A stretch of DNA of 51,333 nucleotides, from the NCBI GenBank assembly GCA_030530525.1, contig JAUMUT010000015.1, forward strand, positions 1 through 51,333, read 5' to 3'. How positions within the stretch are numbered: position 1 is the stretch's first letter; each line of letters begins with the position of its first letter. The DNA comes from Capnocytophaga sp. GTDB lineage: Bacteria; Bacteroidota; Bacteroidia; Flavobacteriales; Flavobacteriaceae. The position numbers and the translations under genes were made by a program. Below the pieces are notes generated by a model that saw only the letters and a list, made by a program, of their open reading frames with translations, was not told where the DNA came from and searched no databases. Of this stretch, positions 1-51,333 are shown piece by piece.

Positions 1-218
1 ATACTTTTTCCTAATATCCTCCAAATATTTTTTTACTTTTTTTAAAACTTTTTTTAATTGATTTATTCTCAGTTGTTTATAAATGAAAATTTTTGTCGTT
101 TCCTGAAGTTTTTGTGCTTTTTCTATTCGTTTTCGCTCGTTTTTGCTCCCTAAAAAACTCTTTTTTGTCCCTAAGGCTTCTCTACCACTATACAAATCCC
201 TTCCAATTGCTCCGAATA
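1..218 (-). other. Possible partial or degenerate ORF at left edge
   Basis: On the minus strand the frame stays open from just after a TAA at 219-221 to the window edge (about 72 codons) and reads as a Lys/Arg-rich peptide containing LGTKKSFLGSKNERKRIEKA. A different minus frame just upstream reads RELGVRVLKMRGVFRKYSEQ and stops at about 170, so the two together could be a frameshifted remnant or part of an interspersed repeat. No ATG or ribosome-binding site was found for the open frame, and I do not recognise the family. In such AT-rich DNA it may equally be chance. Confidence 0.2.
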
Positions 219-311
219 TTTACGAAATACCCCTCGCATTTTTAATACCCGAACTCCTAATTCCCTATGCAAACAAAGATTTATTAGAAATTTTTCTTCC
301 TTTTTAAACTA

Positions 312-370
312 AAAATATACAATAATATAATAGTATTTTTTTCAAACTACATTATATTATTGTATATTTT
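312..370 (-). terminator. 20-bp perfect AT-rich hairpin after guaB
   Basis: Arms 312-331 and 351-370 are perfect inverted repeats, separated by a 19-nt loop. The hairpin begins 10 nt beyond the guaB stop codon on the minus strand, so it is probably the guaB terminator. The stem contains a single G-C pair and no clean T tract follows, so it is not a textbook intrinsic terminator. Confidence 0.5.
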
Positions 371-380
371 ATGTCGTTAA

Positions 381-1853
381 TTAACGAGAATAGTTAGGAG
401 CCTCTTTGGTAATGGTTACATTATGTGGGTGACTTTCTGCAATACCGCTGGTTGTAATACGCACAAAACGCCCTGTTTCTTTGAGGGTTGGAATATCTTT
501 TGCTCCACAATATCCCATACCTGCACGAAGGCCTCCGATAAACTGATGCATACTTTCTTGCAATTCCCCTTTGTAAGGAACTCGCCCTACAATACCTTCG
601 GGAACTAATTTTTTGATATCTTCTTCTACATCTTGGAAATATCTGTCTTTACTACCTTTTTCCATTGCCTCAACAGACCCCATACCTCTATACGATTTGA
701 ATTTTCTTCCTTCAAATATAATAGTTTCTCCCGGAGATTCTTTAATTCCTGCTAATAATGAACCTAACATTACACAATCGGCACCTGCAGCAATAGCTTT
801 AACAATATCTCCTGTATAACGAATACCTCCATCGGCAATGACAGGAACACCTTTTCCTTTTAAAGCCTGAGCAACTTGCATAACTGCGGATAACTGCGGA
901 TACCCAACCCCAGCCACTACCCGAGTTGTACAGATTGAGCCTGGTCCTATGCCCACTTTTACCGCATCCGCACCATTTTCTGCTAAAAACAAAGCTGCTT
1001 CGGCGGTTGCGATATTACCAACTACAACATCTAAATTAGGAAATTTATGTTTTACATTTTTGAGAACAGTTACAACTCCTTGTGTATGTCCGTGCGCTGT
1101 ATCAATGATAAGAGCATCTACTCCTGCTTGTACAAGTGCTTCGGCGCGTTCTACGGCATCGGCAGTAACTCCTAATGCCGCAGCAACACGAAGTCTTCCA
1201 AGATTATCTTTATTGGAAACAGATTTGCTTTGCAGTTTAGCAATATCTCGGAAAGTGATTAATCCTACTAATTTGTAATCTTTATTAACAACAGGGAGTT
1301 TTTCTATCTTATTTCGTTCTAATATTCCTTCGGCATCTTTCATTGATGTGCCTTCTAAGGCAGTGATAAGATTTTTGCTTGTCATTACCTCAACGATAGG
1401 CCGTTTTGGGTTTCGCTCAAATCTTAAATCTCTGTTGGTAACGATACCTTTAAGCGTTCCGTTTTCATCTACAATAGGAATACCGCCAATATTATTTTCT
1501 TTCATACATAATTTGGCTTCTCCAACATTGGACGTAAGAGAAAGAGTAACGGGGTCAATAATCATACCGCTTTCTGCACGTTTTACTTTTCTTACTTGTT
1601 GTGCTTGTTCTTCTATGGTCATATTTTTATGAAGAACGCCAATGCCACCTTCGCGAGCGATAGCAATAGCCATTGCCGACTCGGTTACGGTATCCATCGC
1701 TGCGGAAACAATAGGGACATTTAGGAGGATATTTCTACTAAAATAAGATTGGATAGAAACTTCGCGAGGAAGTACTTCGGAGTAATTAGGGACTAATAAA
1801 ACATCATCATAGGTTAGCCCCTCGCCTATGATTTTTAGGTTATTGGTATTCAT
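381..1853 (-). CDS. guaB: IMP dehydrogenase
   Basis: Cytosolic enzyme oxidising IMP to XMP with NAD+, the committed step of GMP synthesis. The 490-residue length is typical. The TIM-barrel catalytic core is interrupted by two CBS domains (about residues 97-205). The catalytic loop [11 protein letters not shown] carries the nucleophile Cys308, and the phosphate-binding segment [11 protein letters not shown] follows it. I chose the ATG at 1851-1853 ([20 protein letters not shown]) because an upstream in-frame extension would run through the -7 promoter box at 1878-1885. It lies downstream of murB on the same strand, without a clear terminator between them, but has its own promoter-like box. Confidence 0.97.
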
Positions 1854-1877
1854 AAAACAACTTTCAATAGTTGCACG

Positions 1878-1885
1878 CAAATATA
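1878..1885 (-). promoter_or_regulatory. guaB promoter -7 box (TATATTTG)
   Basis: The minus strand reads TATATTTG, matching the Bacteroidota -7 consensus TAnnTTTG, 24 nt upstream of the guaB ATG. No good -33 TTG was found at the expected distance. Confidence 0.55.
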
Positions 1886-2005
1886 AAACGAAATTTTGAG
1901 ATACACACTATTTTTTTGACATTTTTTTGTTGTTTTTTTAATCAAACCTAATAATTATCTTATAAAATAAATATATAATGTATTAAGAAAAATGTAAGTT
2001 ATTGT

Positions 2006-3019
2006 TTATAAAACATTTACCTCCATATCCAAATGAATTTGATAGGTATCAAAAACTGTTTTTTGTATAAATTTTGCCAATTGGTAAATATCATTTCCTG
2101 AAGCATTTCCATAATTTACTAAAACCAAGGCTTGCTGAGAATGCACTCCTGCATCTGCTTTTCGGTAGCCTTTTAGCCCACAAGAATCAATAAGGTAACC
2201 CGCAGGAATTTTCACTTCATTTGTAGAAACCTCATAATGAGGCATTTGCGGATATTTTTTTTGTAATTCTAAAAAGAAATCTTTACGAACAATCGGGTTT
2301 TTAAAAAAACTTCCGCTATTACCAAGTAGTGCAGGATTGGGTAATTTGCTTTGTCTAATAGTAATTATTGCTTGTGCAACATCTTGAATGGTATAATTTT
2401 TTATATTTTTTTCGGATAATTTTTTCTGAATATCTCCATAATTAATATGTAAAATATGATTTTCAGAAGACAAGCGGAACGTAACAGAAGTAATTACATA
2501 TTTGTCTTTGGCTTCATTCTTAAAAATAGACTCCCGATAGCCAAATTTACACTCTGCATTTGTAAAAGTATGAAGTGTTAAATTTTCTTTATGAATAGCT
2601 TGACATTCGGTCATTATATCTTTGATTTCCACGCCATAAGCTCCAATGTTTTGTACTAAAGTAGCACCTACATTTCCGTAAATGAGTGATAAATTTTCCG
2701 CTCCGCCGTAATTATTTTTTAGGCAAAATTGTACAAAATTATTCCAATTTTCACCAGCTTTAGCCGTTACATACACAAAATTTTCTTCCTTCCCTTTATG
2801 AACAGAAATTCCTTGTATATTTACCTGAATAACAGGTTGTTCTATATCTTTGGTAATCAATACGTTACTTCCTCCTCCAAAAATATAAGCATTTGGATAT
2901 TGCGACAAAGCCTCCCGAAGTTCTTCTTCAGTTTCTACTTGGATAAAAATTTTTGCTTTTGCATCAATTCCAAAAGTATTATAAGGTTTTAAAGAGATAT
3001 CTTTTTGTATGTTCATCAT
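2006..3019 (-). CDS. murB: UDP-N-acetylenolpyruvoylglucosamine reductase
   Basis: FAD-dependent cytosolic enzyme reducing UDP-GlcNAc-enolpyruvate to UDP-MurNAc, the second committed step of peptidoglycan precursor synthesis. At 337 aa it is the E. coli-like (type I) length. The FAD-binding motif GGGSNVL is at residues 48-54, the active-site YRES Arg is at 162, the proton-donor Ser237 lies in GNSGSFFKNP, and the C-terminal catalytic Glu333 is in DMEVNVL. The start is a double ATG (3019 or 3016), and the choice changes only one residue. A near-consensus promoter lies directly upstream at 3035-3066, and the carA terminator separates it from carA. Confidence 0.96.
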   Translation of the reverse strand: MMNIQKDISLKPYNTFGIDAKAKIFIQVETEEELREALSQYPNAYIFGGGSNVLITKDIEQPVIQVNIQGISVHKGKEENFVYVTAKAGENWNNFVQFCLKNNYGGAENLSLIYGNVGATLVQNIGAYGVEIKDIMTECQAIHKENLTLHTFTNAECKFGYRESIFKNEAKDKYVITSVTFRLSSENHILHINYGDIQKKLSEKNIKNYTIQDVAQAIITIRQSKLPNPALLGNSGSFFKNPIVRKDFFLELQKKYPQMPHYEVSTNEVKIPAGYLIDSCGLKGYRKADAGVHSQQALVLVNYGNASGNDIYQLAKFIQKTVFDTYQIHLDMEVNVL

Positions 3020-3034
3020 CTATAAATTATTAGG

Positions 3035-3066
3035 CAAAGATAATTTGTTTTTATAAAAATCCCAAA
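3035..3066 (-). promoter_or_regulatory. murB promoter (TTTG-N20-TATCTTTG)
   Basis: On the minus strand TTTG (3066-3063) is followed after 20 nt by TATCTTTG (3042-3035), a near-perfect Bacteroidota housekeeping promoter. The expected transcript start leaves a leader of only about 10 nt before the murB ATG. Confidence 0.8.
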
Positions 3067-3081
3067 TATTTTTTAAGAAAA

Positions 3082-3101
3082 AACCCTCTAAAAAGAGGGT
3101 T
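3082..3101 (-). terminator. carA intrinsic terminator
   Basis: An 8-bp stem (AACCCTCT / AGAGGGTT) with a 4-nt loop, followed on the minus strand by a T-rich run, 24 nt past the carA stop codon. Confidence 0.85.
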
Positions 3102-3125
3102 CATAAAAAATGACTATGCAATAAT

Positions 3126-4238
3126 TTATTTGGATAAATTATTTTCTATTAATTGAATAAATTGCTCAAACAAATATTGCGCATCGTGAGGACCTGGTGC
3201 TGCCTCAGGGTGATATTGTACGCTAAAACAATTTTTATTTTTTAGTCTGATGCCCATTACTGTATTGTCGTTCAAATGAATATGAGTAATTTCTACGTTA
3301 GGATTGGCTTCGGCTTGTTTTCTATCTACCGCAAATCCGTGATTTTGAGAGGTGATTTCACTTTTTCCTGTTATCAAATTTTTCACAGGGTGATTAATTC
3401 CACGATGCCCATTATGCATTTTGTACGTAGAAATTCCGTTGGCAAGCGCAATAATTTGATGCCCTAAACAAATACCAAATAGAGGATAATTTTTTTCTAT
3501 AATTTTTTTGGTAAGCTCAATAACTTCGTGTAGAGGTTCGGGGTCGCCAGGTCCGTTGGATAAGAAGTAACCATCTGGTTTCCAGCTTTCTAATTCTTGC
3601 AAAGTAGCATTATAAGGAAAAACTTTTATATATACATCTCGCTTTGCTAAATTACGAAGAATATTTTGTTTTATGCCCAAATCTAAGGCTGCAACTTTGT
3701 ATTTTGCATTTTCATTACCTATAAAATAAGGCTCTTTGGTAGAAACTTTGGAAGCTAATTCTAAGCCTTTCATACTTGGTTGTGCTTGCAATTGCTTTTT
3801 AAGCTCGTCCAATTTATCTACTTCGGTAGAAATAACGGCATTCATAGAGCCATTATCACGAATATAAGCCACCAAAGCGCGTGTATCTATATTGCAAACA
3901 GCAAAAAGATTATTTTTTTGAAAGAAATCTTCCAATGAAGTATCTGCAAGAGAGCGAGAATATTCGTAACTGAAATTACGACAAACAAGCCCCGCAATTT
4001 TTACTCCGCCAGATTCATTTTCTTCGGAATTTGTTCCATAATTACCAATATGAGCCGTAGCGGTAACCATTATTTGTCCTGAATAAGAAGGGTCAGTAAA
4101 AATTTCCTGATAGCCCATCATTCCTGTATTAAAACAAATTTCGCCGAAGGCTGTACCCTCACCCGCTACGGAATTTCCGTAAAAAGCGGTACCATCTGCA
4201 AGCAATACCACTGCTTTTTTCTTTTCTTGATATTTCAT
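3126..4238 (-). CDS. carA: Carbamoyl-phosphate synthase small subunit (glutaminase)
   Basis: Glutamine amidotransferase subunit that releases ammonia from glutamine for carbamoyl phosphate synthesis, feeding pyrimidine and arginine pathways. At 370 aa it has the N-terminal CPSase small-chain domain (residues 8-140) and a C-terminal class-I amidotransferase domain. The GICLGHQ nucleophile elbow has Cys257, and the partners His343 and Glu345 lie in QYHPEA. The large subunit carB is not in this window, so the two subunits are not encoded side by side on this (downstream) side. The minus-strand box TATTTTTG at 4272-4265 is the likely promoter -7. The gene ends in a strong terminator. Confidence 0.96.
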   Translation of the reverse strand: MKYQEKKKAVVLLADGTAFYGNSVAGEGTAFGEICFNTGMMGYQEIFTDPSYSGQIMVTATAHIGNYGTNSEENESGGVKIAGLVCRNFSYEYSRSLADTSLEDFFQKNNLFAVCNIDTRALVAYIRDNGSMNAVISTEVDKLDELKKQLQAQPSMKGLELASKVSTKEPYFIGNENAKYKVAALDLGIKQNILRNLAKRDVYIKVFPYNATLQELESWKPDGYFLSNGPGDPEPLHEVIELTKKIIEKNYPLFGICLGHQIIALANGISTYKMHNGHRGINHPVKNLITGKSEITSQNHGFAVDRKQAEANPNVEITHIHLNDNTVMGIRLKNKNCFSVQYHPEAAPGPHDAQYLFEQFIQLIENNLSK

Positions 4239-4264
4239 TGAAATTAATGGAATAAAATTTGGTG

Positions 4265-4272
4265 CAAAAATA
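4265..4272 (-). promoter_or_regulatory. carA promoter -7 box (TATTTTTG)
   Basis: TAnnTTTG match on the minus strand, 26 nt upstream of the carA ATG, within the 191-nt divergent region shared with the nrnA-like gene. No -33 TTG was found at the expected spacing. Confidence 0.5.
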
Positions 4273-4398
4273 ATAATTTTACAGATAATAAAATATTTTT
4301 TTATAGATTTTTTTTATAATTTTTAATCTTTATTTTTTTCTTGTAGTGTAAAAAATGTTTCCTTTTTAAAAAAAATAGAATTATTGACAAAAAAGTAG

Positions 4399-4425
4399 TT
4401 TGGAATAAAAAAAATTGTATCTTTG
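4399..4425 (+). promoter_or_regulatory. Promoter of the nrnA-like gene, abutting its ATG
   Basis: TTTG at 4399-4402 and TATCTTTG at 4418-4425 with a 15-nt spacer, shorter than the usual 19-20. The G of the -7 box is only 4 nt from the ATG at 4430, so the predicted transcript start falls on or next to the start codon and the mRNA would be leaderless. Confidence 0.6.
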
Positions 4426-4429
4426 CGCT

Positions 4430-5461
4430 ATGAATTTACACGATATTAAAAACATAAGACAATTATTAGATTCACAACCTATAATAAGTATCATTCCGCA
4501 TACCAACCCTGATGGCGACGCTATTGGGAGCTGTTTGGGCTTGTATCATTTTTTGAAAATGCACGAATACGATGTGGAAATTGTTTCTCCAACAGATTTT
4601 CCTGAATTTTTAAAATGGATGCCTGGTGCGGAAAATATTATCATTTATACTGAAAATATTCAAAAAGCAACGCAAAGATTAAACGACTCTGGGCTTATTT
4701 TCACCTTAGATTTTAATAATTTGCTTCGTGCTTATCCTTTAACCGAAATTCTTAGAAATTCTTCGGCTTCTTTTGTTATGATTGACCATCATCAGCAACC
4801 TGATACCTATGCGGAAGTAATGTATTCTGAGCCAACGGCAAGTTCTACTTGCGAACTTATTTATAAATTTATTGATGCTCTTGGCGAACGAAATAGCATT
4901 GATAAAAACATCGCAACTTGCTTATACACAGGCATAATGACCGATACGGGAGGCTTCCGTTATAGCCTAACATCGGCAACCACGCATCGTATAACGGCTT
5001 TCCTTGTAGATAAAGGGGCAAATTGCAGCCAAATTAGTTCCAATGTATTGGATAGTCACACGCACGACAGGCTTTTACTTTTAGGGAAAGCCTTAGAAAA
5101 CCTTGTGTATCTTCCTGAATATCAGACTTCTTATATCTCTTTGAGTAGTAAAGAATTAAAACAATTTCATTTCAGAAAAGGAGATACTGAAGGCATTGTA
5201 AATTATGGATTACGAATAAAAGAAGCAGAACTTTCTGTTATTTTCATTGAAAATGAAGAAGATGGAGTTATAAAAATATCTTTCCGTTCTAAAACAAATA
5301 TAGATGTAAATCTATTTGCACGTACTTATTTTAATGGAGGAGGGCATATCAATGCTGCTGGTGGTGGGTCAAGTAGCTCTTTACAAGAAACTATTGACCG
5401 ATTTTTGGAAGTTTTACCCGATTTTTTAGCAATGCCTAACGCAAGAAATAATAATATTTAA
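4430..5461 (+). CDS. nrnA: DHH/DHHA1 phosphoesterase (oligoribonuclease/pAp-phosphatase-like)
   Basis: Member of the NrnA/RecJ-like DHH family; relatives degrade short oligoribonucleotides and dephosphorylate 3'-phosphoadenosine 5'-phosphate in the cytosol. At 343 aa it shows DHH motif I (HTNPDGD, 24-30), motif II (LDFNN, about 93-97), the DHH signature at 119-121, motif IV (TGIMTDTGGF) and a C-terminal DHHA1 substrate-binding segment (GGGHINAAGG). I chose the ATG at 4430 because MNLHDIKNIR matches the family N-terminus, while an upstream TTG at 4415 would place the promoter inside the gene. The stop is 4 nt before gldI, so the two are probably co-transcribed. The symbol is by family resemblance. 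Confidence 0.88.
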   Translation: MNLHDIKNIRQLLDSQPIISIIPHTNPDGDAIGSCLGLYHFLKMHEYDVEIVSPTDFPEFLKWMPGAENIIIYTENIQKATQRLNDSGLIFTLDFNNLLRAYPLTEILRNSSASFVMIDHHQQPDTYAEVMYSEPTASSTCELIYKFIDALGERNSIDKNIATCLYTGIMTDTGGFRYSLTSATTHRITAFLVDKGANCSQISSNVLDSHTHDRLLLLGKALENLVYLPEYQTSYISLSSKELKQFHFRKGDTEGIVNYGLRIKEAELSVIFIENEEDGVIKISFRSKTNIDVNLFARTYFNGGGHINAAGGGSSSSLQETIDRFLEVLPDFLAMPNARNNNI

Positions 5462-5465
5462 TATA

Positions 5466-6023
5466 ATGCACCGATTTTTATATCTTTTCATAGTTTTTTT
5501 GATGATTTCTTGTGCAAAAAAAGAAGCCAGACGCCCTGTTACTATCAAAACTAACACTTTTTTGAAAGAATCCGCAGAAAAAAACCGAAAATTAGTAATG
5601 GAACAAGAAGCCGAAATAGATGCTATTGTTGCCAAAGATACTTTACACACCTATCTTTCTTCCAAAGATGGCTTTAAATACTATTATATAGAAGAAAATA
5701 AAAATAGTACTTATACGCCAAAGTTTGGAGATATTATAGATTTTACATATAGTATATCCGATATTTACGGAAAAGAAATTTATTCCAAAGATGATAAAAA
5801 AATTGTAACCTATCATATGGATAAAGAAGAACTTTTCCAAGGGCTTCGGTTGGCTCTCAAACGAATGAAAGAAGGTGAAGAAGTAGTGTTTTTCTTACCA
5901 TCAGAATTGGCTTTTGGTTACCACGGAGATAACCATAAAATAGGTACGAACAAACCTGTAAAAGTACAAGTACACGTCCTGAAAATTACCGAAGTAAAAG
6001 AAGAAGAACCAAAAGAAGAATAA
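5466..6023 (+). CDS. gldI: Gliding-motility FKBP-type PPIase lipoprotein GldI
   Basis: Lipoprotein peptidyl-prolyl isomerase; in Flavobacterium johnsoniae GldI is needed for gliding and the linked type IX secretion phenotype. The 185-aa product has a short hydrophobic signal ending in a MISC lipobox (Cys16), a charged spacer, and an FKBP domain at about residues 70-180 (FGDIIDFTYSISDIYGKEIY, then LRLALKRMKEGEEVVFFLPS). It starts 4 nt after the DHH phosphoesterase gene and is followed by a second PPIase lipoprotein, suggesting an operon for envelope protein folding. The C-terminus is Lys/Glu-rich. Confidence 0.9.
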   Translation: MHRFLYLFIVFLMISCAKKEARRPVTIKTNTFLKESAEKNRKLVMEQEAEIDAIVAKDTLHTYLSSKDGFKYYYIEENKNSTYTPKFGDIIDFTYSISDIYGKEIYSKDDKKIVTYHMDKEELFQGLRLALKRMKEGEEVVFFLPSELAFGYHGDNHKIGTNKPVKVQVHVLKITEVKEEEPKEE

Positions 6024-6066
6024 ATTATTGTATAAATTTTCATTTTATTATAAAAAAATTATCTTT

Positions 6067-7185
6067 ATGAAAAAAATTGGATTGTTGGCATTAGCTTTGC
6101 CATTAGTATTCAGTAGTTGTAAGTCAAAATATCCTAATTTAAAAGATGGCTTATATGCGGATATTCAAACCAATAAAGGCGATATGCTCATAGAATTGTA
6201 CTATGATGCTACCCCTATCACGGTGGCAAATTTTGTTAGTTTGGCCGAAGGAAAAAACACGTATGTAGTAGATTCTCTTAAAGGGAAACCTTACTATAAC
6301 GGAACTATTTTCCATCGGGTTATCAAAGATTTTATGATACAAGGTGGCGATAGAACTGCAACAGGTGCAGGAAGCCCTGGTTATCAATTTGCTGACGAAT
6401 TTGTAGATACTTTACAATTTACCAAAAAAGGACAACTCGCTATGGCAAACGCAGGTCCGGCTACCAACGGAAGCCAATTCTTCATCACACAAGTGCCAAC
6501 AGCGTGGCTTACAGGTATGCATACTATTTTCGGGCAAGTAGTTCAGGGAGAGGCTGTTATAGATACTATTGCAGCGGTTAAAACTACCAATGACAAGCCA
6601 GAAGCTCCTATCCGTATCAATAAAGTAGAAATTATCCGTAAAGGAAAAAATGCAGAATCTTTCAATGCGGTAAGAGTTTTTGACGATTTTATGAAAAAAG
6701 AAACCGAGCAGGCAAAACTAAAAGAAGAAAAAAACAAAGCCCTCACTGCTAAATTCTTGAACGAAATACAAAACCAAGAACAAACAGCTACAGCTTACCC
6801 TTCTGGAATAAAAATTTTCCAACTTGCCAAAGGCACTGACCAAAAACCAACACACCAAGACAATGTTTTGGTAAAATATGCAGGCTTTTTAAAATCGGAC
6901 GGAATGCTCTTTGACAGCAATATGCTTCAAGTAGCCCAAGAATATGGTATATATGACAAACGTCGTGAATTGGGCGGAGGTTATGAGGCTTTCCCTATTC
7001 CTTACAACCAATCGGCACAACTTATCCCAGGATTTAAAGAAGCGCTTCTTTCTATGAATGTTGGAGATAAAATTCGTGTCTTTATCCCTTCGGCATTGGC
7101 TTACGGAGAAAATGGAGCAGGAAATATTATCCCTCCTAACGCTGATTTAATTTTTGATATAGAAATCACAGGAATAGCAAAATAA
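6067..7185 (+). CDS. Cyclophilin-FKBP fusion PPIase lipoprotein
   Basis: Predicted periplasm-facing lipoprotein with two unrelated prolyl-isomerase domains. Signal peptide with lipobox (FSSC, Cys18). A cyclophilin domain spans about residues 28-190, with FHRVIKDFMIQGGD carrying the catalytic Arg84, then GSQFFIT and WLTGMHTIFGQV. A charged helical linker at 200-240 leads to an FKBP domain at about 265-372 (VKYAGFLKSDGMLFDSN, LIPGFKEALLSMNVGDK). I chose the ATG at 6067 because it begins a proper lipoprotein signal; the upstream in-frame start at 6028 would add 13 residues ahead of it. It lies 43 nt after gldI, is probably co-transcribed with it, and ends at a hairpin terminator. Confidence 0.9.
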   Translation: MKKIGLLALALPLVFSSCKSKYPNLKDGLYADIQTNKGDMLIELYYDATPITVANFVSLAEGKNTYVVDSLKGKPYYNGTIFHRVIKDFMIQGGDRTATGAGSPGYQFADEFVDTLQFTKKGQLAMANAGPATNGSQFFITQVPTAWLTGMHTIFGQVVQGEAVIDTIAAVKTTNDKPEAPIRINKVEIIRKGKNAESFNAVRVFDDFMKKETEQAKLKEEKNKALTAKFLNEIQNQEQTATAYPSGIKIFQLAKGTDQKPTHQDNVLVKYAGFLKSDGMLFDSNMLQVAQEYGIYDKRRELGGGYEAFPIPYNQSAQLIPGFKEALLSMNVGDKIRVFIPSALAYGENGAGNIIPPNADLIFDIEITGIAK

Positions 7186-7200
7186 TTTATTAAAAAATAA

Positions 7201-7239
7201 AAATATTCGTATCTCTTCATAGGTGCGAATATTTTTTTT
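7201..7239 (+). terminator. Terminator of the gldI/PPIase operon
   Basis: 9-bp stem AAATATTCG (7201-7209) / CGAATATTT (7226-7234) followed by a T run, 15 nt after the PPIase stop codon. Confidence 0.8.
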
Positions 7240-7293
7240 CCATATTTTTTCTTAAAATAAAGACAAAAATTTAATTAAATAAAAATATTATCG

Positions 7294-7301
7294 TAACTTT
7301 G
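7294..7301 (+). promoter_or_regulatory. Promoter -7 box (TAACTTTG) for the BatC-like gene
   Basis: TAnnTTTG match 26 nt upstream of the ATG at 7328. No -33 TTG was found at the usual spacing. Confidence 0.6.
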
Positions 7302-7327
7302 TTTAAATTTTCTCATAGTAAATAATA

Positions 7328-8209
7328 ATGAAAAAAATAATATTTATCCTCTCTTGTATTAGCCTTCCAAGTTGGGCGCAAGAACAAAATTTAACCAAAG
7401 AAGAACAAAAAAAACTACAAAAAGCACAACAAGAATCTTCTGCTTTTGCTTATGAAGGATTTGAAGCAAATAAAAATAAAAAGCCTATACAATCCGAGAT
7501 GGATTACCGAAAATCTATCTCTAAAAACAAAAATAATACTGCTGCTCAGTACAATATGGGCGACCTTCTTTTCCAACAAAAAAACTACAAAGAAGCCTCT
7601 GGTTTTTATCAAGAAGCCTCTATTAGTAAAGGAGCAACCAAAGAAGAAAAGCATAAAGCATATCATAATTTAGGAAATATTGCAATGGAAGAAAAGCAAT
7701 ATGACAAAGCCGTCCTTGCTTATAAAGAAGCCTTACGAAATAATCCTACTGACGAAGAAACTCGGTATAACTTGGCCGTTGCAAAAGAAATGTTGAAGAA
7801 AAATCCTCCTCAAAACCAAGATAACAACAACAATCAAGATAAAAATAACGATAATAAAGACCAAGACAACCAACAAAACCAGAATAATAACCAAGATAAC
7901 CAACAAAATAACAATAATCAAGACCAAAACAAAGACCAATCTAACGAAAATAAAGACAATAAAGACCAAAATAACCAACAGAACCAAAATAACAACCAAG
8001 ACAATCAACAAAATAATGACAATTCTAACGGAGAAGACCAAAAGAACGCTCCTGAAAACCAAAACGGAGACAATCCGCAAGGCAAACTTTCTCCTGAGCA
8101 AGCCAAACGAATCTTAGATGCTATGCACAATGAAGAAAAGAAAACCCAAGAAAAAGTAAATGCACAACGTGTGAAAGGAAAACCCGTTCGTACAGAAAAA
8201 GATTGGTAA
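7328..8209 (+). CDS. BatC-like secreted TPR protein with Gln/Asn-rich tail
   Basis: The 293-aa exported protein has a signal peptide ending SWAQ and two or three TPR units (about residues 55-155; NMGDLLFQQKNYKEASGFYQ, NLGNIAMEEKQYDKAVLAYK). A low-complexity Asn/Gln/Asp/Lys tail follows (about 158-250), then a conserved-looking C-terminal segment (LSPEQAKRILDAMHNEEKKT). The TPR plus Q/N-rich layout and the C-terminal motif match BatC proteins of Bacteroidota aerotolerance (Bat) operons, but no batA, batB, batD or batE lies beside it. A 19-codon block is duplicated in the tail (7856-7912 and 7961-8017). It has its own promoter box and is monocistronic here. Confidence 0.7.
   Translation: MKKIIFILSCISLPSWAQEQNLTKEEQKKLQKAQQESSAFAYEGFEANKNKKPIQSEMDYRKSISKNKNNTAAQYNMGDLLFQQKNYKEASGFYQEASISKGATKEEKHKAYHNLGNIAMEEKQYDKAVLAYKEALRNNPTDEETRYNLAVAKEMLKKNPPQNQDNNNNQDKNNDNKDQDNQQNQNNNQDNQQNNNNQDQNKDQSNENKDNKDQNNQQNQNNNQDNQQNNDNSNGEDQKNAPENQNGDNPQGKLSPEQAKRILDAMHNEEKKTQEKVNAQRVKGKPVRTEKDW
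7856..8017 (+). repeat. Duplicated 57-bp Gln/Asn-coding block
   Basis: Copies at 7856-7912 and 7961-8017 are 105 nt apart in the same frame and encode nearly identical peptides (KDQ-N/D-NQQNQNNNQDNQQNN). Several synonymous third-base differences separate the copies, so the duplication is not recent. Confidence 0.8.
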
Positions 8210-8261
8210 ATCTAATTTAAAAATATTTTTAATCCTAAAATAAAAAGTATATAATTTATTG

Positions 8262-8269
8262 TATCTTTG
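8262..8269 (+). promoter_or_regulatory. Promoter -7 box (TATCTTTG) for the GH92 gene
   Basis: Perfect TAnnTTTG, 17 nt upstream of the GH92 ATG; the implied leader is about 11-12 nt. No convincing -33 element was found. Confidence 0.6.
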
Positions 8270-8286
8270 TCGCAAATAATTTCCCA

Positions 8287-10542
8287 ATGAAAAAAATAGT
8301 TTTTATTGCAGTTTTATGCACACAATTTTTATTCGGACAAAAAACACCTGCGGATTATGTTAATCCGTTTATAGGAACTTCTAACTTTGGAGCTACTCAC
8401 CCAGGAGCTATCCACCCGCGCGGAATGTTTAGCATTTCGCCTTTTAATGTAGCCTTTGACACTAAGGGAATCTCTAATCCGTTAGAGAAAGATAGCCGAT
8501 GGTTATCCAATCCTTATGTAAATGAAAATACCTTTTTAACAGGTTTTACACAAGCAAATATGAGTGGGGTTGGTTGCCCTGAGTTGGGGGTTATTTTGGC
8601 TATGCCAACCACAGGAGAATTGAAAATCAACCACTTAGAATACGGAACGACTTATAAAAATGAAAAAGCCTCTGCGGGATATTATTCCGTAGAACTGGAT
8701 AAATATAATGTAAAAGTAGAAGCTACGGCAAGCATTCGGTCGGGCATTAGCCGATATTCTTTCCCAAAAGGAGATGCTAATATATTGATTAACTTAGGGT
8801 TAGGGCTTACCAATGAACAAGGAGCAATGCTAAAAATAGTTTCACCAACCGAAATAGAAGGCTTGCGAATGGTGGGGTCTTTCTGTTATAATAGCCCAGA
8901 GAAAGCCTATCCGTTATATTTTGTTGCAAAAGTTTCGGAAGTTCCTAATAATTATGGAATTTGGCAAACCCACGAAAAATATGATGGTGTAGAAGCACAA
9001 TGGATGCTCTATAATGGCAAAACTCGATTCAAAGAAAAATTCTCTCGTGAGGTAGTTGGTGATAGTATTGGGGCATATTTCCGCTATCATTTTGATAAGC
9101 CCACACAAGTAGAATTACGCGTCGGGATTTCTTACGTAAGTATTGAAAATGCAAGAGAAAATTTAGAAAAAGAGATTAAAAATAATAATTTTAATCAAGT
9201 TTATGCCCAAACTAAACAAAATTGGAATGATTTGCTTTCGGTTGCAAGTGTAAAAGGAGAAAATGAAGATAAAAAAACTATTTTCTATACCGCTCTGTAT
9301 CATACACTTATCCACCCAAATATACTAAATGATTATAATGGGCAATACCCAAAAGCAGGCGAAGGACAAGTTGGCACAACTCCTTCAAATACAACACGTT
9401 ACACTACTTTTTCCCTTTGGGATACCTATCGTAATTACCATCAATTAATGAGTTTGCTTTATCCTGAACAGCAATTAAATATGGTAAAAAGTATGTTAGA
9501 AATTTACGATGAAAGTGGCTGGCTACCAAAATGGGAACTTAACTCTACTGAAACCTTTACAATGGTTGGAGACCCCGCAAGTATCGTTCTTGCAGATACT
9601 TACCTTCGTGGTTTAACCAATTTTGACGTACAAAAAGCCTATAAAGCGATGCTAAAAGGAGCCGAAGTTTTAAAAAATAATCCTATTCGTCCAGGATTGG
9701 AAGAATATCTTAAAAAAGGATATTTGTCCGTTGAAAGTGGTATCGCTGGGCCTGTTTCTACTACGCAAGAATATAACATTGCCGATTTTGCAATTGCTCA
9801 ATTAGGAGAAAAAATAGGTGCAAATTCTTCTCAAAATAAAAAATTCAGAAAACAATCGGTCTCTTATAGAGCATTTTTTAATCCAAAATGGAATTTATTA
9901 CAACCAAAATTAGAAAATGGTGCTTGGTATGAGCCTTTTAACCCTGATAGTGGCGCAAATTTTGAACATAATGTTGGTTATATAGAAGGAAATGCGTGGC
10001 AATATGCTTTTATGGTATCTCACGATGTGAATTTTCTTATAAAAGCAATGAAAGGAGAAAAGAATTTCGTAAAAAACCTCAATCATATTTTTGAAAGTAA
10101 CCAATTTGATATGGCCAACGAACCCGATATGGGCTATCCGTATCTATTTAGTTTTGTTAAAGGAAATGAATGGCAAACACAAAAATATGTAGATGAACTT
10201 TTGCTTAAACATTTCCGAAACACTCCTGATGGCTTACCTGGCAATGACGATACAGGAACAATGTCGGCGTGGGCAGTTTATAGTATGATGGGCTTCTACC
10301 CTATCGTGCCTGCGGAGCCTATGTATGTACTTACTTCGCCTAAATTTACAGAAATCACACTTCATTTGGATAAAAAATACTATCCACAAGGTGAAATAAC
10401 AATAAAATCTAATGCTTCAGAGCAAAATAAATACATTAAAAAGATATTTATTGACGGAAAAGAGCATAAATCATTCTTTATTACCGATGAAATGCTCAAA
10501 AAAATCAAAGAAATTCGATTTGAACTCTCTGATAAGCCATAA
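8287..10542 (+). CDS. Glycoside hydrolase family 92 alpha-mannosidase
   Basis: Secreted exo-alpha-mannosidase; GH92 enzymes are Ca2+-dependent inverting enzymes that trim mannose from N-glycans or related glycans. At 751 aa it has a Sec signal peptide (cleavage likely before QKTPADYVNPF) with no lipobox, so it is probably soluble in the periplasm or secreted. The N-terminal beta-sandwich begins DYVNPFIGTSNFGATHPGA. The catalytic (alpha/alpha)6 domain carries NEPDMGYPYLF (acid Glu612) and GLPGNDDTGTMSAW (Asp654/655, base and metal region). It leads a plus-strand run with the kinase gene, 36 nt downstream. The SusCD operon is about 5 kb away on the other strand, with no direct evidence of a functional link. 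Confidence 0.93.
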   Translation: MKKIVFIAVLCTQFLFGQKTPADYVNPFIGTSNFGATHPGAIHPRGMFSISPFNVAFDTKGISNPLEKDSRWLSNPYVNENTFLTGFTQANMSGVGCPELGVILAMPTTGELKINHLEYGTTYKNEKASAGYYSVELDKYNVKVEATASIRSGISRYSFPKGDANILINLGLGLTNEQGAMLKIVSPTEIEGLRMVGSFCYNSPEKAYPLYFVAKVSEVPNNYGIWQTHEKYDGVEAQWMLYNGKTRFKEKFSREVVGDSIGAYFRYHFDKPTQVELRVGISYVSIENARENLEKEIKNNNFNQVYAQTKQNWNDLLSVASVKGENEDKKTIFYTALYHTLIHPNILNDYNGQYPKAGEGQVGTTPSNTTRYTTFSLWDTYRNYHQLMSLLYPEQQLNMVKSMLEIYDESGWLPKWELNSTETFTMVGDPASIVLADTYLRGLTNFDVQKAYKAMLKGAEVLKNNPIRPGLEEYLKKGYLSVESGIAGPVSTTQEYNIADFAIAQLGEKIGANSSQNKKFRKQSVSYRAFFNPKWNLLQPKLENGAWYEPFNPDSGANFEHNVGYIEGNAWQYAFMVSHDVNFLIKAMKGEKNFVKNLNHIFESNQFDMANEPDMGYPYLFSFVKGNEWQTQKYVDELLLKHFRNTPDGLPGNDDTGTMSAWAVYSMMGFYPIVPAEPMYVLTSPKFTEITLHLDKKYYPQGEITIKSNASEQNKYIKKIFIDGKEHKSFFITDEMLKKIKEIRFELSDKP

Positions 10543-10578
10543 AATATAATTATTTATATCATTTTTAGCTAAAATAAA

Positions 10579-12087
10579 ATGAATATTGTAAAAGTACATT
10601 CTATAATTGATAATTCTCGTAGCTATGAATATGTAGATGATGGCGAACCGAAACAAGGTGGCGTAAAAGATGTCTATTTTTCACCAGACCGAAAATATGT
10701 CGTTGCTTTTTTTCGTAAGCCTTTGGATTATAACCAAAAAGAACGTATCCGAAGAATTGTTACTTTATACTTAGAAAATATAAAAAAAGGAAATGCCTCA
10801 GAGTATTTTTTGCAAGAAATATTCCGTTGGCCTTATGATGCTGTTGAAAAAAACGGACTAACAGGCGTTATTGTTCCTATTTACGATAAAAAATTCTTTT
10901 TTAGTAAAGGAAATAGAGACAATGACAATATAAAAGGCGTGGAAAAGGTAGGAAAATGGTTCATAGCTCCTTCTTTTCGTAATCCGCAGTACCCTCTTTG
11001 CTTGGACAAATCCGAATTAGGAGACTGGCTTAGTTATTTTCAAATAGCAATTAATGTTTGCCGTGGGCTGAAAAAAATGCACCAAATGGGGTTAGCACAT
11101 TCCGATTTGTCTTACAATAATATTTTAATTGACCCTGTTAGCAAATCTGCGAATATTATTGACTTAGATGGCTTGGTGGTGCCTGGTTTATTTCCGCCAG
11201 AGGTAATAGGAACAGCAGATTTTATAGCGCCAGAAGTACTGAAAACAAAGCACTTAGATATAAAAGACCCACAAAGGGTTTTGCCTAACCAAAAGACTGA
11301 TTTACACGCTTTGGCTGTGCTTATTTATATGTATCTTCTTCATAGACACCCACTTAGAGGAGGAAAAATTTGGGATTTAGATTCAGAAAAAGATGAACTT
11401 TTGGCAATGGGCGAAAAGGCTCTTTTTATAGAACACCCCACCGATGCCACTAACAGGGTAAAAACGGAGCAAATTCGTAAATGGGATTTCCCTTGGGCAG
11501 ACCCAAATAAGCTCCCTTATACAATTACAGGCCCTTATCTTTCTGACCTTTTTCGCCGTGCCTTTGTAGATGGCTTACACAACCCGATGCTTCGCCCAAT
11601 TGCTAATGAATGGGAAACGGCATTGTTAAAAACAGTAGATTTGATTCAACCTTGCACCAACCCTAATTGTTCTGAAAAGTGGTACGTTTTTGATAATACT
11701 TCCCGACCGAAATGCCCTTTCTGTGGTACGCCACACCAAGGTAGTTTGCCTGTTATTGATTTATATTATAAATTCCGTGACAACGTTTGGAAGCCTGAAA
11801 ATCATAGACTTATGGTTTATCATAATCAATATTTATTCCGTTGGCACGCCTCACGGAAAGTAATTCGTAATGAAAGCCTTACAGCGGAAGATAAAAAGCC
11901 TATCGGGTATTTTACTTTTCACCAAAATAAATGGATATTGGTAAATCAAGCTGTAAAAGGAATGAAAGATGTAACGGAAGATAAAGAAATTCCGATAGGA
12001 AGTATGGTAGAAATTACCAATCAGAAGAAAATTTTACTTTCTAATGAAGAAGGAGGAAGATTATTGTATATTACACTTGTAAATTAA
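10579..12087 (+). CDS. Atypical Ser/Thr protein kinase with zinc ribbon
   Basis: The 502-aa cytosolic protein has an N-terminal kinase-like domain. A Gly-rich stretch (GEPKQGGVKDVYF) and candidate ATP-binding Lys47 are followed by the catalytic loop HSDLSYNNILID (Asp176, Asn181). A DFG-equivalent IDLDG (Asp195) and an activation segment GTADFIAPEV come next. After the kinase lies a CX4C-X14-CX2C zinc ribbon (Cys359, 364, 379, 382), then about 100 residues of beta-rich sequence that could be FHA-like, which I cannot confirm. The layout resembles the kinases of bacterial kinase/PP2C/vWA (TerY-type, YegI-like) systems. A PP2C gene of the matching kind is 13 kb downstream; no vWA partner was found. 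It lies between the GH92 and Ca2+-ATPase genes with short gaps. Confidence 0.8.
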   Translation: MNIVKVHSIIDNSRSYEYVDDGEPKQGGVKDVYFSPDRKYVVAFFRKPLDYNQKERIRRIVTLYLENIKKGNASEYFLQEIFRWPYDAVEKNGLTGVIVPIYDKKFFFSKGNRDNDNIKGVEKVGKWFIAPSFRNPQYPLCLDKSELGDWLSYFQIAINVCRGLKKMHQMGLAHSDLSYNNILIDPVSKSANIIDLDGLVVPGLFPPEVIGTADFIAPEVLKTKHLDIKDPQRVLPNQKTDLHALAVLIYMYLLHRHPLRGGKIWDLDSEKDELLAMGEKALFIEHPTDATNRVKTEQIRKWDFPWADPNKLPYTITGPYLSDLFRRAFVDGLHNPMLRPIANEWETALLKTVDLIQPCTNPNCSEKWYVFDNTSRPKCPFCGTPHQGSLPVIDLYYKFRDNVWKPENHRLMVYHNQYLFRWHASRKVIRNESLTAEDKKPIGYFTFHQNKWILVNQAVKGMKDVTEDKEIPIGSMVEITNQKKILLSNEEGGRLLYITLVN

Positions 12088-12114
12088 TATTAAAAAATCT
12101 TAAAATAGAATTTT

Positions 12115-14841
12115 ATGTCAGAAAAACACCATTACAAGGGGCTTACCGATGCGCAAGCCCTAGAAAGTCGTAAAAAATACGGCGACAACACCCTTACTTC
12201 CGTAGAAGGAGAGCCTCTATGGAAGCAGTTTTTAGAGAAATTTACCGACCCTATTATCATTATTCTCTTAGTAGCCTTAGTTTTTTCTTTTGGCGTATCT
12301 ACTTATGAATATATGGTTCACGATAAAGGAATACAAGCCTTTTTGGAGCCTGTCGGAATTCTTTTTGCAGTTTTATTAGCCACAGGAGTAGCATTTTATT
12401 TTGAACAAAAAGCAAATAAACAATTTGAAATTCTCAACCAAGTAAATGATGATATTTACTACAAAGTAATTCGTAATGAGAGTGTTACGCAAGTGCTTAA
12501 AAAAGATATTGTTGTAGGAGATATTATCATTTTAGAGACAGGAGAAGAAGTGCCAGCGGACGGAGAATTGCTCGAAGCCGTTTCGCTTCAACTAAATGAA
12601 TCTACCTTGACAGGAGAGCCGATGGTACATAAAACTACCAACCCCGAAGAATTTGAAACCGAAGCTACTTATCCTTCTAATTACATTTGTAGAGGAACTT
12701 CAGTGGTAGATGGGCATTGTATTTTTGAGGTAAAAAATGTAGGTGACGCTACCGAATACGGAAAAGTTTTTGAAGGGGTACAAATTGACGACTCTGTACA
12801 AACACCTCTTAATGAGCAATTAGACCATTTGGCGGGGCTTATTACCAAAATCAGTTATGGTATTGCGGCACTTGTTATTGTGGGTAGGCTTATTGTGTAT
12901 TTTGCTAATCCTGAGCATAGCCTAAGTACGATAGATTGGATAAGTTTTGGAGGATATTTCCTTAATACTTTAATGATTGCCATCACGGTGGTGGTGGTTG
13001 CCGTTCCCGAAGGATTGCCTATGAGTGTTACCCTAAGTTTGGCTTATAGTATGCGTAGTATGATGGCTACCAATAACTTAGTTAGAAAAATGCACGCTTG
13101 CGAAACAATGGGAGCTACTACCGTAATTTGTACCGACAAAACAGGTACGCTTACCCAAAACCAAATGACTATTTACGAAACATATTTTAATACTTTTGCA
13201 GATAATCAATTGGCAGATACCATTATAGCCGAATCTATGGCAGTTAATTCTACGGCTTATTTAGATTTTTCTAACAAAGAAAAACCTTCCGTACTTGGTA
13301 ACCCTACCGAAGGAGCTTTGTTGTTATGGCTTTATGGCAAAGGCACCAATTATCTTCCTATTCGTGAAGAAGGCGAAGTTTTACAACAGCTTACTTTCTC
13401 TACCGAAAGAAAATATATGGCTACCCTTATTTATTCGCCTACATTACAGAAAAATATTCTTTATGTAAAAGGTGCGCCTGAAATTGTAATGAATTTCTGT
13501 TATAAAAACGGACAATTCCTTTCTTCTATTTCAGCAACAGATTTTGAAGCCAAACTCATACAATACCAAGGGCAAGCAATGCGAACTATCGGCTTTGCTT
13601 ATAAAGAGATAGACGACCCAAAAGCTATTATTTCAGAAAATGGAAAATTAGTAGTTGATGGATTACAATTCATCGGAATTACAGCAATATCTGACCCTGT
13701 ACGTCCTGATGTTCCTGCGGCAATAGAAAAATGTATGCACGCTGGTATTCAGGTGAAAATAGTAACAGGAGATACCCCAGGAACGGCTAAGGAAATAGCA
13801 AGACAAATTCGCCTTTGGGACGAAACTTGTACCGACCGAAACCACATCACAGGAACTGAATTTGCTGCAATGAGCGATGAGGAACTTCTGGAACGAGTAA
13901 GCGATTTGCGAGTAATTTCGCGCGCCCGACCATTAGACAAAGCCCGATTAGTAAATCTCTTACAACAAAAAGGCGAAGTCGTAGCCGTAACAGGAGACGG
14001 AACGAATGATGCCCCAGCTCTTAAAGCCGCACAAGTAGGGCTTTCAATGGGTGATGGTACTTCGGTTGCCAAAGAAGCCAGTGATATTACCATTCTGGAT
14101 AATTCATTCAGTAGCATTGGTAAAGCCGTAATGTGGGGACGCTCGTTATACCTTAATATTCAGCGTTTTATACTTTTCCAAATGACTATCAACGTAGCGG
14201 CGTGTATCATCGTGTTACTTGGTGCATTTTTAGGAGTAGAATCGCCACTAACGGTTACGCAAATGCTTTGGGTGAATTTAATTATGGATACTTTCGCTGC
14301 CTTAGCTCTTGCGTCTTTACCGCCAAGCCAAAGCGTAATGAATGACAAACCACGACCTAAGGGAGCAAATATCATCAGTAATCCGATGGCAAAAAGTATT
14401 TTTGGAGTAGGCGGATTTTTTGTAATATTACTCTTTGGTTTTATTCAATACTTTAAAAATGAAGATATTACAAGCCTTACACAATTCTCTATTTCAGATT
14501 ATTTAAGCCATTTCTTCCATTTTGGAGCCCCAGAGGGAAGCCTTTCAGCGTATGAACTTTCTTTATTCTTTTCTATTTTTGTAATGTTACAATTCTGGAA
14601 TATGTTCAACGCCAAAGCCTACCGAACAAGGAAAAGTGCTTTCCATAACCTAAGCAAAAGCCAAGGGTTTATCCTTATTGCGGTTGCCATTATTTTAGGG
14701 CAAATATTTATCACTACTTTTGGTGGCGCAATGTTTAGCGTAACTCCTTTAAAATTAGAAGATTGGGTTATTATAATAGGAACAACGAGCGTTGTGTTGT
14801 GGATTGGTGAAATAGTAAGAATTTTAAGAAAAACGAATTAA
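12115..14841 (+). CDS. Calcium-translocating P-type ATPase (PMCA/P2B-like)
   Basis: Inner-membrane cation pump that probably exports Ca2+ using ATP. At 908 aa it has all P2-ATPase landmarks: N-terminal cation-ATPase domain, actuator motif LTGEP (about residue 166), M4 ion-binding PEGLPMSV, phosphorylation site DKTGTLT (Asp341), KGAPE in the nucleotide domain, the hinge GDGTNDAPALK (about 627-637), and about four further C-terminal membrane helices. The M6 segment NLIMDTFAALALAS fits P2B calcium pumps. It starts 27 nt after the kinase gene and ends 3 nt before the SMR transporter gene, suggesting a shared transcript. Ca2+ specificity is inferred from family only. Confidence 0.92.
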   Translation: MSEKHHYKGLTDAQALESRKKYGDNTLTSVEGEPLWKQFLEKFTDPIIIILLVALVFSFGVSTYEYMVHDKGIQAFLEPVGILFAVLLATGVAFYFEQKANKQFEILNQVNDDIYYKVIRNESVTQVLKKDIVVGDIIILETGEEVPADGELLEAVSLQLNESTLTGEPMVHKTTNPEEFETEATYPSNYICRGTSVVDGHCIFEVKNVGDATEYGKVFEGVQIDDSVQTPLNEQLDHLAGLITKISYGIAALVIVGRLIVYFANPEHSLSTIDWISFGGYFLNTLMIAITVVVVAVPEGLPMSVTLSLAYSMRSMMATNNLVRKMHACETMGATTVICTDKTGTLTQNQMTIYETYFNTFADNQLADTIIAESMAVNSTAYLDFSNKEKPSVLGNPTEGALLLWLYGKGTNYLPIREEGEVLQQLTFSTERKYMATLIYSPTLQKNILYVKGAPEIVMNFCYKNGQFLSSISATDFEAKLIQYQGQAMRTIGFAYKEIDDPKAIISENGKLVVDGLQFIGITAISDPVRPDVPAAIEKCMHAGIQVKIVTGDTPGTAKEIARQIRLWDETCTDRNHITGTEFAAMSDEELLERVSDLRVISRARPLDKARLVNLLQQKGEVVAVTGDGTNDAPALKAAQVGLSMGDGTSVAKEASDITILDNSFSSIGKAVMWGRSLYLNIQRFILFQMTINVAACIIVLLGAFLGVESPLTVTQMLWVNLIMDTFAALALASLPPSQSVMNDKPRPKGANIISNPMAKSIFGVGGFFVILLFGFIQYFKNEDITSLTQFSISDYLSHFFHFGAPEGSLSAYELSLFFSIFVMLQFWNMFNAKAYRTRKSAFHNLSKSQGFILIAVAIILGQIFITTFGGAMFSVTPLKLEDWVIIIGTTSVVLWIGEIVRILRKTN

Positions 14842-14844
14842 AAA

Positions 14845-15174
14845 ATGCATTATATATATTTAGCATTGGCAATTATTTTGGAAGTTACCGCCACTGCCTT
14901 TATGGTTAAGTCTGAGGGTTTTACAAAAGTAACTCCAACTATTATTTTTATTACTCTTTTTATAGGTTGTTTTTACTTTTTGACGCAAGCATTAAAAGTG
15001 CTTCCTCTGGGGATAGCCTATGCCATATGGGGCGGAGTAGGGATAATTTTGACCACTTTGGTAGGTGTTTTTATATTTAAACAAAAAATAGACCTTCCTG
15101 CGGTACTTGGTATAGCTTGTATTGTGTTGGGAGTGGTGATTATCAATGCTTTTTCAAAAGTTAGCGGACATTAA
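14845..15174 (+). CDS. Small multidrug resistance (SMR) family transporter
   Basis: The 109-aa four-helix inner-membrane protein is of normal SMR length. It has the essential membrane-embedded Glu13 in the first helix (ALAIILEVTATAFM, equivalent to EmrE Glu14) and the YAIWGGVGI signature of helix 3. Family members exchange protons for cationic compounds or guanidinium and function as dimers. It is almost contiguous with the Ca2+-ATPase gene, so translation is probably coupled. No second SMR subunit gene is adjacent, so a homodimer is likely. The substrate is unknown. Confidence 0.9.
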   Translation: MHYIYLALAIILEVTATAFMVKSEGFTKVTPTIIFITLFIGCFYFLTQALKVLPLGIAYAIWGGVGIILTTLVGVFIFKQKIDLPAVLGIACIVLGVVIINAFSKVSGH

Positions 15175-15208
15175 AGGGAAAAAACAAGGATAATTCATAA
15201 TTATTTTG

Positions 15209-15216
15209 TACCTTTG
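15209..15216 (+). promoter_or_regulatory. tRNA-Arg promoter -7 box (TACCTTTG)
   Basis: TAnnTTTG box 14 nt before the tRNA 5' end. It suggests the tRNA has its own promoter rather than depending on read-through from the SMR gene. Confidence 0.6.
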
Positions 15217-15230
15217 TGCCAATAATTAGG

Positions 15231-15305
15231 GGTCTTGTAGTTCAACGGATAGAATAGAAGTTTCCTAAACTTTAGATCCAAGTTCGATTCTTGGCAAGAC
15301 CACCA
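15231..15305 (+). tRNA. tRNA-Arg (anticodon CCT)
   Basis: A full cloverleaf can be drawn: acceptor GGTCTTG/CAAGACC, D stem GTTC/GAAT, anticodon stem GAAGT/ACTTT with loop TTCCTAA (anticodon CCT, reading AGG), and T stem CCAAG/CTTGG with loop TTCGATT. The discriminator is A and the 3' CCA is encoded (15303-15305). It is a single tRNA gene. Confidence 0.93.
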
Positions 15306-15353
15306 AAACAGAAATTATTTTATATTATTTGCCCTTGTTTAACAAGAAAAAAG

Positions 15354-15380
15354 AAGCGACTACCTAAAAAATAGTCGCTT
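15354..15380. terminator. Bidirectional terminator between tRNA-Arg and the DUF4302 gene
   Basis: 9-bp stem AAGCGACTA (15354-15362) / TAGTCGCTT (15372-15380). On the minus strand it is followed by a strong T run, fitting termination of the SusCD operon. On the plus strand a weaker TTCTTAGTT follows, which could serve the tRNA. Confidence 0.75.
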
Positions 15381-15415
15381 TCTTAGTTATCTAAAAATAA
15401 ACGAAATATGATTTC

Positions 15416-16789
15416 TTATTGCACTTTATAGAATGTATATGCAGGGAAATAGGTGTTAGGATATTTTTTACTTTGTAGTAAAAAGACATCTAAATTCACG
15501 AAACTATAACGTAAATTAAGTTTTTTGATATAGAACCCTTCCGAGCCTAATTCTCCTATTTGGTTTAAAGCGGCATTTGCTTTCTGTAAAATAAGGCTAT
15601 TTTCGGGTGCATTCCATAAATCATCATCGCTAGATTCTACACTACTGCCTTTTTCTTTGAAAAATAATAATTTATCTTTTACTTCATAAGTATAAGTTGT
15701 AGCGAGTGAAGCACCTATTTTTTCTCCATCTTTTTCAAATTCATATCCTATGGAAGCGTATAACTCAGCATCGTCAAAATCAATTTCAAATCTTCCAAAA
15801 TCTTTATTATCATCTATTTTTAAAATAGTATTATAAAAATTTTCAGACATATGATATACATTTTTAAGATATTGAGTAAAGATAAATATTCTTCCGACAC
15901 CTCTTGGAGTTGTTGGTTCAAATTGCATATAATCATTAGTCAAATGCTCTTCCATTGGTTGGGCAGAATACGCAATTTCTGCTGTAACTCCGTCAATGGT
16001 TGATTTATATGTTTTTGGCGAAGTATTTTGAAGAGTCAATTCCGTAAAAGATTTACCTTCAATAACTAACGAAGGAGAGAAAACGATACTTGTTAAAGTA
16101 TGCCCTATTCCTGCTTTTATTTGTTTTGTTGGGTCAGAGAATGATGTTAGGGTTAAAAATCTATAATCTGATATAGACATATCATAATCTTGTACTCCTT
16201 CGCTGGTAGTTGTTCTAAAATAATAATTAAAAGGTAATTGATTGATTTTTGTAAAATCTTGGGAATAATTTTGTATAGCACTCCAATCTTCTGAGGTTGC
16301 TTTTTCAAAATAGATAAATTTTTCTTTTTTACCTCTTTCTGTTTTGAATTTGAGTTTATCGCCTTCTTTTCCGTAGTATATAAATATAAATTCTCCTTTT
16401 AGTCCTTTCCCTTTAAAAATATCTCTATCCAAATAACCATCGGATAAATTATGCAAATGATTTTTAGTAGAAAAAATAAGAGAAACGCCTTGTGCTTGGC
16501 TAATTTCATATTTACTTGTTTCGGGAGTTAAAGAGTTAGAATCCCAATCTGATACCATTTCTACGAAGCCGTTTTCGGTAAATTTCATTAGGAAATTATA
16601 CGCTCCAAATGTTTTATCATCTGAAAAGTAAGTTAATTTCCAACCGTGTTCGCTGGAAGAAAGTTCTGACCGAAGTTCATTTTGGGCTTGTTCTACACGT
16701 TCTGCGGCACTTTTATTAAAGACTTCATCTTCATTGGATTGGCAGGCAATGAGTGTAGCAAAAGCGGATAAAAATATTAACTTTTTCAT
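15416..16789 (-). CDS. DUF4302 family lipoprotein
   Basis: The 457-aa outer-membrane-type lipoprotein (signal with LIAC lipobox, Cys16) has an N-terminus (AAERVEQAQNELRSELSSSE, then HGWKLTYFSDDKTFGAYNF) that matches the DUF4302 family, which is found next to SusC/SusD genes. The biochemical function is unknown; a surface substrate-binding role is inferred. It is the last gene of the four-gene operon, 12 nt after the metallohydrolase gene, and ends at a hairpin terminator. Confidence 0.75.
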   Translation of the reverse strand: MKKLIFLSAFATLIACQSNEDEVFNKSAAERVEQAQNELRSELSSSEHGWKLTYFSDDKTFGAYNFLMKFTENGFVEMVSDWDSNSLTPETSKYEISQAQGVSLIFSTKNHLHNLSDGYLDRDIFKGKGLKGEFIFIYYGKEGDKLKFKTERGKKEKFIYFEKATSEDWSAIQNYSQDFTKINQLPFNYYFRTTTSEGVQDYDMSISDYRFLTLTSFSDPTKQIKAGIGHTLTSIVFSPSLVIEGKSFTELTLQNTSPKTYKSTIDGVTAEIAYSAQPMEEHLTNDYMQFEPTTPRGVGRIFIFTQYLKNVYHMSENFYNTILKIDDNKDFGRFEIDFDDAELYASIGYEFEKDGEKIGASLATTYTYEVKDKLLFFKEKGSSVESSDDDLWNAPENSLILQKANAALNQIGELGSEGFYIKKLNLRYSFVNLDVFLLQSKKYPNTYFPAYTFYKVQ

Positions 16790-16801
16790 TATATTCTAAA
16801 T

Positions 16802-17644
16802 TTATTGTAAAACGGAATTTACTCTTTCATTTACGATTTCTTGTAATTTATAAAAATCTATATTCCATTCTGATTTGAAATAATTTACCACAAAGGCTTC
16901 TTTTTTACGAATAGCCTCCTTAGCGGTTGTATTGGTGATGGCATTAATTTTGGCATCCCATTGGGCTTTTGTCATATCTAACATAGAAGAAGTCATTTCG
17001 GCGAAATCTTCAATATCGTCTTTCATAGAATAAGGCGTAATAAATCCTTTTGCCAAAGCATCTTTTTCAGGTACGTTATGCCAAGCCGCTGTATAGCCTT
17101 CTGGTGTTATTTTTCTATACTCGGTAGAATATGGTTTTTTTTGGTTAATGATGTGGCAATATTCGTGCTGAATGGTATGGAAAAACAATTTTGTTCTTTC
17201 GTGGTTGGCAACATCAAGATAATTTACTTCAAAGAGTGTTATTTTATTTCCGCTATCTGCAAAACCAAGAGTAACAGAGCCGTCTTCATTCACATTGTAC
17301 CCTCCTGCGATAGAAATTTGTCTTGGAGTAACTTTTTTCATAAATTCTTCTCCTGCAACGCTTACATAGGCATCTATCCATATTTTTTTAATTATTTCCA
17401 AAGCAGGTTGTATTTTGCTTTCCTGAGGCGGATAGAGGTATTTTTTCATTTCAAAATCAGCTTCTTGCCAATTATAGATTACCATAATATTATATGGTTT
17501 TTGAAAATTTTCATAAATATAATCATCAATTGCTGTTCTTGCTACTTTTCTTTCTTTAATTACACTTTCTTCGGATAATGTTTCTTTTTTATTGCAAGTA
17601 ATAAAAACAAATGCTGTTATTATTAAAATAAATATTTTTTTCAT
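16802..17644 (-). CDS. Substrate import-associated zinc metallohydrolase lipoprotein
   Basis: The 280-aa lipoprotein has lipobox FITC (Cys17). The zinc-protease motif HEYCH (His160, Glu161, His164) is followed by a candidate third ligand in DDIEDFAEM. This matches the lipoprotein metallohydrolase family that accompanies SusC/SusD pairs in Bacteroidota. It may cleave a peptide-containing substrate at the cell surface before import; this is inferred, since no substrate can be read from the sequence. It sits 21 nt downstream of susD and 12 nt upstream of the DUF4302 gene. Confidence 0.82.
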   Translation of the reverse strand: MKKIFILIITAFVFITCNKKETLSEESVIKERKVARTAIDDYIYENFQKPYNIMVIYNWQEADFEMKKYLYPPQESKIQPALEIIKKIWIDAYVSVAGEEFMKKVTPRQISIAGGYNVNEDGSVTLGFADSGNKITLFEVNYLDVANHERTKLFFHTIQHEYCHIINQKKPYSTEYRKITPEGYTAAWHNVPEKDALAKGFITPYSMKDDIEDFAEMTSSMLDMTKAQWDAKINAITNTTAKEAIRKKEAFVVNYFKSEWNIDFYKLQEIVNERVNSVLQ

Positions 17645-17665
17645 AAGTAAAAAAATTTGGTTATT

Positions 17666-19150
17666 CTATCTTGGATTTGGTGTCAGCCCATTAGCAATAG
17701 CATCTACTGGTATTTGCAATTCTCTTCGTGGGTCATCTTTTGGAAGTTCTAAGGTTTCGTCATCTTTAACGTGGGTTACTTTTATTCCCATTCGTTTTAT
17801 ATCAAACCATCTTAGTCCTTCTTGTACAAATTCTACTCTTCGCATTCCTATTACACATTCTACCCATTCTCTTTGTGTTTTGGATAAAGAATAAGCGGGG
17901 CTAAGTTCTGTACCTAAGCCATTGTATTGGTCATCAATATGGCTTTCTACAATATTACCATTAACGGTTGTGCTTGTTTTTGGTCGGAAATAAATATTTA
18001 AATCGGCAACAAATTTTGCTCTTTCTCCTTTCATAGCGTAGGCTTCCATACGGTTAAGAAGTACTTCATCATAAGAGAAAAGAGTAGCCATAACGTAGGC
18101 ATCTCCTATATTACTAGAAACGTTGTCATATTTAAAATATTCATTTACTTTTGGATAATTTCTATAATCTGTACCGCCAAAATATCTATACACCCAACGT
18201 ACTCTATACTTTTTAAGCGGGTGATGATTGCCATCTACCAAACTTTGTGATATTTCGTAAGTTAAACCATATTTATTATATAAAATATTTCTAGCATAAG
18301 CGGAATTTGCCCCCGCAATAAGAATATTAGCAGGTTCGTCAATGCTCGCATATTTATATTGAATTTCGTAATAGGTAAGAGCTAAATCAGCTTTTCTATT
18401 TCGTAATTTACCTACTATATTATCTCCTAAGGCTTCTGTTGAATGTTCAATTACTTTATCCCAATCTCCTTTCATTAAATAAAATCGGCTTGCGAAGGCG
18501 TGTGCTGCTTCTTTGGTAAAATGAAATTTTGGCTTGCTGTACTTGCTATTATCTATCAAAGGCAAACCTTCGGTAAGGTCTTTTTCTATGGCATCATAAA
18601 ATTTATCCAACGGAATACGTTCATATTTTTCAAAAACCTTTTTTTCGGGCTTGGTTACATAAGGTAGCCCCAAATCTGAGCTTGCTGTATCGCTATAAGG
18701 CTTACACCACAAAACTCCCAACATAAAATGTGCATAAGCACGTGCTACCAATGCTTCTCCTTTAAGGTAATTATATTTTTCTTCATTGGCAATTTGTTCA
18801 ATATATTCCAAAGCTTGGTTGGCGTTGGCAATAGCTTCATAAGCTCTTTTCCAATAAAAAGTTGGAGTATCGTGTTTGTCTATTTCGTTGTTCGTTCTCC
18901 ATAAATACATATCGGTATTAAGCTGTGAAGACTCCGAAACATTAGTTTTATCTCCTGCATTATCGCTCATTGTTTCGCAAATATCAATGTAAAGCGCATC
19001 AGGATATGCTCCTACGAGTAATTCTTGTATTTTTTCTGGTGTATCGATTTCTGTACGAGCATCTGGCAATTCATCTAAGAAAGAATTACACGAAGTTAAA
19101 AAAACACTTAACCAAATGGCTGTCAGTCTTTTATATATTGTACTTTTCAT
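17666..19150 (-). CDS. RagB/SusD family nutrient-uptake lipoprotein
   Basis: The 494-aa surface lipoprotein (signal with LTSC lipobox, Cys21, then NSFLDELPD) has the SusD-like architecture, including the N-terminal TPR-like helical region (AIANANQALEYIEQIANEEK, LVARAYAHFMLGVLWC) and the C-terminal MRRVEFVQEGLRWFDIKRMG motif. SusD-type proteins lid the SusC transporter and capture ligand. It begins 11 nt after the susC-like stop codon. The partner metallohydrolase suggests a proteinaceous rather than purely glycan ligand, but this is inference. Confidence 0.92.
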   Translation of the reverse strand: MKSTIYKRLTAIWLSVFLTSCNSFLDELPDARTEIDTPEKIQELLVGAYPDALYIDICETMSDNAGDKTNVSESSQLNTDMYLWRTNNEIDKHDTPTFYWKRAYEAIANANQALEYIEQIANEEKYNYLKGEALVARAYAHFMLGVLWCKPYSDTASSDLGLPYVTKPEKKVFEKYERIPLDKFYDAIEKDLTEGLPLIDNSKYSKPKFHFTKEAAHAFASRFYLMKGDWDKVIEHSTEALGDNIVGKLRNRKADLALTYYEIQYKYASIDEPANILIAGANSAYARNILYNKYGLTYEISQSLVDGNHHPLKKYRVRWVYRYFGGTDYRNYPKVNEYFKYDNVSSNIGDAYVMATLFSYDEVLLNRMEAYAMKGERAKFVADLNIYFRPKTSTTVNGNIVESHIDDQYNGLGTELSPAYSLSKTQREWVECVIGMRRVEFVQEGLRWFDIKRMGIKVTHVKDDETLELPKDDPRRELQIPVDAIANGLTPNPR

Positions 19151-19161
19151 TTCTCAAAAAT

Positions 19162-22100
19162 TTAAATTCCAACATTTATTGTAAGCGTGTATTGAGCAGT
19201 TATAGGATATGCTACCCCTCCTGAACGGAAAAACTCGGGGTCTTGTCCGTTTAATCGTTTGTCTGCATAAATCAAGAACGGATTGCTTGCTTGCAAACGT
19301 AAAGTAAGGTTATTCAATCGTAATTGTTCTAAAACATCTTTGGCAAAAGAATAGGACAAAGCTATATTTTTCATACGAATAAAAGAACCATCTACCACTC
19401 GCTCGGTAGAGTAATTATAAGCGTTATACACTCGTTCTAAAACATCTCTTCCTACTTCTGTTACTGTTCTTTGTGCTGGTATTGCTGGTATATTGGTAGT
19501 ATTTTCTTCTCCTGCATTTACCCATCTATCTTTCATTTCTTTTGGAAATACACTCAAATCATTGTAATAAACAGAATATTGAGCTGGCTTACGTATTTTA
19601 TTACCTGCTTGTGCAGTGATAAGCACACTAAGCTCCCAATTTTTATAACGGAAAGTATTGGACAAACCAGCGGTAATATTCGGTTCTACTGCTCCTTCTT
19701 TTTTCAAGTAAGATAATATTCCGTCTATTTCTTGGAAATTAATAGTAGAATAATCTTGGCTACCATCTTTTAGGTTAAATAAAGGTAATCCTGCACCATT
19801 TAGCCCTGCAAAATCATACGAATAGATAGTATTTCTTTGTCCTCCTACCACATTTCCTCCAAATTCTCTAACTAAGTTAAACACGTTAGGCTGAAAAGAA
19901 AGCGAAGTAATGTTTTGGTCAAAATAAGCAAAATTAATTCCTGTATTCCAAGAGAAATTATCGGTTCTTATATTTCGGGTATCCAAGGCAAGTTCTATCC
20001 CTTTGGTTGTCATAGAGGCGTTATTTGCCAATTTTATCAGCTCCCCTCCTATTCCTGAGGTACGCACATAATCAATTAAATCTTTAGATTTTTTCTGATA
20101 TACATCCGCAGATAGTGCTATTCTGTTATTGAACAAGCCCAATTCTACTCCTATATTGGTTTCATACACTTTTTCCCAAGTTAATTCGCTATTTTGTAAA
20201 GAAGCTATTCGGATAGCATTTTCTCTATCTGACGGGCTAAAACGATTAGAAATTGTATTTTCAAAAATAGGTAAAGCATTACTTGCATTTCCTAAGCCTG
20301 CAATAAGCCCATAACTCACACGAAAAGCAAGGTTAGAAAGCGTTGTATTCCCCATAAGGAAATCCTCGTTAGAAACATTCCAACGCCCACTAATATTCCA
20401 AGTAGGTAACCAACGTGCAGAAGTGCTTCTTCCTAATTGGTTCGTTCCTTCGTAGTTTGCCGTTCCTGCAAGAATATAACGTTCTTTATAGCCGTAAGTT
20501 CCTTGTAGGAAAAAGGCTATTCCTCGTTCTTTGGTGTAAGATTTTCCAAAATATTCGGTATTATCTTGTATATTTTTCTGGATAATACGATAATCGGTAA
20601 AGGCTGTTCCTCCTTTTTTAAACTGATAACCATATCCATTAAAGAACATATTATCTCTATCTGTATGGCGATATTCTTGCCCTAGGAAAATTTTCACATC
20701 GTGGATATCATTAAATAAATTCTTGTATTCCAACGCATTACGGAAATAATAACTTTGTAAATTATTTTCTGTTAGCTTATAAATCCCTCCGTTTGGCAAT
20801 ACTACTTCTGGTATTTTATCGGGGTCTGATGGGTCTTTGAACAAAAATGGATTACTTTTTGCCACCACCGTAGTTTCATTTGCTCTATAAGCCCCAACCA
20901 CGTTAGAATCTTCTGTCATAGAATGTTCATTGGTACTTTTTACGTGTCTGACAGAACCTAAAAAGTTGTATTTCAAGCCTTTTGCCAATTTCACTTCTAA
21001 ATCACCTTGTATTTTATATTCTAAAACATTCAGATCCATATAGTTATTTTGCAATTCATTAAGAATATTCATCGGTGCGTAATTAAAACGATAATATTCA
21101 TAACTGCCATCATCTCCGTAAGGGCGCAAAGTACGAGTAGTATTAAGCGCATAGCTAAATGGGTTAATATCAAAATCTCTATCATATCCGCCAGATACTA
21201 CATTGGCTGAACGGTTGTAAGTTCCTGGCGCTTTTTGCTCACGGATAGAACCTTGTGTTAAAATTCCTATTTTTACCGATTTGGAAAGGTCATAAGACGT
21301 TTTCAAATTGGCTGTTACTCTATGCACTCTGTCGGCAATACTCCACCCTGGATCTACAAAAAAGCCCACCGAACCATAAATACTCGCATTTTCTCCTCCT
21401 CCTGAAATACTCACCGTATGATTTTGTGTAAGAGATTCTCTGAATAATGTTTTGAACCAATCCGTATTGGCATATTCATATTTTTGTAAAAAACTATTAC
21501 GTGCCGAAGTGGTATTTTCTAACAAAAATTTCCCTGTACTTGGGTCGTAAGTATCTATTGCTCTGTACATTATATTATAAGCACCTCCGTAACGAGCTTG
21601 CGTATGAGACGGAAGAGTTAAATATCCTTTCGCTTCCAATTCTCTATAAATGCCCATCGTTTCCTGAGAGTTCATTATATCGTACTGACCATAATTCGGG
21701 ATAGAACGAATAGATTGTTCCATTTGGTAAGAAACTTGCGTTTTTGTATTGCGCTTCCCACTTTTGGTGGTGATAATTACCGCTCCATTCAAGGCACGAG
21801 CGCCATAAAGAGACAATGCCGAAGCGTCTTTCAATATCTCAATAGATTCAATATCATTAGCGTTTATCCCTGAAATAGCGGAACTTACAAGCGTTGCAGA
21901 ATCCCCAGAAGCCAATTGGTCAAACGACAAATTCACCACCTCTTCCTGTACCGCTCCATCCACTACCCAAAGCGGTTTGGTATCTCCAAAAATAGATGAA
22001 CCACCACGAATAGTTATTTTAGGCGAAGTACCAAAAGTACCCGAAATGTTTTGTACATTCACTCCCGCCGAACGTCCTTCTATCATACGTCCCACATCTA

Positions 22101-22494
22101 CCACGCCATCTATTTTTATATTTTCGGCTTTCAAAGTTTGAGAGCTCCCTGTAAAAAGTTTTTTATTAATTTCTTGATACCCCGTAACTACCACTCCTTC
22201 AATCTCTTGTATATCATCTTTCAGGGTTACATTGATAGTACTTCCTGCACCTACTTGTTTCTCCAAAGTCTTCATTCCTAAAAGGGAAAAAATCAACACA
22301 CTTTTTTCATTAGGAACTTTAATGGTATATTTTCCATCAAAATCGGTGGTTGTTCCTGTTTTTGTCCCCTTTACTATTACATTCGCCCCAGGTAGAGGCT
22401 GTCCGTCCGAGTCAGTTACTATCCCAGCAACTGTTTTTTGAGCCCAACTACTCAAATAGCCAAGCACAAAAAAGAGCAATAAAAATTTTCTCAT
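19162..22494 (-). CDS. SusC/RagA family TonB-linked outer-membrane transporter
   Basis: The 1110-aa TonB-dependent outer-membrane importer has a signal peptide (SSWAQ), a carboxypeptidase-regulatory-like repeat at about residues 20-100 (VAGIVTDSDGQPLPGANVIV), a plug domain (about 115-240, with SIEILKDASALSLYGARALN) and a large C-terminal beta barrel ending in an aromatic/hydrophobic strand (YTLTINVGI). It is the first gene of the operon with susD, the metallohydrolase and the DUF4302 gene. A consensus promoter lies at 22554-22584, leaving a leader of about 54 nt. No ECF sigma/anti-sigma or hybrid two-component regulator is next to it. Confidence 0.95.
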   Translation of the reverse strand: MRKFLLLFFVLGYLSSWAQKTVAGIVTDSDGQPLPGANVIVKGTKTGTTTDFDGKYTIKVPNEKSVLIFSLLGMKTLEKQVGAGSTINVTLKDDIQEIEGVVVTGYQEINKKLFTGSSQTLKAENIKIDGVVDVGRMIEGRSAGVNVQNISGTFGTSPKITIRGGSSIFGDTKPLWVVDGAVQEEVVNLSFDQLASGDSATLVSSAISGINANDIESIEILKDASALSLYGARALNGAVIITTKSGKRNTKTQVSYQMEQSIRSIPNYGQYDIMNSQETMGIYRELEAKGYLTLPSHTQARYGGAYNIMYRAIDTYDPSTGKFLLENTTSARNSFLQKYEYANTDWFKTLFRESLTQNHTVSISGGGENASIYGSVGFFVDPGWSIADRVHRVTANLKTSYDLSKSVKIGILTQGSIREQKAPGTYNRSANVVSGGYDRDFDINPFSYALNTTRTLRPYGDDGSYEYYRFNYAPMNILNELQNNYMDLNVLEYKIQGDLEVKLAKGLKYNFLGSVRHVKSTNEHSMTEDSNVVGAYRANETTVVAKSNPFLFKDPSDPDKIPEVVLPNGGIYKLTENNLQSYYFRNALEYKNLFNDIHDVKIFLGQEYRHTDRDNMFFNGYGYQFKKGGTAFTDYRIIQKNIQDNTEYFGKSYTKERGIAFFLQGTYGYKERYILAGTANYEGTNQLGRSTSARWLPTWNISGRWNVSNEDFLMGNTTLSNLAFRVSYGLIAGLGNASNALPIFENTISNRFSPSDRENAIRIASLQNSELTWEKVYETNIGVELGLFNNRIALSADVYQKKSKDLIDYVRTSGIGGELIKLANNASMTTKGIELALDTRNIRTDNFSWNTGINFAYFDQNITSLSFQPNVFNLVREFGGNVVGGQRNTIYSYDFAGLNGAGLPLFNLKDGSQDYSTINFQEIDGILSYLKKEGAVEPNITAGLSNTFRYKNWELSVLITAQAGNKIRKPAQYSVYYNDLSVFPKEMKDRWVNAGEENTTNIPAIPAQRTVTEVGRDVLERVYNAYNYSTERVVDGSFIRMKNIALSYSFAKDVLEQLRLNNLTLRLQASNPFLIYADKRLNGQDPEFFRSGGVAYPITAQYTLTINVGI

Positions 22495-22553
22495 TTCGTT
22501 AGCTAAATTTTAAGTTATACAAATATTAATTTTTAGTGAAAATTTGTGTATTG

Positions 22554-22584
22554 CAAAATTAACAATAAAAAATAATATTTCAAA
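22554..22584 (-). promoter_or_regulatory. susC operon promoter (TTTG-N19-TAATTTTG)
   Basis: Minus strand TTTG at 22584-22581, a 19-nt spacer, then TAATTTTG at 22561-22554: an excellent match to the Bacteroidota -33/-7 consensus. Confidence 0.8.
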
Positions 22585-22931
22585 CAGAAAAAATAGTGCT
22601 TTTTTTGGCTAAATAAAAACTTATAGAATTTTTTAATTTAAAAACTAAAAAATAACAATAATAACACACAAAATAAAGCAAAAATCATAAAATTTTAAAT
22701 AAAACACAAAACTTTAACACTAAAATATTGAGAATTTTTACAAAAAAATTGCTTTTTTAATCAACTATTAGTAAAAAATAAAACTAATTTCTACGTAAAA
22801 TTGATTTTTAAAAATCAAAATATAAGAATACAACAAAAACATCAATACATTATAAAATAAAAAAATATTAAAAAATAATATTAAAAAAAAGCCTTTTTAC
22901 TCTTTTTTTGTTGAATAATAGAAATAAAAAA
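22585..22931. other. A-rich gene-free region between the susC promoter and the lemA terminator
   Basis: About 350 nt of extremely AT-rich sequence with no credible ORF. The plus strand is A-rich. It contains an 18-bp perfect palindrome (TTGATTTTTAAAAATCAA, 22801-22818) and a run of AATATT-type short repeats near 22860-22885. No promoter, RNA gene or operator can be assigned with confidence. Confidence 0.6.
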
Positions 22932-22954
22932 AGAGCGATGAAATTCATCACTCT
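22932..22954 (-). terminator. Terminator of the M23/MerR/LemA operon
   Basis: An 11-nt inverted repeat (AGAGCGATGAA / TTCATCACTCT, one G-U pair on the minus-strand RNA) followed on the minus strand by a T run, 29 nt after the lemA stop codon. Confidence 0.8.
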
Positions 22955-22983
22955 TCATTTCTAATTTTATATTTAACTAAAAA

Positions 22984-23574
22984 TTAATTAAAATTAAATT
23001 CTATTTCAGGAGCATTCTGCGCTTTTTCTTGTGCTTGGAAAAGAGGCATTATCGTATTATTCGTAAAACTTGCAATAAGGCTGTTAGGAAACTTACGAAT
23101 AAATACATTATATATCGTTGCTGTGTTGTTGTACTGGTCTCTGGCTACATTAATACGATTTTCAGTACCTTCTATCTGCGATTGTAGTTGAGTGAAATTG
23201 GCACTTGTTTTCAGGTCTGGGTAGCGCTCTACGGTAACCAAAAGCCGTGAAAGTGCAGAAGAAAGACCCGCTTGCGTTTCTTGAAATTGTGATAACATTT
23301 CAGGAGTAAGTTTAGAAGCGTCAATATTCATCGAAGTAGCTTTGGTACGAGCTTCCATTATTTCTTTTAAGGTAGTCCTTTCAAAATCAGCCGCTCCTTG
23401 TACCACTTTTACCAAATTTCCTATCAAATCCGCTCTACGTTGGTAAGCACTTTGTACATTAGCCCAATCTTTTTCGGTTGCGCCCCTAAGCTCTACCATT
23501 GTGTTATTTTTTGTTATTCCAAAAACGGCTAAAAAAGCTACTGCCGCAAGAATTATCCATACACTTTTTTTCAT
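22984..23574 (-). CDS. lemA: LemA family membrane protein
   Basis: The 196-aa protein has one N-terminal membrane helix (residues 5-22) followed by a helical-bundle LemA domain: TEKDWANVQSAYQRRADLIG and NLVKVVQGAADFERTTLKEI near the start, then RYPDLKTSANFTQLQSQIEG and TENRINVARDQYNNTATIYN. LemA proteins are widespread, with a largely unknown envelope role. It is the last gene of a three-gene operon (M23 peptidase, MerR regulator, lemA), 18 nt after the regulator, and ends at a hairpin terminator. Confidence 0.93.
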   Translation of the reverse strand: MKKSVWIILAAVAFLAVFGITKNNTMVELRGATEKDWANVQSAYQRRADLIGNLVKVVQGAADFERTTLKEIMEARTKATSMNIDASKLTPEMLSQFQETQAGLSSALSRLLVTVERYPDLKTSANFTQLQSQIEGTENRINVARDQYNNTATIYNVFIRKFPNSLIASFTNNTIMPLFQAQEKAQNAPEIEFNFN

Positions 23575-23592
23575 TATTTATTGATTTTAATT

Positions 23593-23922
23593 TTATAATT
23601 CATTTTTTATAGCTAAAAGAGTTCGTTTTATCTTTTCTAATTTTTCTACAATTTCTATATCAGAAAGAATTTTTTTCTTTTTTTCTTTAATTTTTGCATT
23701 TGCTCCTTCCAAAGTAAAGCCTTGCTCTTCTACCAAGTGGTAAATAAGTCGTAAATTTTCTATATCTGTTGGGGTAAATTTCCGTGTGCCTTTACTATTT
23801 TTTTTAGGCGACAAAATATCAAATTCTTTTTCCCAAAACCTTATTTTAGAAGTATTTACGCTGAATGCCTTCGCTACTTCCCCGATGGAATAATATCGTT
23901 TTTCTGGTAGTTGTATTTCCAT
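23593..23922 (-). CDS. MerR-family transcriptional regulator
   Basis: The 109-aa protein has an N-terminal MerR winged-helix domain (YYSIGEVAKAFSVNTSKIRF, WEKEFDILSPKKNSKGTRKF) and a Lys-rich helical tail probably used for dimerisation. No effector-binding domain or metal-binding cysteines follow, so the ligand, if any, is unknown. Its ATG overlaps the stop codon of the upstream M23 peptidase gene in a TAATG arrangement, indicating translational coupling. Control of the peptidase/LemA operon by this protein is a reasonable but untested idea. Confidence 0.88.
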   Translation of the reverse strand: MEIQLPEKRYYSIGEVAKAFSVNTSKIRFWEKEFDILSPKKNSKGTRKFTPTDIENLRLIYHLVEEQGFTLEGANAKIKEKKKKILSDIEIVEKLEKIKRTLLAIKNEL

Positions 23923-24896
23923 TAGTCTAATGATTGATTGCCTTGTGAAGAAAGTTTTAACATTTCTGCATATTCTTCTGGGGTTAAACTTCCGTAATAG
24001 AAATTAATAGGATTCAGGTGTTCGCCGTCTTTTTTTATTTCATAATGCAAATGCGGCCCCGAAGAACGCCCTGTATTTCCTATATAACCAATAATGTCGC
24101 CACGCCTTACTTTTTGTCCTGGGCGAACATTGTATTGACTCAAATGCGCATAAAGACTCTCATAACCAAAGCCGTGATCAATACGAATATGCTCTCCGTA
24201 GCCCGCCGAATTATTATCCGCACGAGTTACCACGCCATCACCTGAGGCATAAACAGGCGTACCTGTTGGGGCGGTAAAATCCATTCCGTAATGAAATTTT
24301 TTAGCCTTCGTAAAAGGGTCGCTTCGCCATCCGTAGCCCGATGCCATTTGCTTCAAATCTTTATTTTGTACAGGTTGTATCGCTGGTATAGAATGCAATA
24401 ATTTTTCTTTTTCTTTGGCGATATTGGCTATCTCGTCCAAAGAATTGGACTGAACGGCAAGTTGTTTTTGTACCGATTCTATGCGTTTTGCCATTTCAAT
24501 CAGTAATTTAGAATTAGGCATTTTCTCCAAATATTCATACTTATTTACCCCGCCTATGCCTCCTTGTCGTTCTTCTGCTGGAATTGGAGAAAGCTCAAAA
24601 TACGTCCTATACAAGTTATTATCTCGCTCTGCCATACTTTGAAGAACACGTTCTATTTCTTCCATTTTCTTATTCCAAATAGCATATTGTGTTTCGTATT
24701 CTTTCAATTCTCTTCGTTGCGCCATTTCTCGTGGCGTATACATTATATTCACATTATACAAAATAACTACAAAAATCAAACTAAAAAACATCGTTCCTGC
24801 AAAGAATAAAATCATTTGTTTTATTCGCCTTTTACGATTATTTATTTTCTTAAAAGAAAGAGTTTCCGAGTCATAATAATATTTGGTTTTTGGCAT
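23922..24896 (-). CDS. Membrane-anchored M23 family metallopeptidase
   Basis: The 324-aa protein has a basic cytoplasmic N-terminus, one membrane helix (about residues 27-48), a helical coiled-coil region (about 55-165) and a C-terminal M23 (LytM) domain. The zinc ligands are all present: His202 and Asp206 in HYGMDFTAP, and His282-Leu-His284 in GPHLHYEIK. It should therefore be active rather than an EnvC-type activator. The likely role is peptidoglycan endopeptidase remodelling in the periplasm. It is the first gene of the operon, with a -7 box at 24936-24943. Confidence 0.92.
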   Translation of the reverse strand: MPKTKYYYDSETLSFKKINNRKRRIKQMILFFAGTMFFSLIFVVILYNVNIMYTPREMAQRRELKEYETQYAIWNKKMEEIERVLQSMAERDNNLYRTYFELSPIPAEERQGGIGGVNKYEYLEKMPNSKLLIEMAKRIESVQKQLAVQSNSLDEIANIAKEKEKLLHSIPAIQPVQNKDLKQMASGYGWRSDPFTKAKKFHYGMDFTAPTGTPVYASGDGVVTRADNNSAGYGEHIRIDHGFGYESLYAHLSQYNVRPGQKVRRGDIIGYIGNTGRSSGPHLHYEIKKDGEHLNPINFYYGSLTPEEYAEMLKLSSQGNQSLD

Positions 24897-24935
24897 AGTA
24901 TTCGTTTTTTATGTGTTACAAAATAAAAACAGATG

Positions 24936-24943
24936 CAAAAATA
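24936..24943 (-). promoter_or_regulatory. Promoter -7 box (TATTTTTG) for the M23 operon
   Basis: TAnnTTTG match on the minus strand, 39 nt upstream of the peptidase ATG. No -33 TTG is at the usual distance. Confidence 0.5.
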
Positions 24944-25111
24944 CAAAAATTCTAATGAAGAAAAAATAAAAATATACATTTTTTACATTATTTTAACCTG
25001 ATTAATTAAAAAATAAGTCATTTTAATTCTCTAAAAAAACAATAAAATATCATAAAAATATATTAAATATTTTGTTTTCTTCTTTTTTTATAATTCTTCA
25101 TTTTTTTTGTG

Positions 25112-25119
25112 TATCTTTG
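25112..25119 (+). promoter_or_regulatory. Promoter -7 box (TATCTTTG) for the PP2C gene
   Basis: TAnnTTTG match 53 nt upstream of the ATG at 25173, predicting a leader of about 45-50 nt. The -33 element is unclear. Confidence 0.6.
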
Positions 25120-25172
25120 CCACAAGAATTTAATTTATAAAGGCACAAATAACCTATAAAATAGTATTTTTT

Positions 25173-26534
25173 ATGGAAAATTTTTTGAAAAAATTACTTC
25201 CTGAATATAAAATCTCGATAGATAAAATTGCTGACAAAACCATAAATAAGCTAAAAGAAAACATTGATATTCAAGAACTTATCCGTTCCATTACCGAACA
25301 AAAACAACAAATCATAAATCAATTTAAAATGTATTACGAACAAGAGGCTTTTCTTGAAAAACATATATCCATAACCAATGCCAACGCCAAAAAACCATAT
25401 CAATACACCTTTGATACAAGTAGTTTTCCTAATATAGAAATTATTGGCATTGCAAATTTGTCCAATATTTCTGGCTTAGAGTATGATTATCAAACTTTTA
25501 CAATAAAAGGAACTCCTACTTTTGCTACTTCAATAGAGTTAGAAATTATTTTTATAATAAAAAATAACCCAAAAGAAGAGTTTATAAAAAAAATTCCTTT
25601 TATAGTAAATGCCGACCCAAAAGACCTTTGGAAAGATATTCCGAGCGACCCCACTACGCCCTATCACAAACCAGATGAAGATACTTTTTTTGGAAATTTT
25701 TTAGATAAAAAAATAGTAATTGCCTCCAAAAGAGGACGCTCGCACGCCCACGAAGGAAGCACAAGAGATGACCACTTTGCGGTAAAAAATCTTTCTTCTG
25801 ATTGGGCAATTATTGCAGTTGCTGATGGGGCTGGCTCGGCAAAATTTGCACGACAAGGCTCTAAACTTGCTTGCGAAAAAATAGTTGATTTTTTTGATAA
25901 TACGGATATTTTAGAAGAACTTTCCGATTTAACTTTAAAATATTTTGAGCAAAAAGAGGAAACTATTGGTAATGATATTAAAAAAATTCTCTACAAAGAA
26001 GTTAAAAATGTGTATAATTATTTGTTAAATTTTTCTGATAATGAAAAAATTGAACTAAAAGATTTAAATACAACTCTCATTTTTGCTTTGGTCAAAAAAA
26101 CAAACGATGGTTACATTATTTTAACTTTTGGTGTAGGCGATTGCCCTATAAACGTGATATTTTCAGAAAATGAAGTACAGTTACTTAACAAGTTAGACAT
26201 TGGAGAATTTGGGGGCGGAACGCGTTTTATCACAATGAATGAAATATATAATAATCCAAATATGAGCCAGCGTTTTGGAATATATAAATATTCTGATTTT
26301 CAAAAACTTACACTTATGACAGATGGTATTTATGATCCAAAATTTGTAGTAGAAAGCAAACTTGAAAATCCTGAATCGTGGAAACAATTTTTAGATGATT
26401 TAAGCGGAAATAATGAAGATTCTATAAAAGTAGATTTTTCTGACGATGAAAACGTAACTCAGCAACTTCTTCAATGGATAAATTTTTGGAGCAAAGGCAA
26501 CCACGATGACCGTACTTTGGCTATCATATATTAA
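25173..26534 (+). CDS. PP2C-type Ser/Thr phosphatase with Ig-like N-terminal module
   Basis: The 453-aa cytosolic protein has a helical N-terminus (1-60). A putative Ig-like (He_PIG-type) module follows at about 75-145 (ISGLEYDYQTFTIKGTPTFA). The PP2C phosphatase domain spans about 180-453: metal-binding RDDHF (Asp199/200), VADGAGSAKFARQGS (Asp218), LMTDGIYDP, and C-terminal NHDDRTLAIIY. The metal-coordinating aspartates appear intact. The domain resembles the PP2C partners of atypical bacterial kinases, and such a kinase is encoded at 10579-12087. It has its own promoter box and a strong terminator, so it is transcribed alone. Confidence 0.85.
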   Translation: MENFLKKLLPEYKISIDKIADKTINKLKENIDIQELIRSITEQKQQIINQFKMYYEQEAFLEKHISITNANAKKPYQYTFDTSSFPNIEIIGIANLSNISGLEYDYQTFTIKGTPTFATSIELEIIFIIKNNPKEEFIKKIPFIVNADPKDLWKDIPSDPTTPYHKPDEDTFFGNFLDKKIVIASKRGRSHAHEGSTRDDHFAVKNLSSDWAIIAVADGAGSAKFARQGSKLACEKIVDFFDNTDILEELSDLTLKYFEQKEETIGNDIKKILYKEVKNVYNYLLNFSDNEKIELKDLNTTLIFALVKKTNDGYIILTFGVGDCPINVIFSENEVQLLNKLDIGEFGGGTRFITMNEIYNNPNMSQRFGIYKYSDFQKLTLMTDGIYDPKFVVESKLENPESWKQFLDDLSGNNEDSIKVDFSDDENVTQQLLQWINFWSKGNHDDRTLAIIY

Positions 26535-26538
26535 CAAA

Positions 26539-26585
26539 AAAATCTCCTTTTATTCTCTATTTTTAAGAAAATAAAAGGAGATTTT
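26539..26585. terminator. Bidirectional terminator between the PP2C gene and recN
   Basis: 16-bp perfect stem (26539-26554 / 26570-26585) with a 15-nt loop in the 55-nt gap between convergent genes. An A/T run on each side fits termination in both directions. Confidence 0.9.
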
Positions 26586-26589
26586 GATA

Positions 26590-28248
26590 TTAATGTATCC
26601 CGAGTAATTGTTTTGCGTGTTGGCGAGCAGAATCTGTAATATCCTTACCGCCAAGCATTTGGGCTATTTCGTCAATACGCTCTTCGTTGGATAATTTTTT
26701 AAATTGCGTAGTGGTTTTTCCGTTAATTTCAGACTTAAATACTTTTATATGTTCTTTGCCTTTGCTGGCTACTTGTGGCAAATGAGTAATTGCAAAAACC
26801 TGACGCGTATGGCTCATTTGCTTCATTATTTCGCCCATTTTATGAGATATTTCACCAGAAACTCCCGTGTCTATTTCGTCAAAAATAATGGTTGGTAATG
26901 CTACTTTTGTTGCTATTATTGATTTGATAGTCAGCATAATACGAGAAAGCTCTCCGCCAGAAGCCGTTTTCTTTAACACTCCAAAATTTCCTCCTTTATT
27001 TGCAGAAAATAAGAAAGAAAGTTCATCATTCCCTTTGGGTAAAAATTGTTCTGATTTTTTTAATTCTAACAAAAATTTAGCATTTGGCATTCCAAGTTCA
27101 GAAAGCATATTTTGCAATTTTTCCGTAAGGATTGGCAATGTTTTTTCTCGGCTTTCGTGAAGTTTTTCAGCCCATTCGGTTACTTTTTTTAATGATTTTG
27201 CTACTTCTTTCTTTTGTTCTTCTATTTCGCCTTCTATGTTTTCTAATTTTGCAACTTTTTCTGACAGATTTTCCTGAATTTCAATAAGTTCCGCTACACT
27301 TTTCACATTGTGTTTTTTCTGTAAATCGTATATTTTCTGTAATTTTCGTTGCGCTCTTTGTAGCTCACGCGGGTCAAAATCTACATTTTCGGCAAGGTCA
27401 TAAATTTCTCTTGCAATATCATCAAGCTCAATGTAAGACTCGTCCAAACGCTCATAAAGTTCGCTATATTGAGCCCCGTATTCACTAAGATCTTCTATGG
27501 CATTTTTCAAGTCTAAAAACTGCGTCATTATACCATATTCTTCATTGGATAACAAAGTTGCCGCTTCTGAGAGGTTTTCCTTAATCTCCTCTACGTTAGA
27601 GGCTTGCCCATAATATTCCTCCAACTCTTCCTGCATACCTTCTTCCAATTCGGCTTTTTCTAATTCTTGTAAAATAAAAGTATTATAATCGTGTTCTTTT
27701 TGGGTATTTTTTTGAAAATCAGAGAGTTCTTTTAGTTTTTTTGTATTTTTTTTATGAATTTTTAATTCTTTTTGGTAATTCTCTAAAATATTTTGATTTT
27801 CAGCCAAAGTATCGGTAATATACAACTGAAAGTCCTCATCGCCAAGCTGTTGCGTATCGTGTTGAGAATGAATATCTACCAAAATTTTCCCCAAACGGGA
27901 AAGAATATCCAACGTAACGGGGCTGTCGTTGATAAACGCTCGCGACTTCCCCGAAGGGAGAATTTCCCTTCTAACAATAGTAATTTCTTCATATTCTATT
28001 TCTTCTTCCTCAAAAATAGAAGAAAGATTATAATTTTTTATAAGAAATTCTGCTTCAATGACACATTTTTCTTCTGAATTTCTTAGTGCGCTAAGGTCTG
28101 CCCGCTTACCAAGTACCAAAGAAAGAGCATCTAACAAGATAGATTTTCCTGCTCCTGTTTCTCCTGTGATAATAGTATAACCTTCTGAGAATGATATTTT
28201 TAAATCGTCAATTAATGCAAAATTTTTAATTGCTAATGATTGTAACAC
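26590..28248 (-). CDS. recN: DNA repair ATPase RecN
   Basis: SMC-like ATPase acting in recombinational double-strand-break repair. At 552 aa it has Walker A GETGAGKS (29-36), a long central coiled coil, the ABC signature TASGGELSRIM and Walker B TIIFDEIDTGVSGE. The start is a GTG at 28248-28246 (MLQSLAIKNFALIDDL), which fits the family N-terminus; no ATG is nearby. A near-consensus promoter lies at 28271-28300. The gene ends in a terminator shared with the convergent PP2C gene. Confidence 0.95.
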   Translation of the reverse strand: MLQSLAIKNFALIDDLKISFSEGYTIITGETGAGKSILLDALSLVLGKRADLSALRNSEEKCVIEAEFLIKNYNLSSIFEEEEIEYEEITIVRREILPSGKSRAFINDSPVTLDILSRLGKILVDIHSQHDTQQLGDEDFQLYITDTLAENQNILENYQKELKIHKKNTKKLKELSDFQKNTQKEHDYNTFILQELEKAELEEGMQEELEEYYGQASNVEEIKENLSEAATLLSNEEYGIMTQFLDLKNAIEDLSEYGAQYSELYERLDESYIELDDIAREIYDLAENVDFDPRELQRAQRKLQKIYDLQKKHNVKSVAELIEIQENLSEKVAKLENIEGEIEEQKKEVAKSLKKVTEWAEKLHESREKTLPILTEKLQNMLSELGMPNAKFLLELKKSEQFLPKGNDELSFLFSANKGGNFGVLKKTASGGELSRIMLTIKSIIATKVALPTIIFDEIDTGVSGEISHKMGEIMKQMSHTRQVFAITHLPQVASKGKEHIKVFKSEINGKTTTQFKKLSNEERIDEIAQMLGGKDITDSARQHAKQLLGIH

Positions 28249-28270
28249 TATATTATAATTTAGTTTTATG

Positions 28271-28300
28271 CAAAAGTAGCAAATATTTTTTTATCTACAA
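28271..28300 (-). promoter_or_regulatory. recN promoter (TTG-N19-TACTTTTG)
   Basis: Minus strand TTG at 28300-28298, 19-nt spacer, TACTTTTG at 28278-28271, with a leader of about 15-20 nt. No separate damage-response operator was recognised. Confidence 0.75.
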
Positions 28301-28334
28301 TACAATTTAAGAGTAAATACCATTTAACATAAAA

Positions 28335-28357
28335 AAAGTCCTCTAAATGAGGACTTT
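28335..28357 (-). terminator. Terminator of the small lipoprotein gene
   Basis: 9-bp stem AAAGTCCTC / GAGGACTTT with a 5-nt loop and a following T run on the minus strand, 16 nt after the stop codon at 28373. Confidence 0.85.
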
Positions 28358-28372
28358 GAGTGTATTGTAATT

Positions 28373-28849
28373 TTATGGTTTCTTTGTAAAAATATCTTCT
28401 ACATAATAATTGTTAAATTCATTAACAACGTGGAGTTTTCCTTCTATTACTGTGTATCTTATATATCTATCGGTGTAGTCTTTTGCATCTGGCCTTTTGT
28501 AAGTAACCATATAAACATTTTCATTATTTAGCTCTTGAACAACAAAATTACTTATATTTTTCACTTCCCGAACTACTTTATAATTATTAGTTTTTTCTAT
28601 TTTATCATAGTCCAAACAATAGAAAACAGTAGTAGGATTGGAAATGGTAATATCCGTAATTGTTGAGTTGGTAGTATCCAAAAGTGTGCTATCACTTTTT
28701 ATAACAGAACTTTCATACACCCAATCGCCAAGTATAGAGCTAATAGGCTGTAATTGCTTAGGCATATTGGCATTGTGTTCAATTTTTTCTTCTTTATCGC
28801 AAGCGAAAAGAAAAAGGGAGCTAAACGCTAACATAAGAATTTTTTTCAT
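28373..28849 (-). CDS. Small hypothetical lipoprotein, possibly lipocalin-like
   Basis: The 158-aa predicted lipoprotein has signal MKKILMLAFSSLFLFAC (lipobox LFAC, Cys17), a spacer, then a mostly beta-strand region beginning ISSILGDWVYESSVIKSDST and ending YYVEDIFTKKP. The pattern recalls lipocalin-like domains, but I cannot name a family. I chose the ATG at 28849 because it starts the signal peptide and lies downstream of the promoter; the longer frame (from 28909) would read through the promoter and A tract. It is monocistronic. Its promoter contains a 17-base A tract in the spacer, so expression may be phase-variable. Confidence 0.8.
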   Translation of the reverse strand: MKKILMLAFSSLFLFACDKEEKIEHNANMPKQLQPISSILGDWVYESSVIKSDSTLLDTTNSTITDITISNPTTVFYCLDYDKIEKTNNYKVVREVKNISNFVVQELNNENVYMVTYKRPDAKDYTDRYIRYTVIEGKLHVVNEFNNYYVEDIFTKKP

Positions 28850-28875
28850 TTTATGTGTCTTTTTTAATTTTGGTG

Positions 28876-28909
28876 CAAAATTATAATCTTTTTTTTTTTT
28901 TTTTTGCAA
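28876..28909 (-). promoter_or_regulatory. Promoter with a 17-base A tract in the spacer (candidate phase-variable switch)
   Basis: The minus strand reads TTG (28909-28907), then c, A17 and gatta (23 nt in all), then TAATTTTG (28883-28876), 26 nt before the lipoprotein ATG. The homopolymer is T17 on the plus strand at 28889-28905. TTG and TAnnTTTG match the Bacteroidota consensus, but the 23-nt spacer is at the long end. Loss of a few A residues would give the preferred 19-20 nt, so slipped-strand replication could tune promoter strength. Confidence 0.7.
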
Positions 28910-28936
28910 TAATTTAACACATATTTAACTACTAAA

Positions 28937-28963
28937 AAAGCCTTACAAATAATGTAAGGCTTT
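28937..28963 (-). terminator. Terminator of the YebC-family gene
   Basis: 11-bp perfect stem AAAGCCTTACA / TGTAAGGCTTT with a 5-nt loop, T run on the minus strand, 45 nt after the stop codon. Confidence 0.88.
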
Positions 28964-29008
28964 TGGGTGTATTAAAAAACAAATTCAAAATGAATTTTCC
29001 TTATTCTT

Positions 29009-29728
29009 TTATTCTTCACTTTCCTTCATAGAATGATACACGTTCTGAACGTCATCATCTTCTTCTATTTTCTCTAAAAGTTTCTCTACGTCGGCTTGCT
29101 CTTCCGGAGTAAGTTCTTTGGTTACTTGCGGAATACGCTCAAAACCAGAGGATAAGATTTCTATATTACGGCTTTCCAATTCCTTCTGGATAGCTCCAAA
29201 ACTCTCAAAAGGCGCGTAAATTAGTATTCCATCGTCATCCACAAAAACTTCTTCCGCTCCAAAGTCTATCATTTCCAGCTCCAACTCTTCGGGGTCAATA
29301 CCCGCTGCATTAATACGAAAATTACAAGTATGGTCAAACATAAATTCCACCGAACCAGAAGTGCCCAACGTACCATTACATTTGTTAAAATAACTACGAA
29401 TATTCGCAACAGTTCGGTTGTTGTTATCCGTTGCCGTTTCTATTAAAATCGCTATTCCGTGAGGCGCATACCCTTCAAAAAGGATTTCTTTATAATTCGC
29501 TGTATCTTTTTCCGTAGCGCGTTTTATAGCTCGTTCTACGTTTTCTTTAGGCATATTGGCAGCCTTTGCATTTTGCATAATTGCACGCAAACGAGCGTTA
29601 CTTTCAGGATGTGGCCCGCCTTCTTTTACTGCCATTACAATATCTTTTCCAATACGTGTAAATGTTTTTGCCATCGCTGCCCAACGTTTGAATTTGCGGG
29701 CTTTTCTAAACTCAAATGCTCTTCCCAT
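29009..29728 (-). CDS. YebC/PmpR family protein
   Basis: The 239-aa three-domain protein is of standard family length, beginning MGRAFEFRKARKFKRWAAMA with conserved GGPHPESNARLRAIMQNAKA, NMPKENVERAIKRA and EGYAPHGIAILIE. YebC-family proteins have been described as transcriptional regulators and, more recently, as translation factors easing ribosome stalling at proline-rich stretches; which applies here cannot be told from the sequence. Monocistronic, with a minus-strand TATATTTG box at 29774-29767 and a strong terminator. Confidence 0.94.
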   Translation of the reverse strand: MGRAFEFRKARKFKRWAAMAKTFTRIGKDIVMAVKEGGPHPESNARLRAIMQNAKAANMPKENVERAIKRATEKDTANYKEILFEGYAPHGIAILIETATDNNNRTVANIRSYFNKCNGTLGTSGSVEFMFDHTCNFRINAAGIDPEELELEMIDFGAEEVFVDDDGILIYAPFESFGAIQKELESRNIEILSSGFERIPQVTKELTPEEQADVEKLLEKIEEDDDVQNVYHSMKESEE

Positions 29729-29766
29729 AGGGTTTTATTTTTTATCTATTTTATCAAAAATGAGTG

Positions 29767-29774
29767 CAAATATA
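29767..29774 (-). promoter_or_regulatory. Promoter -7 box (TATATTTG) for the YebC-family gene
   Basis: TAnnTTTG on the minus strand, 38 nt upstream of the ATG. The -33 element is not clear. Confidence 0.55.
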
Positions 29775-30005
29775 CATCTTTTTCATAAAAAATAATTCTT
29801 TTTTTATAAAAAAATATATTATACAATACTTATTATTATTATTTATGTTTATTTTATGTATATACATAATTTATTTACATATATACATATTATTATTATA
29901 TACATACATTATCATTTTAACAATATACATATCATAGTTTTTAATTATCTATATAGTTTTATGTTGTTATTGTCTTTATTTTTTAATATACAATAGTATT
30001 ATATG
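29775..30005. repeat. Gene-free AT-rich tract with ATACAT-type repeats
   Basis: Between the YebC-family promoter and the mutS terminator there is no credible ORF. The stretch 29850-29935 repeats TACATA/ATACAT motifs, including a 12-bp perfect palindrome ATGTATATACAT (29856-29867), amid TATTATTAT runs. It could be simple AT-rich drift or a protein-binding or nucleoid-structuring site. Confidence 0.5.
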
Positions 30006-30008
30006 TAA

Positions 30009-30035
30009 AAAATCCCTATGGTTATTAGGGATTTT
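30009..30035 (-). terminator. mutS terminator
   Basis: 10-bp perfect stem AAAATCCCTA (30009-30018) / TAGGGATTTT (30026-30035), 62 nt past the mutS stop codon on the minus strand. A second partial copy of the right arm (AGGGATTTTATT) follows at about 30048. Confidence 0.7.
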
Positions 30036-30096
30036 ATTCGTTTTATCAGGGATTTTATTTATTAAATGTATTTTTTTATTCATTATTTAATAAAAT

Positions 30097-32700
30097 TTAT
30101 TTTCCTAATAACATTTTTTTGATATTATTTAATTTAATTAACGCTTCTAATGGGGTAAGATTGTCTATATTGGTATTAATTATTTCGTCTTTTATACTTT
30201 CTAATAATGGATCGTCCAATTGAAAGAAGCTCAATTGCATACCTTCTTGGTTTTTGTTAGACAAAACTTCTTTTGTTGTTTCATTTTTGTGCGATTTTTC
30301 TAATCTTTTCAATACATTATTTGCTTTTTCTATTACATATTGGGGCATTCCTGCCATTTTTGCTACTTGAATACCAAAACTATGCTCACTTCCGCCTTGT
30401 ACGAGCTTACGAAGGAACAATACACTATTTTTTACTTCCTTTACGGATACATTATAGTTCTTTATGCGGGGGAAAGTATCGCTCATTTCATTTAATTCGT
30501 GGTAATGCGTTGCAAAAAGCGTCTTCGCACGGGTTGGATGTTCGTGTAAATACTCTGCAATAGCCCAAGCGATAGAAATTCCGTCGTATGTACTTGTTCC
30601 ACGACCTATTTCGTCTAATAATACAAGGCTTCTATCCGAAATATTATTCAATATCAATGCCGATTCGTTCATTTCTACCATAAAAGTAGATTCTCCTTGC
30701 GAAATATTATCACTTGCCCCTACCCTTGTAAAGATTTTATCCACAATTCCGATAGTTGCTGCCTCTGCGGGGACGTAGCAACCCATCTGCGCAAGCAATA
30801 CAATAAGTGCCGTTTGCCTTAGAATTGCTGATTTACCGCTCATATTCGGTCCTGTTATCATTATTATTTGTTGCGTACTATTATCCAAATAAATATCATT
30901 CGCTATATAAGGTACATTGGCAGGAAGTTTCCTTTCTATGACAGGATGGCGACCATTTTTTATATCTATAACAAAAGATTCGTCCATTTTAGGGCAAACA
31001 TACTTATATTCTATTGCTAATTGAGCGAAACAACACAGACAATCTAACTGACCAATCAAAAAAGCGTTCGTTTGTACTTGCAAAATGTAATTAGAAACCT
31101 CTGAAATAAGCTCTGCGAAGTATTTTTGCTCTAATTGTAGTATTTTTTCCTCTGCTCCTACTATTTTCTCTTCGTATTCTTTGAGTTCCTGGGTAATATA
31201 TCGTTCTGCATTAACTAATGTTTGCTTTCTTACCCAATGTGTTGGCACTTTATCTTTATGTGTGTTACGAACTTCAAAGTAATATCCGAAAACATTATTA
31301 TTATCAATCTTCAAACTTGGTATTTGTGTGTTTTCAGACTCTCTTTGTAGCATTTCCTCTAAGTAACTTTTGCCAGAATGCGAAAGATTACGAAGTTCAT
31401 CTAATTCTTGAGAGAAATTTTCTTTTATCGTATTTCCTTTTAGCACATTCACAGGGGCATCTTCGTTCAGTGTAGTGCTTATTCGGTCTATCAATTCCTT
31501 ACAATTATGTAATTTTTCAGCAAAAAAATCATTTATATAAGGATTTTCTAACTGAAAAATACATTTTTTAATAGGTTCAATAGCTAAAAGGGAGTTTTTA
31601 AGCTGAATTAGCTCTCGTGGAGTAATTTTTTGGGTTGCTACTTTGGAAATAAGTCGTTCTATATCGCTAATTTCTTTTAGTTTTTCCCTAATTTGTTCGT
31701 AAATATCTGTTTTTTGTAATAAATACGTAACAATTTCGTGCCGTTCTTGTATTTTTTTTATATTTTTGAGGGGTAATGCTATCCATCGTTTCAAAGTTCG
31801 GCTTCCCATTGGGGAAATAGTTTTATCAATGATGTCCAAAAGCGTTACCGATTGGGAAGATTGCCCGTTGTAGAGTTCTAAATTTCGTATCGTAAATCTG
31901 TCTAACCATACATATTCATCTTGTGGTATTCTTTGGATAGAAGAAAGGTGTTTTAACTGATTATGTTCTGTTTCGGAGAGGTAAAATAGTATTGCTCCCG
32001 CTGCAATTATCGCTTCTTGGAAGTCATCTATGCCAAAACCTTTTAAAGAAGTCGTTTGAAAGTGTTTGGTAAGCGTTTCAAAGGCATAATCTTGGGTATA
32101 AACCCAATCTTCAAGCGTTGAAAGTCTAAAATCATCACCAAAATGAAGTAAAAAATCCTTTTTTTGTGTTTTAGAGACTAATATTTCACTCGGATGAAAG
32201 TTTTGTAGTAGTTTATCAAGGTATGGAACGTCTCCTTCTGCGGTTAAAAATTCGCCTGTGGAGATGTCAAGGAAAGAAATGCCGTGTTTATTTTTACCTA
32301 AAACGATAGAGGCTAAAAAGTTGTTCGTTTTAGCTTGCAAAATTTCGTCATCAAGGGCAACACCAGGCGTTACGAGCTCTGTTACGCCACGTTTTACGAT
32401 AGTTTTGGTCAGTTTAGGGTCTTCTAACTGGTCACAAATAGCTACTCGGTAGCCTGCTTTTACCAATCTGGGCAAATAAGTCTTCAAGGAATGGTACGGG
32501 AAGCCTGCAAGTTCGTTGTTTTCGGTTCCGTTATTCCGTTTTGTAAGCACAATATTGAGTACATTTGCTGTTTTTATAGCATCTTCACCAAAAGTTTCGT
32601 AAAAATCACCAACTCTGAAAAGTAAAAGAGCATCTGGGTACTTTGCTTTTATTTGGTTGTATTGCTTCATTAACGGAGTTTCCTTTGTTGCTTTTGCCAT
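30097..32700 (-). CDS. mutS: DNA mismatch repair protein MutS
   Basis: MutS binds mispaired DNA as a dimer and recruits MutL using ATP. At 867 aa it is full length: mismatch-reading F-x-E motif in [11 protein letters not shown] (Phe33, Glu35), connector/lever/clamp regions, Walker A GPNMSGKS (about 617-624), Walker [17 protein letters not shown] and the signature ATHYHEL. There is no sign of inactivation, so the strain is not expected to be a mutator through this gene. The homopolymer tract 1.2 kb away (28889-28905) is the kind of sequence whose slippage MutS normally limits. Monocistronic. Confidence 0.97.
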
Positions 32701-32829
32701 TGTTTTATTTTTTAAAGAATTATATTATTTATGGTTAATTTTATTTGTAAAAAGTGTTTTTTTGCTTATCAGAGGCTAATTATTAGTTCATTTTAGAGCA
32801 AAAAAAATATACAGATGATAATAAATAAT

Positions 32830-32868
32830 AAAAATAGGCTAAAAAAATATGTCTTTTAGCCTATTTTT
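32830..32868 (-). terminator. Terminator of the RDD gene
   Basis: 15-bp perfect stem (32830-32844 / 32854-32868) with a 9-nt loop, beginning 3 nt past the RDD stop codon on the minus strand. Confidence 0.8.
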
Positions 32869-32871
32869 ATT

Positions 32872-33615
32872 CTATTGACCTGTATAAAAGTTATAGTCTT
32901 TTAAAAATTGCTGGATAAAATCTTCTTTTTTGGTGTATATAGTGTTCTCTCGCTTGCTTATTTCTATTATTTTATTGGCTAATTTATTCAAAACGGCGTA
33001 GTTTCTATTAAGTTTTGCATCGGTTAGATACTTTTTGATGGTTTGTACGTCATTATCTGAGAATAAAAGTACTTCTGCCTTCGTGAAAAAGGGTTGATAA
33101 GCGTAAGAAAGTTCTTCTAAAATAGTGTGAGAAATATTCATTTTATTTCGTTCGGTAATAACAGCCGTTCCTGCTGCAAAATCGCCCAATCGTTGAGAAT
33201 ATTTGGAAGAAATAACCGAAATAAGTGCAATAGTACCTCCTAAAAAGGCAATTTCAATAAGCCCGAAAAACCATCGGATAAAAAAATCTAAGAAAGAGGC
33301 TTGATAGCCGTCTATTTTTATTACTCGTATTTTCAAAACTCGTTTTCCTACGGTTTGTCCTTGCATTAAAGCCTCTGTTACTAAGGTATAAAAAGCGGCA
33401 GGTGCATATAAAATAAGAAGAACAGCTGCGATAGACCAGTAATCCGAAGGGATAAGATGAAGCCTATCTAAGGAATGAAGAAAATATCCAACCAATGAAC
33501 TATAACCTGCAATTATCAGTAAATCAATTAAATACGCTCCTATTCTTTCGCCTAAGGAAGCAGGTTCAAAAAAAAGTAAAATATTTTGTGTGGTTTTTAT
33601 TTCTATTTTTGACAT
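32872..33615 (-). CDS. RDD family integral membrane protein
   Basis: The 247-aa inner-membrane protein has an RDD domain: the signature Arg lies in LGERIGAYLIDLLI with Asp in the same helix, followed by VGKRVLKIRV and LGDFAAGTAVI, and about four membrane helices. A cytosolic C-terminal helical region (residues 170-247) is unassigned. RDD proteins have been linked to ion or small-molecule transport, but the function here is unknown. It is divergent from the SpoIIM-like gene with only 24 nt between the start codons, a pairing that suggests it belongs functionally with the downstream cluster. Confidence 0.88.
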   Translation of the reverse strand: MSKIEIKTTQNILLFFEPASLGERIGAYLIDLLIIAGYSSLVGYFLHSLDRLHLIPSDYWSIAAVLLILYAPAAFYTLVTEALMQGQTVGKRVLKIRVIKIDGYQASFLDFFIRWFFGLIEIAFLGGTIALISVISSKYSQRLGDFAAGTAVITERNKMNISHTILEELSYAYQPFFTKAEVLLFSDNDVQTIKKYLTDAKLNRNYAVLNKLANKIIEISKRENTIYTKKEDFIQQFLKDYNFYTGQ

Positions 33616-33639
33616 TTTTTTTATAATTTAGCCCCTCGT

Positions 33640-34608
33640 ATGAGAGAAGTTGCATTTATCAATCAAAATAAGGAAAAATGGCTAGAAGTGGAAGCTATTT
33701 TAAACGAGCATCAGAGAATTTCACCTGATGCTATGGCGGATAATTATATCCAACTTTTAGGCGATTTGTCCTTTTCACAGACGTATTACCCCAAGAGTAA
33801 CACGACTATTTACCTTAACTTTTTGGTGTCGCAAATATACCGAAAAATTTACAAAACCAAAAGAATTGACAAAAATAGATTTACTTTTTTTTTCACAGAT
33901 GAAATTCCGTTGCTTTTGTACAAGTACAGAAAGGTGATTTATTTCTCGTTTATCCTCTTCTTTTTCTTTGTGTTTGTAGGTGCGTTATCAGCTCATTATC
34001 AGCCACTTTACGCCAGAGAAATACTTGGAGATAGTTATATAAATATGACGTTGGAAAACATTGAAAAAGGCGACCCAATGGCGGTATATAAATCGGGCAG
34101 TAACTGGGGTTCTTTCGTTGGAATAACGGTAAATAACATACGTGTGGCGTTCAATGCGTTCCTTTCTGGGATTAGTGCGGGCTTTTTTACCTTTTATATC
34201 GGTATGAAAAACGGAATAATGGTAGGGGCTTTTCAGTATTTTTGCTATCAAGCAGGAGCTTTGGAGGCAAGTTTGCGAGCTATATGGTTACACGGAGCGA
34301 TGGAAATATTTAGTATTGTTATAGCTATGGCTTCGGGGTTTGTGTTGGCCTTGTCAATTCTTTTCCCAAAAACATATTCTAGAATGTTATCTTTCAAAAT
34401 AGGTTTTAGAGAAAGTTTTTACATTCTTTTGGCTACGTTGCCGTTTTTTATAGCCGCAGGTTTTATTGAAGGGTTCGTTACCAGATATTATTATACAATG
34501 CCATTGTGGCTGAATGTTATTATTATTTTTGGTACATTGGCTTTTATCAGTTATTATTTCCTTATTTATCCATATATAAAACATTATAAATCAAAACAAT
34601 ATGAGTAA
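33640..34608 (+). CDS. SpoIIM-like (stage II sporulation M) integral membrane protein
   Basis: The 322-aa multi-pass inner-membrane protein begins MREVAFINQNKEKWLEVEAI and carries the SpoIIM-type membrane domain (NNIRVAFNAFLSGISAGFFT, FYIGMKNGIMVGAF, and WLHGAMEIFSIVIA). Non-sporulating Bacteroidota carry such proteins in MoxR/DUF58 loci, where their role is unknown; the name does not imply sporulation. The start at 33640 matches the family N-terminus. A -7-like box TAATTTAG at 33624-33631 ends only 8 nt before the ATG. The gene overlaps the next one by 8 nt and heads a six-gene cluster. Confidence 0.87.
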   Translation: MREVAFINQNKEKWLEVEAILNEHQRISPDAMADNYIQLLGDLSFSQTYYPKSNTTIYLNFLVSQIYRKIYKTKRIDKNRFTFFFTDEIPLLLYKYRKVIYFSFILFFFFVFVGALSAHYQPLYAREILGDSYINMTLENIEKGDPMAVYKSGSNWGSFVGITVNNIRVAFNAFLSGISAGFFTFYIGMKNGIMVGAFQYFCYQAGALEASLRAIWLHGAMEIFSIVIAMASGFVLALSILFPKTYSRMLSFKIGFRESFYILLATLPFFIAAGFIEGFVTRYYYTMPLWLNVIIIFGTLAFISYYFLIYPYIKHYKSKQYE

Positions 34609-35494
34609 TTTTACTTTTTACAAAAAACGAAATTTTAATGCATATATTAATGATACTTTTTCTTTTTTTAAAATATATGCAAAAAACTTTTTTACTAACT
34701 ACTTGATAATCAATGGAGCTATGATGCTTGCCATTGGGCTTATTTGTACGTTTGGGCTTATTTATTTAGGAAACTTTTGGAATTCTAGTGTTTCTTCTGT
34801 TTTTTCTATATTTTACTTTTTTATTATAATTTTATTGCTCTTTTTATTTTTCTTTTTGCTGATGCAATGTTTCCCTATTGCGTATCTTGAATTGGCTGAA
34901 AAAGAGCCTTATAGGAAAGAATTTTCTGCAAAAGAAATTTTTAATCTCATTCAGCAAATGTTAGGAAGAATGTTCGTTTTTGGGCTACTTTCTATTTTTA
35001 TAATTTATATTCCGTTTTTTATTATTTATGCATTAGTTTCTCTTATTCCGCTTTTGGGCTTTTTTGGAGGAATGTTTTTGGGTGTTTTAATTACGTTATT
35101 TTCTACACAAGCAGCATTATTATTTGTAAAAGATAAAATTGGGTATTTTGAAGCGTTAGTAAAGGCAAAAGACCAAATAAGTGAGCGTTTTTGGGAAAAA
35201 TGGGGCGGAACAGCCGTAATGAACCTTATTGTTTCCACTTTTTCTATGATTATTATTATTATACCTGTATTTTTAATCGTTTTTGCAGGAATTTCTGGAA
35301 TAGATTGGGATAATATTGGCTTTGGAGTAAGTGCTTTGGCTTTTGTTATGATACTTTTTTTGGTAATTATTATAGCTATTGCCTCTAATTTCCAAACTTT
35401 TTTACAAATAATGATTTATTTGGGAGAAAAAGAAGATAAACGAATAGATGAAATAGACCTTATTGGGCAAAATGATGATTTTAAAACTCTTTAA
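34601..35494 (+). CDS. Multi-pass membrane protein of the SpoIIM/MoxR cluster (unknown function)
   Basis: The 297-aa protein has about six hydrophobic helices, Phe/Ile-rich, with no enzymatic motif that I recognise; the termini are charged (EKEDKRIDEIDLIGQNDD). It is encoded between spoIIM-like and DUF4129 genes, overlapping the former by 8 nt and the latter by about 20 nt, so it is certainly translated as part of this cluster. The consistent overlap suggests that its product forms a complex with them. Confidence 0.75.
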   Translation: MSNFTFYKKRNFNAYINDTFSFFKIYAKNFFTNYLIINGAMMLAIGLICTFGLIYLGNFWNSSVSSVFSIFYFFIIILLLFLFFFLLMQCFPIAYLELAEKEPYRKEFSAKEIFNLIQQMLGRMFVFGLLSIFIIYIPFFIIYALVSLIPLLGFFGGMFLGVLITLFSTQAALLFVKDKIGYFEALVKAKDQISERFWEKWGGTAVMNLIVSTFSMIIIIIPVFLIVFAGISGIDWDNIGFGVSALAFVMILFLVIIIAIASNFQTFLQIMIYLGEKEDKRIDEIDLIGQNDDFKTL

Positions 35495-36323
35495 ATATAA
35501 TTGGAGAACCTATTTTCTACTCTTATGCTTTTGCTTAGGAGCATTTTCGTATGCACAAGAAGAAGAAAATTTTTATGAAAAAGATAGCATTGAACAATGG
35601 ATAGAAGACGATTGGGAAGAAGAAGCCGTTAGTGAAGCTATTTATGATAAAAGTGAGGAATTAGCAGAAACTATTCCCGCAGACCAAAGCCCTGTCGCTG
35701 TTACTCCTTTGGAAGATTTGGCAAAAAAATACGATTCCAGAGAGTTTAATTATAAACGCGATAAGGAACAATACTTTTTCCAAACGGTTTTGGAAGCTAT
35801 TTGGTATTCTTTTTTGAAAATTTTAGAATTAATTTTTGGAAGAGAAAAATACGTTCCGAGTGTAAATGATGTTTATACTTTCGTTGGAATAATTTTATTA
35901 CTTGTTGCCGTATTTTTTATCATTCGGTGGTTTTCAAAATCTGACAATCGTTGGATTTTTAGCCGAAATAACAAAAAAATTAATACCTTTTCTTACAATG
36001 ATGTAGAAAAAAATATCCACGAAGTTAATTTTCTACAAATGATACAAAAGGCTGAAAATGAGAATAATACTCGGCAAAGTATTCGTTTGTATTATCTTTG
36101 GCTCTTAAAAGTTCTTTCGGATAAAAAAATAATAGAATGGAATATTAGAAAAACCAATTCAGACTACGAACGAGAGATAAAAAATGAAACTCAAAAGGCA
36201 GATTTTATCTATCTTTCCAAAGTATATAATTATATTTGGTATGGAGAATTTAGCATCAATGATACGCAGTACCAAAGTGCTAAGACAGATTTTGAAAAAT
36301 ATATTAACGCTCATAAAAAGTAA
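35472..36323 (+). CDS. DUF4129 domain membrane protein
   Basis: The 283-aa protein has an N-terminal signal or membrane segment (TYFLLLCFCLGAFSYAQ), an acidic Glu-rich periplasmic stretch (about 30-80), a membrane helix at about residues 140-158 (VGIILLLVAVFFIIRWF) and a C-terminal DUF4129 domain (RLYYLWLLKVLSDKKIIEWN, YNYIWYGEFSINDTQYQSAK). I chose the ATG at 35472 (MMILKLFKYN) rather than the in-frame TTG 9 nt earlier. It overlaps the preceding gene by 23 nt and is followed 4 nt later by the DUF4350 gene. The function is unknown; it is typical of MoxR/DUF58 loci. Confidence 0.82.
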   Translation: MMILKLFKYNWRTYFLLLCFCLGAFSYAQEEENFYEKDSIEQWIEDDWEEEAVSEAIYDKSEELAETIPADQSPVAVTPLEDLAKKYDSREFNYKRDKEQYFFQTVLEAIWYSFLKILELIFGREKYVPSVNDVYTFVGIILLLVAVFFIIRWFSKSDNRWIFSRNNKKINTFSYNDVEKNIHEVNFLQMIQKAENENNTRQSIRLYYLWLLKVLSDKKIIEWNIRKTNSDYEREIKNETQKADFIYLSKVYNYIWYGEFSINDTQYQSAKTDFEKYINAHKK

Positions 36324-36327
36324 ATAA

Positions 36328-37494
36328 ATGGGAAAAGCAATTCGTAATTATTTGATTATCTTGGGCTTACTGGTAGTATTTATGGCTATGACAGTTTTCT
36401 CATCAGAAGGTGGCGTTAATTGGGAAAAAACATATGATGTAAAAGATACCAACCCATATGGTTTTTATATTTTTAATCAGGAAATTGACCATTTTTTTGA
36501 TAAAAAAGTAAAAAAAATAGCCATAACTCCTTATGAATTTTTTAAAATAGAAAAACCAACCAAAAATAGTAACTATATTCTTACTGATGAAATAGATAAA
36601 ACTTCGTTAAAAAATATTCTTTCTGATGTAGAAAACGGAAGTAATGCTTTTTTCATTAGCAGTTATATTTCTTATTTGGATACTCTTGGGGTAAGTGTAG
36701 AAACCGATTATTTTTATTTTTATAAAAAAGAATTGGAACTAACCACCAAGTCTTTTACCAAAAAAATAGAATTTCCTGAGGAAAGCGGAGGCACACAAGC
36801 AGGCTATTTTAATTCTCTAAATGAGAATAATAGTAGGGCTTTGGGTTACATTTATGATGAAGGAATTAAGAAAATTAATTTTGTGGAAATTACTCACGGA
36901 AAAGGGAAAATTTTTATTCACTTAGGCCCTATTGTTTTTTCTAATTATTTCCTGAAAGATTTTCCTGAAATTCGTAAATATACCAGCACCGTTATTTCTT
37001 ATCTCCCAAAAGATAAACAAACGATTTGGTTTGATAAAAATTTTAATGAAAATATCATTTCTGGTGATTTGGGCTTCATTATGAGCAAGCCTGCGCTAAA
37101 AACAGCGTGGCAACTGATGCTTTTAGGATTATTTTTGTACTTAATTTTCAAAGGAAAACGCGAACAACGAATTATTCCTATAATAAAAGCTCCTGAAAAC
37201 ACAACAATTGAGTTCGCTCAGAGTATCAGTACGTTATATTATCAGGAAGGCGAGCCAACAGATTTGGTTAAAAAGAAAATTACATATTTCTTAGACCATA
37301 TTCGCAATAATTATTATATAGACACACAAGAAATTAACGAAAAATTTATAGAAAAATTACATAACAAATCCGGAAAAGATAAAGATTTGATTACTAAAAT
37401 TGTACAATTTATTATTCATTTTGAAAAAACACAACAAGCAGATGATAAAGCACTTACAAATTTAGACAAATGGATAGAAACTTTTTGGAATTAA
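36328..37494 (+). CDS. DUF4350 domain protein
   Basis: The 388-aa protein has an N-terminal membrane helix (residues 8-25), a soluble Rossmann-like DUF4350 region (about 40-230: NPYGFYIFNQEIDHFFDKKV, ILSDVENGSNAFFISSYISY), a second helix at about 255-272 (AWQLMLLGLFLYLIF) and a cytosolic C-terminal helical region. No catalytic motif is visible. Located 4 nt after the DUF4129 gene and 12 nt before moxR. Its place between two membrane partners and the ATPase suggests that it belongs to their complex; that is inference. Confidence 0.8.
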   Translation: MGKAIRNYLIILGLLVVFMAMTVFSSEGGVNWEKTYDVKDTNPYGFYIFNQEIDHFFDKKVKKIAITPYEFFKIEKPTKNSNYILTDEIDKTSLKNILSDVENGSNAFFISSYISYLDTLGVSVETDYFYFYKKELELTTKSFTKKIEFPEESGGTQAGYFNSLNENNSRALGYIYDEGIKKINFVEITHGKGKIFIHLGPIVFSNYFLKDFPEIRKYTSTVISYLPKDKQTIWFDKNFNENIISGDLGFIMSKPALKTAWQLMLLGLFLYLIFKGKREQRIIPIIKAPENTTIEFAQSISTLYYQEGEPTDLVKKKITYFLDHIRNNYYIDTQEINEKFIEKLHNKSGKDKDLITKIVQFIIHFEKTQQADDKALTNLDKWIETFWN

Positions 37495-37506
37495 AATAAC
37501 ATTTAT

Positions 37507-38490
37507 ATGGACGAGAATAAATTAGAATTTACCTCACGGATAGACCTTAGCGAACTACAAAGACAAATATCCGAAGTACGAACTGAACTAAAAAAAGTAA
37601 TCGTAGGACAAGAAAAAATGATAGATTATCTCCTTGTTGCTTTACTAAGTAACGGACATATTCTATTGGAAGGTGTGCCTGGAATCGCCAAAACAATTAG
37701 CGTAAAACTCCTCTCCAAAGCCTTAGACGTTGGCTTTAGCCGAATCCAATTTACGCCAGACCTTATGCCGTCAGACGTTTTAGGAACTTCGGTTTTTGAC
37801 CTTAAAAAATCAGAATTTGAGTTCAAAAAAGGACCTATTTTCTCCAATCTTGTATTAATTGACGAGATAAACCGTGCGCCTGCCAAAACCCAAGCTGCCC
37901 TTTTTGAGGTAATGGAAGAAAGACAAATTACCATTGATGGGCTTCACTTTTCAATGAATGCGCCTTTCCTTGTAGTGGCTACGCAAAACCCTGTGGAACA
38001 AGAAGGTACGTACCGACTACCAGAAGCGCAGTTAGACCGATTTTTATTTAAAATAGTAATCGGTTATCCTTCCTTACAAGACGAAATAGAGATAATCAAA
38101 CGCGAACACGAAAGCAAAGCAGATGACAAAACCAATGTGGTAAAAAAAGTACTCAATGGCGAAAACCTCGTACATTATCAAAAATTAGTACGAAATATTC
38201 TCATTGAACCTCATTTAATTGATTATATTGCAAAAATTATTCAAAATACTCGCGAGAATAGTTACCTCTTCTTAGGTGCTTCTCCTCGTGCTTCCATTGC
38301 TATTTTGAATGCTTCCAAAGGCTTTGCGGCTCTTGCTGGGCGAGATTTTGTAACCCCAGAAGACATCAAACAAGCGGCTTATCCTGTATTAGGGCATAGG
38401 GTAATTCTTTCGCCTGAAAAAGAAATGGAAGGCATTAAAACAGAGCAAATTATACAACAAATCATTGAAAGTGTAGAAATTCCACGATGA
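37507..38490 (+). CDS. MoxR-type AAA+ ATPase
   Basis: The 327-aa cytosolic MoxR-family ATPase is thought to act as a chaperone for assembly or metal insertion of vWA-containing partners. Family-typical P-loop EGVPGIAKT (residues 55-63), Walker B LVLIDE (115-120) followed by INRAPAKTQAALFEVMEERQ, and the conserved NPVEQEGTYRLPEAQLDRF segment. Its stop overlaps the DUF58 gene start by 4 nt (ATGA), indicating coupled translation and a physical partnership. Confidence 0.93.
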   Translation: MDENKLEFTSRIDLSELQRQISEVRTELKKVIVGQEKMIDYLLVALLSNGHILLEGVPGIAKTISVKLLSKALDVGFSRIQFTPDLMPSDVLGTSVFDLKKSEFEFKKGPIFSNLVLIDEINRAPAKTQAALFEVMEERQITIDGLHFSMNAPFLVVATQNPVEQEGTYRLPEAQLDRFLFKIVIGYPSLQDEIEIIKREHESKADDKTNVVKKVLNGENLVHYQKLVRNILIEPHLIDYIAKIIQNTRENSYLFLGASPRASIAILNASKGFAALAGRDFVTPEDIKQAAYPVLGHRVILSPEKEMEGIKTEQIIQQIIESVEIPR

Positions 38491-39809
38491 AAAAATTATA
38501 CCTACATTCCTACTTTTTCATTTGGTTAATGTGCTTAATGGGGCTTTTTTTATTATCTTTCTTTTGGGAAAAATTACTACCAATAGCACAAGGAGCGTTG
38601 TGGTTATTTGCTATCTTATGTTTTATAGATTTTGTATTGGTTTTCAGTATAAAAAAAGGATTTTCCGCTACACGTATTTTGCCCGAAAGGCTTTCTAATA
38701 GTGATGAAAATTTAATAGAAATAAATGTTAAAAACGAATATCCAATACCTGTAAGCATAAAACTCATTGATGAAATTCCGTTTCAGTTTCAAAAACGAAA
38801 TTTTGAATATACAATGCATCTGAAAAAACGCCAAGAAAAGACTTTTCAGTATCATTTACGGCCTACGGAACGAGGCGAATACAGCTTCGGGAAGCTCAAT
38901 GCTTTTGTGTTTTCGCCACTCCGTTTGGTTATGAAAAGATATATTTCTTGCGAAAATGCAATGGTTGCCACTTATCCTTCGTTTATACAAATGAAAAAAT
39001 TTGAACTCATCGCTTTCTCTCAGCGTTTGTTCGATTTTGGATTAAAAAAAATACGAAAAATAGGGCATACAATGGAGTTTGAACATATTCGAGACTATGT
39101 TCAAGGAGATGATATTCGTACTATCAACTGGAAAGCCTCTTCTAAACGAGGACAATTGATGGTTAATCAGTACCAAGATGAAAAATCTCAAAACGTATAT
39201 ACCTTAATTGACAAAGGACGAAGTATGCAAATGCCTTTTGAGGGATTATCGTTATTAGATTATGCTATTAACACTTCTTTGGCTTTAACAAATATTATTC
39301 TAAAAAAACAAGACAAAGCAGGTATTTTTACTTTTTCTAAAAAAATAGAAGACCGAGTAGTTGCAGAGCGAAAATCATCACAAATGGAAAAAATTATGAA
39401 CACGCTCTATGCCATACAAACTAATTTTTTAGAAACAGATTTTGGCCGTTTATATACAGATATTAATAATACTTTGAAACAAAGGAGTTTGTTGCTTTTA
39501 TACACTAATTTTGAAACGAAAAATAGTCTTCATAGACAATTACCTTACCTAAAAGCTATCGCAAAAAAACATCTTTTAGTAGTTATTTTTTTCAAAAATA
39601 CAGAATTAGAACAAATGATACGCAAGCCCTCTACTTCCATTCGTGAGGTTTATGATAAAGTAATTGCAGAAAAATTTTCTTTTGAGAAACGACTTATCGT
39701 TCAAGAACTTACACGGCACGGCATTCAGTGTATTTTAACAGAACCAAAAGACCTTACCCTGCAAAGTATCAACAAATATTTAGAGATAAAAGCAAGGGGA
39801 ATGATTTAA
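38487..39809 (+). CDS. DUF58 domain protein (vWA-like MoxR partner)
   Basis: The 440-aa protein has two N-terminal membrane helices (about residues 8-50), a middle beta-rich region, and a C-terminal vWA-like DUF58 domain at about 190-430: the family hallmark EFEHIRDYVQGDDIRTINWK is followed by the MIDAS-like segment TLIDKGRSMQMPFEGLSLLD. The DKGRS segment departs from the classic DxSxS metal site. It is translationally coupled to moxR, the usual arrangement for an ATPase and its vWA substrate. Last gene of the cluster. Confidence 0.9.
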   Translation: MKKLYLHSYFFIWLMCLMGLFLLSFFWEKLLPIAQGALWLFAILCFIDFVLVFSIKKGFSATRILPERLSNSDENLIEINVKNEYPIPVSIKLIDEIPFQFQKRNFEYTMHLKKRQEKTFQYHLRPTERGEYSFGKLNAFVFSPLRLVMKRYISCENAMVATYPSFIQMKKFELIAFSQRLFDFGLKKIRKIGHTMEFEHIRDYVQGDDIRTINWKASSKRGQLMVNQYQDEKSQNVYTLIDKGRSMQMPFEGLSLLDYAINTSLALTNIILKKQDKAGIFTFSKKIEDRVVAERKSSQMEKIMNTLYAIQTNFLETDFGRLYTDINNTLKQRSLLLLYTNFETKNSLHRQLPYLKAIAKKHLLVVIFFKNTELEQMIRKPSTSIREVYDKVIAEKFSFEKRLIVQELTRHGIQCILTEPKDLTLQSINKYLEIKARGMI

Positions 39810-39844
39810 TTTTGAAATTTATTTAAAATATTTTCTTAAATATA

Positions 39845-39875
39845 TTTGGAAGTTCTATTTTTTTCATTACCTTTG
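39845..39875 (+). promoter_or_regulatory. ompA promoter (TTTG-N19-TACCTTTG)
   Basis: TTTG at 39845-39848, 19-nt spacer, TACCTTTG at 39868-39875: an excellent consensus promoter. The leader before the ATG at 39931 is about 50 nt. Confidence 0.85.
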
Positions 39876-39930
39876 CCCCCACATTGAAGAATTTAAAACA
39901 TACATTTAATTTTTAAAATTCAGATTTTTT

Positions 39931-41103
39931 ATGAGAAAACAGATTTTAGCCTTAGTGGCTTTAGTATCTTTTGGTGCACAAGCACAAGAGTACAACAAAT
40001 GGTCAATTGACCTTAATGGAGGGGTAAATAAACCTGCGGTAGGTCTAACTACTGGATACAGAACAGATTTGCTAAACTTTTGGACTGCTAATGTTGGGGT
40101 TCGTTATATGGCTAACAACAAATTCGGTATCCGTTTAGGTGGAGGTTATGATTCTTTCCAAGATGGAAAAGATTCTAACGAATTCAAATCTAACATTTGG
40201 AATGTAAACTTACAAGGGGTTATCAATGTTGGTCGTGTTCTTAATTTTGAAACTTGGACAAGAGACCTTGGTGTATTGGCTCACGCTGGTTTTGGATACT
40301 CTCAACTTAATAGCGACGACCTTGGAGGAGCTGACCACATCGGTTTCCTTACTGCTGGTTTAACTCCGCAATTACGTTTAAGTAATCGTATCACTTTACT
40401 TGCTGATGCTTCTGTATTTTTCAATTCAAGACAGCAAAATACTTATGATACCAAATCTTTAACTACAAGAAGAGGTTTCCAAGGAGTACATTTCACAGGT
40501 ACTTTAGGTCTTCAAATAGCTCTTGGAAAACAAGCTGTTCACGCAGACTGGTTCTATGGAGAAGATAAAAGGATCAAAGAATTGGAAGATCGTATAGCAA
40601 AAGCAGAAACAGATGTACAAAATGCTCTTAAAAAGTTAGACGACAAAGCGGATAAAATGATTGACGCTAACAATAACAACATTCCTGATGAGCTTGAAAA
40701 TTACCTAAACCAAAAATTTGGTAACAAAGCAGGAGAAAGCTATGCTTCTGGTGATGCTGCTCGTGAGCTTATTGAAAAAGGTTACATCAATGTTTATTTT
40801 GATTTCAATGCTTCTACTCCTCAAAAATATTCTTTGTGGGCTGCTGATTTCGTAGCTAACTTCTTAGCTAAAAATCCTTCTGCTAATATCAATATTGTTG
40901 GTTATGCAGACGAAATAGGAGGAGAAAACTACAATCAAAAACTTTCAGCTAAACGTGCAGATGCTGTTAAAAAATTATTAACTGATAGAGGTGTTGATGC
41001 TTCAAGACTTACTTTTGAAGGTAAAGGAGAAGACAAATCTGTTAATAAAAATTCTTCTAACGCTCGTCAATTAGCACGTAGAGCTACTTTTGAAATAAAA
41101 TAA
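39931..41103 (+). CDS. OmpA family outer-membrane protein
   Basis: The 390-aa protein has a signal peptide (GAQAQ), an N-terminal beta barrel (about residues 20-205), a coiled linker with an acidic repeat (IDANNNNIPDELENYLNQKF), and a C-terminal OmpA/MotB peptidoglycan-binding domain (about 285-388; NIVGYADEIGGENYNQKLSA, Asp and Arg binding residues present). Likely role: anchoring the outer membrane to the cell wall. Codon choice is skewed to GCT, GGT and CGT compared with its neighbours, a sign of high expression. This fits the near-perfect promoter and strong terminator. Monocistronic. Confidence 0.93.
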   Translation: MRKQILALVALVSFGAQAQEYNKWSIDLNGGVNKPAVGLTTGYRTDLLNFWTANVGVRYMANNKFGIRLGGGYDSFQDGKDSNEFKSNIWNVNLQGVINVGRVLNFETWTRDLGVLAHAGFGYSQLNSDDLGGADHIGFLTAGLTPQLRLSNRITLLADASVFFNSRQQNTYDTKSLTTRRGFQGVHFTGTLGLQIALGKQAVHADWFYGEDKRIKELEDRIAKAETDVQNALKKLDDKADKMIDANNNNIPDELENYLNQKFGNKAGESYASGDAARELIEKGYINVYFDFNASTPQKYSLWAADFVANFLAKNPSANINIVGYADEIGGENYNQKLSAKRADAVKKLLTDRGVDASRLTFEGKGEDKSVNKNSSNARQLARRATFEIK

Positions 41104-41130
41104 TTTTATTTTTATTGTTAATAAACTAAC

Positions 41131-41159
41131 AAAAAGCTACCCTAAGCGGGTAGCTTTTT
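41131..41159 (+). terminator. ompA terminator
   Basis: 12-bp perfect stem AAAAAGCTACCC / GGGTAGCTTTTT with a 5-nt loop and T run, 28 nt after the ompA stop codon. Confidence 0.95.
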
Positions 41160-41271
41160 TTATTTTTAGTAATATTGTGCTTTTATTTTCTATAAAAAAT
41201 TTATCTTTTATCTAAAAATATTTTGTTGAAATCTTTCCTATAAAAAAATCCGAAAACTAAAAAAAAATGAC

Positions 41272-41279
41272 TATATTAG
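41272..41279 (+). promoter_or_regulatory. Putative variant -7 box (TATATTAG) for ruvA-sprA
   Basis: TAnnTTAG followed by CCCCC, 21 nt before the ruvA ATG. A similar TAATTTAGCCCC precedes the SpoIIM-like gene. It differs from TAnnTTTG at one position and no -33 element is evident, so this is tentative. Confidence 0.35.
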
Positions 41280-41300
41280 CCCCCTTATTTGTATAGTTTT

Positions 41301-41885
41301 ATGATAACACATTTACAAGGACGATTAGTAGAAAAAACACCCACTTATGTAGTTATTGACTGCAATGGGGTTGGCTATATGATACACATTACTTTAAATA
41401 CTTATTCTAAAATTACTGATAATGAAACCCTTCGCCTTTATACATATTTACAAATAAAGGAAGATGCGCATACGCTTTTTGGGTTTTATGAAAAATCTGA
41501 GCGAGAAATATTTAGCCTTCTGTTGTCTGTTTCTGGGGTTGGGGCTAGTACGGCAAGAATTATGCTCTCTTCGCTTAGCCCTTCTCAATTACAAAGTGCT
41601 ATAATGAATGGCGATGCAAAAACTATTCAAAGTATAAAAGGCATTGGCGCAAAAACAGCACAACGTATTATCTTAGACCTCAGAGAAAAAATGATAAAAC
41701 TTGGAGGCGTTACGGAAATAGCTAATAATGAAGTAAATATAAATAAACAAGAGGCACTTTCTGCTCTTGAAGTATTGGGCTATCCTCAAAAAGTAGCAGA
41801 AAATGTAGTTCAAAAAATTATTTCTAAAACCAATGATACTCTTTCGGTAGAAGAGATTATAAAACAAGCACTTAAACTATTATGA
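41301..41885 (+). CDS. ruvA: Holliday junction branch migration protein RuvA
   Basis: The 194-aa protein binds Holliday junctions as a tetramer and loads the RuvB motor. It has the N-terminal OB domain (MITHLQGRLVEKTPTYVVID), helix-hairpin-helix motifs (LLSVSGVGASTARIMLSSLS and IQSIKGIGAKTAQRIILDLR) and a C-terminal RuvB-contacting domain (ALEVLGY). I chose the ATG at 41301 over an upstream start at 41289 because it gives the family N-terminus. The stop overlaps the start of sprA by 4 nt. ruvB is not in the window. Confidence 0.95.
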   Translation: MITHLQGRLVEKTPTYVVIDCNGVGYMIHITLNTYSKITDNETLRLYTYLQIKEDAHTLFGFYEKSEREIFSLLLSVSGVGASTARIMLSSLSPSQLQSAIMNGDAKTIQSIKGIGAKTAQRIILDLREKMIKLGGVTEIANNEVNINKQEALSALEVLGYPQKVAENVVQKIISKTNDTLSVEEIIKQALKLL

Positions 41886-44800
41886 TGAAACAAAGTCAGT
41901 ACTATTTTGGGTATCTTTTATTTTTTCTTTTCTTCTCTAACACATTGATTTCTAACGCACAAGAAAAACAAAAAGATAGCATAGAAGTAAGTAATTCTTT
42001 ACAAAAAGTTTTATTAAAAGATTCTGAAAAAATTTCTCGGAAATACCAATACAATTCTTCTTTGAAAAAATATGTATATACCGAGAAATTAGGTAATTAT
42101 GATATTTCTATTCCTATGTTTTTGACTCCTGCGGAGTATGAAGACTTAGTAATGCGAGAGCGTTCTGGGCAGTACTTCCGTGAGAAAACAAAAGCCCTAA
42201 GCGCACAGCCTACCGACGCAAAAACACAGGCTATGCAACGAGATTTGTTGCCTGAATTTTACGTAAAATCAGAGTTTTTCGAAACTATTTTTGGAGGGAA
42301 TAATATTGACATTATTCCACAAGGAAATGTTGGTTTTGACTTAGGATTTCGTTATACAAGAAACGACAATCCTGCGCTAAGTCCTGAATACAGAAACACT
42401 TACGGAATTGATTTTGACCAGCGTATAAGCCTTGGCGTACAAGGAAAAGTAGGTACGCGGGTGAATATCAATGCTATGTATGACACACAAGCCACGTTTG
42501 ATTTTCAAAATATTTTCAAATTGGAATATGCTCCAAATGAAGATGATATTGTCCGAAAAGTAGAATTGGGGAATGTAAATATGCCTTTGAATAATTCGCT
42601 CATTACGGGGGCACAAAGTCTTTTCGGAGCAAAAATGGAATTACAATTTGGTCGTACTACCGTTACTGGTGTATTTTCAGAGCAACGCTCTCAATCTAAA
42701 ACACTTACTTCACAGGGTGGTGGTATGATGCAAGATTTTGAAATTCGTGCTTTGGATTATGATGAAAATAGAAACTACTTCCTTTCTCAATTTTTTAGAG
42801 ACCAATACGACCAAGCATTGGAAAATTATCCTTACATCCGTAGTAAAGTACAAATTGTTCGGGTAGAAGTTTGGGCTACCAATCGCTCCAACAGAGTTGC
42901 AAATATCCGTAATATTGTAGCCTTGCAAGATTTGGGCGAGGCTTTGCCTGAAAATACGCGTATTAATTCCAACGCTCCATCAGGATTTTTCAGAGGTTCT
43001 GTCGGGAATAGACCTACCAACGAGGCTAACCGATACAATCCTATAAGCATTGGCTCTGCTAACTCTGTATTAACCAGCGACATACGAGATGTTGCTACGG
43101 TTAAAAATGGTTTCGGAACAATGGCAAATTCTGTAAATGAAGGTTTTGACTATTCTATTTTGGAAAATGCCCAAAAATTAGAAGAAGGCAAAGACTACAA
43201 AGTCCATACACAATTGGGTTATATATCTCTTAGCCAAAGACTTAGCAATGATGAAATATTAGCTGTTGCTTATCAATACACCTATGAAGGGAATGTTTAT
43301 CAAGTTGGAGAATTTGCCAATGATGGTATTTCTGCTACTACCAATATTTTAGAAGCAGGACAAAACAAAATAACTAATAACTGCTTGGTTCTCAAAATGT
43401 TAAAAAGCAATCGAGTAGTAACTGGCGACCCTATTTGGAAATTAATGATGAAAAATATTTATTCGTTAAACGCCATTGATATTAATCCAGAAAATTTCCG
43501 ACTAAATATTTTCTACAACGACCCTTCTCCTATCAATTATATTTCGCCAGTTGATGAAAATACTTGGAATCAAGAACTTACCAGAAAAATTCTGCTTCAA
43601 TTATTTAATTTTGACAGATTAAATTCTTACAATGACCCTCAAAACGGAGGCGATGGATTTTTTGATTTTGTAAATGGAATAACCATTGACCCAGAATTTG
43701 GTAAAATTATTTTCACAAAAGTAGAGCCTTTTGGTGAGTTTTTATTCAATAAATTAGGAGGCGGACAATACAACGACCCAACGCTTTGGAATGCCAACCA
43801 AAGAAAATTCGTATATCGTTCTCTTTATACGGACATTAAGGCAAAAGCTCAGGAAGATGCTGAAAAGAATAAATTTTCCTTAAAAGGAAGATACAAATCT
43901 GCGGCAGGAAAAGGAATTTCAATAGGAGCGTACAACGTTCCACGCGGTTCGGTTCGGGTAACAGTTGGTGGGCGCGTTCTTCAAGAAGGAATTGACTATG
44001 TGGTTAATTATCAGACAGGTATCGTTCAAATTATTGATCCTACGATAGAAAATTCTAATATGCCAATACAAGTTTCGGTAGAAAATAATTTAGTTTTTGG
44101 AGGGCAAAACCGAAGATTTATGGGTATCAATATTGAGCATAAATTTAACGAAAAATTTAAAGTTGGTGCTTCTTTAATTAATATGCGCGAACGACCTTTT
44201 ACCCAAAAAGCGAATTTCGGGCAAGAGCCTGTTAATAACACTATTTTTGGTTTTGGAGGAAGTTATTCTACGGAAATGCCTTTCCTTACGCGCTTACTCA
44301 ATAAAGTTCCTTCTTTACAAAGTGATGTTATGTCTAACATTTCTGTTCGTGGAGAAATGGCTTTCCTACAACCGAGCGCACCAAAAAGTACAGATTTTGA
44401 TGGAGAAGTAACCGCTTATTTAGATGATTTTGAGGGCGCACAATCCACCATTGATATTCGTGGAGTGCGGGCGTGGTCTTTCGCAAGTACACCTTTACAT
44501 TTCGGTCAAGGCAGTTATCCTTCGCAAACATTGTATGGAAACGCCCCTGACGACCCCGATAACTTAAAAAATGGATACGGAAGAGCCAAATTATCTTGGT
44601 ACACCATTGATCCTGTTTTTTATTCTGACAATAAACCTTCGGATGTTAGCTCGTCTGAAATTTCAAAAAATAGTACGCGTAGAATATATGTTAATGAAAT
44701 TTTCCCTGAAAAAGAAATTGCACAAGGAGAACTTTTAGTACAAAATACGCTTGATTTGGCTTATTATCCATCACAAAAAGGTGCGTATAATAACAATCCT

Positions 44801-47800
44801 GATTTTGATACTTTTACTGCCGATAAAAAATGGGCTGGGGTAATGCGTGGGCTTACTACTACCAATTTTGAAGATAATAATATTGAATACATACAATTCT
44901 GGTTATTAGACCCTTACACATCAGGAGAATTTACTCCTTCTTCTACCGGCGAATTGGTGTTTGATTTAGGAAATATTTCCGAAGATATTTTAAAAGACGG
45001 ACGAAAGCAATATGAAAATGGCTTGCCTGGCTTATCCATTCAGTCGCCTTCTCATACTACTTCGTGGGGGAAAACTCCTGTTGCTCAGTCCTTAGTTTAT
45101 ACTTTTGATAATAATTCGGACAATAGAGCCTTGCAAGATGTTGGTTTAGACGGACTTAACGATGCCGAAGAAAGTTCTGTTTATACCAATAACGTCAGCT
45201 CTTCGCCTAACGATCCTGCTTTGGATAATTACGAATATTACCTCTCTCGTAGTGGAGGAATTTTAAACCGATACCTGAACTACAACGGCGTACAAGGCAA
45301 CTCGCCTGTTACGGCTGGTGGTAGCCAAGGTGGTTCTTTACAGCCTGATGTAGAGGATATTAACCGAGATAATACAATGAATACGGTTAATAGCTACTAC
45401 GAATATAGTGTTCCTATCGGAGGAAATATCCAAAGAACTGACCGATATGTAACCGATATTCGGGAGATGTATGTAAATGCTGTTAATGGCGAACAAGTAC
45501 GCGCTCGCTGGATTCAGTATAAAATTCCTGTTAAATCTTCAGAAAGAAAAGACTTCGGAGGCGGAGGAGATTTGCGTTCCGTAACTCATATTCGTATGTA
45601 TCTTCGTGGTTTTAATAATGATGTGGTGCTTCGCTTTGGTACGCTTGACCTCATTCGTGGAGATTGGCGAAATTATACCAAATCATTAAAAGACGACCTT
45701 TCTACGCCTGGCACAGGTACGCATACAGAAATCGGCTCTGTCAATGTGATTGAAAATGAAACTCGCCAGCCTATTCCTTACCGAATGCCTCCTGGTGTGT
45801 ATCGTGAGCAAATTAACCAAAATAATACTTTGGTTCGGCAAAATGAGCAATCTTTATCATATGTAGTTTGCGACCTTGACCCAACCGATGCTCGTGGTGT
45901 TTATAAAAATATGAATGCCGATTTGCGACAATATAAACGAATAAAAATGTTTGTACACGCAGAGCGATATAAAACTAACTCTTTAAGTAACAACGATTTA
46001 GTAGCCTTCATTCGCTTAGGGTCAGATTTGTCTGAAAATTTCTATCAAGTGGAAATACCGCTACAAGTTACCGCTGCTGGGGCTTATACCGAAGATGCTA
46101 TTTGGCCTAAACAAAATATGTTTGACATTCCTATGAGTGCGCTAACTCAAATAAAAGCCACAGGAATTAATAACAATACACTTTCGCAAATTACATATTA
46201 TGATGCTAATTTGACCCAAATATCCAATCCTTCCACAACCGCTCACGTGGTAGGGCAAAATAGATATGCCGTAAAAGGAAATCCTTCCTTAGGGAATATC
46301 CGAATGATAATGGTAGGAGTGAAAAACGCTACCAGCCAGCGGGTTTGTGGTGAAGTATGGTTCAATGAATTACGATTGGCTGAATTAGAAAACCACGGAG
46401 GTTGGGCAGGAGTAGCCGCAATAGATATGAATGCCGCTGATTTTATAGATATGTCGCTCTCTGGACGAATGAGTACTGCGGGCTTCGGTACCGTAGAACA
46501 AAAACCTAACGAACGAAGCAGGGAAGAAATACGCCAATTAGACGCAATGATGAACATCAATGCAGGCAAACTTTTCCCTAAAAAATGGAACATACAGCTC
46601 CCTGTTGGGTTAAACCATTCGCAGGCTATTTCTACGCCAGAGTATGACCCTCAGTATGAGGATATTAAGCTAAAAGACAGATTAAATATGGCTTCGTCTT
46701 CCGCTCAAAGAGATGCCATAAAACGACAAGCCGAAGACTATACACTACGGCAAGGAATAACGCTCATTGGGGTGAAGAAAAACCTTTCCGAAGGTCAAAA
46801 ACCAAAATTCTATAATGTAGAAAATTTCACCCTAAATTATTCTTACAACCAAATGGATCATCACGATTTTGAAATAGAAAACCAAAGTGAACAAAATATT
46901 CGTACTGGGGCTATCTATTCTTATTCGGCAGAGCCTTACGTTATTAGTCCTTTAAAATCAAATAGTTACATTAGTAAAAATAAATATTTAAAATGGCTTT
47001 CTGATTTTAATTTAAATTTATTACCTTCTAATATTCGCTTTGTTACCAACATCAATCGCTCTTTTAGCAAACAGCGTTTCCGTGAAGTGTATCAAGAAGG
47101 AGTTAATCCTAACGACCAAGTTCCGTTGCCCGAACTTCAACAACGAAATTATTTATTTGATTGGCAATATGGAGTAAATTATAATTTAACTAAGTCATTA
47201 CGAGTAAGTTATGACGCTTCCAATAGCAATATCGTTCGGAATTATTACAAAGAAGAAAACGGCGAACGAGTTATGAATAAAGAATTATCCGTTTGGAGTG
47301 ATTTCTGGAATACAGGAAAATCTGACCATTTTATGTCTTCATTCAAAGTAAATTATGAGCTTCCGTTTGATAAACTTCCTTATTTATCATTCATCAAAGC
47401 ATCGTATTCTTACACCGGAGATTTTGATTGGCGAAGAGGCTCTGATGCGCTTACAGAAGTGGCTAACCAACAGATAAACACCGTACAAAATGCTCAGGTT
47501 CATAACCTTACAGCAAATATGACTTTTGATAGATTCTATTCTTCTTTGGGAGTAAAACCAAGAAATAGAAATACAAAAGCCACTCTTCAAAATTATCTTT
47601 TGGATGTTATCACGATGGTAAAACGTGTTGGAATTACTTATACCGAAAATAACGGAACCGTGCTACCTGGTTACTTGCCAGAAGTGGGCTTCTTTGGTAC
47701 TTCAAAGCCTAACTTAGGTTTTGCTTTCGGTTTCCAAGATGATGTTCGTTATGCTGCCGGAAGAAGAGGCTGGCTAACCAATTTCCCAGATTTCAACGAC

Positions 47801-48928
47801 CAATTTATGCAACGAACTAGCAAAACGCTCAATTTTACAGCCAATCTGCAACCCGCTCCCGATTTGCAAATTGACCTAAAAGCAAACCGAGAGTATACAG
47901 ATAGTTACAACGAAACATTTAATGCCGTAACAGGACAATATAATAAACTTATTGGAAATCAAACAGGTACATTTTTCATTTCAGATAATATGATAATGAC
48001 TTCTTTCCTTCGTTCTGATGAATATAGTTCCAAAGCGTTCCAAACTTTCAAAGAAAACCGAATTACGGTAGCAAGAAGATTGGCTGCGCAACGAGGCATT
48101 GATATTTCTGACCCAAACAATTTAGACGCAGACGGCTTCCCGAAAGGCTTCGGAAAAACAAACCAAGCGGTGCTAATGCCTGCTTTCTATGCGGCTTATA
48201 CAGGAAGAAGTGCAGATAAAGTATCGCTCAGTCCATTCCGAAATATTCCTATTCCCGACTGGAATATTCGTTATACAGGATTGATGAAAGTGGAAAGTTT
48301 CCGAAAATTATTCCGTCGTTTTTCATTATCTCACGGATATTCAAGCACTTATAGTTTAACCAATTTCCGTTCCAATCTAGAATATCAGCAAAACCCTGAT
48401 GCTCTTGACCAAGCAGGAAATTTCCGTAATGAAAAACTTTATACTTCGGTTAATTTGGTTGAACAATTCACACCGCTTATCCGAGTAGATTTGGAAATGC
48501 AAAATTCATTGAGCTTCCTTGGCGAACTTCGTAGAGATAGAACTATTTCTATCAGCTTGGATAACAATTATTTAACAGAAATAGCTCGAAAAGAATACCG
48601 ACTTGGATTGGGCTATCGCTTTAAAGATTTGCGGTTTGTTACCCGCTTCAACGGAAGAGATGTTACCATAAAAAGCGACCTGAACCTAAAAGCCGATATT
48701 TCTTTACGAAATGATTTTACCGTTATTCGTAATATGGAATTAGATGATAATCAGGTTACTGCGGGGCAAACTTCTTGGCTTGCTCGCTTTACTGCCGATT
48801 ATGCTTTTTCAAAAAATTTAACAACGATGTTCTATTTTGATTATTCTTTCTCAAAATATGCCATCTCTACCGCCTACCCTATGACAACCATCAGGGCAGG
48901 ATTTACTATCCGATACAACTTCAATTAA
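41882..48928 (+). CDS. sprA: Cell-surface protein SprA, type IX secretion translocon
   Basis: SprA is the giant outer-membrane beta barrel forming the protein-conducting channel of the type IX secretion system, required in F. johnsoniae for gliding and secretion of surface proteins. At 2348 aa it is of family length, with a signal peptide (SNTLISNAQ) and long runs of alternating beta strands. Recognisable SprA blocks include YFREKTKALSAQ, RGEMAFLQPSAPKSTDFDGE and YLDDFEGAQSTIDIRGVRAW, ending in a beta-strand motif (TIRAGFTIRYNFN). The ATG (41882, or the next at 41885) overlaps the ruvA stop. It ends in a hairpin terminator. No other type IX core gene is adjacent. Confidence 0.96.
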   Translation: MMKQSQYYFGYLLFFLFFSNTLISNAQEKQKDSIEVSNSLQKVLLKDSEKISRKYQYNSSLKKYVYTEKLGNYDISIPMFLTPAEYEDLVMRERSGQYFREKTKALSAQPTDAKTQAMQRDLLPEFYVKSEFFETIFGGNNIDIIPQGNVGFDLGFRYTRNDNPALSPEYRNTYGIDFDQRISLGVQGKVGTRVNINAMYDTQATFDFQNIFKLEYAPNEDDIVRKVELGNVNMPLNNSLITGAQSLFGAKMELQFGRTTVTGVFSEQRSQSKTLTSQGGGMMQDFEIRALDYDENRNYFLSQFFRDQYDQALENYPYIRSKVQIVRVEVWATNRSNRVANIRNIVALQDLGEALPENTRINSNAPSGFFRGSVGNRPTNEANRYNPISIGSANSVLTSDIRDVATVKNGFGTMANSVNEGFDYSILENAQKLEEGKDYKVHTQLGYISLSQRLSNDEILAVAYQYTYEGNVYQVGEFANDGISATTNILEAGQNKITNNCLVLKMLKSNRVVTGDPIWKLMMKNIYSLNAIDINPENFRLNIFYNDPSPINYISPVDENTWNQELTRKILLQLFNFDRLNSYNDPQNGGDGFFDFVNGITIDPEFGKIIFTKVEPFGEFLFNKLGGGQYNDPTLWNANQRKFVYRSLYTDIKAKAQEDAEKNKFSLKGRYKSAAGKGISIGAYNVPRGSVRVTVGGRVLQEGIDYVVNYQTGIVQIIDPTIENSNMPIQVSVENNLVFGGQNRRFMGINIEHKFNEKFKVGASLINMRERPFTQKANFGQEPVNNTIFGFGGSYSTEMPFLTRLLNKVPSLQSDVMSNISVRGEMAFLQPSAPKSTDFDGEVTAYLDDFEGAQSTIDIRGVRAWSFASTPLHFGQGSYPSQTLYGNAPDDPDNLKNGYGRAKLSWYTIDPVFYSDNKPSDVSSSEISKNSTRRIYVNEIFPEKEIAQGELLVQNTLDLAYYPSQKGAYNNNPDFDTFTADKKWAGVMRGLTTTNFEDNNIEYIQFWLLDPYTSGEFTPSSTGELVFDLGNISEDILKDGRKQYENGLPGLSIQSPSHTTSWGKTPVAQSLVYTFDNNSDNRALQDVGLDGLNDAEESSVYTNNVSSSPNDPALDNYEYYLSRSGGILNRYLNYNGVQGNSPVTAGGSQGGSLQPDVEDINRDNTMNTVNSYYEYSVPIGGNIQRTDRYVTDIREMYVNAVNGEQVRARWIQYKIPVKSSERKDFGGGGDLRSVTHIRMYLRGFNNDVVLRFGTLDLIRGDWRNYTKSLKDDLSTPGTGTHTEIGSVNVIENETRQPIPYRMPPGVYREQINQNNTLVRQNEQSLSYVVCDLDPTDARGVYKNMNADLRQYKRIKMFVHAERYKTNSLSNNDLVAFIRLGSDLSENFYQVEIPLQVTAAGAYTEDAIWPKQNMFDIPMSALTQIKATGINNNTLSQITYYDANLTQISNPSTTAHVVGQNRYAVKGNPSLGNIRMIMVGVKNATSQRVCGEVWFNELRLAELENHGGWAGVAAIDMNAADFIDMSLSGRMSTAGFGTVEQKPNERSREEIRQLDAMMNINAGKLFPKKWNIQLPVGLNHSQAISTPEYDPQYEDIKLKDRLNMASSSAQRDAIKRQAEDYTLRQGITLIGVKKNLSEGQKPKFYNVENFTLNYSYNQMDHHDFEIENQSEQNIRTGAIYSYSAEPYVISPLKSNSYISKNKYLKWLSDFNLNLLPSNIRFVTNINRSFSKQRFREVYQEGVNPNDQVPLPELQQRNYLFDWQYGVNYNLTKSLRVSYDASNSNIVRNYYKEENGERVMNKELSVWSDFWNTGKSDHFMSSFKVNYELPFDKLPYLSFIKASYSYTGDFDWRRGSDALTEVANQQINTVQNAQVHNLTANMTFDRFYSSLGVKPRNRNTKATLQNYLLDVITMVKRVGITYTENNGTVLPGYLPEVGFFGTSKPNLGFAFGFQDDVRYAAGRRGWLTNFPDFNDQFMQRTSKTLNFTANLQPAPDLQIDLKANREYTDSYNETFNAVTGQYNKLIGNQTGTFFISDNMIMTSFLRSDEYSSKAFQTFKENRITVARRLAAQRGIDISDPNNLDADGFPKGFGKTNQAVLMPAFYAAYTGRSADKVSLSPFRNIPIPDWNIRYTGLMKVESFRKLFRRFSLSHGYSSTYSLTNFRSNLEYQQNPDALDQAGNFRNEKLYTSVNLVEQFTPLIRVDLEMQNSLSFLGELRRDRTISISLDNNYLTEIARKEYRLGLGYRFKDLRFVTRFNGRDVTIKSDLNLKADISLRNDFTVIRNMELDDNQVTAGQTSWLARFTADYAFSKNLTTMFYFDYSFSKYAISTAYPMTTIRAGFTIRYNFN

Positions 48929-48944
48929 TTAGTTGATATACAAC

Positions 48945-48983
48945 AAAATACCCTAAGAAAATACTATTTTTTTAGGGTATTTT
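48945..48983 (+). terminator. sprA terminator
   Basis: 12-bp perfect stem AAAATACCCTAA (48945-48956) / TTAGGGTATTTT (48972-48983) with a T run, 17 nt after the sprA stop codon. Confidence 0.88.
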
Positions 48984-49070
48984 TATTTTTATCTTTTTAA
49001 AAAATTTTTTTCTATATTTTCCATAGAAAAAATAATGTGTTAAATATTTATAAAAATAAAAAAAACTCCG

Positions 49071-49078
49071 TAACTTTG
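49071..49078 (+). promoter_or_regulatory. Promoter -7 box (TAACTTTG) for the glycosyltransferase gene
   Basis: TAnnTTTG box 21 nt before the ATG at 49100. It supports the 49100 start, because a longer frame beginning at 49037 would put the promoter inside the coding region. Confidence 0.65.
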
Positions 49079-49099
49079 CTCTTTAAAAATAACATCATT

Positions 49100-50590
49100 A
49101 TGGATTTAGGTTTAATCATTACTTACATTGTTACCGCTGTGTATTGTTTAGCTTTATTGCTTATATTTTTTTATAGCCTTACCATTCTTAATTTGGCTGT
49201 TAATTATCTAAGAAATAAAAAACAAAATATTGATGCACCAAAGTTTAACCTCTTAGACCCCAATGAGATACCTTACATCACGGTGCAACTTCCTATTTAT
49301 AATGAAAAATATGTGGTTCGGCGTTTGTTAGAAAATATTGCAAAATTAGAATATCCAAAAAATAAGTTGGAAATTCAAGTTTTGGACGATTCTACGGACG
49401 AATCGGTAATGGAAACCGCTCAAATAATCCAAGAATTACAAAAAACAGGCTTAGATATTGTTCATATTCGTAGAGAAAACCGCGAAGGCTTCAAGGCTGG
49501 TGCGCTAAAATATGCCACAGCTTTTGCCAAAGGCGATTTTATTGCTATTTTTGATGCCGATTTTCTCCCTCAACCAGATTGGCTCAAAAAAACTGTTATT
49601 TATTTTAAAGATGAACGCATTGGGGTAGTACAAACTCGTTGGGGACACATCAACCGAAATTATTCGTTACTTACTAAAATTCAAGCACTTGCGTTGGATA
49701 CTCACTTTACTTTGGAACAAGTAGGACGAAACTCCAAAGGGCATTTTATCAACTTTAACGGAACGGCGGGTATTTGGCGAAAAGCTACCATTTTGGACGC
49801 TGGTAACTGGGAAGGCGATACCCTTACAGAAGACTTAGATTTGAGCTATCGCGCACAGCTAAAAAATTGGAAATTCAAATATTTAGAAGATGTTGAAACT
49901 CCTGCCGAACTCCCTGTGGTGGTTTCAGCGGCTCGTTCTCAGCAATTCCGTTGGAATAAAGGCGGTGCCGAAGTATTCAAAAAATCGGTTCGTAATGTAT
50001 TGACTTCCAAAAACATCGGTTGGAAAACTAAATTTCACGGTGTGATGCATTTGCTCAATAGCTCTATGTTTTTGTATGTATTTATTGTAGCGGTGCTTAG
50101 TGTCCCGATGATGTATATAAAAAATACGTACCCGCACTTGGCTTGGGTGTTTCAAGTAACGAGTTTTTTCATCGTTAGTACGGTTATTTTATTCTTTTGT
50201 TATTGGATTACGTACAAAAATATACAAGGAAAAACTTTTGATGACTTTGTAGATTATATAAAATTATTTTTCTCCTTTTTCTCCATTGCCTTAGGCTTTT
50301 CATTGCACAATGTTACGGCTGTTTTGCAAGGATATTTTGGTAAAAAAAGTGAATTTGTCCGTACGCCAAAATTCAATATTAGCTCTCTTACCGATTCGTG
50401 GAAAGGTAATAAATATATTAATACCAAACTTTCTCCAAATATGATTTTAGAATTTCTGCTAATGTGTTATTTCTTATACGGATTGTACAGCGGTATAAAG
50501 CTTAATGACTTCGGATTGTTTCCATTTCACTTGATGCTTACTTTTGGTTTCGGATTTATTTTCTACAAATCTTTAATACCAAAAGCATAA
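49100..50590 (+). CDS. Membrane family-2 glycosyltransferase (cellulose synthase-like)
   Basis: The 496-aa inner-membrane protein has an N-terminal membrane helix (about residues 5-30), a GT-A catalytic domain at about 50-290, and four C-terminal membrane helices. The catalytic motifs are intact: DDSTDES, DxD in FDADFLPQPDW, the acceptor-site ED in TLTEDLDLSYRAQLKNWKF, and the processive-type QQFRWNKGG. It resembles ceramide-glucosyltransferase or cellulose-synthase-like enzymes. The sugar donor and product cannot be read from the sequence. There is no PilZ domain or neighbouring polysaccharide export gene. Own promoter, convergent with the beta-barrel gene. Confidence 0.9.
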   Translation: MDLGLIITYIVTAVYCLALLLIFFYSLTILNLAVNYLRNKKQNIDAPKFNLLDPNEIPYITVQLPIYNEKYVVRRLLENIAKLEYPKNKLEIQVLDDSTDESVMETAQIIQELQKTGLDIVHIRRENREGFKAGALKYATAFAKGDFIAIFDADFLPQPDWLKKTVIYFKDERIGVVQTRWGHINRNYSLLTKIQALALDTHFTLEQVGRNSKGHFINFNGTAGIWRKATILDAGNWEGDTLTEDLDLSYRAQLKNWKFKYLEDVETPAELPVVVSAARSQQFRWNKGGAEVFKKSVRNVLTSKNIGWKTKFHGVMHLLNSSMFLYVFIVAVLSVPMMYIKNTYPHLAWVFQVTSFFIVSTVILFFCYWITYKNIQGKTFDDFVDYIKLFFSFFSIALGFSLHNVTAVLQGYFGKKSEFVRTPKFNISSLTDSWKGNKYINTKLSPNMILEFLLMCYFLYGLYSGIKLNDFGLFPFHLMLTFGFGFIFYKSLIPKA

Positions 50591-50594
50591 AAAC

Positions 50595-50629
50595 AAAAAA
50601 ACAAGGAACGTAAAATTCCTTGTTTTTTT
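50595..50629. terminator. Bidirectional terminator
   Basis: 14-bp perfect stem (50595-50608 / 50616-50629) with a 7-nt loop between the convergent glycosyltransferase and beta-barrel genes, with an A/T run on each side. Confidence 0.92.
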
Positions 50630-50650
50630 TATTTAATTTACTATTTTTTA

Positions 50651-51333
50651 TTAAAATTTGTAACCTACTCCTATTTGGAAAACACGGTTTTTAAATTCTA
50701 ATGATGAATCTACACCTGCAGCTGCATCTTCCTTAAGAGATAATTTTGTAAATCCTAATTGGAATGTAGCGTCAAAGAATAAGCCCATTGGCAAGTTATA
50801 CTCCACTCCTACTCCTGCACCGAAGTCAAAACCATTTTTACTTTTCAAAGAAAACTCTCTACTTTCTCCTTCAACTCCTATTTTAGCTTTAACATTTGTT
50901 AAAAATCCTAAATTTACTCCTACTTTTGGTCTAAATCTGCTAATATCATATTTTACCCAAATAGGAATATTTAGCTGTTGTGTAGAAAGGTAAGAACTTT
51001 CATAATTTGTTTTACTCTCTCTTGTAACCCCAGCATAACTTTGAGTACCCTCATAAGATTTTAATTTTGCTCCTTGTAGAGAATAGGCAATACCTGTTTC
51101 TACGAACCATTTATCATTGAAGCCATATTCTGCAAATGCTCCAATATGAAAGCCAGGTCTAAATCCTGTATTCATCTTTTCTGTTGAAGAATAACCTCCT
51201 TGTTCTGTAGTAACATCAGAAAAAGAAAGAGTAGAAAGGTTAAGCCCTGCTTTGGCTCCAAATTTTAAATCTTGTGCGTTAGCTGTCAAAATGGTAGCTA
51301 CTGCAACTGCCAATGTTGTGAAAATTTTTTTCA
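50651..51333 (-). CDS. Outer-membrane beta-barrel (porin-family) protein, start codon one base beyond window
   Basis: Reading the minus strand from the very end gives (A)TG AAA AAA ATT TTC, so the true ATG lacks only its first base in this window. An internal TTG at 51313 would give a shorter, wrong start lacking the signal's basic N-terminus. The complete product is about 227 aa: signal peptide MKKIFTTLAVAVATILTANAQ, then an eight-stranded-barrel-like domain (LKFGAKAGLNLSTLSF, HIGAFAEYGFNDKWFVETGI, FDFGAGVGVEYNLPMGLFFD) ending in the barrel C-terminal strand VFQIGVGYKF. It belongs to the PorT-like/outer-membrane beta-barrel family; the exact role is unknown. Confidence 0.85.
   Translation of the reverse strand, partial: KKIFTTLAVAVATILTANAQDLKFGAKAGLNLSTLSFSDVTTEQGGYSSTEKMNTGFRPGFHIGAFAEYGFNDKWFVETGIAYSLQGAKLKSYEGTQSYAGVTRESKTNYESSYLSTQQLNIPIWVKYDISRFRPKVGVNLGFLTNVKAKIGVEGESREFSLKSKNGFDFGAGVGVEYNLPMGLFFDATFQLGFTKLSLKEDAAAGVDSSLEFKNRVFQIGVGYKF

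Follow-up and report, generated by a model that had tools for sequence, protein, structure and literature searches.

A 17-adenine tract in the promoter spacer of a Capnocytophaga lipoprotein gene as a candidate simple-sequence contingency locus

Upstream of a predicted lipoprotein gene of Capnocytophaga sp. (GCA_030530525.1), 17 consecutive adenines lie between what appear to be the two core elements of a promoter. Might the length of this tract set the activity of the promoter, as an earlier note on this DNA had proposed, or is the tract a long form of something ordinary in this genome? We approached the question in the window (the whole 51,333-nt stretch that was analysed, contig JAUMUT010000015.1), in the rest of the genome and in the genomes of relatives. 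On re-reading, the coordinates claimed for the TTG, the tract, the box, the 26-nt interval and the ATG were exact:

28907..28909, minus strand: candidate −33 element TTG, 23 nt 5′ of the −7 box
28889..28905, minus strand: A17 run within the spacer of the promoter, its nearest A 6 nt 5′ of the −7 box
28876..28883, minus strand: TAATTTTG, the −7 box for the primary sigma factor of Bacteroidota (consensus TAnnTTTG; PMC9723704, PMC6847099)
28871, minus strand: inferred transcription start, about 4-5 nt past the box, with a 5′ leader of about 22 nt

The full minus-strand order is TTG (28909-28907), a single C (28906), A17 (28905-28889), GATTA (28888-28884) and TAATTTTG (28883-28876), with the lipoprotein ATG at 28849, 26 nt 3′ of the box. 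Read in this way, the spacer from TTG to box is 23 nt long and holds A17 between both putative core elements. We place the start at 28871 because the box-to-start distance in F. johnsoniae promoters is 4-5 nt (PMC6847099). A17 is indeed the longest homopolymer in the window, the next longest being 9 (two such runs).

The gene and its surroundings were annotated as follows:

29728-29009, minus strand: yebC-like gene, upstream of the lipoprotein promoter
28936..28964, minus strand: intrinsic-terminator-like hairpin after the yebC-like gene (12-bp stem, T run; −15.7 kcal/mol, z −5.4)
28373..28849, minus strand: 158-aa lipoprotein gene (begun at an upstream TTG in the ORF list)
28335..28357, minus strand: intrinsic-terminator-like hairpin after the lipoprotein gene (−12.2 kcal/mol, z −5.0)
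28271..28300, minus strand: recN promoter TTG-N19-TACTTTTG, TTG at 28300, a normally spaced neighbour for comparison

After the second hairpin, the minus strand continues with the recN promoter and then recN itself. The names yebC and recN are our presumption from the sequences; a recN query returned at least 586 relatives, in keeping with a conserved gene. The hairpin at 28936..28964 would insulate the lipoprotein promoter from yebC-like transcription, and the lipoprotein gene looks like its own transcription unit, dependent on the A17 promoter. As read from the sequence, its product begins with the lipoprotein signal peptide MKKILMLAFSSLFLFA-C17, whose end reads ...FLFAC17 (C17 being the lipobox cysteine) and which is followed by DKEEK. 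The latter fits the surface-export motif C-X-K-(D/E)2-X carried by surface lipoproteins of C. canimorsus (PMC5080379), and if this organism uses the same signal the 158-aa protein is likely to be surface-exposed. The predicted signal peptide, lipobox and C-X-K-(D/E)2 motif agree with the earlier description of a surface-type lipoprotein. No family could be assigned above cut-off from Pfam, NCBIfam or PDB, which gave weak sub-cut-off rows alone. Among 59 other genomes there were three weak partial matches and nothing better, and a named collection, from which records very near this genome may be absent, held no relative. Within the genus, 3 of the 19 other genomes have a weak partial match, and a yebC-like gene is present in 20 of 20; because none of the three matches lies near yebC by coordinates, there is no orthologous promoter to compare.

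The ordinary promoter of this genome was characterized from 160 putative promoters, defined as boxes at most 130 nt from an ORF start and outside coding sequence. TTG is found 19 nt from the box in 18 of them and at 20 nt in 16, compared with a mean of 2.3 over the other 18 spacings examined, and this peak bears out statistically the 19-20-nt optimum that the earlier note had proposed. Four promoters had been named there as examples (susC, ompA, recN and murB); recN, the sole one examined, has the 19-nt spacing. A TTG at 23 nt occurs in 3 of the 160, the A17 promoter included. Because TTG stands at 19 or 20 nt in 34 of the 160, the match at 28907..28909 is weak by itself.

In these promoters, 46-64% of the bases at positions −5 to −10 relative to the box are adenine; the longest run is 8 in 20 of the 160 and longer in 4, among them A17, a tract on contig C26 and one at asnS. 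In a sample of 451 kb made up of the window and 20 stretches of contigs C26, C45 and C48, the pattern TAHHTTTG follows noncoding A/T runs more often as they lengthen (23 of 1353 A4 runs, 16 of 101 A8 runs and 11 of 101 T8 runs), compared with 9 of 1353, 0 of 101 and 0 of 101 for a reversed-pattern control; noncoding runs of 9 and 10 are few in the sample, and 2 of 28 such oriented runs have TAHHTTTG. The sample holds 3 of the genome's 7 long tracts and is enriched for them because its contigs were chosen from earlier hits; its counts at 12 and above were not used as a rate. Since A is enriched at −5 to −10 and the box is commoner after longer runs, tracts of up to about 8 A directly 5′ of the box belong to the normal promoter here. 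A17 begins at the position of such a tract and extends beyond it, hence the TTG at 23 nt; removal of 3-4 A would bring the spacing to 20 or 19 nt, the promoter optimum.

In length, A17 lies well beyond the normal run. A count over the whole genome (2.29 Mb, 76 contigs) gave 38 A/T runs of at least 10: 27 of 10, 4 of 11, 3 of 12 and one each of 13, 14, 16 and 17, so that A17 is the longest and one of seven of at least 12. Extrapolating the decay from 10 to 11 (our own arithmetic), about 0.7 runs of at least 12 would be expected where 7 are seen, and fewer than 0.001 of at least 16 where 2 are seen. TAnnTTTG adjoins 6 of the 7 runs of at least 12 but 4 of the 31 runs of 10-11 (p=0.0005), where "adjoins" means that the motif starts from 2 nt before to 12 nt after the end of the run, on either strand. 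With the gap narrowed to −1..5, the counts are 5 of 7 and 4 of 31 (p=0.004).

Across the genus, 13 of 20 genomes contain A/T runs of at least 12, 47 in all, and an exact box at a gap of −1 to 9 accompanies only 12 of them. The six of these that are at least 13 long all precede genes for lipoproteins or secreted proteins, and none of the six that are exactly 12 long has an exported-protein gene directly behind the box:

Own genome, window, minus strand: A17 with box, 158-aa lipoprotein
Own genome, contig C16: T16 with box, secreted protein with YD/RHS-type repeats
Own genome, contig C26: T14 with box, lipocalin-like lipoprotein (PF13648)
Own genome, contig C73: A13 with box, secreted protein
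Relative G019: T16 with box, lipoprotein
Relative G006, contig end: T21 with box, lipoprotein
12-mers with exact box: valS (two genomes, its identity checked in one of them), asnS, sufS, a tRNA cluster and an unnamed-type ORF 324 nt away

The divergent neighbour at valS is an exported-protein gene. The T12 adjoining the valS −7 box is common to two related species (L144 in G013 and L148 in G001), which implies that a 12-mer can be stable before an essential gene. A forward search of the 20 genomes for runs of at least 12 A or T followed by the box found 4 cases for A and 9 for T (overlapping matches included), and the backward search gave 0.

The bias towards exported proteins also appears when the box is left aside. 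Counting tracts with a gene start within 250 nt (from totals of 26 tracts of at least 13 and 21 of exactly 12), we found an exported neighbour for 15 of 22 tracts of at least 13, as against 241 of 631 control runs of 6-9 (p=0.007, with the controls drawn from the own-genome sample alone, the long tracts from 13 genomes, and the 12/13 split chosen after seeing the data); for tracts of exactly 12 the count was 5 of 14. The export rule used here was strict and misses some cases, such as L185 and L187, whose N-termini look exported. A lenient rule, by which 20 of the 22 tracts of at least 13 had an exported neighbour, was dropped: it counted the background differently (77 of 237 genes) and produced visible false positives.

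Several further tracts and families may be recorded here. A13 or T15 runs lie 32-94 nt upstream of genes for large secreted proteins (L145 and L156 in G007; L184 and L187 in G016) that, from their N-termini, we take to be like SusC/TonB-dependent receptors. At L142 (G010) and L146 (G018), A13 lies at most 16 nt before the start codon of outer-membrane-barrel-like genes, where the run, if at or just past the transcription start, might work through reiterative transcription. A T12 on contig C31 of the own genome (L140, G000:C31), 17 nt from the contig end, lies upstream of a gene for what is presumably a PAPS-reductase/DndC-type protein. The YD/RHS-repeat-like secreted family behind the T16 promoter (L133:1563-2429) is expanded in the genus, with 19 matches in G013 and 18 in G004.

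Spacing in the tract promoters departs from the genomic norm. The TTG-to-box distance is 23 nt for A17, 19 for T14 on C26, 21 for A13 on C73 and 23 for T16 in G019; for the T16 promoter on C16, the 40 nt upstream contain no TTG except one formed at the box edge, and the G006 T21 promoter runs off its contig, which makes its spacing unreadable. By hand count, a TTG at 21-23 nt is present in 3 of the 5 readable promoters with tracts of at least 13, as against 5 of 158 others (p=0.0008). These enlarged distances, the peak at 19-20 nt and the placement of tracts beside boxes together support the proposal of the earlier note that tract length would set promoter spacing.

G019 contains a second tract, T14, which precedes TACTTTGC and has a TTG 22 nt upstream; TACTTTGC fits the variant box TAnnTTGY described for F. 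psychrophilum (PMC9723704). Each of the two tracts stands before an operon; the operons are unlinked, and their leading genes encode paralogous lipoproteins with 31% identity along almost their entire length:

L296:11848-12639: G019 lipoprotein-operon locus behind the T16 poly-T promoter
L297:11516-12307: G019 lipoprotein-operon locus behind the T14 poly-T promoter

In the 52 kb around both tracts, no further ORF of at least 80 aa has a run of at least 9 within 90 nt upstream. The T14 operon includes an additional 40%-identical paralogue in tandem, and close to it two adjoining lipoprotein genes (L297:15654-17219 and 17427-18728) share an identical N-terminus, likely the result of a recent tandem duplication.

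Given its anatomy, its outlier length, the preference for 19-20 nt and the repeated placement of such tracts before envelope genes, we think it slightly more probable than otherwise that A17 is a simple-sequence contingency locus in the promoter spacer of a free-standing, probably surface-exposed lipoprotein gene, the tract being an enlarged version of the A-rich stretch usual 5-10 nt upstream of the −7 box. The position of the gene between two strong terminator-like hairpins and its surface-export motif also favour this reading. Slipped-strand mispairing at replication would add or remove A's in the tract, and each change would alter the distance between the TTG (−33) and TAATTTTG (−7): the state as assembled, with a spacer of 23 nt, would be weak or off, and A13-A14, with a spacer of 19-20 nt, would form a strong promoter. 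In this way expression of a surface protein would vary reversibly and heritably, either by degrees or as on/off. We infer that the tract slips in growing cells, that its length sets expression and that selection acts on it. Against a switch, the TTG is a weakly conserved element and one 23 nt away may be there by chance. The window also contains a mutS gene in which all five MutS domains of Pfam are present, and working mismatch repair would hold slippage down. The length of 17 is known from one assembly of the species. Moreover, tracts near boxes also arise without switching, since the boxes of valS, asnS and sufS adjoin 12-mers where switching would be harmful; with such 12-mers present and A/T runs by the −7 box ordinary, the length of a tract is by itself no proof of a switch.

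Those same 12-mers speak for a static promoter element, that is, an unusually long A/T-rich stretch that would aid RNA polymerase near −18/−28 and whose length would drift with little regulatory meaning. The rise of TAHHTTTG with run length and the A enrichment at −5 to −10 would follow from it, and in F. johnsoniae the AT-rich motifs at −18 and −28 are stronger than the −33 element (PMC6847099). We nevertheless consider it unlikely, given that the normal A tract ends at about 8 and that such an element predicts neither the exported-gene bias at 13 and above nor the shift of the TTG to 21-23 nt. Tract length might instead act through A-tract curvature or the helical phasing of upstream contacts and not through −33/−7 spacing, much as T- and A-tracts beside the −35 element act as rheostats in H. 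pylori (PMC4081817). The weak conservation of −33 and the T16 promoter on C16, which lacks a TTG other than that at the box edge, suit such an effect of DNA shape; A17 lies between the two core elements, however, and the spacing preference is clear, which makes this explanation rather improbable.

That A17 is a neutral microsatellite or an assembly error (a hypermutable intergenic run, miscounted or expanded by chance) we regard as quite improbable. Assemblers do seem to struggle at such tracts, as T21 and an A30 in G006 lie at contig ends and the C31 tract of the own genome lies 17 nt from one; yet A17 is internal to its 51-kb contig, the 401 bases around it match the genome over their full length only at themselves (with three short partial matches elsewhere), and chance does not explain the placement. 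Hardly credible, in our view, is some other role for the tract, either as the T run of a plus-strand terminator or as part of a longer frame entering the lipoprotein from the TTG at 28909. The plus strand does carry T17 and the frame is open from that TTG through the A's, but plus-strand RNA folds little better than shuffles (z −0.84; 40 of 200 as good), and the longer frame would place the signal peptide 20 residues in and would need transcription from upstream of the promoter box, past a strong terminator-like hairpin. We rejected both roles on these grounds. A shared upstream motif was also rejected: a 34-base match of 91% to the promoter region, found elsewhere in the genome, has no TAnnTTTG in the 100 nt downstream, and by eye it resembles an open frame that lacks an ATG start. 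TGTTAA occurs in 16 of 175 upstream stretches; the corresponding value of 26 for shuffles is inflated by the counting of overlapping 7-mers, and the comparison is not very informative. TGTTAAA occurs in 12 of 175 stretches (100 nt) as against 4.9 in shuffles (80 nt), a mild excess, and is also found just upstream of the A17 promoter.

If contingency loci of this kind exist in the genus, how old are they? For the own-genome T16 gene, the box lies 39-66 nt before the start in 10 of the 13 relatives listed and at 90 nt in 1, and is absent in 2, these relatives including paralogues and having script-chosen start codons; in the same 13, runs in the 160 nt upstream reach at most 9. The T16 tract looks like a recent expansion, since 10 of the 13 keep the box and none has a run longer than 9. 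For the C73 A13 gene, the longest upstream run among the 11 relatives listed is 8, and the box is found in 3 of the 11. Among the matches listed, then, the T16 and A13 tracts do not appear to be common to relatives of their genes. A family-wide device was rejected for lack of enrichment over reversed patterns in 299 family genomes: T14 or longer at most 6 nt from a box gave 6 overlapping matches (4 places in 4 of the 299) and 5 when reversed, and A14 or longer with a box gave 2 places in 2 of the 299 and 1 in the reversed control. Of the 299, the own genome alone turned up in both searches.

The arrangement resembles several known systems. In the Mycoplasma hyorhinis vlp genes, a poly-A tract lies in the promoter region of surface lipoprotein genes (Citti and Wise 1995, cited in PMC10502178), just as A17 precedes a predicted one, and several vlp family genes each have their tract, to be compared with the two lipoprotein operons of G019. 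The phylum and sigma factor are different, and ON/OFF length changes are documented for vlp, whereas A17 comes from one assembly. The 158-aa lipoprotein is also unrelated to the own-genome lipoprotein behind T14, unlike a vlp-type paralogue family, although the G019 paralogues behind T16 and T14 do fit one. In Neisseria meningitidis porA, a homopolymer likewise lies in the core spacer, and its length sets transcription of an outer-membrane protein (PMC3899988); there it is poly-G in a −35/−10 promoter, and here poly-A or poly-T between TTG and TAnnTTTG. Helicobacter pylori sabA shares a long A/T tract near surface-protein promoters and varies by slipped-strand mispairing, but its T-tract lies beside −35 and acts via DNA shape (PMC4081817), whereas A17 is between both elements. 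The promoter poly-A of N. meningitidis nspA, where gain or loss of a single A alters how strongly an outer-membrane protein is expressed, is only 5-6 A long, and a heading of the paper states that there is no evidence for phase variation (PMC6389960). Going by that heading, length dependence alone is not switching.

Contingency loci in promoter spacers are a kind known elsewhere and apparently new for Bacteroidota-type promoters. Bacteroidota are best known for promoter inversion. In the titles and abstract openings of the literature on Capnocytophaga, Flavobacterium and Bacteroidota we found no such promoter-homopolymer switch, which does not establish its absence from print; a B. thetaiotaomicron transcriptome map contains both "phase variation" and "homopolymer" (PMC7366714). 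More tentatively than for A17 itself, we suggest that it is possible, if somewhat short of probable, that the genus carries dispersed poly-A/T promoter contingency loci which separately adjust the output of lipoproteins, TonB-receptor-like proteins and further secreted proteins by way of −33/−7 spacing, a form of slippage-based surface variation in which each species would evolve its own tracts out of the usual A-rich element of the spacer. If the tracts slip, surfaces would differ from cell to cell without an invertase or a regulator, and RNA-seq comparisons of strains could mistake differences in tract length for regulation. The poorly defined −33/−7 spacing rule of Bacteroidota could then be read from natural length variants.
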